Shown: in pieces, positions 1 to 41,709 of the stretch
How the letters are laid out: each line of letters opens with the position of its first letter
Position numbering within the stretch: position 1 is the stretch's first letter
Assembly: GCA_030649025.1 (NCBI GenBank)
Contig: JAUSGO010000029.1
Coordinates: 1 to 41,709, forward strand
Direction of reading: 5' to 3'
From: a bacterium
GTDB taxonomy: Bacteria; Patescibacteriota; Minisyncoccia; JAUYLV01
DNA length: 41,709 nucleotides
The notes under the pieces: generated by a model
Told to the model about the DNA's origin: nothing
The model's input: the letters and a program-made list of their open reading frames with translations, nothing else
Databases searched by the model: none
Position numbers and translations under genes: made by a program

Positions 1-349
1 CAGGCGCACAGCTATTAGTTCCCTGACCGATAGTGCCCGAGGGGCAAAATTGCGCACTGGAGACGCAAACACCGGGACAAACTGCCGCTGAAGGAGATGG
101 CGTAGGAGTTGGGGTTGGGGTAGGCGTGGGAGTGGGCGGAAGTGTAGGGGCGGGCGCACAACAGAGTTGAGGAATATCGGAACAGCATTGCCTTAGCCAC
201 AGAAATCCGCACCGATGACAGCTTTGTGCAGGCGCACAGCTATTAGTTCCCTGACCGATAGTGCCCGAGGGGCAAAATTGCGCACTGGAGACGCAAACAC
301 CGGGACAAACTGCCGCTGAAGGAGATGGCGTAGGAGTTGGGGTTGGGGT
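1..349. repeat. 121-bp direct repeat, 228 bp apart, inside the secreted-protein gene
   Basis: Bases 1-121 recur at 229-349 with no difference seen by eye. The offset of 228 bp is 76 codons, so the duplication keeps the frame and repeats one Cys-rich module plus its Pro-Thr linker. Because copy 1 starts exactly at base 1 of the window, more copies may lie beyond the edge. Confidence 0.9.
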
Positions 350-1879
350 TGGAGCGCCATATACCTCAAACTCATATATCCATCCGTGCGTAATATCGCA
401 GTTGTTGAACGTTAACCTCACTTTGCTGGAAATTACTGGGGCAAAGGTGTTTTCCGTGGGCGTTGACCAGCCCATCCACCATTTTCCGGAGGCATCTGCC
501 GGGTACTTCAAATAGGCATGCCCATTGTCGGTGGAGAATATATCAACCCAGCTTGCGCCATCCCAGTGCTGTATCTTGTAGGTATTGGGGACTTGGTCAA
601 TCCCGTGATACCAGACCGTCACCGCCTGGAAGGCTTTGGGTTCGCCGAAGTTTATGGTCGCCTGTCTCCATCCGCAGGATGCAATATAGCTGGTCTTTCC
701 CCCGGTAAAGGCGAGCCCTTTCTGCCAATCGGGGTAGGTCCGCGTCCCGTCAATTATCTCCCAAGGTTTTGTTCCTCCGCCCCATCCTTTGTCGGACTCC
801 AAAGAATTGGGAAATCCCTTTCCGGATTTATTGAGCGCAATATCTTCTGCGGGGCTGTAGGCGCTCACTTCTGAAGTAGGCGTTGGGGTTGGGGTTATCG
901 TAGGCGTGGGAGTCGGTTTCGGCGTGGGAGTGGGCGTGGGTGTTGGAGTTAGAGTTGGACGCGGAGTTGGAGTGGGTGCGATGACCGTAAGACCATTGAT
1001 GGCGTCTCGCCTGGCGCAATTATTGCTACTGGTGTCCTTGGTAATGGCACAGTAGTTGGCGTAAGTACCGGAAACGGCTCCGGCACTACAATTAAAATTA
1101 GCTATCGTTGTGCCGGGAGAATATGAGACGAAAGAACAATTTCCAGAACCAACCATTAGATTAATAGAGTCGACATTCGCGCCATAATTGCATTTAACCG
1201 CGTAAGGTCCTCCAGCCGGGACAGAAGCCGGGAAAACAGAGCCGCTCACAAATGTAAGGTTAGTGCACACCGCCGGTGTAGGCGTGGGTGTTGGAGTAGG
1301 CGTAGGCGAAAGCGACGGCGAAGGAATGACAGTCGGACTCACGGGAAAATATTTCACCACTCCCAACGCCCGCGGTTCGGGAGGTCTGGAAGCATCAAAA
1401 ACATTCTGCCAGCCAATCTCCGGAGCTTTCGTTTCGGCGCCGGTCATTTCCTCGATAATCATATAGTCGCCCGGTTTGCTTCCGGCAGGGAACACGAGTG
1501 GCACGCCGTTTGAAGTCACGTACGTTTGCCCTACCGTCAACGGATACGGTTCTATCTTGACGCCGAAGAACGCATTGAGTACCAGCGGTTGGCTGCTCGT
1601 ACCGCTTTTAGCCGTATAGCGGTACGAAAACCGCATCGCTGATGTCGGCTTGGGAAGGGCTTGAACACAGGTGCCCTTGGTTTTGATGGTGACGAAAAAA
1701 GTCTCCCCACCGACTATCGCAGTCTTGCTGAATACGGCCGGCTCGTACGTCGTTTTGACATAATCGCCGGGACCGGACGCCGCCGACGAAAAACCGACCA
1801 GACCGAGACCTAGTAAGGCAAAGAAGCTTATGGCCATCGGCAATGTAAGTCCGGGACTCAAGGCGTATTTTTGTTTCAT
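1..1879 (-). CDS. Secreted modular protein with Pro-Thr linkers, discoidin-like domain and Cys-rich repeats (3' end cut by window)
   Basis: The reading frame is open from an ATG at 1879 to the window edge, giving at least 626 residues. Residues 1-35 form a signal peptide (basic start, hydrophobic core, then FSSAAS). An N-terminal beta-type domain (about 35-180) is followed by Pro-Thr spacers of the form PTPTPTP. A second domain sits at about 205-305. A third at about 336-503 resembles the F5/8 type C (discoidin) carbohydrate-binding fold (DIALNKSGKG near its start, FEVYG at its end). After another spacer come Cys-rich modules (AVCPGVCVSS, CHRC, QCC, LCC). The likely role is surface attachment or glycan binding; this is inferred from architecture. 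It resembles the Pro-Thr-linked surface proteins common in CPR genomes. The last module is duplicated in frame, so total length is unknown. Confidence 0.8.
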   Translation of the reverse strand, partial: MKQKYALSPGLTLPMAISFFALLGLGLVGFSSAASGPGDYVKTTYEPAVFSKTAIVGGETFFVTIKTKGTCVQALPKPTSAMRFSYRYTAKSGTSSQPLVLNAFFGVKIEPYPLTVGQTYVTSNGVPLVFPAGSKPGDYMIIEEMTGAETKAPEIGWQNVFDASRPPEPRALGVVKYFPVSPTVIPSPSLSPTPTPTPTPTPAVCTNLTFVSGSVFPASVPAGGPYAVKCNYGANVDSINLMVGSGNCSFVSYSPGTTIANFNCSAGAVSGTYANYCAITKDTSSNNCARRDAINGLTVIAPTPTPRPTLTPTPTPTPTPKPTPTPTITPTPTPTSEVSAYSPAEDIALNKSGKGFPNSLESDKGWGGGTKPWEIIDGTRTYPDWQKGLAFTGGKTSYIASCGWRQATINFGEPKAFQAVTVWYHGIDQVPNTYKIQHWDGASWVDIFSTDNGHAYLKYPADASGKWWMGWSTPTENTFAPVISSKVRLTFNNCDITHGWIYEFEVYGAPTPTPTPTPSPSAAVCPGVCVSSAQFCPSGTIGQGTNSCAPAQSCHRCGFLWLRQCCSDIPQLCCAPAPTLPPTPTPTPTPTPTPSPSAAVCPGVCVSSAQFCPSGTIGQGTNSCAP

Positions 1880-2124
1880 AAAATGATAATTACCTTTAAA
1901 ATTTAATACTTAATAAGTGATACGGGTAAGAGCGCTTATCGTCATTGCTCCGTTTTCATAAAACAAATAACCCCGATTATGTCTTTGGGGTCTCTAGGGC
2001 CTCTCTTGTTTCTATATATTAATAATACAGGTTATCCTCCCTAAACACAAAGCACGGCGCAAGACAGGCCAGGCCAGCCCTCGCTTCAGCTCGGACAAGG
2101 GAATGTTGTATAAATTATGGAAAC

Positions 2125-2155
2125 AAAAAAGCCCCGGCAAGGGGGAAACTCGGGG
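2125..2155 (-). terminator. Possible rho-independent terminator (minus strand)
   Basis: On the minus strand CCCCG (from 2155) pairs with CGGGG (2136-2132) across a 14-nt loop, followed by C and six T. It would end transcripts coming from the histidine kinase or from the structured stretch at 2258-2373. Confidence 0.45.
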
Positions 2156-2257
2156 AAGGGAGTCTGACAGCGGTGGCTGGATTTGAGTCGGGGTCCCTGT
2201 TTTCTGCTCTTGAATACGGCGCTCAGCCGGTATGCCATGATGGGAAAGGAGGTCCAT

Positions 2258-2373
2258 GGGAGTCAGTCTTTAGCATAGGGCAGCCGCACTCCCGGGTCTA
2301 GTACCGTAATCTTGCAATCGGCATAAGGTCCCTTTGCCGCCGATTTAAGAGATCGGCCGACCAGTCTCGGCCG
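2258..2373 (-). other. Hairpin-rich non-coding stretch (candidate small RNA or long 3' UTR)
   Basis: There is no credible gene between 1880 and 2404. Three perfect inverted repeats lie close together: 2258-2263 with 2288-2293 (6 bp), 2316-2322 with 2339-2345 (7 bp, AATCGGC/GCCGATT) and 2354-2360 with 2367-2373 (7 bp, CGGCCGA/TCGGCCG, 6-nt loop). A minus-strand terminator candidate lies downstream at 2125-2155. I could not match it to tmRNA, RNase P RNA, SRP RNA or 6S RNA. The rest of 1880-2404 holds only a weak hairpin near 1971-1990. Confidence 0.35.
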
Positions 2374-2404
2374 GGTTAATATAAGAAAGCCTTACCGCCG
2401 ATGT

Positions 2405-3571
2405 TTATTTTGTTTCGATGCCGGCCTTCCGTTTTTCCACGATGGGCAAGGTTATATAAAAAACAGTACCTCCGTTTTCTTCTGATTCAAACCAAATTTT
2501 GCCACCACATGCTTCAACGAACGATTTTGTAAGGGACAATCCTAAACCGGTGCCGTACGGCACTTCGGCCTTGGCATTACTCGCTCGGTAAAATTTTTCG
2601 AATATTTTCGATTGCTCGTTTTTCGGTATGCCGATTCCTTGATCTTTGACCGAATACTGCGCCTCGTCATTCACTAAGGACAGTAAAACGTGAATGACGC
2701 TTTTAGGCGGCGAATATCTCACAGCGTTTGATAGAAGATTCTGGACAACCTGCTTCACGGCTTCATGGTTCGTAATGACCTTTGGAAATATATCGGGATG
2801 TTTGCTTATTTCTACGCGTTGCGACTTGGCATTAATTTCTGGTCGAAGTAAGCGGACCACTTCCTGTGTAATCTCCAATAGATCGACGGGTGCGAGATTG
2901 AATTTGACCGCATCGCCTTCAGCACGAACAATTTTTAAAAGGAAATTCACCAGGTCGCTCATGTTGCTTGCGGCTTGTGCGATGGCCGCAATGGATTCTT
3001 GGTGCTCTGGTACGAATTTTTCTTTGTTGTCCAATAAAAGACTGGAATAACCACGCAGGGCTGCGATGGGTGTCTGTAATTGATGCGCCGCGATAGAAAT
3101 GAATTCGTTCTTGGCCTTCTCTAGTTTCTCGATCTTCTCAACGGCTTTTTTGCGCCCTGTAGCATCGAGAGAAGAGAATAATACGCCAATCGTCTTGCCG
3201 CTGTTATTTTTCAAAGGCAAGATATAGCCCTGGCACCATTCATTCGCGGACGTACCGGGCGCATGTTTAAATTCCACTTCTCTCGCTTCTCCTTTGAATG
3301 CTGCCAGCATAGCCGCTTTAACCTCCTCTATAAATTCCGAATCGACGCTAGAAAGATAATCCCAGTCCCTAATTTCTTCGGCAGTTCTCAAGAAATGTTC
3401 CTCCGCGCCATGCTGATTGATAAATCGGAGGCGACCCGTTTCATCAAACAGCTTAATGCATATCGGGGTTTTATTTACGACATACGCGAGCTCATTCAAA
3501 AGTAGCCCGCCGGCTTTAGCTGCTGCATCAGTGCCGGCTTTTATAATGCGTGTTTCGTGTTTTCTCTTCAT
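2405..3571 (-). CDS. Soluble PAS-sensor histidine kinase
   Basis: The 388-residue protein reads an unknown signal and would autophosphorylate to drive a response regulator; no regulator is adjacent, so it is an orphan kinase. A PAS-like domain spans about residues 25-140. The HisKA H-box (AAHQLQTPIAAL) places the phospho-acceptor His near 163. The HATPase_c domain follows with N-box NLLSNAVRYS (about 279), G1 DQGIGIP (about 310) and G2 GTGLGLS (about 340). No membrane segment is seen, so it is cytoplasmic. The start MKRK at 3571 was chosen; an alternative start at 3607 adds 12 residues with no better ribosome-binding site. Downstream lies a structured stretch ending in a terminator-like hairpin. 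Confidence 0.9.
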   Translation of the reverse strand: MKRKHETRIIKAGTDAAAKAGGLLLNELAYVVNKTPICIKLFDETGRLRFINQHGAEEHFLRTAEEIRDWDYLSSVDSEFIEEVKAAMLAAFKGEAREVEFKHAPGTSANEWCQGYILPLKNNSGKTIGVLFSSLDATGRKKAVEKIEKLEKAKNEFISIAAHQLQTPIAALRGYSSLLLDNKEKFVPEHQESIAAIAQAASNMSDLVNFLLKIVRAEGDAVKFNLAPVDLLEITQEVVRLLRPEINAKSQRVEISKHPDIFPKVITNHEAVKQVVQNLLSNAVRYSPPKSVIHVLLSLVNDEAQYSVKDQGIGIPKNEQSKIFEKFYRASNAKAEVPYGTGLGLSLTKSFVEACGGKIWFESEENGGTVFYITLPIVEKRKAGIETK

Positions 3572-3729
3572 GATTTTTATTTTAACCTGGAGCAAGGGTC
3601 GGGTCATCGGGGAGAGATTACGTAGACCCTCCGGCCTAGCTCGACAACGCGCCGACTGGTGCTGGACGCTGATGGCTAGTACCCGTAAGTATGAGGCCGT
3701 TGAGGGCTTATTGGAAGGTCCAGGAGGCG

Positions 3730-3867
3730 TGTCTCACGGGGCTCTCAGGTCGGGGCTTGGTTATGCGATATGAGACACTTTGAGACACGGAACGGGCATG
3801 TATGGCGTGTCTCATTCTGGACATCTCAAGAGATTCGTCTCCTTTTATGAGGCAGCACACTGTCTCA
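3730..3867. repeat. Cluster of five TGTCTCA/TGAGACA heptamers
   Basis: TGTCTCA occurs at 3730-3736, 3808-3814 and 3861-3867; the reverse complement TGAGACA occurs at 3771-3777 and 3781-3787. Five copies in 138 bp in mixed orientation suggests a protein-binding array. The last copy overlaps the stop codon of the HhH-like gene. The remainder of 3572-3864 has no gene. Confidence 0.5.
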
Positions 3868-4377
3868 TTTCTGATTTTTCTTAGAGTACTGCCAGAGAGC
3901 TTTGTCTACCGTCCGGATCGAAAGGCTACTTTCCATTGCGATTGAGCGAATCTTGTCACAATACTTGGCCCAGAATCTGAAGTTGTAACTCTTCGGTAAC
4001 TCCCAGCCGAGTGACCAAAGAGCTCGGAAATCGAGGATTGGATAGCGTTCGGGAAAGGCAAAATGCAATATAACTGACGCTACAGGAAAGGAAACGCCTT
4101 CCAGCGCGAGCAAAGCACCCAATCTTGCCTGCTCGGTTTTAGCCGAGAAGCTGAACGCAGTTATTTCCCTCACTGTTACATCATCGTTGCTTTTATAGCG
4201 CTTCTTCTGTCGCGGCGACTTCCAAATTCCGACTCTAACGAACTGATCCTTCGTGAGATACCTTTGTACAACCAAAATACTTTTCAACGCATCCTCTTCC
4301 GTTTTATCGCTGACCCTTGCATCGCTATCGTAGTGCGCTGCATAGGCAACGAGGTTTTCTTTCGTAAGTTCCATCAT
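3865..4377 (-). CDS. HhH-type DNA glycosylase-like protein
   Basis: The protein has about 170 residues. The stretch GVSFPVASVILHFAFPERYP followed by DFRALWSLG matches the helix-hairpin-helix region of base-excision glycosylases, where an HhH precedes a conserved Asp in the pattern YPIxDxR. The N-terminal glycosylase half is short, so it may be a derived member without classical activity. ATG at 4377 is used; a TTG at 4389 is possible. It lies 36 bp (25 bp to the TTG) after the stop of the PD-(D/E)XK-like gene on the same strand, so the two probably form an operon. A DNA damage or modification role is inferred. Confidence 0.5.
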   Translation of the reverse strand: MMELTKENLVAYAAHYDSDARVSDKTEEDALKSILVVQRYLTKDQFVRVGIWKSPRQKKRYKSNDDVTVREITAFSFSAKTEQARLGALLALEGVSFPVASVILHFAFPERYPILDFRALWSLGWELPKSYNFRFWAKYCDKIRSIAMESSLSIRTVDKALWQYSKKNQK

Positions 4378-4413
4378 AAAATGAGGCAAGCGCGGTCCGA
4401 AGTGGACGCGAAC

Positions 4414-5424
4414 CTACTTTATCTTACTAAGCACACGGATGTCCCGAGTCGTATGAGCTCGTAGCAATTCTCCCAAAGAAGTTTTGAAATTCAACATTCC
4501 TTTATTACCAAAATGCGGAATTTCATGAGCTAATTGCACTAGCGATCCCTTTTTTAGCACGTAATGCTTGTGCGTCCCGCTCGAGTCGATTCCGCGCTTT
4601 TTCATATGTTCCAAGTGCTCCTTTTTCACTTTTAAGGGCAGGCCGATAAGCATATTCTTTCTTGGTATATTGGTTTCTGTATATTCTACTTCGGCAATAT
4701 GAGTGATTGCGCTTCGCTTATTCCCGTCGCGATGAGTGCGCAGGAATGCAACATAATGCGCATCAAGTGTACCGTTTTTTTGCACCGCGATGTATTTTTG
4801 TTTCGTCATTTCCCAGAAATGTTGGTTGGTGAAAATAACAAGAACATCGGCCATGCTTTTTATCTTCTGTTCCCGAATATATTTTTTATTGTACATCGAG
4901 TCTCCCATATATTCTGCGAATAATTTGGCTAATTCTTTTTGCTTAAACCGGCTGGCGAGTCGTAAAAGATCCTCCCACGAGAAGAAGAAAAACTCGTCTT
5001 CCCGCAGTTTCAGCCGCTTTCGTAAAAGGCGGATTTCCTTCGGACTCATGGGGTTCCTGCACACGTAGACGAGCCGCACAGCGTGGTAGTCCGCTCGTCT
5101 GCTCTCGAGTATTTTTCTGTATTTTTTTAATTGCCGGAAAATCGTATCTATTTTCGTTGCCACAATTTTAGATTCCAAAAAGATCAGATATTTTTCTGGC
5201 ACGGTCATCTGGATATCGATGCGGCTTTTACCAGAATCGTAAGAAACCTGGGTTTCGATATCGGTGTGACGCATGTCTTTCAAGCTGGCAGATACGCGGA
5301 TCGTTTTAAAAAAGGCGTCGAGTATCTTCGTGTCGTTTTTCAGAATGAAGCCGAAATTGGCGGAGAGTTGGTCTTCTTCCGCAGCAAACTTATTGACCAG
5401 CTTGAATATGTTGTCTACCAGCAC
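4414..5424 (-). CDS. PD-(D/E)XK nuclease-like protein
   Basis: 336 residues with a GTG start. Residues 65-90 show a PD-(D/E)XK-type core: Asp70 in SRIDIQ, then Glu84-x-Lys86 in IFLESKI on a following strand, preceded by helix-forming sequence and followed by a basic helix (QLKKYRKIL). This arrangement is known from restriction and repair nucleases. The C-terminal 200 residues are unrecognised and rich in Lys and His. Probably co-transcribed with the HhH-like gene downstream. Function as a restriction-type or defence nuclease is an inference from fold and neighbourhood. Confidence 0.55.
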   Translation of the reverse strand: MLVDNIFKLVNKFAAEEDQLSANFGFILKNDTKILDAFFKTIRVSASLKDMRHTDIETQVSYDSGKSRIDIQMTVPEKYLIFLESKIVATKIDTIFRQLKKYRKILESRRADYHAVRLVYVCRNPMSPKEIRLLRKRLKLREDEFFFFSWEDLLRLASRFKQKELAKLFAEYMGDSMYNKKYIREQKIKSMADVLVIFTNQHFWEMTKQKYIAVQKNGTLDAHYVAFLRTHRDGNKRSAITHIAEVEYTETNIPRKNMLIGLPLKVKKEHLEHMKKRGIDSSGTHKHYVLKKGSLVQLAHEIPHFGNKGMLNFKTSLGELLRAHTTRDIRVLSKIK

Positions 5425-5841
5425 TAGTTAACAATAGCTTTGTTCTGGCTACTCTGGCAAGCGATCCATGATTTCCTACAACTATGTAAACACGTAAGAG
5501 CAAATAACTCCCGGCCATGAAGACTTTCTATAACCGCGCAATCCACCGCTTAACGATTTGAGATGGTCTTTAACTTTGGTAACACGGAATAACGATTGAC
5601 AACGAATAAATAATTTGCTAACCTTGGCTAAGTAAAATTTTTTTTGGCGCAGATTTTAGAAAAAGTTTGTGGTGTAAAAAGTAATCGGACAAGAAAGTGT
5701 AAGTGACGGTGACAATGGTAGTGATAGTAGTAGAGAAAACATAACTCGCAATGCAACTGAATAAGAAAGTGGTACCGCTAACGCAAGTTGGCGGCGTTGG
5801 GATATTTATATGACGAAAGTTATTCGTTAATTTGCATATTT
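5425..5841. other. Non-coding gap
   Basis: AT-rich, with a T-run near 5636-5645. I see no gene, tRNA or clear promoter here. It separates the minus-strand nuclease pair from the plus-strand small genes. Confidence 0.6.
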
Positions 5842-6033
5842 ATGCCTGCACGACGCATTAAAACTCTATATAAAGAACTTGGTCACCAGGCGCACCGCGA
5901 ACACCGTTCGCGGCGTGGTCGTTCGCCTCGGTACCGGAAAAATAAATTCTGGCGAATTATCAGAATCGAACGGCAAAACATGCTTTACGAAAGCATGTTG
6001 CGTGATCATCAGTATAATTTCTTAACTAAGTAA
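5842..6033 (+). CDS. Small basic protein of unknown function
   Basis: 63 residues from ATG at 5842 (the frame extends upstream to 5788). It is very rich in Arg, Lys and His (HREHRSRRGRSPRYRKNK), compatible with nucleic-acid binding. I recognise no family. Its stop is 1 nt before the ATG of the next gene, which argues for a real, translationally coupled pair. No clear Shine-Dalgarno site is visible. Confidence 0.35.
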   Translation: MPARRIKTLYKELGHQAHREHRSRRGRSPRYRKNKFWRIIRIERQNMLYESMLRDHQYNFLTK

Positions 6034-6034
6034 T

Positions 6035-6403
6035 ATGCGAATCTTTACCGGGGAAGAAGCTAAAATTATTTGGGAAAATTCTCGCGAAATTACACCGGTT
6101 CGTAAACTACCATCTCCGCACTATTCAATCTTGCGGCCGGGATTGCAATCGAACTCTAAACTACCGTCCCCAGAGCGAATACAAAGCTCAAAAAGTGGAG
6201 ATTTTGTGAAACTTATATTTTCGGAGCCCGACATCAGGGAGGCTCAATGGGTGCAATTAACCAATAAGGAATCTGGGATCCTTTGGTCAGGCTATGTTTT
6301 TGAAGATCCTATCGGATTCAAGAAATTGAAAATAAACACGCGGGTGGAATTCCACCCACTTGATATCGTTGATGTTCGATATAAACAAGATACAATTTGG
6401 TGA
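6035..6403 (+). CDS. Hypothetical protein, weakly DUF2314-like C-terminus
   Basis: 122 residues. The first half is Pro/Ser-rich (LPSPHYS, LPSPERIQSS) and looks unstructured. The second half (FVKLIFSEPD, EAQWVQLTN, SGYVFEDP, VEFHPLDIVDVRY) has the strand pattern and the ending seen in small DUF2314-type proteins, but the match is by eye only. Follows the basic small gene with a 1-nt gap and converges on the Argonaute gene. Confidence 0.45.
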   Translation: MRIFTGEEAKIIWENSREITPVRKLPSPHYSILRPGLQSNSKLPSPERIQSSKSGDFVKLIFSEPDIREAQWVQLTNKESGILWSGYVFEDPIGFKKLKINTRVEFHPLDIVDVRYKQDTIW

Positions 6404-6452
6404 ATTTTCTATGGTCGTAGAAATCAGCGGATTCGGGTTTGAGTTGTTTTTC

Positions 6453-6479
6453 GGAGGTGATCATATGCACCTAAGCTAA
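6453..6479 (+). other. Strong Shine-Dalgarno plus 4-codon ORF
   Basis: GGAGGTGAT (6453-6461) is a near-perfect Shine-Dalgarno site, followed by ATG CAC CTA AGC TAA (6465-6479). AGGTG and CACCT on either side of the ATG can pair and hide the start. No longer frame follows. In the same gap (6404-6521) nothing else is seen. Confidence 0.35.
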
Positions 6480-6521
6480 AAACAAAACTCCACGTCACCG
6501 GCCCATTGAATCTTAAGGTAT

Positions 6522-7916
6522 TTATTTTCTGTTAAATGCGGCGAGTTTCTTGGAAAGAAAGAATGATGAAAAAATATCGGCGATGTATGTGGTGACAGGA
6601 AGCCGCCTTTGTCCATAGATCGAATCTTGCGCATACACTTTTGAGAGCTGATAGATCTGATTCATAAGCAAATTAGCATCCTGGTCTGATTTCAGAAGCT
6701 TGGTTTTCAGCGGCCGAGCAACAGTGCCCTGATAATCAGGTCTAATAGTTTGCAGGAGGCGGAAGGTGCCAAAGTCAAGACACTCTCCTTCCCCAAGGTC
6801 GAAAACGAAAGCCGAATTTGATTTTATGACCTCCATGATGGACACGCTCTTGTTCTGCCCTTTCAAAAGTTCGTAAACTTTCTCGGGATTTTCAAGTACC
6901 CTGCCATCTTTATGAATAACCAGGTTTTGAAACTCGTAATGTTTATTAATGATGTCGAGTTTCGCCTGGATTTCCTTGGTCAATTGCACCTCACTCATTT
7001 TTTCGTTAAGTCCGACAATCTTTAGAATCTTTCCCCTCCTAAATTCAGTCCCGTTTCCGTTAAAAAAGGTGCAACACAATCTGGAAAGCCGGCGCGCATG
7101 GTCATGGCCAAGGTCTATTCCAACAAAAACGGTCTTGGTATCTAAATTATGCACTTGCCAAATCTCCGAACCATTTTTTGCTAATATCTGACAAACAATG
7201 TTTGCCCATTTTTTTCCGTCACCCAGCTTATCGTAGTCAAATATTAAGAGATCCTCGCCTTCAATTATTTTTAAGATGCCTTCAAGCCACGCATTATCCG
7301 AATTGGGCTTAATAAGTAGGCAGTTGATTCCGCCAGCACCAATCTTGCCAGTGAATTTCTGAGTATCAATCTTTATTGTGATCTTAAATCCGCGGAAGGT
7401 CCAACGCAACTTTTCATAAACCCCAGGCACGACTTGCGCATCTTCTTCAAAATAATAGATATGGACCGCTGTAGGAATTTTTAGCCGCCTGATGCCGTTT
7501 TTCAAAATAAGGTTTGCTCCAAATAATTTGTTCTCTCCAAGTACATATTCAATCCTGTCGCAAGTACTTTTGGGCAAACCCCGGATAACAAAAGGCGCTA
7601 TGGGGATTTGGCGCTTTACTATTTTGAGAAATCTTTCCGCTAAATTACTAATCTCATCTTTCGTTAACTTTGGCGGTATTTTGTTCGGATCTTCAAAGAA
7701 CTTCGAGATTTCTAATAATATTAGAGTGTCCCGCGGGCGCAACTCAAAGCAAAAAGAGAGGCCGATGAAATGGTCGCCTTCTGGATAGGTAAATTTGCTT
7801 CCCCTGCCCTTTCGGACATAACCTTCTGGTTGGAGAAGTTTGGCAATCTCGTCTGCGATCCTGCCGACCTCCGATTGAAGCAGGGACTTATTCAATACAA
7901 ATATCGTACTATCCAT
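6522..7916 (-). CDS. Prokaryotic Argonaute, MID-PIWI type without PAZ
   Basis: 464 residues. The MID end and PIWI domain are recognisable: NIVCQILAKNGSEIW (about 239-253), then VGIDLG (Asp268), LVIHKDGRV (Asp337), MEVIKSNS (361-368), GTVARPLKTKLLK (397-409), QIYQLSKVYAQDS (420-432) and LPVTTYIADIF (439-449, Asp447). Asp268, Asp337 and Asp447 sit at three positions of the DEDX catalytic tetrad, and Glu305, Glu309 or Glu315 could be the glutamate finger. Length and the lack of PAZ resemble short pAgos, which are normally catalytically dead, so retained acidic residues are odd. The first 150 residues are unrecognised and could be a remnant N or APAZ-like region. The start is 1 nt after the stop of the membrane-protein gene, a tightly coupled operon. 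Probable guide-directed defence protein. Confidence 0.85.
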   Translation of the reverse strand: MDSTIFVLNKSLLQSEVGRIADEIAKLLQPEGYVRKGRGSKFTYPEGDHFIGLSFCFELRPRDTLILLEISKFFEDPNKIPPKLTKDEISNLAERFLKIVKRQIPIAPFVIRGLPKSTCDRIEYVLGENKLFGANLILKNGIRRLKIPTAVHIYYFEEDAQVVPGVYEKLRWTFRGFKITIKIDTQKFTGKIGAGGINCLLIKPNSDNAWLEGILKIIEGEDLLIFDYDKLGDGKKWANIVCQILAKNGSEIWQVHNLDTKTVFVGIDLGHDHARRLSRLCCTFFNGNGTEFRRGKILKIVGLNEKMSEVQLTKEIQAKLDIINKHYEFQNLVIHKDGRVLENPEKVYELLKGQNKSVSIMEVIKSNSAFVFDLGEGECLDFGTFRLLQTIRPDYQGTVARPLKTKLLKSDQDANLLMNQIYQLSKVYAQDSIYGQRRLPVTTYIADIFSSFFLSKKLAAFNRK

Positions 7917-7917
7917 G

Positions 7918-9093
7918 TTATTCCTCTGCGCCTAGCACGCTTACTGCCTTAGCCAGATTATTTTTATTGATGGCTTTCAGAGTAGTGCCCGAAGAGTCTA
8001 GGCATTGTTTATACTTAGTATGACACCAATCTTCATTATCCGTGATAAACCGCTCGATTCCATGTGGAAATTCTTCAATTTTATGCGGATGAGGACCCAG
8101 TATAAGCCATTTTTTCTCGTATCGTTCATTTTGAATGAATGCTTTTGGACCAGCGTTTGTCATTTTCCCATAATCCGTTTCGATTATTTGGATATCTTTC
8201 TTCTCGATAACTATCCCTTGGGATGCCAGGGTTGTCATAATGACTTTAATGATATCATTATCATCGATGTCGCTATCCCCAAATACTCCTATTTTTAAAC
8301 CGCGTCCCCTTTCTTTATATCCCTGCATTTCTTCCTTTGCTCGGATTGCCTCGGTTCGCCCTCTAATCGCCTGTTGCTTCTCGTGCTCAAGCACAGCAAT
8401 AAGTTCTTGTTTGTCACTCGTATCTTTTCGTAATTGATTAATATAAGACTCTAGCCCAATAACCTTCTCTTCATAGCCGTGTATACTCATTTCATACTCA
8501 TGTATTCTCTCCTCCCTTTTATCAATCGGCGATTCGAACGGTAAAGCATATAAAATGGCTGAAAAACTAAGTGCCGCTAAACCCTGTACAAAAAACGAGA
8601 ATGAAAAAAGAGATATAATATCATAAAAAAAGTAGGTCGTACTAAGAATGGTAGCAATTAGGACAAATGACTTCTGGCCCCCGTAATACCAAGCCATTCC
8701 AACTACAAGCAGGATGAAGAAAATGTAGATCCATGTATTGGTAATGATCTTAGCTTTAATGTCCGACCAGAACTGGTACGGCTTAGAATATTTTTCGGGA
8801 TTTAAAAGTCGATCTATTATTTTTGATGCCTCTAGTTTAGTAAGACTATTAACCTCACTTTCAGGTTGCTTCAACTCTTTGATTAATTTTGATTTTTGAG
8901 CAACGGTTGCGGGATCTTTTTGATAAAGAGTCTGATTAATGAAATTGGAAAAATTATCAAACCAGGGAGAATTTTGGCTAAACCGCAGAAAAAGATTCAG
9001 AGAAATAAGCACAGCAACGACGACCAATCCTGCTGACAAATATCTTCTGTCTTTATGCAATTTTTTATTTAATATCGTTGAATATCTATTCAT
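7918..9093 (-). CDS. Argonaute-linked four-TM coiled-coil membrane protein
   Basis: 391 residues of unknown family. Predicted by eye: TM1 about 20-38, a polar loop of about 80 residues, TM2 118-136, TM3 141-160, TM4 161-184, then a long charged coiled coil (190-258) and a soluble alpha/beta-looking C-terminal domain (265-391; LKIGVFGDSDIDDND, KKWLILGPHPHK). The stop TAA is separated by one base from the ATG of the Argonaute gene, so the pair is almost certainly one operon. Membrane effectors are known partners of archaeal SiAgo (Aga2), but I see no obvious homology to that protein. An effector or membrane anchor for the Argonaute is inferred. The gap upstream (9094-9306) carries only two copies of CATAAAGCAG. 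Confidence 0.75.
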   Translation of the reverse strand: MNRYSTILNKKLHKDRRYLSAGLVVVAVLISLNLFLRFSQNSPWFDNFSNFINQTLYQKDPATVAQKSKLIKELKQPESEVNSLTKLEASKIIDRLLNPEKYSKPYQFWSDIKAKIITNTWIYIFFILLVVGMAWYYGGQKSFVLIATILSTTYFFYDIISLFSFSFFVQGLAALSFSAILYALPFESPIDKREERIHEYEMSIHGYEEKVIGLESYINQLRKDTSDKQELIAVLEHEKQQAIRGRTEAIRAKEEMQGYKERGRGLKIGVFGDSDIDDNDIIKVIMTTLASQGIVIEKKDIQIIETDYGKMTNAGPKAFIQNERYEKKWLILGPHPHKIEEFPHGIERFITDNEDWCHTKYKQCLDSSGTTLKAINKNNLAKAVSVLGAEE

Positions 9094-9306
9094 ATTGTTT
9101 ATTATCCCGCATAAAGCAGCTGGTTCTAATTAGTGATGAAACAACTCGTCTCCCGCTATGTACTGCGAAAATGGGTTGCCTTTTTAGCATAAGGCTTGTC
9201 TCTTTGGAATGAAGTGATTTTTTTAAAGGTTTTCTAGTCATCCCGTTAATTAAACGACATAAAGCAGATTCCCGCAATTGTACTAGGCCGTGTTGCCGAC
9301 TCTATT

Positions 9307-10929
9307 TCATGCACCCATTATTTTGGCGGACCTGACTCTATTTAGCGCCACCTGATATCCAAGGCCCCGGAGTCGTTGTACAGCTGAGCGCAGCGTTACC
9401 TTGCTAAAGAAGGGAAGGTCCAATTCCCTTGCCGAGTTATTTATGACTACGAAAATAACTTCATACTCGCCTTGAGCTAACTCTCTTCCTACTTCCGCAA
9501 GTTTGAAGCCATCCGGTAATAATCCATTGACCTTCCTGCGAAATTCCTCCTGTTTAAATAGCTCGCCCGAGGCGTATCCTTGCTGAAACAGGTGGCTTAG
9601 AGAGCTTGAGCCGCCATACCTTTTCACATGGACTATCTTCTTACTCTTCGTATAAATATCGCAGAATTCGAAACTACTGTACCCTCCGCCGTATCGAATT
9701 AACTCGCCGTCAAGCAGGACACGGTTGACGCGATCTTGGTCGCAAAAATGTCGGTTGTAACCTCTTTCGCCCTTGTTTTCCCCTCTCCCAGCGAATCTAT
9801 CAACTATATAATCAGGAAAGTCGATGGCTGACGTGGGAACCGCATGATATGCTTCGTCAATTTTTTTCACAAAGTCCTGATCGACTTTATACCAACCTTT
9901 ATTTGTTAAAATAAATTTATTGCCCCCATGATCAATTTCCGCATATAGACACTGAAATGCAGACCACTCCAAACTTGCAGCCTCGTTACTTGTTCTTAGG
10001 CACGTTATTTGTCGCTGTTTCAGGAGATCAGTAGATATTGAAGCCGGGTCACTAACGGTATTAAAAAATTCTGCGAGGGAAAGATCGTGAAATATCAAAG
10101 CATTATCACGTCGGCTATACTTGAACCCAGATACGTCTGCCCATTCTATTATTTCTGGCACTGCCAGCCAAATATTGTCTGTCTCGCCGCCACGCATTTT
10201 TTGAATCAAGACTTCGTCAAGTTCCTCTTTTTGCATTTTATCATCAATCTCATTGACCTGATCCACCCAGGAGAAATTTTCTCGGTAGTCCGTTGATGCC
10301 GATTTTGTCAGGCATTCTGCAAGGAGCGGCTTGATGCTTTCCAGGGTACAAGGAATGGATATTGATAATACATCACTACCGGATACAGTTTCTCCGAGCA
10401 TAGTATAGCCAGTTTTTGGCGTACCCGTAACCGCCTGGATCAAGTCTTCGTCAAAATTAAGTCCAAAATCCCTTGGCGCTCCACTTCGACTCAATTGGTC
10501 TCTCGAATGCATCGGGACAGATCCGATGGATACTTTATCAATACTGCGCAGCGATTCGTGGTTGACTGTATTCAGTATGACTTTTAACCCAAATCTGGAT
10601 TCGCATACACCCTCCTTTATTAAGTACCTACCATAACCAAAGGTAAGCGCAAATGATCTGCCCCCTTGTTTAATAAGTAAAACAGCGCGGGTGCTAGCGT
10701 TAAAAAGTTTTCGCAACTCATCTCCCTGTAGACGTGAAGAGAACAGAGACAGCCATCCAGGCGAAGATGTGTGCGAGACACTATAAAATAGGGTTCCAAC
10801 TCCTTCAATGTTTTTATGATGGAGAGAGCGAGGAGTTTTAAAAATACTTTCGGGATCGCCGAAGCCATCTTTCAGGAGAAAGATTTTTAGATTATAAATT
10901 GAATCTGTGGGTTGTCGGCGGCGAGGCAT
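9307..10929 (-). CDS. DUF6119 / TIGR04141-type sporadically distributed protein
   Basis: 540 residues from ATG at 10929; a longer frame to 11022 exists, but the family starts near IYNLKIFLLK. Family-like hallmarks: PGWLSLFSS (about 57-65), a hydrophobic strand then SFALTFGYGRYLI, FGLKVILN, and LRSIDKVSIGS. These occur in the TIGR04141 proteins, which are scattered among genomes and often near restriction-modification genes. The C-terminus (YEVIFVVIN) resembles a nuclease-like alpha/beta fold but no catalytic set is certain. It is divergent from the methyltransferase gene across a 263-bp gap. A role in restriction or defence is inferred from neighbourhood. Confidence 0.7.
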   Translation of the reverse strand: MPRRRQPTDSIYNLKIFLLKDGFGDPESIFKTPRSLHHKNIEGVGTLFYSVSHTSSPGWLSLFSSRLQGDELRKLFNASTRAVLLIKQGGRSFALTFGYGRYLIKEGVCESRFGLKVILNTVNHESLRSIDKVSIGSVPMHSRDQLSRSGAPRDFGLNFDEDLIQAVTGTPKTGYTMLGETVSGSDVLSISIPCTLESIKPLLAECLTKSASTDYRENFSWVDQVNEIDDKMQKEELDEVLIQKMRGGETDNIWLAVPEIIEWADVSGFKYSRRDNALIFHDLSLAEFFNTVSDPASISTDLLKQRQITCLRTSNEAASLEWSAFQCLYAEIDHGGNKFILTNKGWYKVDQDFVKKIDEAYHAVPTSAIDFPDYIVDRFAGRGENKGERGYNRHFCDQDRVNRVLLDGELIRYGGGYSSFEFCDIYTKSKKIVHVKRYGGSSSLSHLFQQGYASGELFKQEEFRRKVNGLLPDGFKLAEVGRELAQGEYEVIFVVINNSARELDLPFFSKVTLRSAVQRLRGLGYQVALNRVRSAKIMGA

Positions 10930-11192
10930 TTTATAAAATTTACCGAGATGGATATTTTTACTTCCAAGCGGAGCTGCTTTTGCGAGGCTGGCATGAAAGT
11001 TCAAATTACCACAAACCTTCATAAATTCAAAGCTCCCAGGGAAGAGAGCCCTACCTAGGAACTTTATAAATATTCCGCCTTTTCTGTATATTTATCTTAC
11101 CTCCAAAACCTTCATCGGTTCTCCGCCATCACATATGGGCAAAGTAGGATTGGGGACAACCTTAATGGATAAGCCTCCGGAAAGTTGATATA

Positions 11193-12521
11193 ATGGTACT
11201 AGAGCATATGCTGGCTACCCAAACCAAAACCCTTGTTGATCTTGATCGCCTCAAACCCTCCCCAGAGTGGGCTTTTGCCAATAGTGGAAGATCTGAGACA
11301 AATTATATTACACATGGATATCACCGATATCCAGCAAAATTCATTCCCAATATTGTAAAAAAGTTGATCGAAGATTATACAGAACCGGGTGATGTTGTTG
11401 TGGACCCTTTTGGCGGATGTGGGACGACTCTTGTAGAGGCCAAGATTAGTGGCCGAAAAAGTTACGGCTTCGACATTAATCCAGTGGCAAAGCTTATATC
11501 CCAAGTAAAAATTACTCCGATTTATCCCAAGACCCTTGAAAATAGTTTGAAGAAATTTGAACGGTATATTCAGCTCAGGCCTGCGGAATTCTCTATAACT
11601 AATGAGCGTTTATATCACTGGTTCAGCAAGACAACGATAGAAGAACTCAACGTAATATACTCGGCGATTAAGTCTCTGAAAGATTATAACGTAAGGAGAT
11701 TTTATCTGTGTGCATTCTCGCACATTCTCAAGAACTGCTCCCACTGGCTCATGAAGAGCATTAAACCCCAGGTGGATCCAGAAAAAATTCCTCCCAAACC
11801 CATAGATGTTTTTAGGAAACATTTGCAGTTCATGATAAAACGGAATAACTCCTTTTTTTTCCTACTGAAAGAAGCTGGCCGTTTAGACACTCCTGCCAAA
11901 ATGCGTATAGCAGACTCCACAAAAAGACTGCCCCTCCAAGACCATGGCATTGATTTGATCATTACATCGCCGCCCTATGTAACATCGTATGAATATGCTG
12001 ATCTTCACCAGCTGTCACTTCTTTGGTTCGGTAATGACAAACATTTCTTCAAAAAATGGGGTCGCCATATAAAAGATTATAACGGATTCCGCAAGAAGTT
12101 CATCGGATCAAGTATTCGTAAAATTAGAAGGGACGGGGATCTCAATAGTGATATTGGAGACGGGATTGTTAAAAAACTTTTCCAACGAGATTTCAGTGTT
12201 GCAAAAGGAGTGACACACTATTTTCTTGATATGAATAAATCATTTAATGAGATGTTCCGCATATTAAAAAGAGGCGGAAGGGCTTGTGTCATTATTGGAG
12301 ACACCAACTTATGCGGTATCGAAATCAGTAATTCAGAAGTTGCTACAGAGCAAATGCAAAATATTGGTTTTCGGCCCTTAGAATTTATTAAGCGGGAAAT
12401 TACCAATAAAATGATCACTCCTTGGCGCGATCCTAAAAGCGGGCATTTTACATCACACTCAAACCCGGGTAAGAAACGAGTTTACCAATTTGAATACATC
12501 CTAGTTATGGAGAAGGTCTAA
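11193..12521 (+). CDS. DNA amino-methyltransferase (N4-cytosine or N6-adenine type)
   Basis: 442 residues. The SAM-binding motif I DPFGGCGTT is at 71-79 and the catalytic motif IV TSPPY at 258-262; the order I then IV, with about 180 residues between, differs from phage beta-type enzymes. YGFDINP at 91-97 is the motif II acidic loop. SPPY favours N4-cytosine methylation but does not prove it. A TATAAT at 11187-11192 touches the first ATG, so the real start may be the ATG at 11208 with an almost leaderless transcript. The 3' end overlaps that of the GHKL ATPase by 4 bp on the opposite strand. Probably the modification part of a restriction system with the neighbours. Confidence 0.85.
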   Translation: MVLEHMLATQTKTLVDLDRLKPSPEWAFANSGRSETNYITHGYHRYPAKFIPNIVKKLIEDYTEPGDVVVDPFGGCGTTLVEAKISGRKSYGFDINPVAKLISQVKITPIYPKTLENSLKKFERYIQLRPAEFSITNERLYHWFSKTTIEELNVIYSAIKSLKDYNVRRFYLCAFSHILKNCSHWLMKSIKPQVDPEKIPPKPIDVFRKHLQFMIKRNNSFFFLLKEAGRLDTPAKMRIADSTKRLPLQDHGIDLIITSPPYVTSYEYADLHQLSLLWFGNDKHFFKKWGRHIKDYNGFRKKFIGSSIRKIRRDGDLNSDIGDGIVKKLFQRDFSVAKGVTHYFLDMNKSFNEMFRILKRGGRACVIIGDTNLCGIEISNSEVATEQMQNIGFRPLEFIKREITNKMITPWRDPKSGHFTSHSNPGKKRVYQFEYILVMEKV

Positions 12522-15085
12522 CGAAGAAACTTCTTAATGTTCTGAATTATAATTTTAGACGCAGCCCGCATTCCTCGCTCAAATATCTCGTCCTTTTGGT
12601 CGGGATATTTATTTTCTCCGCTCCCGGCTGTAACATCCAGATTTCTGAACTCGAGGAACATCCAAATGGAATTGATGTAAACTTGCTTAATCAAGAGATC
12701 TCTTGCGGCTTCCCTGTCTGCAACAGCTATTTTCTTTAACTCGTCAAATGGTCGCGAATCGAGATTTATCTTTATGCTTTTCAGTTCCCGCCAGGATGGA
12801 ATGCGTGATACGCAATTTTCATCCCACGCAGGAGTATCGTTATTCCACTCACCACGCTCCACTGTAAGGATTTTTGGCAAATTGAGAGACGGATCTCCCT
12901 CGGGGGGTACAATCTTCGCAGGTATATTGATTTCAAAGGTATGACCAGCTTCATCGCTAACCTTGAATTTTATGGGATCGACCTCTCTGATTTGATCCTC
13001 AAGGAATCTCGCTTTTATTGTTAAAATTCCGTCCTTTAATTTTGGCTTACTAAATTCAAGGTCTTTACGGACTTCTAGCTCAATCCTGCCAGGTGATTTT
13101 TCACGATCAAAATATTCATTCTCAACATCCGTGGCCAAATTCATCTTACGTGTTTCGCCTAACGGAATTTCAATAATCTCTTTTTCGGGAGTAAAAAATG
13201 AGGGAAATTTACTTCCGACATATGGTACCTTTTCTTTAAGAGAAAAGGTGACCGCACGACTAAATGCAATACCTTTTGACGGTACTCTCAAATGAAATAA
13301 AACTGCTTCTTCTTCGGGCGCAGTAACCCTTGTTGCAGAATCTATCCGGAAAGTAATCTTCCCCCTTTTGTAAGAAGAAAAAGTCACTTGAAATTTTTCT
13401 GCATTCTCCCAATCATACTCGCCACGATCATCTATCCTCTCAAAGAGTCTTTCGTCTGCACCAGTTTCAAATGTGACCTTGCCGAATGAACCCTCGCAAA
13501 CTTCTCGGGGATCCGGCCCTAGAAGTTCAAACTTTTCCGGGAGGTATGTGCCCTCATATGGAGCGGTGTCCTCTGGGCCCTTTTCTTCTTTGGTCGGTAG
13601 GTCATTACCGAGATCAAATAACTCTCTCAGCTCCGGCTGCTTCTCGATATCTTTCATCAGCTGCTTTCTCAAAACCTCATCCTTGAATGAGTTTTCCGAG
13701 CTGAAAGCGAGACGAGCATACTCTTTGTCAATTTCCTTAAATGTTTCATTGCCCAAGAACATCTTTAATCTTTCAAGTGCCAACTTGGTTGTTTCATTAT
13801 TCTTGAACTTTTCACGCCCCGAATGAAGCATTTGGGCAATTGGCGGATTTATATTGGATATATCTACAAACGCAAAAAGATAAGGCGAAAGATCTACCAA
13901 ATCACACTCATTCCGTAACCACGACACATTTTCTGTATGTAATACCAGGCCATCCTTGATAAAAAATATTTTCTCCTGCTGCTCGAGATAGGAGCTGAGA
14001 TTCTCCTCGACCTGCACCTTATGCTTCAGAACGAATACTTCAATCTCCCGCTTTCCAATCTCGCCGAGATCAACGGGTAATCTTTGGGGATATCCATCGC
14101 GCAGAATCGTTTTTTTTCTCAAAAGTTTTTCTCGTAGACCAAATATTGTATATTCAATGCCGCCCCCATAGTCTCTCAGCTCCTTCATATAAATTGGTAG
14201 CGGCGCATCGGGTAGTTTCTTCTCAATGAATTCGTTTAAACCCCTGAAAACAATATTGCCACGCTGTGGTAGCTGATAATCAAAAAGTTTTACAAGACAA
14301 CCCTCGGTAAATACGTAATCATCAATCTTAATGGGTTCGTCCTGAGGGAACGAAAATATCTCTTTGGTATCTTTTTCTGCAAAATATTCATACGTGAATT
14401 TGCGCGCCCCATGATCAAACCTTTTTCTAACAAGCGAGAATCCATAATGGTTATAGTTACTCGCCCTTTCCCTGTCCTTTATCGTGTCAGGCCGTCTGCA
14501 TAGAATCAGTTGAAGATAATTGTAATCATAGGAAGCCGGCTTCCCTGCATATCCAAGCGGACTCGAGCCCCCTTGATTATAGGTGCCGTATACAAAGGGT
14601 ATATTTTCTTTATTATTCTCACTCAAGCTGAGAATAGTTTTTTTAATCATATTCGGCTGCTGTCCCTCACCCTTGTCAATGATTGTGATCGTTGGGCGAT
14701 CCTTTTTCCCTTCAGCTGTTAACCTGAGCCACTCTTTTCCAAACTCAGATCGCTTTTCTCGTAATTTTTCTTTACCCCCAAAGAACTTTTCGATGGCTTC
14801 TGTCATGGATTGTGGCGCTTTTGTTTTATCCCGTGGGTCTATGCCTTCCTCATAGCACCGACGCATAAGGATGGCATCTATCGAATTAGTAATTTTCTCC
14901 ATTAGCGCGTTGTCGGGTTCATGCATCTGGCCCTCTACGATGCCAACATTGTTAGTGCGTCCTCCATAGGGCAACCATTCCCACTGGGTTGCGAGTGGGT
15001 CGTGTGCCAAAACCTGCTCAACCTCATCAGAAGTTTTACACGCTAAAAGCCCGAGTAATAATGTCTTGCTTTGTTTATAATTCAT
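12518..15085 (-). CDS. Large GHKL-type ATPase (histidine kinase/Hsp90/MutL-like fold)
   Basis: 855 residues. The N-terminal GHKL ATPase is clear: N-box EKITNSIDAILMRR (63-76, Asn67 for Mg), G1 DKGEG (137-141) and a G2-like FVYGTYNQGGSSPLGYAG (164-181). The middle part to about 480 continues like a MORC/MutL-type transducer. The C-terminal half contains beta-rich repeats and no recognised domain. No kinase His box or response regulator is present. It converges on the methyltransferase and shares stop codons with it, and a small helical protein lies upstream. Likely an ATP-driven clamp or sensor in a restriction/defence module; the exact system is not one I can name. Confidence 0.75.
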   Translation of the reverse strand: MNYKQSKTLLLGLLACKTSDEVEQVLAHDPLATQWEWLPYGGRTNNVGIVEGQMHEPDNALMEKITNSIDAILMRRCYEEGIDPRDKTKAPQSMTEAIEKFFGGKEKLREKRSEFGKEWLRLTAEGKKDRPTITIIDKGEGQQPNMIKKTILSLSENNKENIPFVYGTYNQGGSSPLGYAGKPASYDYNYLQLILCRRPDTIKDRERASNYNHYGFSLVRKRFDHGARKFTYEYFAEKDTKEIFSFPQDEPIKIDDYVFTEGCLVKLFDYQLPQRGNIVFRGLNEFIEKKLPDAPLPIYMKELRDYGGGIEYTIFGLREKLLRKKTILRDGYPQRLPVDLGEIGKREIEVFVLKHKVQVEENLSSYLEQQEKIFFIKDGLVLHTENVSWLRNECDLVDLSPYLFAFVDISNINPPIAQMLHSGREKFKNNETTKLALERLKMFLGNETFKEIDKEYARLAFSSENSFKDEVLRKQLMKDIEKQPELRELFDLGNDLPTKEEKGPEDTAPYEGTYLPEKFELLGPDPREVCEGSFGKVTFETGADERLFERIDDRGEYDWENAEKFQVTFSSYKRGKITFRIDSATRVTAPEEEAVLFHLRVPSKGIAFSRAVTFSLKEKVPYVGSKFPSFFTPEKEIIEIPLGETRKMNLATDVENEYFDREKSPGRIELEVRKDLEFSKPKLKDGILTIKARFLEDQIREVDPIKFKVSDEAGHTFEINIPAKIVPPEGDPSLNLPKILTVERGEWNNDTPAWDENCVSRIPSWRELKSIKINLDSRPFDELKKIAVADREAARDLLIKQVYINSIWMFLEFRNLDVTAGSGENKYPDQKDEIFERGMRAASKIIIQNIKKFLR

Positions 15086-15166
15086 GGATTTGAAAACTGA
15101 AATTTAATAGCATTTATCATTTTATTAATCTTTTCAACCACTCGCTATACTTATCCTTAGAAAGAA

Positions 15167-15397
15167 TTAAAGCTTGAACTCAACTTCTTCTCTAGCCTCC
15201 CCCCTAAAACGTGCTTCGGCCTTGGCGATTGCGTCTTTCATGGCGCTAAAAACCCTCCTAGTTTGTTCAGGAGTGTAATCATAGAGTCCTTTATTGGACA
15301 AGTTCGATAAGACCCTGATGTTGTTTAAAACGCGCCTAGTGCGCTTTTCAGCTAACCTCTTAAATCTTTCCGAGCGATTTTCTGTATTCTTTGTCAT
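15167..15397 (-). CDS. Small conserved helical protein
   Basis: 76 residues, highly charged and helical. The core RTRRVLNNIRVLSNLSNKGL followed by YDYTPEQTRRVFSAM resembles small proteins often encoded beside restriction or BREX-like genes. It lies 81 bp upstream of the GHKL ATPase on the same strand, so co-transcription is likely. Function unknown. The 189-bp gap upstream (15398-15586) shows no gene. Confidence 0.55.
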   Translation of the reverse strand: MTKNTENRSERFKRLAEKRTRRVLNNIRVLSNLSNKGLYDYTPEQTRRVFSAMKDAIAKAEARFRGEAREEVEFKL

Positions 15398-15586
15398 AGT
15401 ATTTAGTAAATAATAATTTAAATACTATGGTGGAGTATATCACGGGTAATACTGGTGTCAATAGGGGTGGGTGGGCTGAAAGGGGTGGGGCTAAATCAGC
15501 AATTTACCTACTTAGAATAGTCGTTTTTGGTAACTTTTCCCACGCAAATCTGTCAACACATACATCTCTTATAAAGACTTGCTTAC

Positions 15587-16252
15587 TTATCGTGCTTGGG
15601 CGTCTGTCGGTTGAGAGTCGATTGCGGGCTGCTTGAAATCTACAGCAAGACCAGCTCCATGTAGCTCAAAATGAACATCTAGTGTTTTTAAATCCGCTTC
15701 TTTGGGAACGATCGCAGTAACATAGCCCCGCGCCGTCTCGCCCGGATTCAACCGTTCGAAATCTAAGCCCGGATCCTTTCCAACTGAACCAGCGCGATAA
15801 TGGAATCTTGCCGCATCGACCAGTGCAAACCTGCCAACGTCTTCTCCAAATACCTTCTCAGAAACATTTTCAAATTTCACCAGTACGGCTACAAACTTTT
15901 GACCGCTTCCGGGTTGAAAGAACGGGCTGTTGCTGACATATTCCTCCGGCGAGGAGATGATAATATAAACTTTTCCTATTGCAAATTGCTCTGCCCGCCC
16001 GGAGCTGACAAGCTCGACCCTCTCACCGTAGAACGCCGTAGGCATTGTGCTGCTTACTGGCGTAGTCACCGGAACCGTTGCAGCGTATTTTTGCAAAGGC
16101 AATGATGTGGGCACTGAAGGCGACTCACTCTCCAAAAATACTGTTATACCCACAAAAATTACGAGACCAATTGCGAATAATATTAGGACGCCTTTTATTG
16201 TTGCGTTGATCACTGGTGGAACTGATGCGGGTGGAATTGGATTATCGGTCAT
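15587..16252 (-). CDS. Membrane-anchored DUF4352-like protein
   Basis: 221 residues from ATG at 16252. A Pro-rich cytoplasmic tail (1-15), one TM helix (about 19-39, ATIKGVLILFAIGLVIFVGI) and a Thr/Pro/Ser linker precede an extracytoplasmic beta-sandwich: GQKFVAVLVKFENVSEKVF and the FALVDAARFHYRA strand pair are typical of DUF4352 (telokin-like) domains. The frame extends upstream to 16348, but that part overlaps a strongly structured RNA and reads poorly as protein. Regulation through that leader is plausible. Confidence 0.65.
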   Translation of the reverse strand: MTDNPIPPASVPPVINATIKGVLILFAIGLVIFVGITVFLESESPSVPTSLPLQKYAATVPVTTPVSSTMPTAFYGERVELVSSGRAEQFAIGKVYIIISSPEEYVSNSPFFQPGSGQKFVAVLVKFENVSEKVFGEDVGRFALVDAARFHYRAGSVGKDPGLDFERLNPGETARGYVTAIVPKEADLKTLDVHFELHGAGLAVDFKQPAIDSQPTDAQAR

Positions 16253-16288
16253 ATGTAATAATATTGATAATATGTGGCTATCTAAACA

Positions 16289-16405
16289 CAAAACTCCACG
16301 CTGACCTGAGCCTTGCGGCTCCATACCCTTTCGGGCATGACCTCTCATCGAAGTTGGCCAAACGTGGAGTTTGGTATCGATGAGAGGATTCTTTGTGCCA
16401 TGCCC
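16289..16405 (-). promoter_or_regulatory. Structured 5' leader RNA with pseudoknot and alternative pairing
   Basis: Read on the minus strand, 16387-16377 (CCTCTCATCGA) pairs with 16351-16341 over 11 bp. This stem is capped by CCAAAC/GTTTGG, whose loop TCCAC is complementary to GTGGA further down; extended, 10 bp of 16372-16363 pair with 16300-16291. GGGCATG (16405-16399) can pair with CATGCCC (16339-16333), which can instead fold with GGGTATG (16328-16322) over a GAAA tetraloop. A further hairpin GAGCC-GCAA-GGCTC lies at 16321-16308. Both tetraloops are of GNRA form only on this strand. The element ends 37 nt before the ATG of the DUF4352-like gene. I do not recognise a named riboswitch. Confidence 0.6.
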
Positions 16406-16641
16406 TCCGGTTTCCCGATGGGTTTAGGCAATTAAGTTGTTAAGGATATTGTAGCACAGAAACGGCCTTCTCTCATCCCTTAGCTCGCTTTTTGAAATCC
16501 GCGAAGCGAGTTGGGGATAACTCTCCGGCGGATTCTTCTGGAGTTTTATAGAGTCGCATAGACTTTTTTCTCAAAAGTGTTTTTGTTGTGCGATTTTCTA
16601 AAAAACCAGTCCGGACGCTTGTTGAGGCCGCGCAACACCCG

Positions 16642-16669
16642 TTGACGCTCTTCGTCACGGTGTTATACT
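16642..16669 (+). promoter_or_regulatory. Sigma-70-like promoter for the phage-type module
   Basis: TTGACG (16642-16647), 16-bp spacer, TATACT (16664-16669). It reads toward the ParB-methyltransferase gene and leaves a leader of about 270 nt. The stretch 16441-16947 otherwise has no convincing gene. Confidence 0.55.
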
Positions 16670-16947
16670 GGTAGTAGAAGTATCTTGCAAACCGGTAAAA
16701 ATTGGGCACAAGTTCCGCGCCACTAAGGCGTGCGTTTGTCGATAAATTTAAGTGTGCGGACCTGTGCGTTTGGGAAAGTGCTGAATTGCCAGCGCAGCAA
16801 GTATGCCAAAGCGCTGACGAGACAGAAAAACTCCAGACAGTAAAGACGATGCATAGTCATCGGCTCTGCTGTTTGGATTTTTTCAAATGCCGAGACGATG
16901 TGTCTCGGTTTTTGGTTTGCGGGCGCATTACTATTAACTTTTTCGTT

Positions 16948-18309
16948 ATGCAAAACGAAACACTTCGGAGCGACGATGGAGGGCGGCTGGCCGTCAAATA
17001 CGTGCCAATCGATTCCCTGCGTCCCGCTCCGTATAACCCGCGCAAGTGGGATGAGACGGCAGCCGCACAACTGCGAGAAAGCATTACGCGATTCGGGATG
17101 GTCGACCCACTGATCGTAAATGCCGCACTTGGACGCGAGAATATCATTATCGGCGGACATTTCCGTTGGGAGACGGCAAAGAAGATGGGCATTACCGAGG
17201 TACCCGTCGTCTTCGTGAAAATATCCGACCCGGAAAAAGAAAAGGAGCTCAATCTCCGGCTTAACCGTAACACCGGTGAATTCGACTGGAATTTGCTTGC
17301 GGAGTTTGACGAGTCGTTCCTTGCGGGTATTGGTTTCAGTTCAGAGGAACTTGATGAGGTTTTTGGCATTGATGAGAACCCGGAGGTGTTTGACCTTGAG
17401 AAGGAACTCCGGAAACTCGACATCGCGCAGATCGAAATACGGAAAGGCGCTGTGTGGCAGCTCGGCGATCACCGCCTCATGTGCGGCGACAGCACCATCG
17501 AAGCGGACGTACTTAAGCTTATGAACGGTGAGAAAGCCGATATGTGCTTTACTGACCAGCCATATCTGCTTGATTATCTGCATGGTAAAAAGCGCCACGG
17601 CAAAGCCACGACCGGCTTTGGCCTGAAGCGCGACCGTCGATACCTGGAAACAGAATCCCTGCCGGACAACTTTGTAGAGTTATGGATGACGAACGTCGCA
17701 AAAGTGCAGAAGCCGGACTTTTCCATTATTGCCTACGAGCATCCAAAGAATCTGCGGGCACTGTGGAATGAGTTGGAAAAGCATTGGAAGTATCGGGGCA
17801 CCATATTCTGGCATCTTCCTAATCGAACGCAGGGCTTCGCGGCGAAGTATAAGTTCTTCAATAAGGGCGACATCGCCATTGTAGGTACTGGCGGGAACGT
17901 GGAACTGAATGACGAGCCGGAAGAGGATGAATTGTTGCAGAACGAATACGAGGCGGCTTTATATGCAACCTCGGGGAAACCGCACTGGGAGAGTTATGAA
18001 AAAGGCAAAAAGATATGTCCGACGGATTTCATAGAATTCAAAGCCGCGGACGAGAAAAGTTCAGGCCAAGGAATAATCTTCGGCACGAAGCCCATAGAAA
18101 TTCTCGTTCCGTACATGAAGGTTTTAACCGTGCGCGGAGACATTGTGATCGAACCGTTCGGGGGAAGCGGGTCGACATTGATCGCTGCGGAAAAACTGAA
18201 ACGGCGGTGTTACCTCATGGAAAAGTCGCCCGTCTATGCTGAGGTTATTAGAAAACGCTGGGAAAAATTAACCGGGTTAAAAGCCCACAAGATCCATGGA
18301 AACAAGTGA
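16948..18309 (+). CDS. ParB-like/DNA adenine methyltransferase fusion
   Basis: 453 residues from ATG at 16948. The N-terminal ParB/Srx domain (about 10-110) has PAPYNPRKWD and GGHFRWETAKKMG, the ParB nucleotide-binding type motif. The C-terminal methyltransferase has motif I EPFGGSGSTLIAAE near the end, the order of beta-class enzymes. Motif IV reads TDQPY (codons GAC CAG CCA TAT) where the family has DPPY, so one catalytic-pocket Pro is replaced by Gln and activity is uncertain. Such fusions are typical phage genes placed before terminases, as here. An in-frame extension to 16702 is unlikely to be translated. Its stop overlaps the start of the small terminase gene by 14 bp. Confidence 0.85.
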   Translation: MQNETLRSDDGGRLAVKYVPIDSLRPAPYNPRKWDETAAAQLRESITRFGMVDPLIVNAALGRENIIIGGHFRWETAKKMGITEVPVVFVKISDPEKEKELNLRLNRNTGEFDWNLLAEFDESFLAGIGFSSEELDEVFGIDENPEVFDLEKELRKLDIAQIEIRKGAVWQLGDHRLMCGDSTIEADVLKLMNGEKADMCFTDQPYLLDYLHGKKRHGKATTGFGLKRDRRYLETESLPDNFVELWMTNVAKVQKPDFSIIAYEHPKNLRALWNELEKHWKYRGTIFWHLPNRTQGFAAKYKFFNKGDIAIVGTGGNVELNDEPEEDELLQNEYEAALYATSGKPHWESYEKGKKICPTDFIEFKAADEKSSGQGIIFGTKPIEILVPYMKVLTVRGDIVIEPFGGSGSTLIAAEKLKRRCYLMEKSPVYAEVIRKRWEKLTGLKAHKIHGNK

Positions 18310-18772
18310 CAAGACCGTGCCGGAAGTACGGCAAGATAAAAACAAAGAACACATGCTCGATAAGCTCCGTAAGCTTCCCATTATTGAAGCGGCATGCAGG
18401 GAGGTGGGCATAGGCCGAGCGTCTTACTACCGCTACCGTAAGGATGACCCGGAGTTCGCAAAAGCGGCGGACGATGCCATAGCGCACGGGGAAGATTTCA
18501 TCTCCGATATGTCCGAAACACAGCTCATTGCGCTCATCAAGGACCGCAACATCCCGGCAATTTCCATGTGGTTACGGGCGCATCGGGCAAAATACAGCAC
18601 GAAGGTGGAAATAAGCGGAAGCGTAAAAAGCATTAACGAATCCTTAACCCCGGAACAGGAATCCGCTGTGCAAGCTGCGCTGAAATTGGCGTCGCTTGCG
18701 GGCATGGATCCCGAGCCGGAAAAAAATCATGAAAGCGTTAACCCAAAACCCGAGGGTGATGAATTGGTTTAA
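18296..18772 (+). CDS. terS: Phage terminase small subunit-like protein
   Basis: 158 residues. The N-terminal helix-turn-helix (LRKLPIIEAACREVGIGRAS, then YYRYRKDDPEF) matches the DNA-recognition domain of small terminases of the phBC6A51 type. Residues 65-110 are helical and may oligomerise; the tail is acidic. The small subunit would recognise packaging sites and hand DNA to the large terminase encoded just downstream with a 44-bp overlap. No capsid genes are nearby, so the packaging target is unknown. Confidence 0.75.
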   Translation: METSDKTVPEVRQDKNKEHMLDKLRKLPIIEAACREVGIGRASYYRYRKDDPEFAKAADDAIAHGEDFISDMSETQLIALIKDRNIPAISMWLRAHRAKYSTKVEISGSVKSINESLTPEQESAVQAALKLASLAGMDPEPEKNHESVNPKPEGDELV

Positions 18773-20306
18773 GAAAGACGGCATGGTGCGCCGCGCCATC
18801 GCGCGTATGAGCCATGTCTGGTTCTTCTACACGTATATCGCCATTCCAGAGATGTACGAGATAGCTCCGTTCCAGAAGGAGATGTTCAACCTGACACAGG
18901 ACGATCGCATCAAGAATGCGGCGGTGATCGCCTTCCGCAACTCCGGCAAGAGCACCATCATGACCACATCATTTCCGCTATGGGCGGTCATGGGTCGACC
19001 GCAAAAGAAGTTCGTGGTCATTCTCGCCCAAACCCGCACTCAGGCGCGGCAGCACCTAGCGAACATTCGCCAGCAACTGGAAGGTAATGAACTCTTGAAA
19101 AAGGACCTGGGACCTTTTCAGGAAGAAAAGGATGAATGGGGTGCATTCGCGCTCAACCTTACCCGTTATGGCGCACGTATCATGGCGGCTTCGAGCGAGC
19201 AATCCATACGCGGACTCCGGCACGGCCATTACCGGCCGGATCTTGTCGTTATAGACGATTGCGAAGATCTTGCCTCGGTGAAAACCCGCGAAGGACGGGA
19301 CAAGATACACCAGTGGATTATTGGCGACATCTTACCCGTCGGAGATCGAAATACCAAGTTCATTTTCGTCGGGAACTTGTTACATGAAGATTCCGCTCTC
19401 ATGCGCATCAAAAACGCCATTGTGAACGGTTCCATGAACGGCATTTGCAAGATGTATCCGTTGGTGGATGACGACGAGCATATTGCCTGGCCGGGCAAAT
19501 TCCCGTCGGAGAAAGAAATAGACGAATTGCGGCGGACCGTTGGCGACCAGAACGCCTGGCTGCGCGAATTCATGTTGAAGATCATTCCGGACCAAGGCCG
19601 CGTGGTGTATCAGGAATGGATACACTATTACGACAACTTGCCGCCTCTTATTGGCACGAACTTTCGGGAAACCGTGATCGGGGTTGATCTGGCTGTCACC
19701 GAAAAAGAGTCCGCTGATTATACGGCTCTCGTTACAGCAAGGGTACATGGTTACGGCGCGGACATGCGTCTTTACTTGGAGCCGTTCCCGGTAAACGAAC
19801 GCATGGAGTTCCCCGATGTGGTGGACAGGATTATACAACTCTATAACGAAGCGCCTAAGCCCTGTCGGGTTCTCGTCGAACAGGCCGGCACTCAGCGGTC
19901 GCTTCCTCAGATGCTGGCGCGTCTTGGGGTTCAAGCCGAGGAAGTTTCAATCGCTGGCAAAGACAAGCGTGCGCGGCTGGCAGGCATCACGAGCCTCATT
20001 AAGACAGCCAAGATCCTATTCGCCAGAAAGGGCCATGAGAGGCTTATCGAAGAGATGACTGGCTTCGGCGTGGAGAAACACGACGATCTGGCGGATGCGT
20101 TGGTGGTAAACGCGCTGAACCTATGGGGACGGATCGAAGCACAACCGGCATTTGCGGTTCTAAGCGGCGTGGCTTCGATGTTTGATCCGAAAAAGAACTA
20201 TGCCGCAAAGAAAGAAACTGCAGACGAGGAGAATGAGCGCGCGCATCACGAGCATGAACTACGGCTGTATCGAGAAGCAAATGAACAACGCATGAACAGT
20301 TATTGA
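18729..20306 (+). CDS. terL: Phage terminase large subunit
   Basis: 525 residues from ATG at 18729; the frame is open to 18696. The packaging ATPase shows Walker A FRNSGKST (69-76) and Walker B LVVIDDCEDL (about 172-181). The RNase H-like nuclease domain follows with VIGVDLAVTEKESADYTALV (first Asp), VLVEQAGTQRS and the closing KHDDLADALVVNAL (last Asp pair). All main catalytic residues are present and length is normal, so the gene looks intact. Together with TerS it would translocate and cut DNA into a procapsid supplied from elsewhere, if the element moves as a particle at all. Confidence 0.9.
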   Translation: MKALTQNPRVMNWFKKDGMVRRAIARMSHVWFFYTYIAIPEMYEIAPFQKEMFNLTQDDRIKNAAVIAFRNSGKSTIMTTSFPLWAVMGRPQKKFVVILAQTRTQARQHLANIRQQLEGNELLKKDLGPFQEEKDEWGAFALNLTRYGARIMAASSEQSIRGLRHGHYRPDLVVIDDCEDLASVKTREGRDKIHQWIIGDILPVGDRNTKFIFVGNLLHEDSALMRIKNAIVNGSMNGICKMYPLVDDDEHIAWPGKFPSEKEIDELRRTVGDQNAWLREFMLKIIPDQGRVVYQEWIHYYDNLPPLIGTNFRETVIGVDLAVTEKESADYTALVTARVHGYGADMRLYLEPFPVNERMEFPDVVDRIIQLYNEAPKPCRVLVEQAGTQRSLPQMLARLGVQAEEVSIAGKDKRARLAGITSLIKTAKILFARKGHERLIEEMTGFGVEKHDDLADALVVNALNLWGRIEAQPAFAVLSGVASMFDPKKNYAAKKETADEENERAHHEHELRLYREANEQRMNSY

Positions 20307-20394
20307 GGCATTTTGGGGGTCTTTTGGGGTCTGGACTTCCTTGGGGCTTTGCGTCATTCCTTGTCCTTGGAGAATAACCATTAACTTCAAGGCT

Positions 20395-21738
20395 ATGGAC
20401 AAAGCACAACCCATGACGCGTAGTATTGCTGGTGTTCTAGAGGGGTCTCGCGGGTCGAACGAGGCCCCTCCGCCGCTCATCCGTTACTGCCTCTATGCGC
20501 GGAAGAGCTCCGACGAGAGCAGCGAGAGGCAGGTTATGAGCATCGACAGTCAGGTAAAGGAAATGTTGGAACTCGCGCAACGAGACGGCCTTTCTATCGT
20601 TGAAATAAAACGGGAGGCGCATTCGGCCAAGAACGCCGGAGAGCGCTCCGTGTTCAACGAGATGATAAGAGAGATACGCGCAGGGAAATTTAATGGGGTG
20701 GTAACGTGGGCCCCGGATCGCCTCGCTAGGAACTCTTTAGATTTTTCGCAGATCATCGATCTTCTCGACAATAAACTCTTGATTGAGGTGCGCACGCACA
20801 CGCAGCGGTTCACGAACAATCCAAACGAGAAATTCATGCTGATGATCGTGGGGGCGCAGGGTAAGCTGGAGAACGACCAAAAGGGCCTGAATGTAAAACG
20901 GGGCCTTCGCGCCAAGTGCGAGATGGGACTATGGCCAGCTCCTGCGATGACCGGCTACCTCAATGAGATGCGAACCGACCGAAAAGGCTATGTAATTATA
21001 GACCCCGTGCGCGGGCCTATCGTGACGCAAATGTTTGAGAAGGTTGGTAACGATGGCTGGAGCGGTAGAAAGGTGTACCGCTGGCTGCATGAAATCGGAT
21101 TCAAAACGGTAAACAATGGGACGATCTGGCTAAGTTCGGTACAGAAGATACTCCGGACCAGTTTCTACATGGGCGAATTCCAATACCCTGCTGGTACGGG
21201 CAAATGGTATGTGGGCAAGCATGAACCGCTGACATCCAAAGAGATATTCCAGCGGGCACAGGAGGTTATGAAGCGCGAGAGCGAGTTCCGATACATGTCT
21301 AAGGACTTTGCCTTCACGCGGCTCATGAAATGCGGGCTTTGCGGAGCGGGCATAACCGCCCAAGAAAAACACAAGCAACTCAAAAACGGCGGTACGGCAA
21401 CCTACATCTACTACGGCTGCACGAGAACCAAGAACCTGGACTGCCCAATCGCCTACCTGAGAGAAGAAGATCTGATCGTGCAGCTTATGGCGCTTATAGA
21501 CAACATGAGCATGGATGCGCTAGGCCTTCGCAAGAATCTGCGGGAAGATATCGAACGGCATAACAAATTCCAAGCGATGCTTGGTGCGGAGGCGCAAAAA
21601 ATCCACCTTCGGGATGTGGATCTAAAAAACTACGCAAAGCACGTATTGAACACCGGCACCACACAAGAAAAACGAGATGTCCTCGCACACCTCAAAGATC
21701 GACTAATCCTGAAGGATCGAAGGATTGCGCTGGAATAA
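20395..21738 (+). CDS. Large serine recombinase
   Basis: 447 residues from ATG at 20395. The resolvase domain begins CLYARKSSDESSERQ; the nucleophile is one of the two Ser at about 38-39. WAPDRLARNS is the second catalytic segment. The recombinase domain follows (about 155-265), then a zinc ribbon with CGLCG and CTRTKNLDC. Such enzymes integrate and excise phages and transposons by a two-base-crossover mechanism. It is the last gene of the phage-type module, the usual position next to an attachment site. It is short for a large serine integrase but has all parts. A bidirectional terminator follows. Confidence 0.9.
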   Translation: MDKAQPMTRSIAGVLEGSRGSNEAPPPLIRYCLYARKSSDESSERQVMSIDSQVKEMLELAQRDGLSIVEIKREAHSAKNAGERSVFNEMIREIRAGKFNGVVTWAPDRLARNSLDFSQIIDLLDNKLLIEVRTHTQRFTNNPNEKFMLMIVGAQGKLENDQKGLNVKRGLRAKCEMGLWPAPAMTGYLNEMRTDRKGYVIIDPVRGPIVTQMFEKVGNDGWSGRKVYRWLHEIGFKTVNNGTIWLSSVQKILRTSFYMGEFQYPAGTGKWYVGKHEPLTSKEIFQRAQEVMKRESEFRYMSKDFAFTRLMKCGLCGAGITAQEKHKQLKNGGTATYIYYGCTRTKNLDCPIAYLREEDLIVQLMALIDNMSMDALGLRKNLREDIERHNKFQAMLGAEAQKIHLRDVDLKNYAKHVLNTGTTQEKRDVLAHLKDRLILKDRRIALE

Positions 21739-21756
21739 ACAATCGTTGCGTTGCGT

Positions 21757-21786
21757 CTCGGGAACTCAAAGTTCTCGAGGTTTTAT
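21757..21786. terminator. Bidirectional terminator between recombinase and wHTH-TM gene
   Basis: CTCG-GAAC and GTTC-CGAG arms around CAAA-type loop form a hairpin just after the recombinase stop, followed by TTTTATTT. The stop codon of the convergent minus-strand gene (21766-21768) lies inside it. Confidence 0.6.
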
Positions 21787-22632
21787 TTGGCACGAAGATA
21801 GCTTCAAAAAATCAACAGCCTCGGTATATAAACCGCCTAACCCGCTAAATTTACTTGCCAGCTTTTCGCCTCTAATATTTTCGTAAAAAGCAATCATCCA
21901 ATTCTTTGGCTCGTTCCGTAGTAGACTCTGCGGGATACACGCAACCCTCCGAAGCACATCTTCTTTAGAGTCGAAGCGGTCCATAAAGCGTTCGTTCAAA
22001 TTAATGTTTCCTTCTTGCCCAGAAGCTAGTCCAAGTTTAATATCAGAATTCTTCGTTAACACAAAAATGCTTGTCCCGCTCGCATTCATGTAGTGTTTGA
22101 GAAAAAATATGTTCTTGGCCGGCCCGCCACCAGCGTTCCGGATTTTAACCTCGGTGGCATCTTCGTTGCCGCCGGTTATTATCAGGAATGGCTGGGCGTT
22201 TTCATATTCAAAATCTGCCGTCTGCTTATTAATTTTATTTGCTTCGAGGGCATTTTGGATTGTCTGTCGAGAAACAAAGGTGGATATGCTGATCGTCAGA
22301 ATGCCAAAAACAATGGAACTGATCCCAACGTAAAGCGAAGTATTGTTCTTGAGACCAAACCAGGCTCTCTGATAGAAGGGAGCGAAGACCGTCAATCCTT
22401 TTTCTGTCGCTCTGTAGAAATTAATCGAATAGGAGTGGTCATGACCTAGTTGATCCTGGGGCACCTCTTCCAGATAACCTCTAGCAACCAAATTCTCAAC
22501 CGCACGTCTGTCGTGCTGAGCGATTCCATTGATCAAGTCTGCTGGAGAAAATAGTCCTTGAGGACGATCAACCACAACAGCTTTCAAGATATCTCTTTCC
22601 TTTTTGGTCATAGACATTCTATCATCTTTCAT
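21766..22632 (-). CDS. Winged-helix-like, single-TM membrane protein paired with RelA/SpoT gene
   Basis: 288 residues. Residues 8-85 look like a winged helix (TKKERDILKAV, ENLVARGYLEEV, YRATEKGLTVFAPF). One TM helix lies at about 99-119 (LYVGISSIVFGILTISISTF). The C-terminal half (ENAQPFLIITGG, IRNAGGGPAKNIFFLKHY, WMIAFYENIRGEK) is a beta-rich domain seen C-terminal to TM helices in many bacterial proteins of unknown function. The start overlaps the end of the RelA/SpoT-type gene by 11 bp, so they are translationally coupled. A sensor or effector of the nucleotide made by its partner is inferred. Confidence 0.55.
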   Translation of the reverse strand: MKDDRMSMTKKERDILKAVVVDRPQGLFSPADLINGIAQHDRRAVENLVARGYLEEVPQDQLGHDHSYSINFYRATEKGLTVFAPFYQRAWFGLKNNTSLYVGISSIVFGILTISISTFVSRQTIQNALEANKINKQTADFEYENAQPFLIITGGNEDATEVKIRNAGGGPAKNIFFLKHYMNASGTSIFVLTKNSDIKLGLASGQEGNINLNERFMDRFDSKEDVLRRVACIPQSLLRNEPKNWMIAFYENIRGEKLASKFSGLGGLYTEAVDFLKLSSCQIKPREL

Positions 22633-24148
22633 TTTCCCACTTTTTTATTGATTCCCAAAAATACCCGGATCCCAAACCGCGTTCTGCTAGTGTACCAATT
22701 CTACCATTGAATTTGTCTGCAAAAACCTCGAGCTTTTCATCCATCGCCTCTTCGATAAACTTTTTGAAGTCTTCCCTGTTTTTTATCCTCTCGATAAACT
22801 TTGAAATACGATTTGCATAAAATCTGCCAAAGTTTGGATATGCCCATGGTTTTTTCCCTTCGGCCTCCTCCTCAGCAACCGCCTTAAGACAAAACAGCAT
22901 GTTAAACTGACAAGCCAGACTAAGAAATTCATCTGTATCCACAGCAATGAACTTCTTAATAAGGTCATTCTTCGCGAAGTCTTCCTTCAATCGATTAAAC
23001 ATTTTTTCCGCACCATGGACAACTTCGGGCGCAAAAATAGCCCCGCTTTCCCAAACTCTAAAATAATAAAGACGCCCATTATGGTCGCGCTCAACTTTAT
23101 AATTTAGTAGCAAGTGTATAGCCGCGCCACTTAATTTGAGTAGCGCATGAATTGCTAAATAATAATATGCGTTATGAACTGAAGCCGATGGGACAGAGAG
23201 AATAACGGTGTATCCGTCTTTTCTATCGGCGAATGAAATTATGGGCCCAAACTTGTCTAATACCCTGCGCAGGATGTTTATTTTCTCATGTTTAATAGCA
23301 AGTAAGCCGACGGAAATAATCGGATTCATCGCCAACTCCATTTCCTCCAATATTCCCACTGCCTGTTCTGGGGAGGCTGCCTTGGCATGGGCTTCATCCC
23401 ATACTTTTTTAATGTGTTGAGTTTCAGCGTCTAGGAAATCGTCAACTTCAACTGACTTATTGGAGGAAATCAACTTTTCAATACCTTCGACGGCGGAAAC
23501 TCTACCGACAGAGATGACTTTATCTGATATGTCCTCATAAATCATACTTACTTCATTGCTTCCGACATCTTCCTTTCCTTTTGTGCTTTTCTTAACTAAT
23601 TCCCATAGGTTTTCGCAGTTGTTTAAAATTCCGGAAACAACTTGCGAAAGAATATCAGCATCTCCCTCAGCTTTTCTTTTATAGTTATACAGGTGCGACT
23701 GAATGGCCCACGCATCCTGTAAAACAGTTCGTAGTTGAATTTCGCAAAAAAGAATTTCTTTCCGGCCATTGATTACAAAGTCTTTTTTGATAATATAATG
23801 TATGCCTCTGTAGCCGCTCTTGCCAGAACGCGGTTGTCTATCAATATCCGAATACTTTTTTGCCAATTCTTCATTTAGTATGGCATCAAATCGATCGGTA
23901 TCGCTGATACAATGGCAAATAACCCGAGCACCAACAATGTCCTGTAAATCGGTAAGTCTTGCAAACTTTCCATTAGAGCTTGTGATTTTATGTTCTATCG
24001 AGGGAGCGCTTTTTACTCGCCAGTCAATATCATAAATATCGACAGTTGTTTTGTGTTGTTCGCGAAGCTCCAATAACAACGCAAGTACCTCGTCTTTAAA
24101 GGAGTTATAATACGGTTCATAAACTTGTAGTTCGTCTTCTGCGCTCAT
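22622..24148 (-). CDS. RelA/SpoT-type nucleotide synthetase with unknown C-terminal domain
   Basis: 508 residues from ATG at 24148 (a GTG at 24166 is possible). The RelA_SpoT synthetase domain covers about 15-165: WRVKSAPSIEHKI, DLQDIVGARVICH, SGYRGIHYIIKK and CEIQLRTVLQDAWA followed by HLYNYK. The Asp of DIVGAR and the Glu of EIQLRT match residues needed for pyrophosphate transfer in Rel enzymes, and the Tyr of GYRG is kept, so activity is plausible. There is no HD hydrolase, TGS or ACT domain. The C-terminal 340 residues are helical and unrecognised. It heads a two-gene operon with a membrane protein. Alarmone, toxSAS-like or defence signalling are all possible. Confidence 0.8.
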   Translation of the reverse strand: MSAEDELQVYEPYYNSFKDEVLALLLELREQHKTTVDIYDIDWRVKSAPSIEHKITSSNGKFARLTDLQDIVGARVICHCISDTDRFDAILNEELAKKYSDIDRQPRSGKSGYRGIHYIIKKDFVINGRKEILFCEIQLRTVLQDAWAIQSHLYNYKRKAEGDADILSQVVSGILNNCENLWELVKKSTKGKEDVGSNEVSMIYEDISDKVISVGRVSAVEGIEKLISSNKSVEVDDFLDAETQHIKKVWDEAHAKAASPEQAVGILEEMELAMNPIISVGLLAIKHEKINILRRVLDKFGPIISFADRKDGYTVILSVPSASVHNAYYYLAIHALLKLSGAAIHLLLNYKVERDHNGRLYYFRVWESGAIFAPEVVHGAEKMFNRLKEDFAKNDLIKKFIAVDTDEFLSLACQFNMLFCLKAVAEEEAEGKKPWAYPNFGRFYANRISKFIERIKNREDFKKFIEEAMDEKLEVFADKFNGRIGTLAERGLGSGYFWESIKKWENER

Positions 24149-24189
24149 AATATTTGACACTACCACTACATAAAAAATCGCGCAATCAC

Positions 24190-24215
24190 AAAACCGCCGA
24201 AGAATCGGCGGTTTT
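24190..24215. terminator. Hairpin terminator
   Basis: AAAACCGCCGA (24190-24200) and TCGGCGGTTTT (24205-24215) pair perfectly over 11 bp with loop AGAA. It lies upstream of the RelA/SpoT gene and downstream of tRNA-Gln as read on the minus strand, so it most likely ends the tRNA transcript. Confidence 0.65.
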
Positions 24216-24306
24216 GCGGTTCCTCTCCGAAGCTGCGGGCACGAAGCGCGTCCTTGACGGATCGCGCCTCATGACGCAACCACCCACTACGGTCGGGTGA
24301 ACTGAG

Positions 24307-24380
24307 TGGCTGCGGGGGAAGGATTCGAACCTTCGTTCACGGCTTCAAAGGCCGCTGTCCTACCATTAGACGACCCCGCA
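24307..24380 (-). tRNA. tRNA-Gln (anticodon TTG)
   Basis: Minus-strand cloverleaf: acceptor TGCGGGG/CCCCGCA, D-arm GTCT-GGAC, anticodon arm GCGGC-CTTTGAA-GCCGT giving TTG, T-arm GAAGG-TTCGAAT-CCTTC, discriminator G and encoded CCA. The U1-A72 pair is usual for tRNA-Gln. Confidence 0.95.
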
Positions 24381-24383
24381 ATA

Positions 24384-24636
24384 TTAATTTTCAAAACTCT
24401 CGAAAATCTTTTTTAAGAATCTTCTGCCACCTGCTGATTTCAGATACTTTTCTCTTTTGTGCGCATCAGCAAAATTATCAAATACTTCTTCGTGAATTAT
24501 CTGCCAGGGTGTGTACCGTTTCGTATAGAAATGTCTGCCCCTTGTTATGCTCTCCGATCCTCCTTGATAGATCGTTTGTGACACCAACATAGCTCTTCTT
24601 GGCAACCATGCTTTTTAAAACATATACCGTAAACAT
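24384..24636 (-). pseudogene. GIY-YIG endonuclease-like gene with a +1 frameshift
   Basis: From ATG at 24636 the frame reads MFTVYVLKS, then KSYVGVTNDLSRRIGEHNKG, which is the GIY-YIG half of a UPF0213/YhbQ-like protein. After that it leaves the frame; removing one base in the run at about 24537-24541 continues into RHFYTKRYTPW and HKREKYLKSAGGRRFLKK, the normal family ending. Total about 83 residues, the usual size. Either the gene is broken or the base is a sequencing error in a C-run. It starts 3 bp before the tRNA-Gln gene as read on the plus strand. Confidence 0.75.
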
Positions 24637-24702
24637 AATCTGATTTGAGACGACCCGCCTAGACGAGCTAGGCGAGGCTGGCCCCGCATTTCAATAAAAC
24701 TT

Positions 24703-25131
24703 CTACATGCCTTCTGGCGAAATGTTCGGGGACACATCTGACGACTTGCGCCTCCCATATTCTTTTAGAAGTTCCTCAATTCGCATGGTGGAAAACTGGA
24801 GAAATTCTTCTCTGGGCATGCCAAAACCCGCTTCACTGTCCGAAGACTCTAGTGCGGCACGCATCCGGTAGAGCTGTTGGTATTCTTTTTTCAGATCTTC
24901 CGGAGCCAACTCTGAAACGGGTTTTACTTTCTTGCCGGATGAGGTTTCTGCCAAGAGCGTCTCCATTCTCTTGAGCTTGCCCGCAACACCGCCCGGCTCG
25001 GCTTCCGCATCTTCAACTTGGGCAAGTAAATCTTTGCGAGGTTCCGTGTTTTCCAGAAGCTCACTCCAGATATGTTTTGCCTCCTCCATTTCTTCCGGAG
25101 AAGGTAATTCCCGATGATGTTCTGATGACAT
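24703..25131 (-). CDS. Hypothetical charged protein downstream of dnaX
   Basis: 142 residues, rich in Glu, Lys and Ser, predicted helical with disordered ends (MSSEHHRELPSPEEMEEAKH, EDLKKEYQQLYRMRAAL, MRIEELLKEYGRRKSS). No family recognised. It starts 11 bp after the dnaX stop on the same strand and is probably co-transcribed, the place where many bacteria have a nucleoid protein gene such as ybaB; I see no YbaB motif. Function unknown. Confidence 0.6.
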   Translation of the reverse strand: MSSEHHRELPSPEEMEEAKHIWSELLENTEPRKDLLAQVEDAEAEPGGVAGKLKRMETLLAETSSGKKVKPVSELAPEDLKKEYQQLYRMRAALESSDSEAGFGMPREEFLQFSTMRIEELLKEYGRRKSSDVSPNISPEGM

Positions 25132-25142
25132 AGAGATATGAA

Positions 25143-26267
25143 TTATACGGATTTAATGTTGCGCGTTTCGTTTTGCTTAAGCAGTTCTCCCATTTCCACG
25201 ATCGCAAGTTCAAAGACAAGCTGGGGAAATGACGTACGCTTGAGTTCAACGTCTTTATCCATAAGCAGCGACTGCATTTTGGCAAGCGCTTGCAGGGAAG
25301 CAAGCCCGGCGTGTCTTTTTAATACCTCCTTGTGATCGGGCGAGAGGTCTCGGGCAATGAGCGGCCCAAGCTTCTCGTCCAGTTTCCATAACAGCAGTTT
25401 GCGCACCCATTCGCACAGCATTCCCAGCATCAGTTCCACATCCTCTCCTTTTTCGTACGCTTCTATAAAATATGCGAGCGCATCGGCAGACTTTCCCTGC
25501 AGGATTTTCTCGGCAAGTTCCAGGGTGAGGTGCAGGTCCGCAAATCCCAGAATATCCTTTGCTTCTTCGTATGAGACATTCTTTTTTCCGATAAGGAACA
25601 GCTGTTCAAGCAAGGTCTCGGCATCGCGCAGGGAACCCGCAGCGCTTCGCGCGATCTCCCCAAGCGCCTCGGCCTGAACGCTCATACCTTCTTTTTTTAA
25701 AATACGTTCAAGCTCTCCCACGATCTCCTCGCGTCCCAAAAGCCGGAAATCAAAACGCAAAGCCCGGGAAAGAATGGTATCGGGAACCTTTGCTATCTCG
25801 GTAGTGGCAAGAACGAATATCGCGTGTTTCGGAGGTTCCTCAAGGGTTTTTAAAAGAGCATTAAACGCTTCTTTGGTGAGCATGTGGAACTCATCCACGA
25901 TATAAACCTTGTACTTCCCATGCATCGGCGCGAATTTTATTCCCTCCCGAAGCTCGCGGATATCGTCAATGCCGCGGTTTGAAGCGGCGTCTATTTCAAT
26001 AAGATCCAGCGAGCGCGATTCGGTTATCTCTATACACGACTGGCACTCATTGCAGGGTTCTACGCCCTTCTTTTGGCAATTTAGCGCCTTTGCAAATATC
26101 CGGGCGACGCTAGTTTTTCCCGTTCCGCGTGGACCCGTAAAAATGTACGCATGTGGCACGCGGTCGGCTTTAAGCGCTCCTTGGAGCGTGCGCACCACGT
26201 GTTCTTGCCCCACGAGCTCTGAAAATTTCTGTGGGCGATATTTTCTATAGATCACGAGATTTTGCAT
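25143..26267 (-). CDS. dnaX: DNA polymerase III subunit gamma (DnaX)
   Basis: About 374 residues from MQNLVIYRKYRPQKF at 26267. The clamp-loader AAA+ ATPase has Walker A GPRGTGKTS, the four-Cys zinc module (CNECQSC with an earlier Cys), Walker B VYIVDEFHML, and sensor 1/SRC-like LATTE and LSRALRF. Domain III continues to about residue 360. The tau-specific C-terminal domains IV and V are missing, so this is a gamma-only form as in other small genomes. It loads the sliding clamp at replication forks. The 11-bp gap to the next gene suggests an operon. Confidence 0.95.
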   Translation of the reverse strand: MQNLVIYRKYRPQKFSELVGQEHVVRTLQGALKADRVPHAYIFTGPRGTGKTSVARIFAKALNCQKKGVEPCNECQSCIEITESRSLDLIEIDAASNRGIDDIRELREGIKFAPMHGKYKVYIVDEFHMLTKEAFNALLKTLEEPPKHAIFVLATTEIAKVPDTILSRALRFDFRLLGREEIVGELERILKKEGMSVQAEALGEIARSAAGSLRDAETLLEQLFLIGKKNVSYEEAKDILGFADLHLTLELAEKILQGKSADALAYFIEAYEKGEDVELMLGMLCEWVRKLLLWKLDEKLGPLIARDLSPDHKEVLKRHAGLASLQALAKMQSLLMDKDVELKRTSFPQLVFELAIVEMGELLKQNETRNIKSV

Positions 26268-26355
26268 ATGCATTCGAAAACTCCAATCACTATAACACAA
26301 AACCGCCGAAGTTCAAATTTAAATTATTCATTTTATGATATAGATATAGAAGCGC

Positions 26356-26384
26356 TTGACATTTACTCCTTGTGAACGCATACT
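26356..26384 (+). promoter_or_regulatory. Sigma-70 promoter
   Basis: TTGACA (26356-26361), 17-bp spacer, CATACT (26379-26384), driving the 59-residue gene at 26421, which also has a strong GGAGG site at 26412-26416. Confidence 0.75.
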
Positions 26385-26420
26385 AAGAAATACAAACAGA
26401 ACATTCCAAATGGAGGAAAT

Positions 26421-26600
26421 ATGAGCACTCCACAGTTCCTGACCGAAGATCAAAAGCGGAAGATCTGGAATGTCATTCGGGAGAATACCCTGCCCGACGA
26501 CCGGAACCCACAAGAAGTCATCCGCGACATCTACAACGGCGACGAGGAAGCATACCTTTTCGACATGGCACGCTATCATGAAGTCGCGCTTGACGGCTAA
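26421..26600 (+). CDS. Small acidic protein of unknown function
   Basis: 59 residues (MSTPQFLTEDQKRK to HEVALDG). It has a consensus promoter, a Shine-Dalgarno site TGGAGG seven bases before ATG and its own terminator (26631-26655), so it is a free-standing, probably well expressed gene. Residues 8-22 and 31-54 look helical. No family recognised. Confidence 0.75.
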   Translation: MSTPQFLTEDQKRKIWNVIRENTLPDDRNPQEVIRDIYNGDEEAYLFDMARYHEVALDG

Positions 26601-26630
26601 GAACGCATCTCTTTCGAAACTTAAGACCAT

Positions 26631-26655
26631 CCCCGCAATCTGGCGGGGTTTTTCT
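26631..26655 (+). terminator. Rho-independent terminator
   Basis: CCCCGC (26631-26636) and GCGGGG (26643-26648) with a 6-nt loop, then TTTTTCTT. Confidence 0.85.
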
Positions 26656-26671
26656 TGTTGCGCGAACAGAC

Positions 26672-26700
26672 TTGACACGCTAGAGATGGCGAGTTATATT
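26672..26700 (+). promoter_or_regulatory. Sigma-70 promoter
   Basis: TTGACA (26672-26677), 17-bp spacer, TATATT (26695-26700), upstream of the membrane protein at 26746, which has TAGGAGGAT as ribosome-binding site. Confidence 0.8.
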
Positions 26701-26745
26701 ATATCCCGTACTTTGCTATCAGGTTTTCTATAGGAGGATCTCGAG

Positions 26746-27150
26746 ATGATTTACATTCTGAATGAACTTATGGAAATGTTTCAGGATTGGCCACTTGGTA
26801 CAATCGCTGGCATTCTCCTCGCATGTTTAGTTCTCGTAATTATCGGACTTGTGGCATGGCGCGTATTTGTAGCCATCGATTCATGGTTTTTGGCCGAGAG
26901 AGCTGGCAAGGGCAGGATTTCAAAGAAAGAATTCAATCTCGCTCACGCGGTAACCGGTCTTTTCCTCGTAGTTGACGACGAATATATAGTGTATGTGGAA
27001 GTGGATGGTCGGAAAGGCTCCATCATGATCGACAAAGCGCGATACAGTAAACTGTCACAAGATGAGTGGGTTGATGTGAGTTACTCGGTAGGCAGAATCT
27101 CCGGTTGGGCCCATATCAAAACCCTATCGCAGTCCACCGTGACTGTATAA
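26746..27150 (+). CDS. Single-TM membrane protein of unknown function
   Basis: 134 residues. A TM helix spans about 18-42 (TIAGILLACLVLVIIGLVAW); the rest (LAHAVTGLFLVVDDEYIVYV, KGSIMIDKARYSKLSQDEWV) is a small beta-rich soluble domain. Consensus promoter and Shine-Dalgarno show a real gene. No family recognised. It stands alone, with an imperfect hairpin and T-run just after the stop. Confidence 0.75.
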   Translation: MIYILNELMEMFQDWPLGTIAGILLACLVLVIIGLVAWRVFVAIDSWFLAERAGKGRISKKEFNLAHAVTGLFLVVDDEYIVYVEVDGRKGSIMIDKARYSKLSQDEWVDVSYSVGRISGWAHIKTLSQSTVTV

Positions 27151-27152
27151 CC

Positions 27153-27180
27153 ATCGGGCATCACCCAGTGGTTTTTTCTT
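27153..27180 (+). terminator. Probable terminator
   Basis: CCATCGGG and CCCAGTGG pair imperfectly around CATCA, followed by TTTTTTCTTTT, just after the stop at 27150. Confidence 0.55.
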
Positions 27181-27274
27181 TTCAGAAAACTTTCAGCGAT
27201 TGAGCCAGAAAAACTTCCACATTCCTCCTTCACAATGCCACGGACGAGCAAGCGACCTATAACTTTAAACACTA

Positions 27275-27324
27275 TTTACAGAAAGAGATATTTTCTGTAT
27301 CCTATACAGTTGGTTCTTTGAAAA
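27275..27324 (+). promoter_or_regulatory. Promoter with palindromic operator, copy 1
   Basis: TTTACA (27275-27280), 17-bp spacer, TATCCT (27298-27303). Over the -10 lies the perfect palindrome CTGTAT-CCT-ATACAG (27295-27309). A 37-bp block 27288-27324 recurs identically at 28388-28424. Reads into the CDF transporter at 27354. Confidence 0.7.
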
Positions 27325-27353
27325 ATTATATACTGGAAAAAGAAGGAGGGCGC

Positions 27354-28295
27354 ATGACGGCTCGTGAGCGGCTTTTGCGGCTGGAAAAGATTCAGCGCGT
27401 ACTGGGCTGGACGCTGGTAATGAACCTCAGCGCTTCTCTTATCAAGATCGCGCTTGGTTTTACAACAGGAATGCTTATGATCGTTGCGGACGGATTCCAC
27501 TCCCTGGGCGACTCGCTTTCGAATGTCGTTGGTTTTGTGGGCATTAAACTTGCCAAGAAGCAACCGGATAAAACATATTCCTACGGATACGACAAGTTTG
27601 AGTCGATCGCGACGATGCTCATCATTTCTCTGATATCCGTTACCTGCTACAAAGTTTTTGAGGGCGGTATCGAGAGATTCTTAAACCCACATCCTGTTAA
27701 GATTCCCACTTTAGCACTTGCGATTCTCGTCGCATCCATGGCAATAAATCTCGCGACAGTTCTCTATGAGGGTGGCGCCGGAAAAAAACTGAAAAGCGGA
27801 TTACTTATTGCCGATGCGAGCGAAACCAAAGCGGATCTTGTGATCTCGGGAGGAGTTCTGGCAAGCGCAGGGATCATGGCGTGGACAAGCTGGTGGCAGG
27901 TTGATGGTATCGTAACGCTCCTTATCGGTTTTTCCATTCTGCGGGTTATTTGGGGAATGATCTCTCCGACCGTTCGCGTACTTGCGGATGCGCAAGCGGT
28001 GCCGCCGCAGGACGTCATCAAGGTGGTTTTTTGCGTGCCGGGGGTTGAATTTTGCCATGCGGTCCGTTCGCGTGGGCCTGAAGAAGGATTTTTTCTTGAA
28101 TTGCATATTGGGGTAAGGAAAGACCTGACGGTTGAAAAAGCCCATGATGACATCTGTCATCGCGTCAAGCGTGCACTGCATGACGCCTTTCCGGGCTTGA
28201 GATCGGCAAACATCCACATTGAACCGGATAACGCGCCGGCCCGGGAACGCGCAAGCAGTATTTTTAAAGAGAAAGATCCGTATGACTACTCGTAG
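27354..28295 (+). CDS. Cation diffusion facilitator (CDF) transporter
   Basis: 313 residues from ATG at 27354 after AAGGAGGG. Six TM helices; TM2 carries ADGFHSLGDSLSN, where H/D and D of the DxxxD-type site bind metal. TM5 reads DASETKADLVISGG, with Glu where most CDF proteins have His in the HxxxD pair, so metal choice may differ from Zn. The cytoplasmic C-terminal domain (GVEFCHAVRSRG to ANIHIEPD) has the usual metal-binding ferredoxin fold. Would export a divalent metal against protons. It shares a duplicated promoter/operator with the FAD-enzyme gene downstream, so both are probably co-regulated. Confidence 0.9.
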   Translation: MTARERLLRLEKIQRVLGWTLVMNLSASLIKIALGFTTGMLMIVADGFHSLGDSLSNVVGFVGIKLAKKQPDKTYSYGYDKFESIATMLIISLISVTCYKVFEGGIERFLNPHPVKIPTLALAILVASMAINLATVLYEGGAGKKLKSGLLIADASETKADLVISGGVLASAGIMAWTSWWQVDGIVTLLIGFSILRVIWGMISPTVRVLADAQAVPPQDVIKVVFCVPGVEFCHAVRSRGPEEGFFLELHIGVRKDLTVEKAHDDICHRVKRALHDAFPGLRSANIHIEPDNAPARERASSIFKEKDPYDYS

Positions 28296-28307
28296 ATCTA
28301 TATTATA

Positions 28308-28339
28308 TCCGCCACACTTTGTGTAGCGGATTTTTTCTT
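28308..28339 (+). terminator. Rho-independent terminator
   Basis: ATCCGC-ACAC and GTGT-GCGGAT pair around TTT, followed by TTTTTTCTT, ending the CDF transcript. Confidence 0.8.
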
Positions 28340-28374
28340 GCTACACGGGTAAAAGCAAATAACCCCAAACGCCA

Positions 28375-28424
28375 TTGACGGCATGAAATATTTTCTGTAT
28401 CCTATACAGTTGGTTCTTTGAAAA
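28375..28424 (+). promoter_or_regulatory. Promoter with palindromic operator, copy 2
   Basis: TTGACG (28375-28380), 17-bp spacer, TATCCT (28398-28403), overlapped by CTGTAT-CCT-ATACAG (28395-28409). Identical over 37 bp to the element 1100 bp upstream, including the start of the transcript leader. Reads into the Mqo-like gene. Confidence 0.7.
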
Positions 28425-28462
28425 TTCATCCCAAAGACCGTTCGATGCGAAAGGAATCAAAT

Positions 28463-29806
28463 ATGACCGAACAAAGGGTTGATGTCGTCATTGTGGGAGC
28501 GGGTGTGACGGGTGCCGCGATCGCGTGGGCATTAGGTTATGCAAACATCCAAAACACAGTGATTATTGAAAAAAATCCATGGGTGGGGCAGGTGAATTCG
28601 CATCCCATGAACAACGCGCAGACTTCGCACGATGGAGGCACCGAGACCAACTACGGCCTTGCTCATGCCCTGGAAGTGAAGGCGTGCTCGGACATGCTTC
28701 GCGCGTATTGCGTGAAAAGAAACGACCCTCTGCTTTTTCAAAAGCGTCTCCGGATGGCGCTTGGAGTGGTCCAGGACGAAGTTGAAATGCTACACAAACG
28801 ATTCATGGAATTTGCCCCGTATTATTCCGATTTGCACCTTGCAGAGAGAGAAGAGCTGGCAAAGCTCGAGCCGAAAATCATGGAAGGAAGAGACCCCGCC
28901 AAACCCATCTGTGCTTTGGTGAGCACCGAGGGTTATATCGTAAATTATCAGCGGCTCGCGGAATGTTTGCTTGAGGATGCGATGAAAGAAGCCGGGAAAA
29001 ATAATGTCCGGCTTGAGGCGCTGTTCAATACGGGAGTAAAATCCGTAAGCAGAAATGGCGGAGGATTTATTCTGGAAACGGATACGGGGATGCGATTTTA
29101 TGCGCGGGAGGTCGTTTTTGCCGCCGGCGCCTACAGTCTGCACTTCGCTCATCAGCTCGGATACGGCAAGGAATACAGCATTCTTTCCGTTGCCGGAAGC
29201 TTTTTCTCCGCAGGCCACCTGTTGGATTCCAAGGTCTACCGATGCCAGATAGAGGGTCTGCCCTTCGCCGCAATCCACGGAGATCCGGATATCCTGAACA
29301 TGAACGATACGCGATTCGGCCCGACCACAAAACCGCTTCCGCTCATGGAGCGCTATCACTATGAGACTTTGTGGGATTATCTGAAGCTGTTCCTCAGGTC
29401 TCCCTGGGCGGTGGGGCACGGAATATGGAGTTTGGGGAAGATACTTGCGAACAGACGCATTTTGAGCTATGTATCGAAGCACTTTTTGTACGACTTGCCC
29501 GTCATCGGCAAAGCGCTTTTCTTGCGCGAGGTCCGCCCCATCATTCCCACCATCCGCTACAAAGATCTCAAACTTCGGCGGGGTGCGGGAGGCATTCGCC
29601 CGCAGATCATTAATCTTGCAAAAGGAGAGATGATCATGGGTGACGTCACCATCGAAGGGGAGAGTTGCCTTTTTGTCACTACGCCTTCTCCCGGTGCGTC
29701 CGTGAGCGTGTACAACGGAATGCGCTTTGCCAAGTACATCGTGCATTCCCTTGGAGAAGACTACCGGTTTGACGAGGAACGATTCAGGAAAAACCTGGGA
29801 CTTTAG
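28463..29806 (+). CDS. FAD-dependent oxidoreductase, malate:quinone oxidoreductase-like
   Basis: 447 residues from ATG at 28463 after AAAGGA. The N-terminus has the dinucleotide-binding fold VVIVGAGVTGAAIAWAL (8-24). NNAQTSHDGGTETNY corresponds to the family segment NNAGTGHxxxxELNYT of Mqo, which lies by the flavin. A substrate domain follows and the C-terminus ends with the usual FAD closing segment (FVTTPSPGASVSVYNG). It could oxidise malate or another 2-hydroxyacid and pass electrons to quinone; CPR bacteria often lack a full citric acid cycle, so the true substrate is open. Co-regulated with the CDF transporter by the shared operator. Confidence 0.75.
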   Translation: MTEQRVDVVIVGAGVTGAAIAWALGYANIQNTVIIEKNPWVGQVNSHPMNNAQTSHDGGTETNYGLAHALEVKACSDMLRAYCVKRNDPLLFQKRLRMALGVVQDEVEMLHKRFMEFAPYYSDLHLAEREELAKLEPKIMEGRDPAKPICALVSTEGYIVNYQRLAECLLEDAMKEAGKNNVRLEALFNTGVKSVSRNGGGFILETDTGMRFYAREVVFAAGAYSLHFAHQLGYGKEYSILSVAGSFFSAGHLLDSKVYRCQIEGLPFAAIHGDPDILNMNDTRFGPTTKPLPLMERYHYETLWDYLKLFLRSPWAVGHGIWSLGKILANRRILSYVSKHFLYDLPVIGKALFLREVRPIIPTIRYKDLKLRRGAGGIRPQIINLAKGEMIMGDVTIEGESCLFVTTPSPGASVSVYNGMRFAKYIVHSLGEDYRFDEERFRKNLGL

Positions 29807-29819
29807 AAATTATGAAAGA

Positions 29820-29854
29820 GAACCGCATGGACATTGTCCATGCGGTTTTATTTG
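29820..29854 (+). terminator. Rho-independent terminator
   Basis: AACCGCATGGAC (29821-29832) pairs perfectly with GTCCATGCGGTT (29836-29847), loop ATT, then TTATTTG. Confidence 0.85.
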
Positions 29855-29865
29855 TTAAAACATGA

Positions 29866-29968
29866 CTACTTGCTTATTTAACAAAATATCAAGGACATAT
29901 CCGGTTCTCTCGGATCATGAGCGAAGAACTTCTCTCATGACTCCTCCCTGCCGGATATAAGCAAGTAG
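29866..29968. ncRNA. Nested-hairpin element, candidate small RNA
   Basis: CTACTTGCTTAT (29866-29877) and ATAAGCAAGTAG (29957-29968) pair over 12 bp; inside, ATATCCGG (29897-29904) pairs with CCGGATAT (29951-29958, sharing two bases), and TCATGAG (29915-29921) with CTCATGA (29934-29940). The inner part holds CTCCTCCC, complementary to Shine-Dalgarno sites. The strand is undetermined and no known RNA family is recognised. Confidence 0.45.
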
Positions 29969-30007
29969 CAGTGGATTTGAGATTTTTTTCTCAAATTGCC
30001 GTACGTG

Positions 30008-30036
30008 TTGACGTTTACCATTCTATCTGCTACAAT
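30008..30036 (+). promoter_or_regulatory. Sigma-70 promoter
   Basis: TTGACG (30008-30013), 17-bp spacer, TACAAT (30031-30036), upstream of the 73-residue gene at 30083 with ribosome-binding site CGGAGGT. Confidence 0.75.
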
Positions 30037-30082
30037 GTATTTTGGTAATCCTAGCCATTCTTTTACAACGGAGGTAGTAACA

Positions 30083-30304
30083 ATGAACATTTACGCCAAA
30101 CCAGGAAGCAGGGTGGTATTTTCTCATCCGAATAACGGATACCCGGGTGACCAGAAAAATGCTCAACGGCATTTGCAAGTCGGCCACACGTATACCGTGG
30201 AAAGAACAGAGGTTCACAGTTTCTCTACCAGGGTATTTTTGCAGGAGGTTCCAGGAACTTTTTTCAACAGCGTTCTTTTTGAAGACGCGAAAAACGGACA
30301 ATAG
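30083..30304 (+). CDS. Small protein of unknown function
   Basis: 73 residues, probably a small beta-barrel (GSRVVFSHPNNGYPGD, GHTYTVERTEVHSFSTRVFL). Strong promoter and Shine-Dalgarno, and a terminator follows (30330-30357), so it is an independent gene. No family recognised with certainty. Confidence 0.7.
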   Translation: MNIYAKPGSRVVFSHPNNGYPGDQKNAQRHLQVGHTYTVERTEVHSFSTRVFLQEVPGTFFNSVLFEDAKNGQ

Positions 30305-30329
30305 TTCATGCGTCTCCTCGCGCTTTTAG

Positions 30330-30357
30330 GCCGCCCGATATCATCCGGCGGTTTTTT
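30330..30357 (+). terminator. Rho-independent terminator
   Basis: CCGCC and GGCGG arms around a loop of about 11 nt, then TTTTTTATTT. Confidence 0.7.
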
Positions 30358-30386
30358 ATTTGCATGTTTCTTTCGGAAAAAGTGAT

Positions 30387-30468
30387 GCGCCGTTCCTGGT
30401 AATACAAGGAACGGCGCAAGCCCCCGCTCGCTTTGCGAGCTCACACCAATGTACATTGGTGTGGGGGC
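30387..30468. other. Compact hairpin and three-way-junction structure
   Basis: GCGCCGTTCCT (30387-30397) pairs perfectly with AGGAACGGCGC (30407-30417). Directly after, GCCCC (30420-30424) pairs with GGGGC (30464-30468), enclosing hairpin GCTCGC-TTT-GCGAGC (30426-30440) and the 22-bp perfect palindrome 30442-30463 (CACACCAATG...). It sits between two convergent genes and may end both transcripts. Confidence 0.6.
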
Positions 30469-30478
30469 AAGGCGATGC

Positions 30479-31078
30479 TTAGACGGTAGCCGGTTTTGGA
30501 TGGAATTCCGCATCGCGGCAGTTAGTGATGAGCTTCCACAGCGTTATTACGGAAATCGCTCCGCTGGCACCGACCTTTATAACATTTTCCGGAACCTCCA
30601 TCTCGGTACGGACAACGACACAGAGCTCCATCAACTCGACCAATTCATGCATCGAGTTGAGCATACAGTAATCTGTCCACTTGAATTTTTCGGAAAACAG
30701 CGCAAAGTATGCTGGCCGAATTCGTATGGGCGTCTCTGCCGGTAGATTAACTGCAAGGCGATATCTTTCCCGCTGCTGAATCGCAAGCTCCACGTCGGCA
30801 TCTGCCGCAGCCATGGTAAGGCCGTTGTGCGTCCAGACGTGGATGCGGGGTTTGGTGGAAATGAGCTGCCGGTTGCGCTTCTTGAAAAAAATATCCCAGG
30901 CCACAGTGTACAAGAACATGCTGGCAACTACGCCAAGAAAGGGCAAGTACATTTTCGGATACGAATTGACGGACAAATAAGCATGACTAGCGTGTGCCGC
31001 CAAAAAGGTGATTAGGCTAGCCACTACCCCAAGTCCGGTCCAATGTGTTTTCAAAATGCCAACCAATTTCTGTATCAT
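30479..31078 (-). CDS. Two-TM membrane protein of unknown function
   Basis: 199 residues from ATG at 31078, preceded by GGAGAAAGG. TM helices at about 14-37 (GLGVVASLITFLAAH) and 47-66 (LPFLGVVASMFLYTVAWDIF), then a cytoplasmic domain of about 130 residues with no recognised family (KPRIHVWTHNGLTM, RIRPAYFALFSEKF). A consensus promoter reads into it from 31255. The frame extends to 31201 but lacks a better start there. Confidence 0.65.
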   Translation of the reverse strand: MIQKLVGILKTHWTGLGVVASLITFLAAHASHAYLSVNSYPKMYLPFLGVVASMFLYTVAWDIFFKKRNRQLISTKPRIHVWTHNGLTMAAADADVELAIQQRERYRLAVNLPAETPIRIRPAYFALFSEKFKWTDYCMLNSMHELVELMELCVVVRTEMEVPENVIKVGASGAISVITLWKLITNCRDAEFHPKPATV

Positions 31079-31227
31079 TGCCTTTCTCCGTTCTGTTCTT
31101 CGCCTCCCCATTTCCCCGTAGGGTTCCTTTGGCAAGCTTAAGATAACATTGTCTGTCAGCAAGCCGAAGTTTGTTGAGTAAGGGCTTACGAGAGCACTCA
31201 AATAAGGCTATTTTTGAGTGTAATTAC

Positions 31228-31255
31228 ATTATAGCATATAAAATATAATTGTCAA
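31228..31255 (-). promoter_or_regulatory. Sigma-70 promoter (minus strand)
   Basis: On the minus strand TTGACA (31255-31250), 16-bp AT-rich spacer, TATAAT (31233-31228). It drives the two-TM protein gene with a leader of about 145 nt. Confidence 0.75.
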
Positions 31256-31307
31256 GATTGACATGGGAATAAGAAAGAGGAATGCTGAAAAATAACGGAG
31301 GTGCCGA

Positions 31308-31709
31308 ATGACACGCATTGAAGAACTGGAACAGGGCTTTGGAGAGCATCCATTCTCCAGGCTCCTTGGCGCAAAACTGGAGAGACTTGAGACGGGCTTT
31401 GCAGTCGTGAGCGCCAAAGTTACTCACGAGATGCTTATTACACAGGGAATGGTGCAGGGCGGAGTTTCCTTCTCTATTGCCGACTTTGCCGGAGTATACG
31501 CGGCAATGTCGAGGATTTCCGCGGGACACACCCCGCTTGCGAATGTCCACGGGGACTACTACGGTCCTTTTCGAATCGATGAGGTTATTCTCGCCCGGGC
31601 CGACGTGGTAGCCATAGACAAGAAGTCTTTGCACGTTATCGTTGAGGTTTTCTGCGGGTCAGAAAAAAGGGCTCATTTCACATTGCGCTTTGCAAAACCT
31701 AAAGAGTAG
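31308..31709 (+). CDS. Hotdog-fold (PaaI-like) thioesterase
   Basis: 133 residues. The central hotdog helix region QGMVQGGVSFSIADFAGVYA matches the PaaI/YbgC-type thioesterase pattern hGxxxGGxxxxLxD, where the Asp takes part in thioester hydrolysis. Strands ANVHGDYYGPF and LHVIVEVFCG complete the fold. The start ATG has a strong CGGAGG site. The acyl-CoA or other thioester substrate cannot be told from sequence. Free-standing gene with its own terminator. Confidence 0.8.
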   Translation: MTRIEELEQGFGEHPFSRLLGAKLERLETGFAVVSAKVTHEMLITQGMVQGGVSFSIADFAGVYAAMSRISAGHTPLANVHGDYYGPFRIDEVILARADVVAIDKKSLHVIVEVFCGSEKRAHFTLRFAKPKE

Positions 31710-31715
31710 CCGCAC

Positions 31716-31739
31716 ATCCGCCGAACGGCGGATTTTTAA
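31716..31739 (+). terminator. Rho-independent terminator
   Basis: ATCCGCCG (31716-31723) and CGGCGGAT (31726-31733) with loop AA, followed by a T-run. Confidence 0.8.
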
Positions 31740-31756
31740 TATGAATCCTTTGGTGT

Positions 31757-32326
31757 ATGATGGATTTTGTGGAAACGCAACACACAAACACAGAGATGGC
31801 GGTTTTTGGTGGTGGTTGCTTTTGGTGCACGGAGGCGGTATTTAAAATGCTCAAGGGCATTATTTCGGTAATGCCGGGTTACGCAGGAGGGACAAAGGCG
31901 GATCCGACCTATGAAGATGTCTGTGATGGCAGAACGGGACATGCGGAAGTTATCCGCATCACGTATGATCCGACGAGTATCTCTTTTACGGATCTTCTTT
32001 CGGTTTTTTTCTCGACCCATGACCCCACAACAAAAAACCGGCAAGGAAATGACATAGGGCCGCAGTACCGGTCCATTATCCTGTATACGACCAGGGAACA
32101 AAAACAGGAAGCAGGGCAATTTATCAAGGAACTCAACGAATCACACTCCGACGGCGGCGCTATCGTGACCGAAGTTAAGGAGCTTACCCATTTTTACGAA
32201 GCAGAAAATTATCACCGTGATTACTATGCAAAAAATCCGCAGAATTCCTATTGCGAACTTGTCATAAATTCAAAACTGGAAAAAGCGCAAAAGAGATTCG
32301 CCCAGTTGCTTAAGGACATTCCGTAA
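31757..32326 (+). CDS. msrA: Peptide methionine sulfoxide reductase MsrA
   Basis: 189 residues. The catalytic GGGCFWCTEAVF (Cys21, Cys24) is intact, with GYAGG, the GHAEVIRITYDP strand, FFSTHDPTTKNRQGNDIGPQ and the NYHRDY segment, all family-specific. It reduces the S epimer of methionine sulfoxide in proteins. No Shine-Dalgarno is visible before ATG 31757 or 31760; translation may be nearly leaderless. MsrB lies 1.4 kb downstream on the same strand with a pilus-type ATPase between them. Confidence 0.95.
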   Translation: MMDFVETQHTNTEMAVFGGGCFWCTEAVFKMLKGIISVMPGYAGGTKADPTYEDVCDGRTGHAEVIRITYDPTSISFTDLLSVFFSTHDPTTKNRQGNDIGPQYRSIILYTTREQKQEAGQFIKELNESHSDGGAIVTEVKELTHFYEAENYHRDYYAKNPQNSYCELVINSKLEKAQKRFAQLLKDIP

Positions 32327-32372
32327 TATCTGGTGAGTACGTGGGCGGGATTTTCGTGATATACTTCCCCAT

Positions 32373-33659
32373 ATGACTACTATTCTCGGGCAGGAAGAAG
32401 CCCAACGGATAAGCCGACTTGCCGAAGGATCAGAAGATCCGCAGCAGACTGTACGGCTAACCGAAATGCTGCTGCAATTTGCCGTTGATCGCGGCGCGTC
32501 CGATGTACACATTGAGCCGTATGAGCAAGACGTTGTCTGCCGTTTTCGCATTGACGGCTTGCTGTATGATGCCTGTGTATTTACCAGACCAACGCACGAG
32601 AAAGTGCTTGCGCGCATCAAGGTGCTTGCCAATCTTAAGATAGATGAACATCGCGTGCCGCAGGATGGGCGCTTTGTGGGAAAGTTCGGGGAGAAAATGG
32701 TAGATTTTCGAACTTCCGTTCTGCCGCTCATGTTCGGGGAAAAGATCGTGCTACGCGTACTCCCGCGCGAGGTAAAAATGCTCGCGCTTACGGAATTAGG
32801 ATTTGACGAACACGCCGCTACTACCATTCTGCAAAATATCCGGAAGCCCTACGGCATGATACTGGTATGCGGGCCGACGGGAGCGGGCAAAAGTACCACG
32901 CTCTATACGCTTTTGCAATCGCTCATTGCCGAACGCGGCGTGGGCGCCAACATCAATACTATCGAGGATCCCGTGGAATACGCCATCCCGCGCGTTAATC
33001 AAATACAGGCAGGAAGCGGCACGGGGCTTTCGTTCGCAGTGGGGCTGCGGGGCCTTCTGCGCCAGGATGCCGATGTCATTATGGTAGGGGAGATACGCGA
33101 CCGGGAGACCGCCGAAGCTGCCATTGAGGCGTCATTAACGGGCCGCATTCTACTCTCGTCACTGCATACGCGCGATGCCGTAGGCGCGCTCATCAGACTT
33201 TTGGAGATTGGTATTGAGCCTTATCTCATCGCATCCGCCGCAACGCTTATGATCGCGCAGCGTCTGGTACGGATGCCCTGCGCCCACTGCGTTGAGTCTT
33301 ACACACTTGATCCGGACGTCTACAAGGGTCTAGAGACGCGGTACGACCTTGGACGCATCATTGATGATATTGAAAAGCGTATGCCGCATCTCACGCCAAT
33401 TCCACGCCCGCCCATGCTTTTTCGCGCCAAAGGCTGTGACGCGTGCATGCATACCGGCTTTAAGGGCCGCACTGCGGTTTTCGAAGTGCTGGATGTGAGC
33501 GATGCGATGCGGGCTCTTTTACAGAAGCGCGCGTCCGCCCAGGCTTTACGCGAACAGGCTCTGCAGGAAGGCATGGTCACGATGTTTCAGGATGGATTTG
33601 CCAAGGCGCTTACCGGACGCACCGCGCTTGAAGAGATACTGAAGGCAACTCTTGAATAA
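32373..33659 (+). CDS. Type II/IV secretion (PilB/GspE-type) ATPase
   Basis: 428 residues. The N2 domain (about 25-135) is followed by the RecA-like ATPase: Walker A GPTGAGKST (167-175), Asp box NTIEDPVEY, Walker B DVIMVGEIRDRETAE, His box LLSSLHTRDA, and the zinc module CAHC (about 297) with CDAC (about 354). The N-terminal MshEN (T2SSE_N) domain is absent, so it is shorter than typical PilB. It would power pilus extension from the cytoplasmic side of the inner membrane. No other pilus gene is in the window. Confidence 0.9.
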   Translation: MTTILGQEEAQRISRLAEGSEDPQQTVRLTEMLLQFAVDRGASDVHIEPYEQDVVCRFRIDGLLYDACVFTRPTHEKVLARIKVLANLKIDEHRVPQDGRFVGKFGEKMVDFRTSVLPLMFGEKIVLRVLPREVKMLALTELGFDEHAATTILQNIRKPYGMILVCGPTGAGKSTTLYTLLQSLIAERGVGANINTIEDPVEYAIPRVNQIQAGSGTGLSFAVGLRGLLRQDADVIMVGEIRDRETAEAAIEASLTGRILLSSLHTRDAVGALIRLLEIGIEPYLIASAATLMIAQRLVRMPCAHCVESYTLDPDVYKGLETRYDLGRIIDDIEKRMPHLTPIPRPPMLFRAKGCDACMHTGFKGRTAVFEVLDVSDAMRALLQKRASAQALREQALQEGMVTMFQDGFAKALTGRTALEEILKATLE

Positions 33660-33707
33660 TGTCTCGCGGATAGTTCGTAAAACGCGATTGGCCCTACCTT
33701 TAGTAAC

Positions 33708-34130
33708 ATGAAGCAAGAAAAACCCATGCCGAAAACGGAAGATGGGTGGAAAGAAAAACTTACTCCGGAGCAGTATGCGGTGTTGCGTCAGAAAGGAACC
33801 GAGGCGCCGTTTTCCGGTGGATACGTTCATGAAAAAAGAAGCGGAACGTACAACTGCGCGGCATGCAACAATCCGCTTTTTTCCTCCGATGCCAAATTCG
33901 ATTCGGGGACCGGATGGCCGAGCTTTGACCAAGCTCTACCCGAAAGCGTGGAGCATGTGAGTGATGCAAGTCATGGAATGAACCGCACGGAAGTTGTCTG
34001 TAAAAAATGCCGGTCCCATCTTGGCCATGTGTTTGACGACCTGCCTCGCTTTGCGGGCAAGGCGGGCGGTCCTAGCACGGGGAAGCGATATTGCATGAAT
34101 TCCGTTTGCCTTGATCTTGAAGAGAAGTAG
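33708..34130 (+). CDS. msrB: Peptide methionine sulfoxide reductase MsrB
   Basis: 140 residues. Zinc ligands form two CxxC pairs (Cys50/Cys53 and Cys98/Cys101). SGTGWPSF and the catalytic RYCMNS (Cys129) are intact. It reduces the R epimer of methionine sulfoxide and complements MsrA upstream. Normal length; no signal peptide, so cytoplasmic. Confidence 0.95.
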
Positions 34131-34137
34131 GCACGGT

Positions 34138-34165
34138 TTGAATTTTATCCGGCGCGAGGTATACT
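34138..34165 (+). promoter_or_regulatory. Sigma-70 promoter
   Basis: TTGAAT (34138-34143), 16-bp spacer, TATACT (34160-34165), just after msrB and upstream of the gene at 34188 (site AGAGGTG). Confidence 0.65.
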
Positions 34166-34187
34166 ATCAAGCACAAGAGGTGTCATC

Positions 34188-34565
34188 ATGAGTGTTCTTT
34201 TCAATAGGCCTGACAACGGGGAGGCAGATGATTTCAAGGGACCTGTGCTGATATGGATAGAGCCAAGACCAGACGTTCCCTGGCATCGGGCGTACCACAT
34301 AAACCGGATTATTTCGGAAGAGTCGCACTACTATGACATTTCGGAGATCGACAATACGACTCCGGAAATTATCAAGCGCATCTCGGATGTTGACGGGATT
34401 GCGAGAATCGGCATTGAGCTAACTTGCGTGCGAATTTCCCTTCGTCAAAATCTTGACTGGGAGAAAGCATGGCCTGCCATTGAGAAGCGCATCATAAGCA
34501 TGCTCATGCAGTTTGCGAGAGAAAAGGACAGCGAAGTCGAGTGTCTCGAGCGTCTTGTCCACTGA
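34188..34565 (+). CDS. Hypothetical protein, Nfu N-domain-like
   Basis: 125 residues. The second half (IIKRISDVDGIARIGIEL, then VRISLRQNLDWEKAWPAI) follows the pattern of the Nfu/NifU N-terminal domain (a helix, GV-type turn, strand, then DW and helix). There is no CxxC scaffold domain, so a role in Fe-S assembly is only a guess. Own promoter and terminator mark a single gene. Confidence 0.5.
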   Translation: MSVLFNRPDNGEADDFKGPVLIWIEPRPDVPWHRAYHINRIISEESHYYDISEIDNTTPEIIKRISDVDGIARIGIELTCVRISLRQNLDWEKAWPAIEKRIISMLMQFAREKDSEVECLERLVH

Positions 34566-34576
34566 TTTTTCCAGTG

Positions 34577-34604
34577 CCGCTCCGTGTACGGAGCGGTTTT
34601 ACTT
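34577..34604. terminator. Terminator between convergent genes
   Basis: CCGCTCCG (34577-34584) and CGGAGCGG (34589-34596) with loop TGTA, then TTTTACTTT. Confidence 0.8.
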
Positions 34605-34682
34605 TCAAGTGACAGAAAATCCATCACCAGATTCTTGCAGTAAGCAAAGGCCTTTGGCAAGGGCCGAGTTTTTGCTACCGGG

Positions 34683-36773
34683 TCAGCCCGATCCCGGATC
34701 GGAAACTTGCAAAAGGAGTGTCTCGGTAAGAACTAGTATTGTGCCATCCGGCGCTTCAATGCTATCGCGCATATCGATAAATAATTCATGGCGATACTGT
34801 TTTACGATCTTTCCGTCCGGAGAGGCAATGATAATGCGGCGGTTTTCTTCGTCGAGAATTGCAAGAAGCTTGCTTCCTTTAAGCCCCCGAAGGCGCACAG
34901 TGCCGCCAAAATTCTCGGAGATGCCAAGCGTCTTGTCGCTTGTGACTTTCCCCCCGACGACTTGCAGAAGCCGGTGGTCTTCGGAAAGAAGATAGAGGGC
35001 AGGTGAGAGCACCGCGGCTCCGCGCCACGCAAGCGCGTTATATTGTTTTCCAAGCGCAAGAGGCGTAAACACATCAGACTTTTTTTCGTTGAGCATTTTA
35101 CGCGCGATGGGACCATTTTGCGAGACGGCGAAGATTTCTTTTACGCCGCTTACCAAAAATACAGGCTCCGTAATGGTTTTTGGAATTCTGATATCCTGCT
35201 CCCGGTACGTTTTTGTTTGCGGCTCAAAAACCGCAAACATGTCCGGCGTCAATAGCGCAAGACGCTTTTGGCCCTCCGCCGTTACGGCGACTGCCAGCGT
35301 CTTTTTTTGGCTTATTATGCCGGTTATAAGGAACCGCAGATTTTGGTTTTCAGTGACGCGTAATAGCTGCACGAAACTTTTTTCGGCAATGATATAGTCG
35401 TTCATTTCTCCTTCCAGAAGGATTTCCGGTGAAAATTCAATGGCAAGCTTGGAAAAGTCGGCAAGGACAAAAACAGATATGGGCGTGATCCGGTCTATCT
35501 GCCGGATGGCATTTTCCAGAATGAGACGGACTTCCTCGGTCTCTTCGGGAATATTCTTCTGGAACAGCGATCCGTTCAGAGCCTGAAGCGAATCGGCGAG
35601 CATCGAGCGTTTTTGAATTTGCGATACTTCCTGTTTCTCCGTCCGTATCCGCGCCGTCAGATCGCTCATCCGATCACTTAACAGTACACGCGATGTCGTC
35701 TCCTCATGGGTGCGTACGATATGCGGAATCATTCCGGTAAGTAATAATATTGAGACTACCGGAAGAAGGACGTACCAACGAAGAAGGTATCGTGTTGCGC
35801 CCGACGCAAAGATCTTAAAAGGCGTGCGACGCATTTTTTCTCGGGGAATTTCTTCTGCAAAATCATACTTTTCTCTGCCGCCCGGCGCCATGCTTTCCAG
35901 CATCTGGTTGATCATTGAAGGGGAGGCTCTGGGACTTCGCGGGTTGGGAGAGGCAAGGTTCCTATGGTTCGGACGCGTCTCCGGGCGAGAAGTATGATGC
36001 AAAAATTCTCCACCGTCTCCCAGGGAAAGATCGGGTTGCTCGATTGCCGAGGTATTTGAAATGCGCGTGATGATGGCGGCTGCGGCACGGCCTTCGTTAT
36101 TGATATCCTGGGCAAGATGCAGTTTTGCATGTTGTGTGAGTTCTTCAAGCAGGGGGGGCGAGAGAAACACCGAATCTATCTTTTCAATGAGCGAAGTGTC
36201 GATAAAATGAGGCGTTACCGCCAAAAGCTGGTCTTGGGCCATAAGCCTTCCGCGCACAAGGTGCGTAAAGGGATATGCGGAAGTGGTTGCAAGCTCCGGA
36301 GCGTTTTTGTGGCTTATGGAGCTTATAAGTTCACCCCGCACCAAATACGAAAAAACCGAACCCGTTTCGCTCACGAGAACTGCGCCGTCCGCAATGACCA
36401 TAAGATGTATATGGCATCGGGCGGGACGCGATGTGAACGTAGACGTTTCGATGTGTTCCTGCAGGTAGGTATTGAGTTGTTGAAGCGTGCGGTGGAAGCG
36501 TTCTTCCGGCAAGCCGTGCGCAGTGCGGTAGTATGTCCGCCGTACTTCCAAAAAAAGAGAATTTAGGAGCGTTTGTTCCTGTAAGGAAGCGTCTTCAATG
36601 TGTCCGATCATGTACAGATTCCCCAAGGGGATTTCGTTCACATGAGTCGGCTCATAGGCAAATGTTACGGCAACATCCGGGCTTCTTCTTGGCAAATGCA
36701 CAAGCTCCCTCACCTCGGCTTTCAATGCCGGGAGCATTATGAGCGCTGAAGATTTTTTAGAGTCCTTTCTCAT
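34683..36773 (-). CDS. Large single-TM protein with PPM-phosphatase-like N-terminus and propeller-like C-terminus
   Basis: 696 residues. Residues 30-240 resemble a degenerate PPM/PP2C-like fold (VMVIADGAVLVSETGSV-type strands, LMAQDQLLAVTPHF), but the metal-binding Asp set is not evident. A low-complexity linker (250-310, Pro/Arg/Ser) precedes one TM helix (about 329-351) and a coiled segment. The C-terminal 280 residues read as repeated beta blades (LAVAVTAEGQKRLALLTPD, RRIIIASPDGKIVKQ), probably outside the cytoplasm. I recognise no named family; the layout looks lineage-specific. A link to cell-surface sensing is inference. Confidence 0.7.
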   Translation of the reverse strand: MRKDSKKSSALIMLPALKAEVRELVHLPRRSPDVAVTFAYEPTHVNEIPLGNLYMIGHIEDASLQEQTLLNSLFLEVRRTYYRTAHGLPEERFHRTLQQLNTYLQEHIETSTFTSRPARCHIHLMVIADGAVLVSETGSVFSYLVRGELISSISHKNAPELATTSAYPFTHLVRGRLMAQDQLLAVTPHFIDTSLIEKIDSVFLSPPLLEELTQHAKLHLAQDINNEGRAAAAIITRISNTSAIEQPDLSLGDGGEFLHHTSRPETRPNHRNLASPNPRSPRASPSMINQMLESMAPGGREKYDFAEEIPREKMRRTPFKIFASGATRYLLRWYVLLPVVSILLLTGMIPHIVRTHEETTSRVLLSDRMSDLTARIRTEKQEVSQIQKRSMLADSLQALNGSLFQKNIPEETEEVRLILENAIRQIDRITPISVFVLADFSKLAIEFSPEILLEGEMNDYIIAEKSFVQLLRVTENQNLRFLITGIISQKKTLAVAVTAEGQKRLALLTPDMFAVFEPQTKTYREQDIRIPKTITEPVFLVSGVKEIFAVSQNGPIARKMLNEKKSDVFTPLALGKQYNALAWRGAAVLSPALYLLSEDHRLLQVVGGKVTSDKTLGISENFGGTVRLRGLKGSKLLAILDEENRRIIIASPDGKIVKQYRHELFIDMRDSIEAPDGTILVLTETLLLQVSDPGSG

Positions 36774-37039
36774 GGAAGCCCACGAAGGCCTTTAGTCGGC
36801 AGAATACCTGACTTACAAGTAGCATCAATGCTTACCTTGCCCTGCGGATCATTGAGAAAGATAGGATTGTATGATGTGCTTTCTGTACAGTAACGCCGTA
36901 TTCTTGGACGGATGCCATGCACTTGGAACATGGTTCCCGCCCACGCGAAGCAAAAGTCCTTGCATCGCGCCCGCCCTTCATAATTACAGTATACTCCCTG
37001 CCGAGCCCCAGCACATCCTTGACGTTTTTGATTCATCAT
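36770..37039 (-). pseudogene. Possible frameshifted small gene with a deaminase-like PCxxC segment
   Basis: Two overlapping minus-strand frames each look partly protein-like. One (about 37014-36832) contains GREPCSKCMASVQEYGV, reminiscent of the PCxxC zinc motif of cytidine/dCMP deaminases. The other ends PQGKVSIDATCKSGILPTKG and its stop overlaps the ATG of the next gene (ATGA). No HAE half is visible. Either a decayed gene or chance; low confidence. Confidence 0.25.
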
Positions 37040-37061
37040 GATATTACGGAGACATTTCCCA

Positions 37062-37199
37062 AGATATCCATAGCTTATCCAAGGGATATCTCCTGACGCT
37101 TCATTACTTTTCTAAATAGAGGAAGCCAGAACTTAAAAAATCAAATAATATGCCAATCTCGGGAAACTTCTGTCAACGTAGGCGGCAGAGCATATTATT
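37062..37199. other. Two hairpins in the gap before the wHTH-nucleotidyltransferase gene
   Basis: AGATATCC (37062-37069) pairs with GGATATCT (37084-37091). AATAATATGC (37144-37153) pairs with GCATATTATT (37190-37199). Nothing else is seen in 37040-37324 apart from a TATACT at 37225. Confidence 0.45.
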
Positions 37200-37324
37200 G
37201 CCTATACCATTTTTTAAAGAGTGTTATACTGAAAAAGTCCTTAACATCTATCCCATACCCGACGGTAAGGCGCCGGCGCTATGCTTGGCGTTTCGCGCTT
37301 CAAATGTCTGGGCTGAATTTTTTT

Positions 37325-37954
37325 ATGCATTACGAAAAAGATATTTTAGGAGAACTTTTTGATTCCCCGGTGAAAGTAAAATCATTAAAGCTTTTTTTGC
37401 GCAACCCCAACGAGGCTTTTTCCATTAAGGACGGAGCCCGAAGGTTGCGGGTCGCATCAAGCGAACTTGCGCGTCAAATCAAGAAGTTTCTGGCCATTGA
37501 TCTTATACGAACCCGTACGATACGGACGACAAAAAAAATCAAGCGGCGCGTCCGCATCAAGAAAGAAACGATATATCATATCAACCCACACTTTGCGTTT
37601 TTCAATGAATTGCGCAGCCTCGTGCTTAAATCGTCGCCGACCGCATGGGATAAAAAGATCGATGCCATAAAGAAGCTTGGCAGAGTTAAACTCGCAGTCA
37701 TCGCGGGCCATTTGCTGAACGATGAAAAGGCGAGGCTCGACGTACTTGTCGTTGGCGATGCGTTGCATGCCAAATCCGTTGCATCATTTATGCGAGGTCT
37801 GGAGGCGGATGTCGGGAAGGAACTCCGTTACGCAGTGCTTCTTGCGCAGGAATTCATTTATCGGTACGGCATGTATGATAACTTCCTGCGCGATATTTTC
37901 GAGCGCCCGCATAAAAAACTCATCAATAAGATGAAAAATATCGTGGGTGACTAA
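37325..37954 (+). CDS. Winged-helix protein with nucleotidyltransferase-like C-terminal domain
   Basis: 209 residues from ATG at 37325 (in-frame start 37304 also possible). Residues 1-90 form a winged helix (SPVKVKSLKLFLRNPNEAFS, ASSELARQIKKFLAIDLI) with a basic wing (TTKKIKRRVRIKK). The C-terminal part (KLAVIAGHLLND, LDVLVVGDALH) resembles the minimal nucleotidyltransferase fold that often follows such regulators in CPR genomes, without a clear GS-DxD active site. It could be a DNA-binding regulator. Two bases separate its stop from tRNA-Val. Confidence 0.6.
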   Translation: MHYEKDILGELFDSPVKVKSLKLFLRNPNEAFSIKDGARRLRVASSELARQIKKFLAIDLIRTRTIRTTKKIKRRVRIKKETIYHINPHFAFFNELRSLVLKSSPTAWDKKIDAIKKLGRVKLAVIAGHLLNDEKARLDVLVVGDALHAKSVASFMRGLEADVGKELRYAVLLAQEFIYRYGMYDNFLRDIFERPHKKLINKMKNIVGD

Positions 37955-37955
37955 C

Positions 37956-38029
37956 GCGCGCGTAGCTCAGCTGGTTAGAGCGCTGCATTCACATTGCAGA
38001 GGTCCCCGGTTCAAGTCCAGGCGCGCGCA
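37956..38029 (+). tRNA. tRNA-Val (anticodon CAC)
   Basis: Acceptor GCGCGCG/CGCGCGC, D-arm GCTC-GAGC, anticodon arm CTGCA-TTCACAT-TGCAG (anticodon CAC), T-arm CCCGG-TTCAAGT-CCAGG with one C-A mismatch, discriminator A. CCA is not encoded. Confidence 0.85.
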
Positions 38030-38036
38030 CATTGCA

Positions 38037-38206
38037 GGGGGCGAAAAGCAAATGTCTTTGCTTTTCGCGGGGTGGAATACAGAAGTCTTTTATTCCACGG
38101 GCAAGTACGATGTTTCTGAAAAATGAGGACTTGCCTAGGAGGCTTCAATGTTTTTAATCGTATAAAAGCCGCCCAGGACTACAGGTTCGAATCCTGTACC
38201 GCCCAC
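38037..38206 (+). ncRNA. Three hairpins followed by a tRNA-like 3' end with CCA
   Basis: The 3' end has a perfect T-arm ACAGG-TTCGAAT-CCTGT and ACCGCCC-ACCA, but the matching 5' acceptor half GGGCGGT is missing. Before it lie hairpins GCGAAAAGCAAA/TTTGCTTTTCGC (12 bp), GTGGAATA/TATTCCAC (8 bp) and GGCAAGT/ACTTGCC (7 bp). The piece begins right after tRNA-Val with CACATTGCAG, a copy of that tRNA's anticodon-arm 3' side. Too short for a standard tmRNA. Ends at the terminator 38221-38246. Confidence 0.5.
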
Positions 38207-38220
38207 CAGAAACCGAAATA

Positions 38221-38246
38221 CGCTCCTTGCGGGCGTGTTTTAATTT
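38221..38246 (+). terminator. Terminator after the tRNA-like RNA
   Basis: ACGCTCC-type arm pairs with GGGCGT around TTGC, then GTTTTAATTT. Confidence 0.55.
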
Positions 38247-38269
38247 ATCGTCTATGATAAGCTTTGCCC

Positions 38270-38785
38270 ATGTCCCATCTCAACGTGGAAATAAAGGCAA
38301 GATGTTCCGATTCGGAAAGGATCAGACAGATACTCATTTCAAAGAATGCGGATTTTCATGGCAAGGACCATCAAATAGATATGTATTTCAATGTCCAGCG
38401 TGGACGGTTAAAACTACGTGAAGGGGACATAGAGAATTACCTCATTTACTATGAAAGAAAGGACAAGGAAGGCCCGAAAGAATCTCACGTAACGCTTTTT
38501 CCGACGACCCCAAGGACATCACTGAAAGAGATTTTGGAGAAAAGCCTTGGAGTACTTGTTGTGGTAGATAAAAAGAGGGAGATCTATTTTATAGAAAATG
38601 TGAAATTCCACATTGATGAAGTTGCAGAGCTTGGCGCTTTCGTAGAGATAGAAGCGATCGACAAGGATGGCTCTATCGAAAAAGAAAAACTACAGGAGCA
38701 ATGCCAGCTTTATATGCAGTTATTCGGTATTAGCGACACTGACCTCGTTTCTGTCTCCTACAGCGACCTTCTTTTGAAGAAGTGA
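38270..38785 (+). CDS. CYTH-domain protein (class IV adenylate cyclase/triphosphatase superfamily)
   Basis: 171 residues. HLNVEIKARC near the N-terminus is the ExExK-type signature (here E-I-K), and the tunnel strands follow: YFNVQRGRLKLREGD, YLIYYERKD, VVVDKKREIYFIENVKFHID and GAFVEIEA. These features define CYTH enzymes, which act on triphosphates (cAMP synthesis or ThTP/tripolyphosphate hydrolysis). Substrate is unknown. The ATG lies 11 bp after a TATGAT box, so the mRNA may be leaderless. Confidence 0.8.
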   Translation: MSHLNVEIKARCSDSERIRQILISKNADFHGKDHQIDMYFNVQRGRLKLREGDIENYLIYYERKDKEGPKESHVTLFPTTPRTSLKEILEKSLGVLVVVDKKREIYFIENVKFHIDEVAELGAFVEIEAIDKDGSIEKEKLQEQCQLYMQLFGISDTDLVSVSYSDLLLKK

Positions 38786-38812
38786 CGGGATTTTGTTCGT
38801 TTTTATTTGATC

Positions 38813-38910
38813 ATGACTAATTTAGTCATGATTAAAACTTAGTTTTTACAGGAAGAGACCTGAGAGGCCCAAGAGGCTCCTCTTCCTATTTTCCGGTAAA
38901 TCCGTATACT
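38813..38910 (+). promoter_or_regulatory. Two hairpins and a promoter upstream of the tRNA-Thr array
   Basis: A palindrome around 38813-38833 (CATGACTA/TAGTCATG) follows the CYTH gene. GGAAGAG...CTCTTCC forms a second hairpin ending about 38887. TATACT (38905-38910) with a weak -35 TTCCTA (38883-38888) would start transcription about 38917, just ahead of the first array unit. Confidence 0.45.
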
Positions 38911-38924
38911 GTATGAGGTAATGT

Positions 38925-39262
38925 ATGCCGTTGTAGTCTAGGCCTTTTCCGCCTTTCTATCGGAAATTGAAAAGGCCGTAATCCCGGCGTACTCACCGGG
39001 GCCTAGCTGATTCAGCTGAGCATGCATTAAAAAATTACATGCCGTTGTAGTCCAGGTTTTCTCCTCTTGTATACCAGATTTGGAGAAAACCGTGATCCCG
39101 AGCGTAGCGAGGGCCTCAGCGAAAGCTGAGCCTCCAAAATCAATATGCCGTTGTAGCAAGGCGCCGCTCGCTGTGTTCTATCAACTTAGTAACGGCGCCG
39201 AAGTGCCGCGTACTCGCGGCCTCAGCGAAAGCTGAGCCTCCAAAATCAATATGCCGTTGTAG
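38925..39262 (+). repeat. Tandem array of structured units that begin with the tRNA-Thr 5' end
   Basis: ATGCCGTTGTAG occurs at 38925, 39039, 39145, 39251 and 39428 (spacings 114, 106, 106, 177). The first three copies each carry three hairpins. Units 2 and 3 share a 46-bp identical tail-plus-head (39112-39157 and 39218-39263) including CTCAGC-GAAA-GCTGAG, while their 61-nt inner parts (39051-39111 and 39157-39217) are unrelated in sequence yet the same length and fold alike. Unit 1 has the same three-stem plan. Copies 4 and 5 run on into the tRNA-Thr 5' half. Confidence 0.8.
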
Positions 39263-39288
39263 CTCAGCTGGTAGAGCAACTCCATGGT
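39253..39288 (+). pseudogene. Orphan tRNA-Thr 5' half (copy 4 of the array)
   Basis: These 36 bases are identical to the 5' exon of the complete tRNA-Thr gene (39430-39465), acceptor strand to anticodon GGT. Instead of a 3' half comes about 135 nt with small hairpins (GATAAT/ATTATC; TGGA/TCCA; ATTTTC/GAAAAT) and then copy 5. No group I core was found in this piece. Confidence 0.7.
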
Positions 39289-39429
39289 AATGGCTCGGTG
39301 ACGTGAGAATGGATAATTACCTTTTAGTCATTATCTTTCCTCATTTACAGCACCGCTCTAAAACTGGAGATGACCTTCCAAATGGGTTAGAATAGCGAGT
39401 GGAAAAGAGATTTTCAAAATTGAAAATAT

Positions 39430-39710
39430 GCCGTTGTAGCTCAGCTGGTAGAGCAACTCCATGGTGAGACATTTTGTCTTCTTGCCCATCAGATCGGAAA
39501 CTTTCTGATGAATCCCGAATTACGGTTAAAGACCCACGCCGGGTTCAGACCGTGGCGTTTAAGAACGCCCGAACGACTGACAAGGGAGGCTTCTTCTCCG
39601 AAAGGAGAATGCTTAAGATACAGTCTAATCTCCTCGTATAGGGCAATATAGAGGTTAAGGAGGAGTGTGAATGAAGGAGTAGGTCGTCGGTTCAATTCCG
39701 ACCAACGGCT
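39430..39710 (+). tRNA. tRNA-Thr (anticodon GGT) interrupted by an intron after the anticodon
   Basis: 5' exon 39430-39465: acceptor GCCGTTG, D-arm GCTC-AGCTGGTA-GAGC, anticodon stem ACTCC, loop start ATGGT. 3' exon 39674-39710: AA, stem GGAGT, variable AGGTC, T-arm GTCGG-TTCAATT-CCGAC, acceptor CAACGGC, discriminator T. The joined loop is ATGGTAA. No CCA is encoded. The intron lies between positions 36 and 37. Confidence 0.8.
39466..39673 (+). other. Group I-like intron in tRNA-Thr
   Basis: 208 nt, ending in G. The 5' exon ends in U, as group I splicing needs. P7 is GACTG (39575-39579) with CAGTC (39621-39625), in the typical context ACAGTCTAA. Between them P8 is TTCTCC-GAAA-GGAGAA with a GNRA loop. 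P1 can form from ATGG with CCAT near 39485. No homing endonuclease is encoded. Confidence 0.6.
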
Positions 39711-39719
39711 CAAAGAAAA

Positions 39720-39750
39720 GATACTGCAGCAGTTTTGTTGCAGTATTTTT
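39720..39750 (+). terminator. Terminator of the tRNA-Thr transcript
   Basis: ATACTGCA and TGCAGTAT pair over 8 bp, then TTTTTT. It ends directly at the ATG of the tyrosine recombinase. Confidence 0.8.
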
Positions 39751-39751
39751 T

Positions 39752-40645
39752 ATGGAGATTAAGTTCCTCGTTAATCGCTTCTGCGACTATGCGACACATT
39801 TTCGCGGTAACTCACCGGCGACGATCAAGCGATACCATTTCGTGGCCAACACGTTCATAAAGATGATGGGCGTGGAGGAAATAGAGCAAGTGAACAAAGA
39901 CAACATCCGGGAGTTCTTCTTTAGGGGTAGGACAGAGCGCAATTGGAAGAGTAGCACCTTTATCAGCTGTCATAACACCCTTAAAGTATTCTTCGAGTGG
40001 TGCATTAAAGAAGGAAGAATGCGCGGACCCAACCCTACCGACGATACAGAACAACCAAAGTTAGAAAGGCGGTTACCATTGAAGCTGTCAAAACAAGACT
40101 CCATGCGATTGCTAGAGGTAGTCTACAACTATCCGCATGTATCCAAATTCACGCGCTATCGCAACCAGGCGATATTCGCGACATACATATTTGCCGGTCT
40201 ACGCAAAAAGGAACTCTTGAAATTGACCTACACAGATGTAGATCTTGAAAACATGTCTATATTTGTCCGCCAGGGTAAGGGAGCCAAGGACCGGGTAGTT
40301 CCCATCTGTACGCGGCTTGCCGACATACTGCTACAGTACCTAGTAGAGCGGAAACGCCTACGCAAGACTTGTCCGGAGTTCTTTACCTCATTAACCTTCA
40401 ATAGCGGATTTACGGACCATGGCTTAAAGCATCTGGTGGAGCAGACGCGAAAGATTTCCAAGATAGATTTTGGCATCCATAAACTTCGCCATACCTTTGC
40501 CACGCTCATGCTGGAAGGTGGTTGTGACATTTATAGTCTGTCCAAGATGATGGGGCATTCGGATATAAAAACGACCACCATTTACCTGGCAGCTAACATT
40601 GAGCATCTAAGGGGGCAGATAACGAAGCATCCGCTGAATAGCTGA
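39752..40645 (+). CDS. Tyrosine recombinase (XerC/D-like)
   Basis: 297 residues. N-terminal SAM-like DNA-binding domain (1-100), then the catalytic domain with Arg151 (AGLRKKELL), a Lys in the QGKGAKDRVVP hairpin, HKLRH (His243, Arg246), GHS (His269) and nucleophile Tyr278 (TTTIYLA). All six catalytic positions are present and length is normal. Could be the resident Xer protein or an integrase; its place right after tRNA-Thr, a common integration target, and beside an array of tRNA-derived repeats favours an integrase-type role. The start is flush with the terminator, with no Shine-Dalgarno, so expression may rely on readthrough or leaderless transcription. Confidence 0.85.
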   Translation: MEIKFLVNRFCDYATHFRGNSPATIKRYHFVANTFIKMMGVEEIEQVNKDNIREFFFRGRTERNWKSSTFISCHNTLKVFFEWCIKEGRMRGPNPTDDTEQPKLERRLPLKLSKQDSMRLLEVVYNYPHVSKFTRYRNQAIFATYIFAGLRKKELLKLTYTDVDLENMSIFVRQGKGAKDRVVPICTRLADILLQYLVERKRLRKTCPEFFTSLTFNSGFTDHGLKHLVEQTRKISKIDFGIHKLRHTFATLMLEGGCDIYSLSKMMGHSDIKTTTIYLAANIEHLRGQITKHPLNS

Positions 40646-40659
40646 TAATAACCGCCTGG

Positions 40660-40923
40660 TTATAAATGCTTAGCAGTAAATTTGCATTTAGGGTAACTTG
40701 AACAGCCATAGAAATTACCGAATTTACCCTTTTTCGGCACTAACTTTTCGCTGCAATTTGGACAGGAGCCTTGTTTTATTTTAGCAAATGAGCCTCCGGG
40801 TAGTATGCGCGGCTCTGGATAGGAATTTTTTTGTTTCTTTTTAAAACCACCACGATGGAAAAAACTATTGCGGTGATATATGCCCTTTTTTGCCCTAGCA
40901 ACAGATTTTGAATGACTGCTCAT
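40660..40923 (-). CDS. Topoisomerase-type C4 zinc-ribbon protein
   Basis: 87 residues from ATG at 40923 (GTG 40953 possible). A basic N-terminus (ARAKKGIYHRN, FKKKQKNS) precedes one zinc ribbon CPNCSEKLVPKKGKFGNFYG followed by CSSYPKC, the zf-C4 repeat found at the end of bacterial topoisomerase I. Here it is a stand-alone small DNA-binding protein. It converges on the recombinase gene 14 bp away. Confidence 0.7.
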   Translation of the reverse strand: MSSHSKSVARAKKGIYHRNSFFHRGGFKKKQKNSYPEPRILPGGSFAKIKQGSCPNCSEKLVPKKGKFGNFYGCSSYPKCKFTAKHL

Positions 40924-41028
40924 ACGTGAGAAGTTGGTAAATTTACCCCACACCCTCGTTCACTAAAGTATATTTGATAATAAGATCGCTTCATTGAGTT
41001 TTTGGCATTAACTTAAAATTAGCCAAGC

Positions 41029-41709
41029 TTATTCCGCTACTTCAAGTGTGCCCATGCGCTCCTGCACATTCGCAGCAAGAGCAGCCAGGGCCTGTATGAC
41101 TTGATCGGGAGAAGCACGTTGCACCGTCACGCCTTCTGGTAGGGAGGCTACGATTCGGGGGCGGCCCAATAGTCCTTCATCAAGTAATACCGCAATTCCG
41201 ACATCGGTCTTTTTCCGGATCAAGCGCCCAAACCCCTGTTTTAACTCTAGGGCGGCAAGTGGCTCATAATACCCTTCAAAGCCATTCCCGCCGTGCGCGT
41301 CTATAAAATCCATGCGTGCCCGTATAACCGGTGCACTCGGTCGCTTGTACGGTATTTTAAAAATGAACAGACTGCGCAGAGAATCTCCTGGGACATCAAC
41401 CCCTTGCCACAGCGTTAGCGTCCCTATCAATACCGAATTAAGATCTTGCCGAAATTCGGATAACACAGAGCTCGCAGATTTCCCACGCGCCTGCTTTAAA
41501 AGAAGTATATTTTTTTGCGTAAGAGCTGGGTAAAGCAGCTCGTAGAGTTGTTCTACTTGTTCATGACTTGAGCAAAGTACCAGAGACCCTCCATCCGATG
41601 CGATAATAGCATCTTGCAGGAATGCCGCAGCTTTCTGGAAGTGCTTAGCTTTTCCTTCCTTGTACGCAATCCCCTTTGGTACAAAAAAACGAACCTGTTG
41701 TTCATAATC
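41029..41709 (-). CDS. DinG/XPD-like helicase, C-terminal part (5' end beyond window)
   Basis: The frame is open from the window edge to the stop at 41029, 226 residues. It is the second RecA-like domain of a superfamily 2 helicase of the DinG type: LVLCSSHEQV (motif IV region), TLWQGVDVPGDSLR (motif V) and LKQGFGRLIR (motif VI), with IFKIPYKRPSAP between. The N-terminal helicase domain, and with it any Fe-S cluster or exonuclease domain, lies outside. Confidence 0.85.
   Translation of the reverse strand, partial: DYEQQVRFFVPKGIAYKEGKAKHFQKAAAFLQDAIIASDGGSLVLCSSHEQVEQLYELLYPALTQKNILLLKQARGKSASSVLSEFRQDLNSVLIGTLTLWQGVDVPGDSLRSLFIFKIPYKRPSAPVIRARMDFIDAHGGNGFEGYYEPLAALELKQGFGRLIRKKTDVGIAVLLDEGLLGRPRIVASLPEGVTVQRASPDQVIQALAALAANVQERMGTLEVAE

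Follow-up and report, generated by a model that had tools for sequence, protein, structure and literature searches.

The repeat array at positions 38917-39750 of the window (the whole stretch of DNA analysed, 41,709 nucleotides in length) is probably the remains, in several layers, of a tRNA-Thr(GGT) gene that has served as a landing site for mobile DNA. We read the locus as a graveyard of tRNA-Thr(GGT) copies, not as an integron. Two families of double-hairpin elements enter into this argument: family C, which occupies the array itself, and family B, a mobile palindrome present or absent at orthologous sites of two genomes.

A preliminary description of this DNA had reported five copies of a repeat, identical 46-bp blocks around two units with unlike inner parts that keep the same stems, an intron-bearing tRNA-Thr and a tyrosine recombinase, all of which are reproduced here. 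Exact copies of ATGCCGTTGTAG occur five times in the whole 41,709-base window, beginning at 38925, 39039, 39145, 39251 and 39428, and define units 1 to 5. The features of the array and its right flank are as follows.

38927-38936, + strand: unit 1 tRNA-Thr(GGT) 5' fragment, nt 1-10, identical to nt 1-10 of unit 5
38941-39000, + strand: unit 1 family C double-hairpin element (match to model R2 at 38941-38987, E 2.7e-5, model seed; second hairpin folds)
39041-39050, + strand: unit 2 tRNA-Thr 5' fragment, nt 1-10, from the sequence
39055-39113, + strand: unit 2 family C element (R2 match 39055-39101, E 8.8e-7, model seed)
39112-39157, + strand: 46-bp block, copy one (copy two at 39218-39263)
39115-39130: CTCAGC (tRNA nt 11-16) with GAAA hairpin, after the unit 2 C element
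39147-39156, + strand: unit 3 tRNA-Thr 5' fragment, nt 1-10, from the sequence
39157-39220, + strand: unit 3 family C element (R2 match 39160-39209, E 1.4e-7, model seed)
39221-39236: CTCAGC-GAAA-GCTGAG, after the unit 3 C element
39253-39290, + strand: unit 4 tRNA-Thr nt 1-38, attL-like, its last nucleotide being the end of the anticodon loop ATGGTAA (39284-39290)
39430-39465, + strand: unit 5 tRNA-Thr(GGT) exon 1, nt 1-36 (ARAGORN, introns allowed)
39466-39673, + strand: unit 5 anticodon-loop intron, 208 nt, group I-like, without an ORF (U before, G at end; P7/P8-like fold)
39674-39711, + strand: unit 5 tRNA-Thr exon 2 (ARAGORN, introns allowed)
39752-40645, + strand: XerC/XerD-like tyrosine recombinase, intact ORF of 297 aa (PF00589, 6.5e-26)

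In units 1-3 the leader and tRNA nt 1-10, where the tRNA match ends, are followed by a hairpin element; after the element, units 2 and 3 continue with CTCAGC and its GAAA hairpin into the next leader. Unit 4 matches the tRNA as far as nt 38, and a 41-nt tRNA 5' block is identical at 39248-39288 and 39425-39465. Over 62 nt, unit 1 resembles unit 2 at 73% identity. The cores of units 2 and 3 are 30% identical in an ungapped comparison and have a common predicted fold, a stem and a second hairpin. The region 38900-39750 holds no convincing ORF-bearing cassettes, and the units match no known RNA family in Rfam.

A genome-wide search with a covariance model of the cores (R2), as the preliminary description had proposed, retrieved 12 family C copies from the genome that carries the window (hereafter the home genome), six being the seeds of the model and the remaining six found by it. 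Three are units 1-3; the other nine lie on other contigs, some without a tRNA nearby. Their stems are 94.8% paired, against 57.6% after shuffling, which indicates covariation, and most copies, that of unit 3 among them, start with CAA. The suggestion that small structured elements were inserted repeatedly at a tRNA-derived site is borne out. Slippage could instead have duplicated the leader and tRNA 5' end in tandem, fast divergence or a strain-mixed assembly accounting for the unlike cores; the identical 46-bp blocks are what such duplication would leave, and the assembly is fragmented, with an estimated contamination of 3%. We consider this quite unlikely, since each core can be recognised as belonging to a dispersed family, and the unit 3 element has an 81% DNA match on another contig (C28:31329-31397), at a site without a tRNA. 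Independent insertions alone do not, for their part, fully account for equal 46-bp flanks around the unlike cores of units 2 and 3.

Family B is a unit of about 68 bp with two hairpins, the commonest of the hairpins that flank tRNA genes. Its layout is GG, a 12-bp palindrome, GGGCRACT..TGTTTC..AAAATG..AGTYGCCC and AGGA, the first hairpin (12 bp) being variable and the second carrying the TGTTTC loop. A profile search with a model built from seven copies (R1) gave 45 matches in the home genome and 34 in its relative G001, the sole same-family genome compared (from another genus, with one genome per species). Outside these two, one marginal match was found among 53 same-class genomes (G047, 32 bits), and a pattern scan of 84,980 genomes returned G001 and scattered single matches, mostly weak or absent by the model, the best at 25 bits. 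Neither the B pattern nor a tRNA-Thr 5' half was found in IMG/VR, and family B is absent from Rfam.

The 79 B copies of the two genomes carry 57 different 11-nt arms, and 56 copies are perfectly paired. Over the 75 distinct copies, pairing stands at 96.2% versus 72.4% in shuffled comparisons, double changes at 330 versus 93 expected by shuffling, and the covariation score at 0.63 versus 0.19. Stems may vary yet stay paired because template switching copies the palindromes anew, or alternatively because structure is selected. Template switching at replication can create and mend hairpins (PMC8794818), and it would account for wholly different arms with perfect pairing; the small number of G-U pairs in B stems was dropped as proof of it, as such pairs are similarly scarce here in tRNA acceptor stems (2.5%).

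B elements also nest in one another, in three cases and at the same point each time. One case lies in the window:

38041-38068, + strand: first hairpin of an outer B copy, downstream of tRNA-Val, from the sequence
38072-38140, + strand: B nested in the outer B, directly after the first hairpin and GGG (R1, 75.1 bits, E 1.8e-13)
38141-38178, + strand: rest of the outer B, ending CCCAGGA, B-like
38179-38208, + strand: tRNA 3' end, from variable loop to CCA, left by a broken gene other than the adjoining tRNA-Val, from the sequence

On contigs C9, C70, C74, C84 and C10 of G001, CGTC-REP-like hairpins (GTCATTCCCGCG..GGGAATCC) enclose B copies, and the two possibly spread jointly as composites. Insertion of B into hairpin loops as a general rule was considered and set aside: flank complementarity was enriched, 11% versus 3% (stems of at least 6 bp), but part of the excess comes from repeated REP-like sites.

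Mobility of family B is seen in protein genes. An ABC-transporter ATPase of the home genome contains a B copy in frame, amounting to 22 extra residues that are exactly missing from the G001 orthologue; conversely, G001 bears an in-frame B within a SpoU methylase that is absent from all four orthologues checked, including that of the home genome. The coding inserts are in frame and without stops, and one copy lies antisense within its coding frame. This empty-site comparison concerns family B; family C is known from dispersed copies in the home genome.

These insertions bear on the proposal, raised in the preliminary description, that the units are structured RNAs of the tRNA leader. The shared fold held up, whereas the leader role did not, given the coding-gene and antisense insertions. 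More broadly, functional structured RNAs, such as tRNA-leader regulators, might have spread through the genome and been retained for their fold, as the very strong covariation, the conserved loop motifs and an orientation shared with the tRNAs would suggest; but elements inserted in frame in coding sequence (once antisense), nested in one another, confined to two genomes and missing from Rfam make this account unlikely.

The landing-site interpretation draws further on the association of B with tRNA genes. Of the 45 copies in the home genome, 22 are no more than 300 nt from a tRNA, a zone comprising 2.4% of the genome (P about 4e-24), and 21 of these 22 are on the tRNA strand; the corresponding figures in G001 are eight of 34, with all eight on the same strand. 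Among all the tRNAs inspected, many are flanked by their own fragments with hairpins between. B interrupts tRNA sequences after G18G19 of the D-loop, after nt 10 (Leu, Ser), and also within variable arms and the anticodon loop, its left neighbour being GG almost always, and its removal in silico from the flanks restores tRNA-Gly(CCC), tRNA-Asn and tRNA-Leu. Broken copies mostly adjoin or surround an intact one. For 13-15 intact tRNAs of the home genome, the downstream fragment is the 3' end of that same tRNA, and in these cases no tRNA 3' ends were seen upstream of intact tRNAs; two rows of the table of such cases come from other genomes. tRNA-Asn was not found in the home assembly, though the genome is rated complete, and a match on C5 was rejected as chance.

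Several other observations were made at tRNA sites. At three tRNA 3' ends (L063, L051/L134 and L132) B starts with GCAC, so that its first bases are those of the tRNA's end, and the opposite arm is altered to match. Both genomes carry B at the same position of a tRNA-Thr relic, CAACGACATGG / CAAGGAG (L156, G001 C33:1-120; L076, C7:2090-2200), with first hairpins that are wholly unlike and each perfectly paired. A further tRNA-linked repeat of 145-175 bp, family A (L008, L028, L016, L024 and L035, on C12, C16, C34, C18 and C2), repeats the tRNA's last 17-18 nt, from T-loop C56, after a terminator and hairpin core, and at tRNA-Ile and tRNA-Met it forms two tandem copies.

tRNA-Ala shows a nested arrangement: in both genomes a B-like element situated in the D-loop of one tRNA-Ala holds, within its second hairpin, another, intact tRNA-Ala gene (L148, G001 C10:42250-42600; L012, C17). 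Nesting on C17 has two layers: the outermost copy has no anticodon loop and the second is complete but for its insert. Compared by eye, the hairpins of the two genomes differ by paired changes; a nested arrangement of tRNA-Ser (C24) is less clear. We offer tentatively, as a rather doubtful extension, that this may be a self-compensating element, a double hairpin whose second hairpin carries a complete tRNA gene in its apical loop; the element would enter the D-loop of the same tRNA after G19, destroying one gene and delivering another and so generating nested tRNA genes. In a parallel way, the anticodon-loop intron would make the replacement tRNA-Thr immune to its own integrase. That B and C are instead tiny RNA introns, and that splicing renders tRNAs with several inserts functional, would agree with the tRNAs restored by deletion of B in silico and with the second tRNA-Ala of C17; such splicing is extremely unlikely in view of stop-free coding inserts in frame, an outermost tRNA-Ala without an anticodon loop, and intact copies adjoining the broken ones.

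At the right end of the array, ARAGORN with default settings misses unit 5 and, with introns allowed, reports a tRNA-Thr(GGT) whose 208-nt intron lies at position 37, between anticodon-loop positions 36 and 37. It is the sole complete Thr(GGT) gene found in the home genome (1.23 Mb, 40 contigs), and its transcript should therefore be spliced. The intron is likely of group I, to judge by its U/G splice borders and P7/P8-like predicted core, but its scores against Rfam Intron_gpI (10.8-14.6 bits) fall far under the cut-off of 50. Unit 4 has an apparent counterpart on another contig, C7, which opens with an integrase fragment 39% identical to the window recombinase over 84 residues (too little for the same gene, a possibility we rejected), followed by two ORFs and then, from C7:2029 onward, a tRNA-Thr 3' half starting ATGGTAA. 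On visual inspection the two ORFs suggest a trypsin-type protease and an HNH protein; neither has an NCBIfam match. The end of unit 4 and the start of the C7 half are one and the same 7-nt anticodon loop, and joined they make a perfect tRNA-Thr(GGT); to judge from these sequences, they may be attL and attR of one island whose contigs, C29 and C7, are unjoined in the assembly. Elsewhere in the window, a structured RNA of the LOOT family (RF03000) occupies 16308-16430 on the minus strand (73.4 bits).

The recombinase beside unit 5 is probably the integrase of an ordinary tRNA-Thr island. It scores below the equivalog cut-offs of XerA/C/D models, and IMG/VR yielded one distant integrase (26% identity). 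The home genome has only three tyrosine recombinases, no Y1/REP-type (HUH) transposase (PF01797), and no mobilising enzyme that we could find for the elements. The array had been likened to a miniature integron, in which this recombinase would swap the inner parts as ORF-less cassettes, with tRNA 5' ends serving as att-like sites; its position next to the array, the identical borders around different cores and weak scores to integron-integrase models are in keeping with that idea. Those scores are, however, far under cut-off (97.9 bits against 265 for TIGR02249, 66 against 435 for NF011946), the XerA/integron model NF040815 gives 172.9 bits against 220, there are neither ORFs nor an attC array with cassettes, nine of the 12 cores are dispersed on other contigs, and B, which also lies in frame in protein genes, fills G001 (34 copies), where no close relative of the recombinase was found. 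An integron is accordingly very unlikely, and the recombinase does not look like the mobiliser of B, a role we rejected; it could conceivably mobilise C.

Under the landing-site interpretation, successive insertions would have broken old tRNA-Thr copies, with C elements cutting units 1-3 between nt 10 and 11, and cells would have survived as long as an intact copy remained. The island's tyrosine recombinase may then have crossed over within the 7-nt anticodon loop, the island bringing unit 5 as a replacement tRNA, whose intron, splitting the 7-nt core, would block re-integration and be spliced from the RNA. If this is right, the locus keeps a legible record of how gene-less mobile DNA of about 70 bp invaded essential tRNA genes, and several questions become testable: how palindromes without an enzyme move, whether hairpin loops are chosen, how stems change yet pair, and whether tRNA introns shield tRNA genes from integrases, a protection so far argued for archaea (PMC4390854).

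By analogy, family B behaves like Rickettsia palindromic elements (RPEs), to which the palindromic elements of Wolbachia are analogous. Shared features are dispersed palindromic copies (79 B in two genomes, 96% paired) and in-frame residence in conserved protein genes, here the ABC ATPase and SpoU methylase, with absence from orthologues. RPEs are small palindromic repeats found in frame in genes likely to encode functional proteins, and for the CGTC-tagged REP type, which includes them, a dedicated transposase is not known (PMC3733652). B and C differ in their two adjacent hairpins, their strong preference for tRNA loops and ends and their lineage, and the likeness drawn here is one of features. 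REP elements, of the GTAG RAYT-linked and CGTC types, are likewise dispersed palindromes, and several G001 copies of B lie inside REP-like hairpins; B, by contrast, is longer, has no GTAG or CGTC tag and occurs in a genome with no RAYT/Y1 transposase. The single and double hairpin-forming elements of mitochondria resemble B and C in form and apparent mobility, with no enzyme known, and in sponge mitochondria their stems are conserved and their loops vary (PMC2800124), whereas here the stems vary by compensatory change, the loop is conserved, and the elements are bacterial and tRNA-targeted. Finally, tRNA-targeted islands and the disrupted tRNA genes of archaea, where, according to one proposal, integration disperses pieces of tRNAs and disruption shields the genes (PMC4390854), appear to share with this locus attL/attR-like fragments, an integrase beside a restored tRNA and an anticodon-loop intron; the present case differs in being bacterial, in its group I-like intron, and in fragments that have been cut further by palindromic elements.
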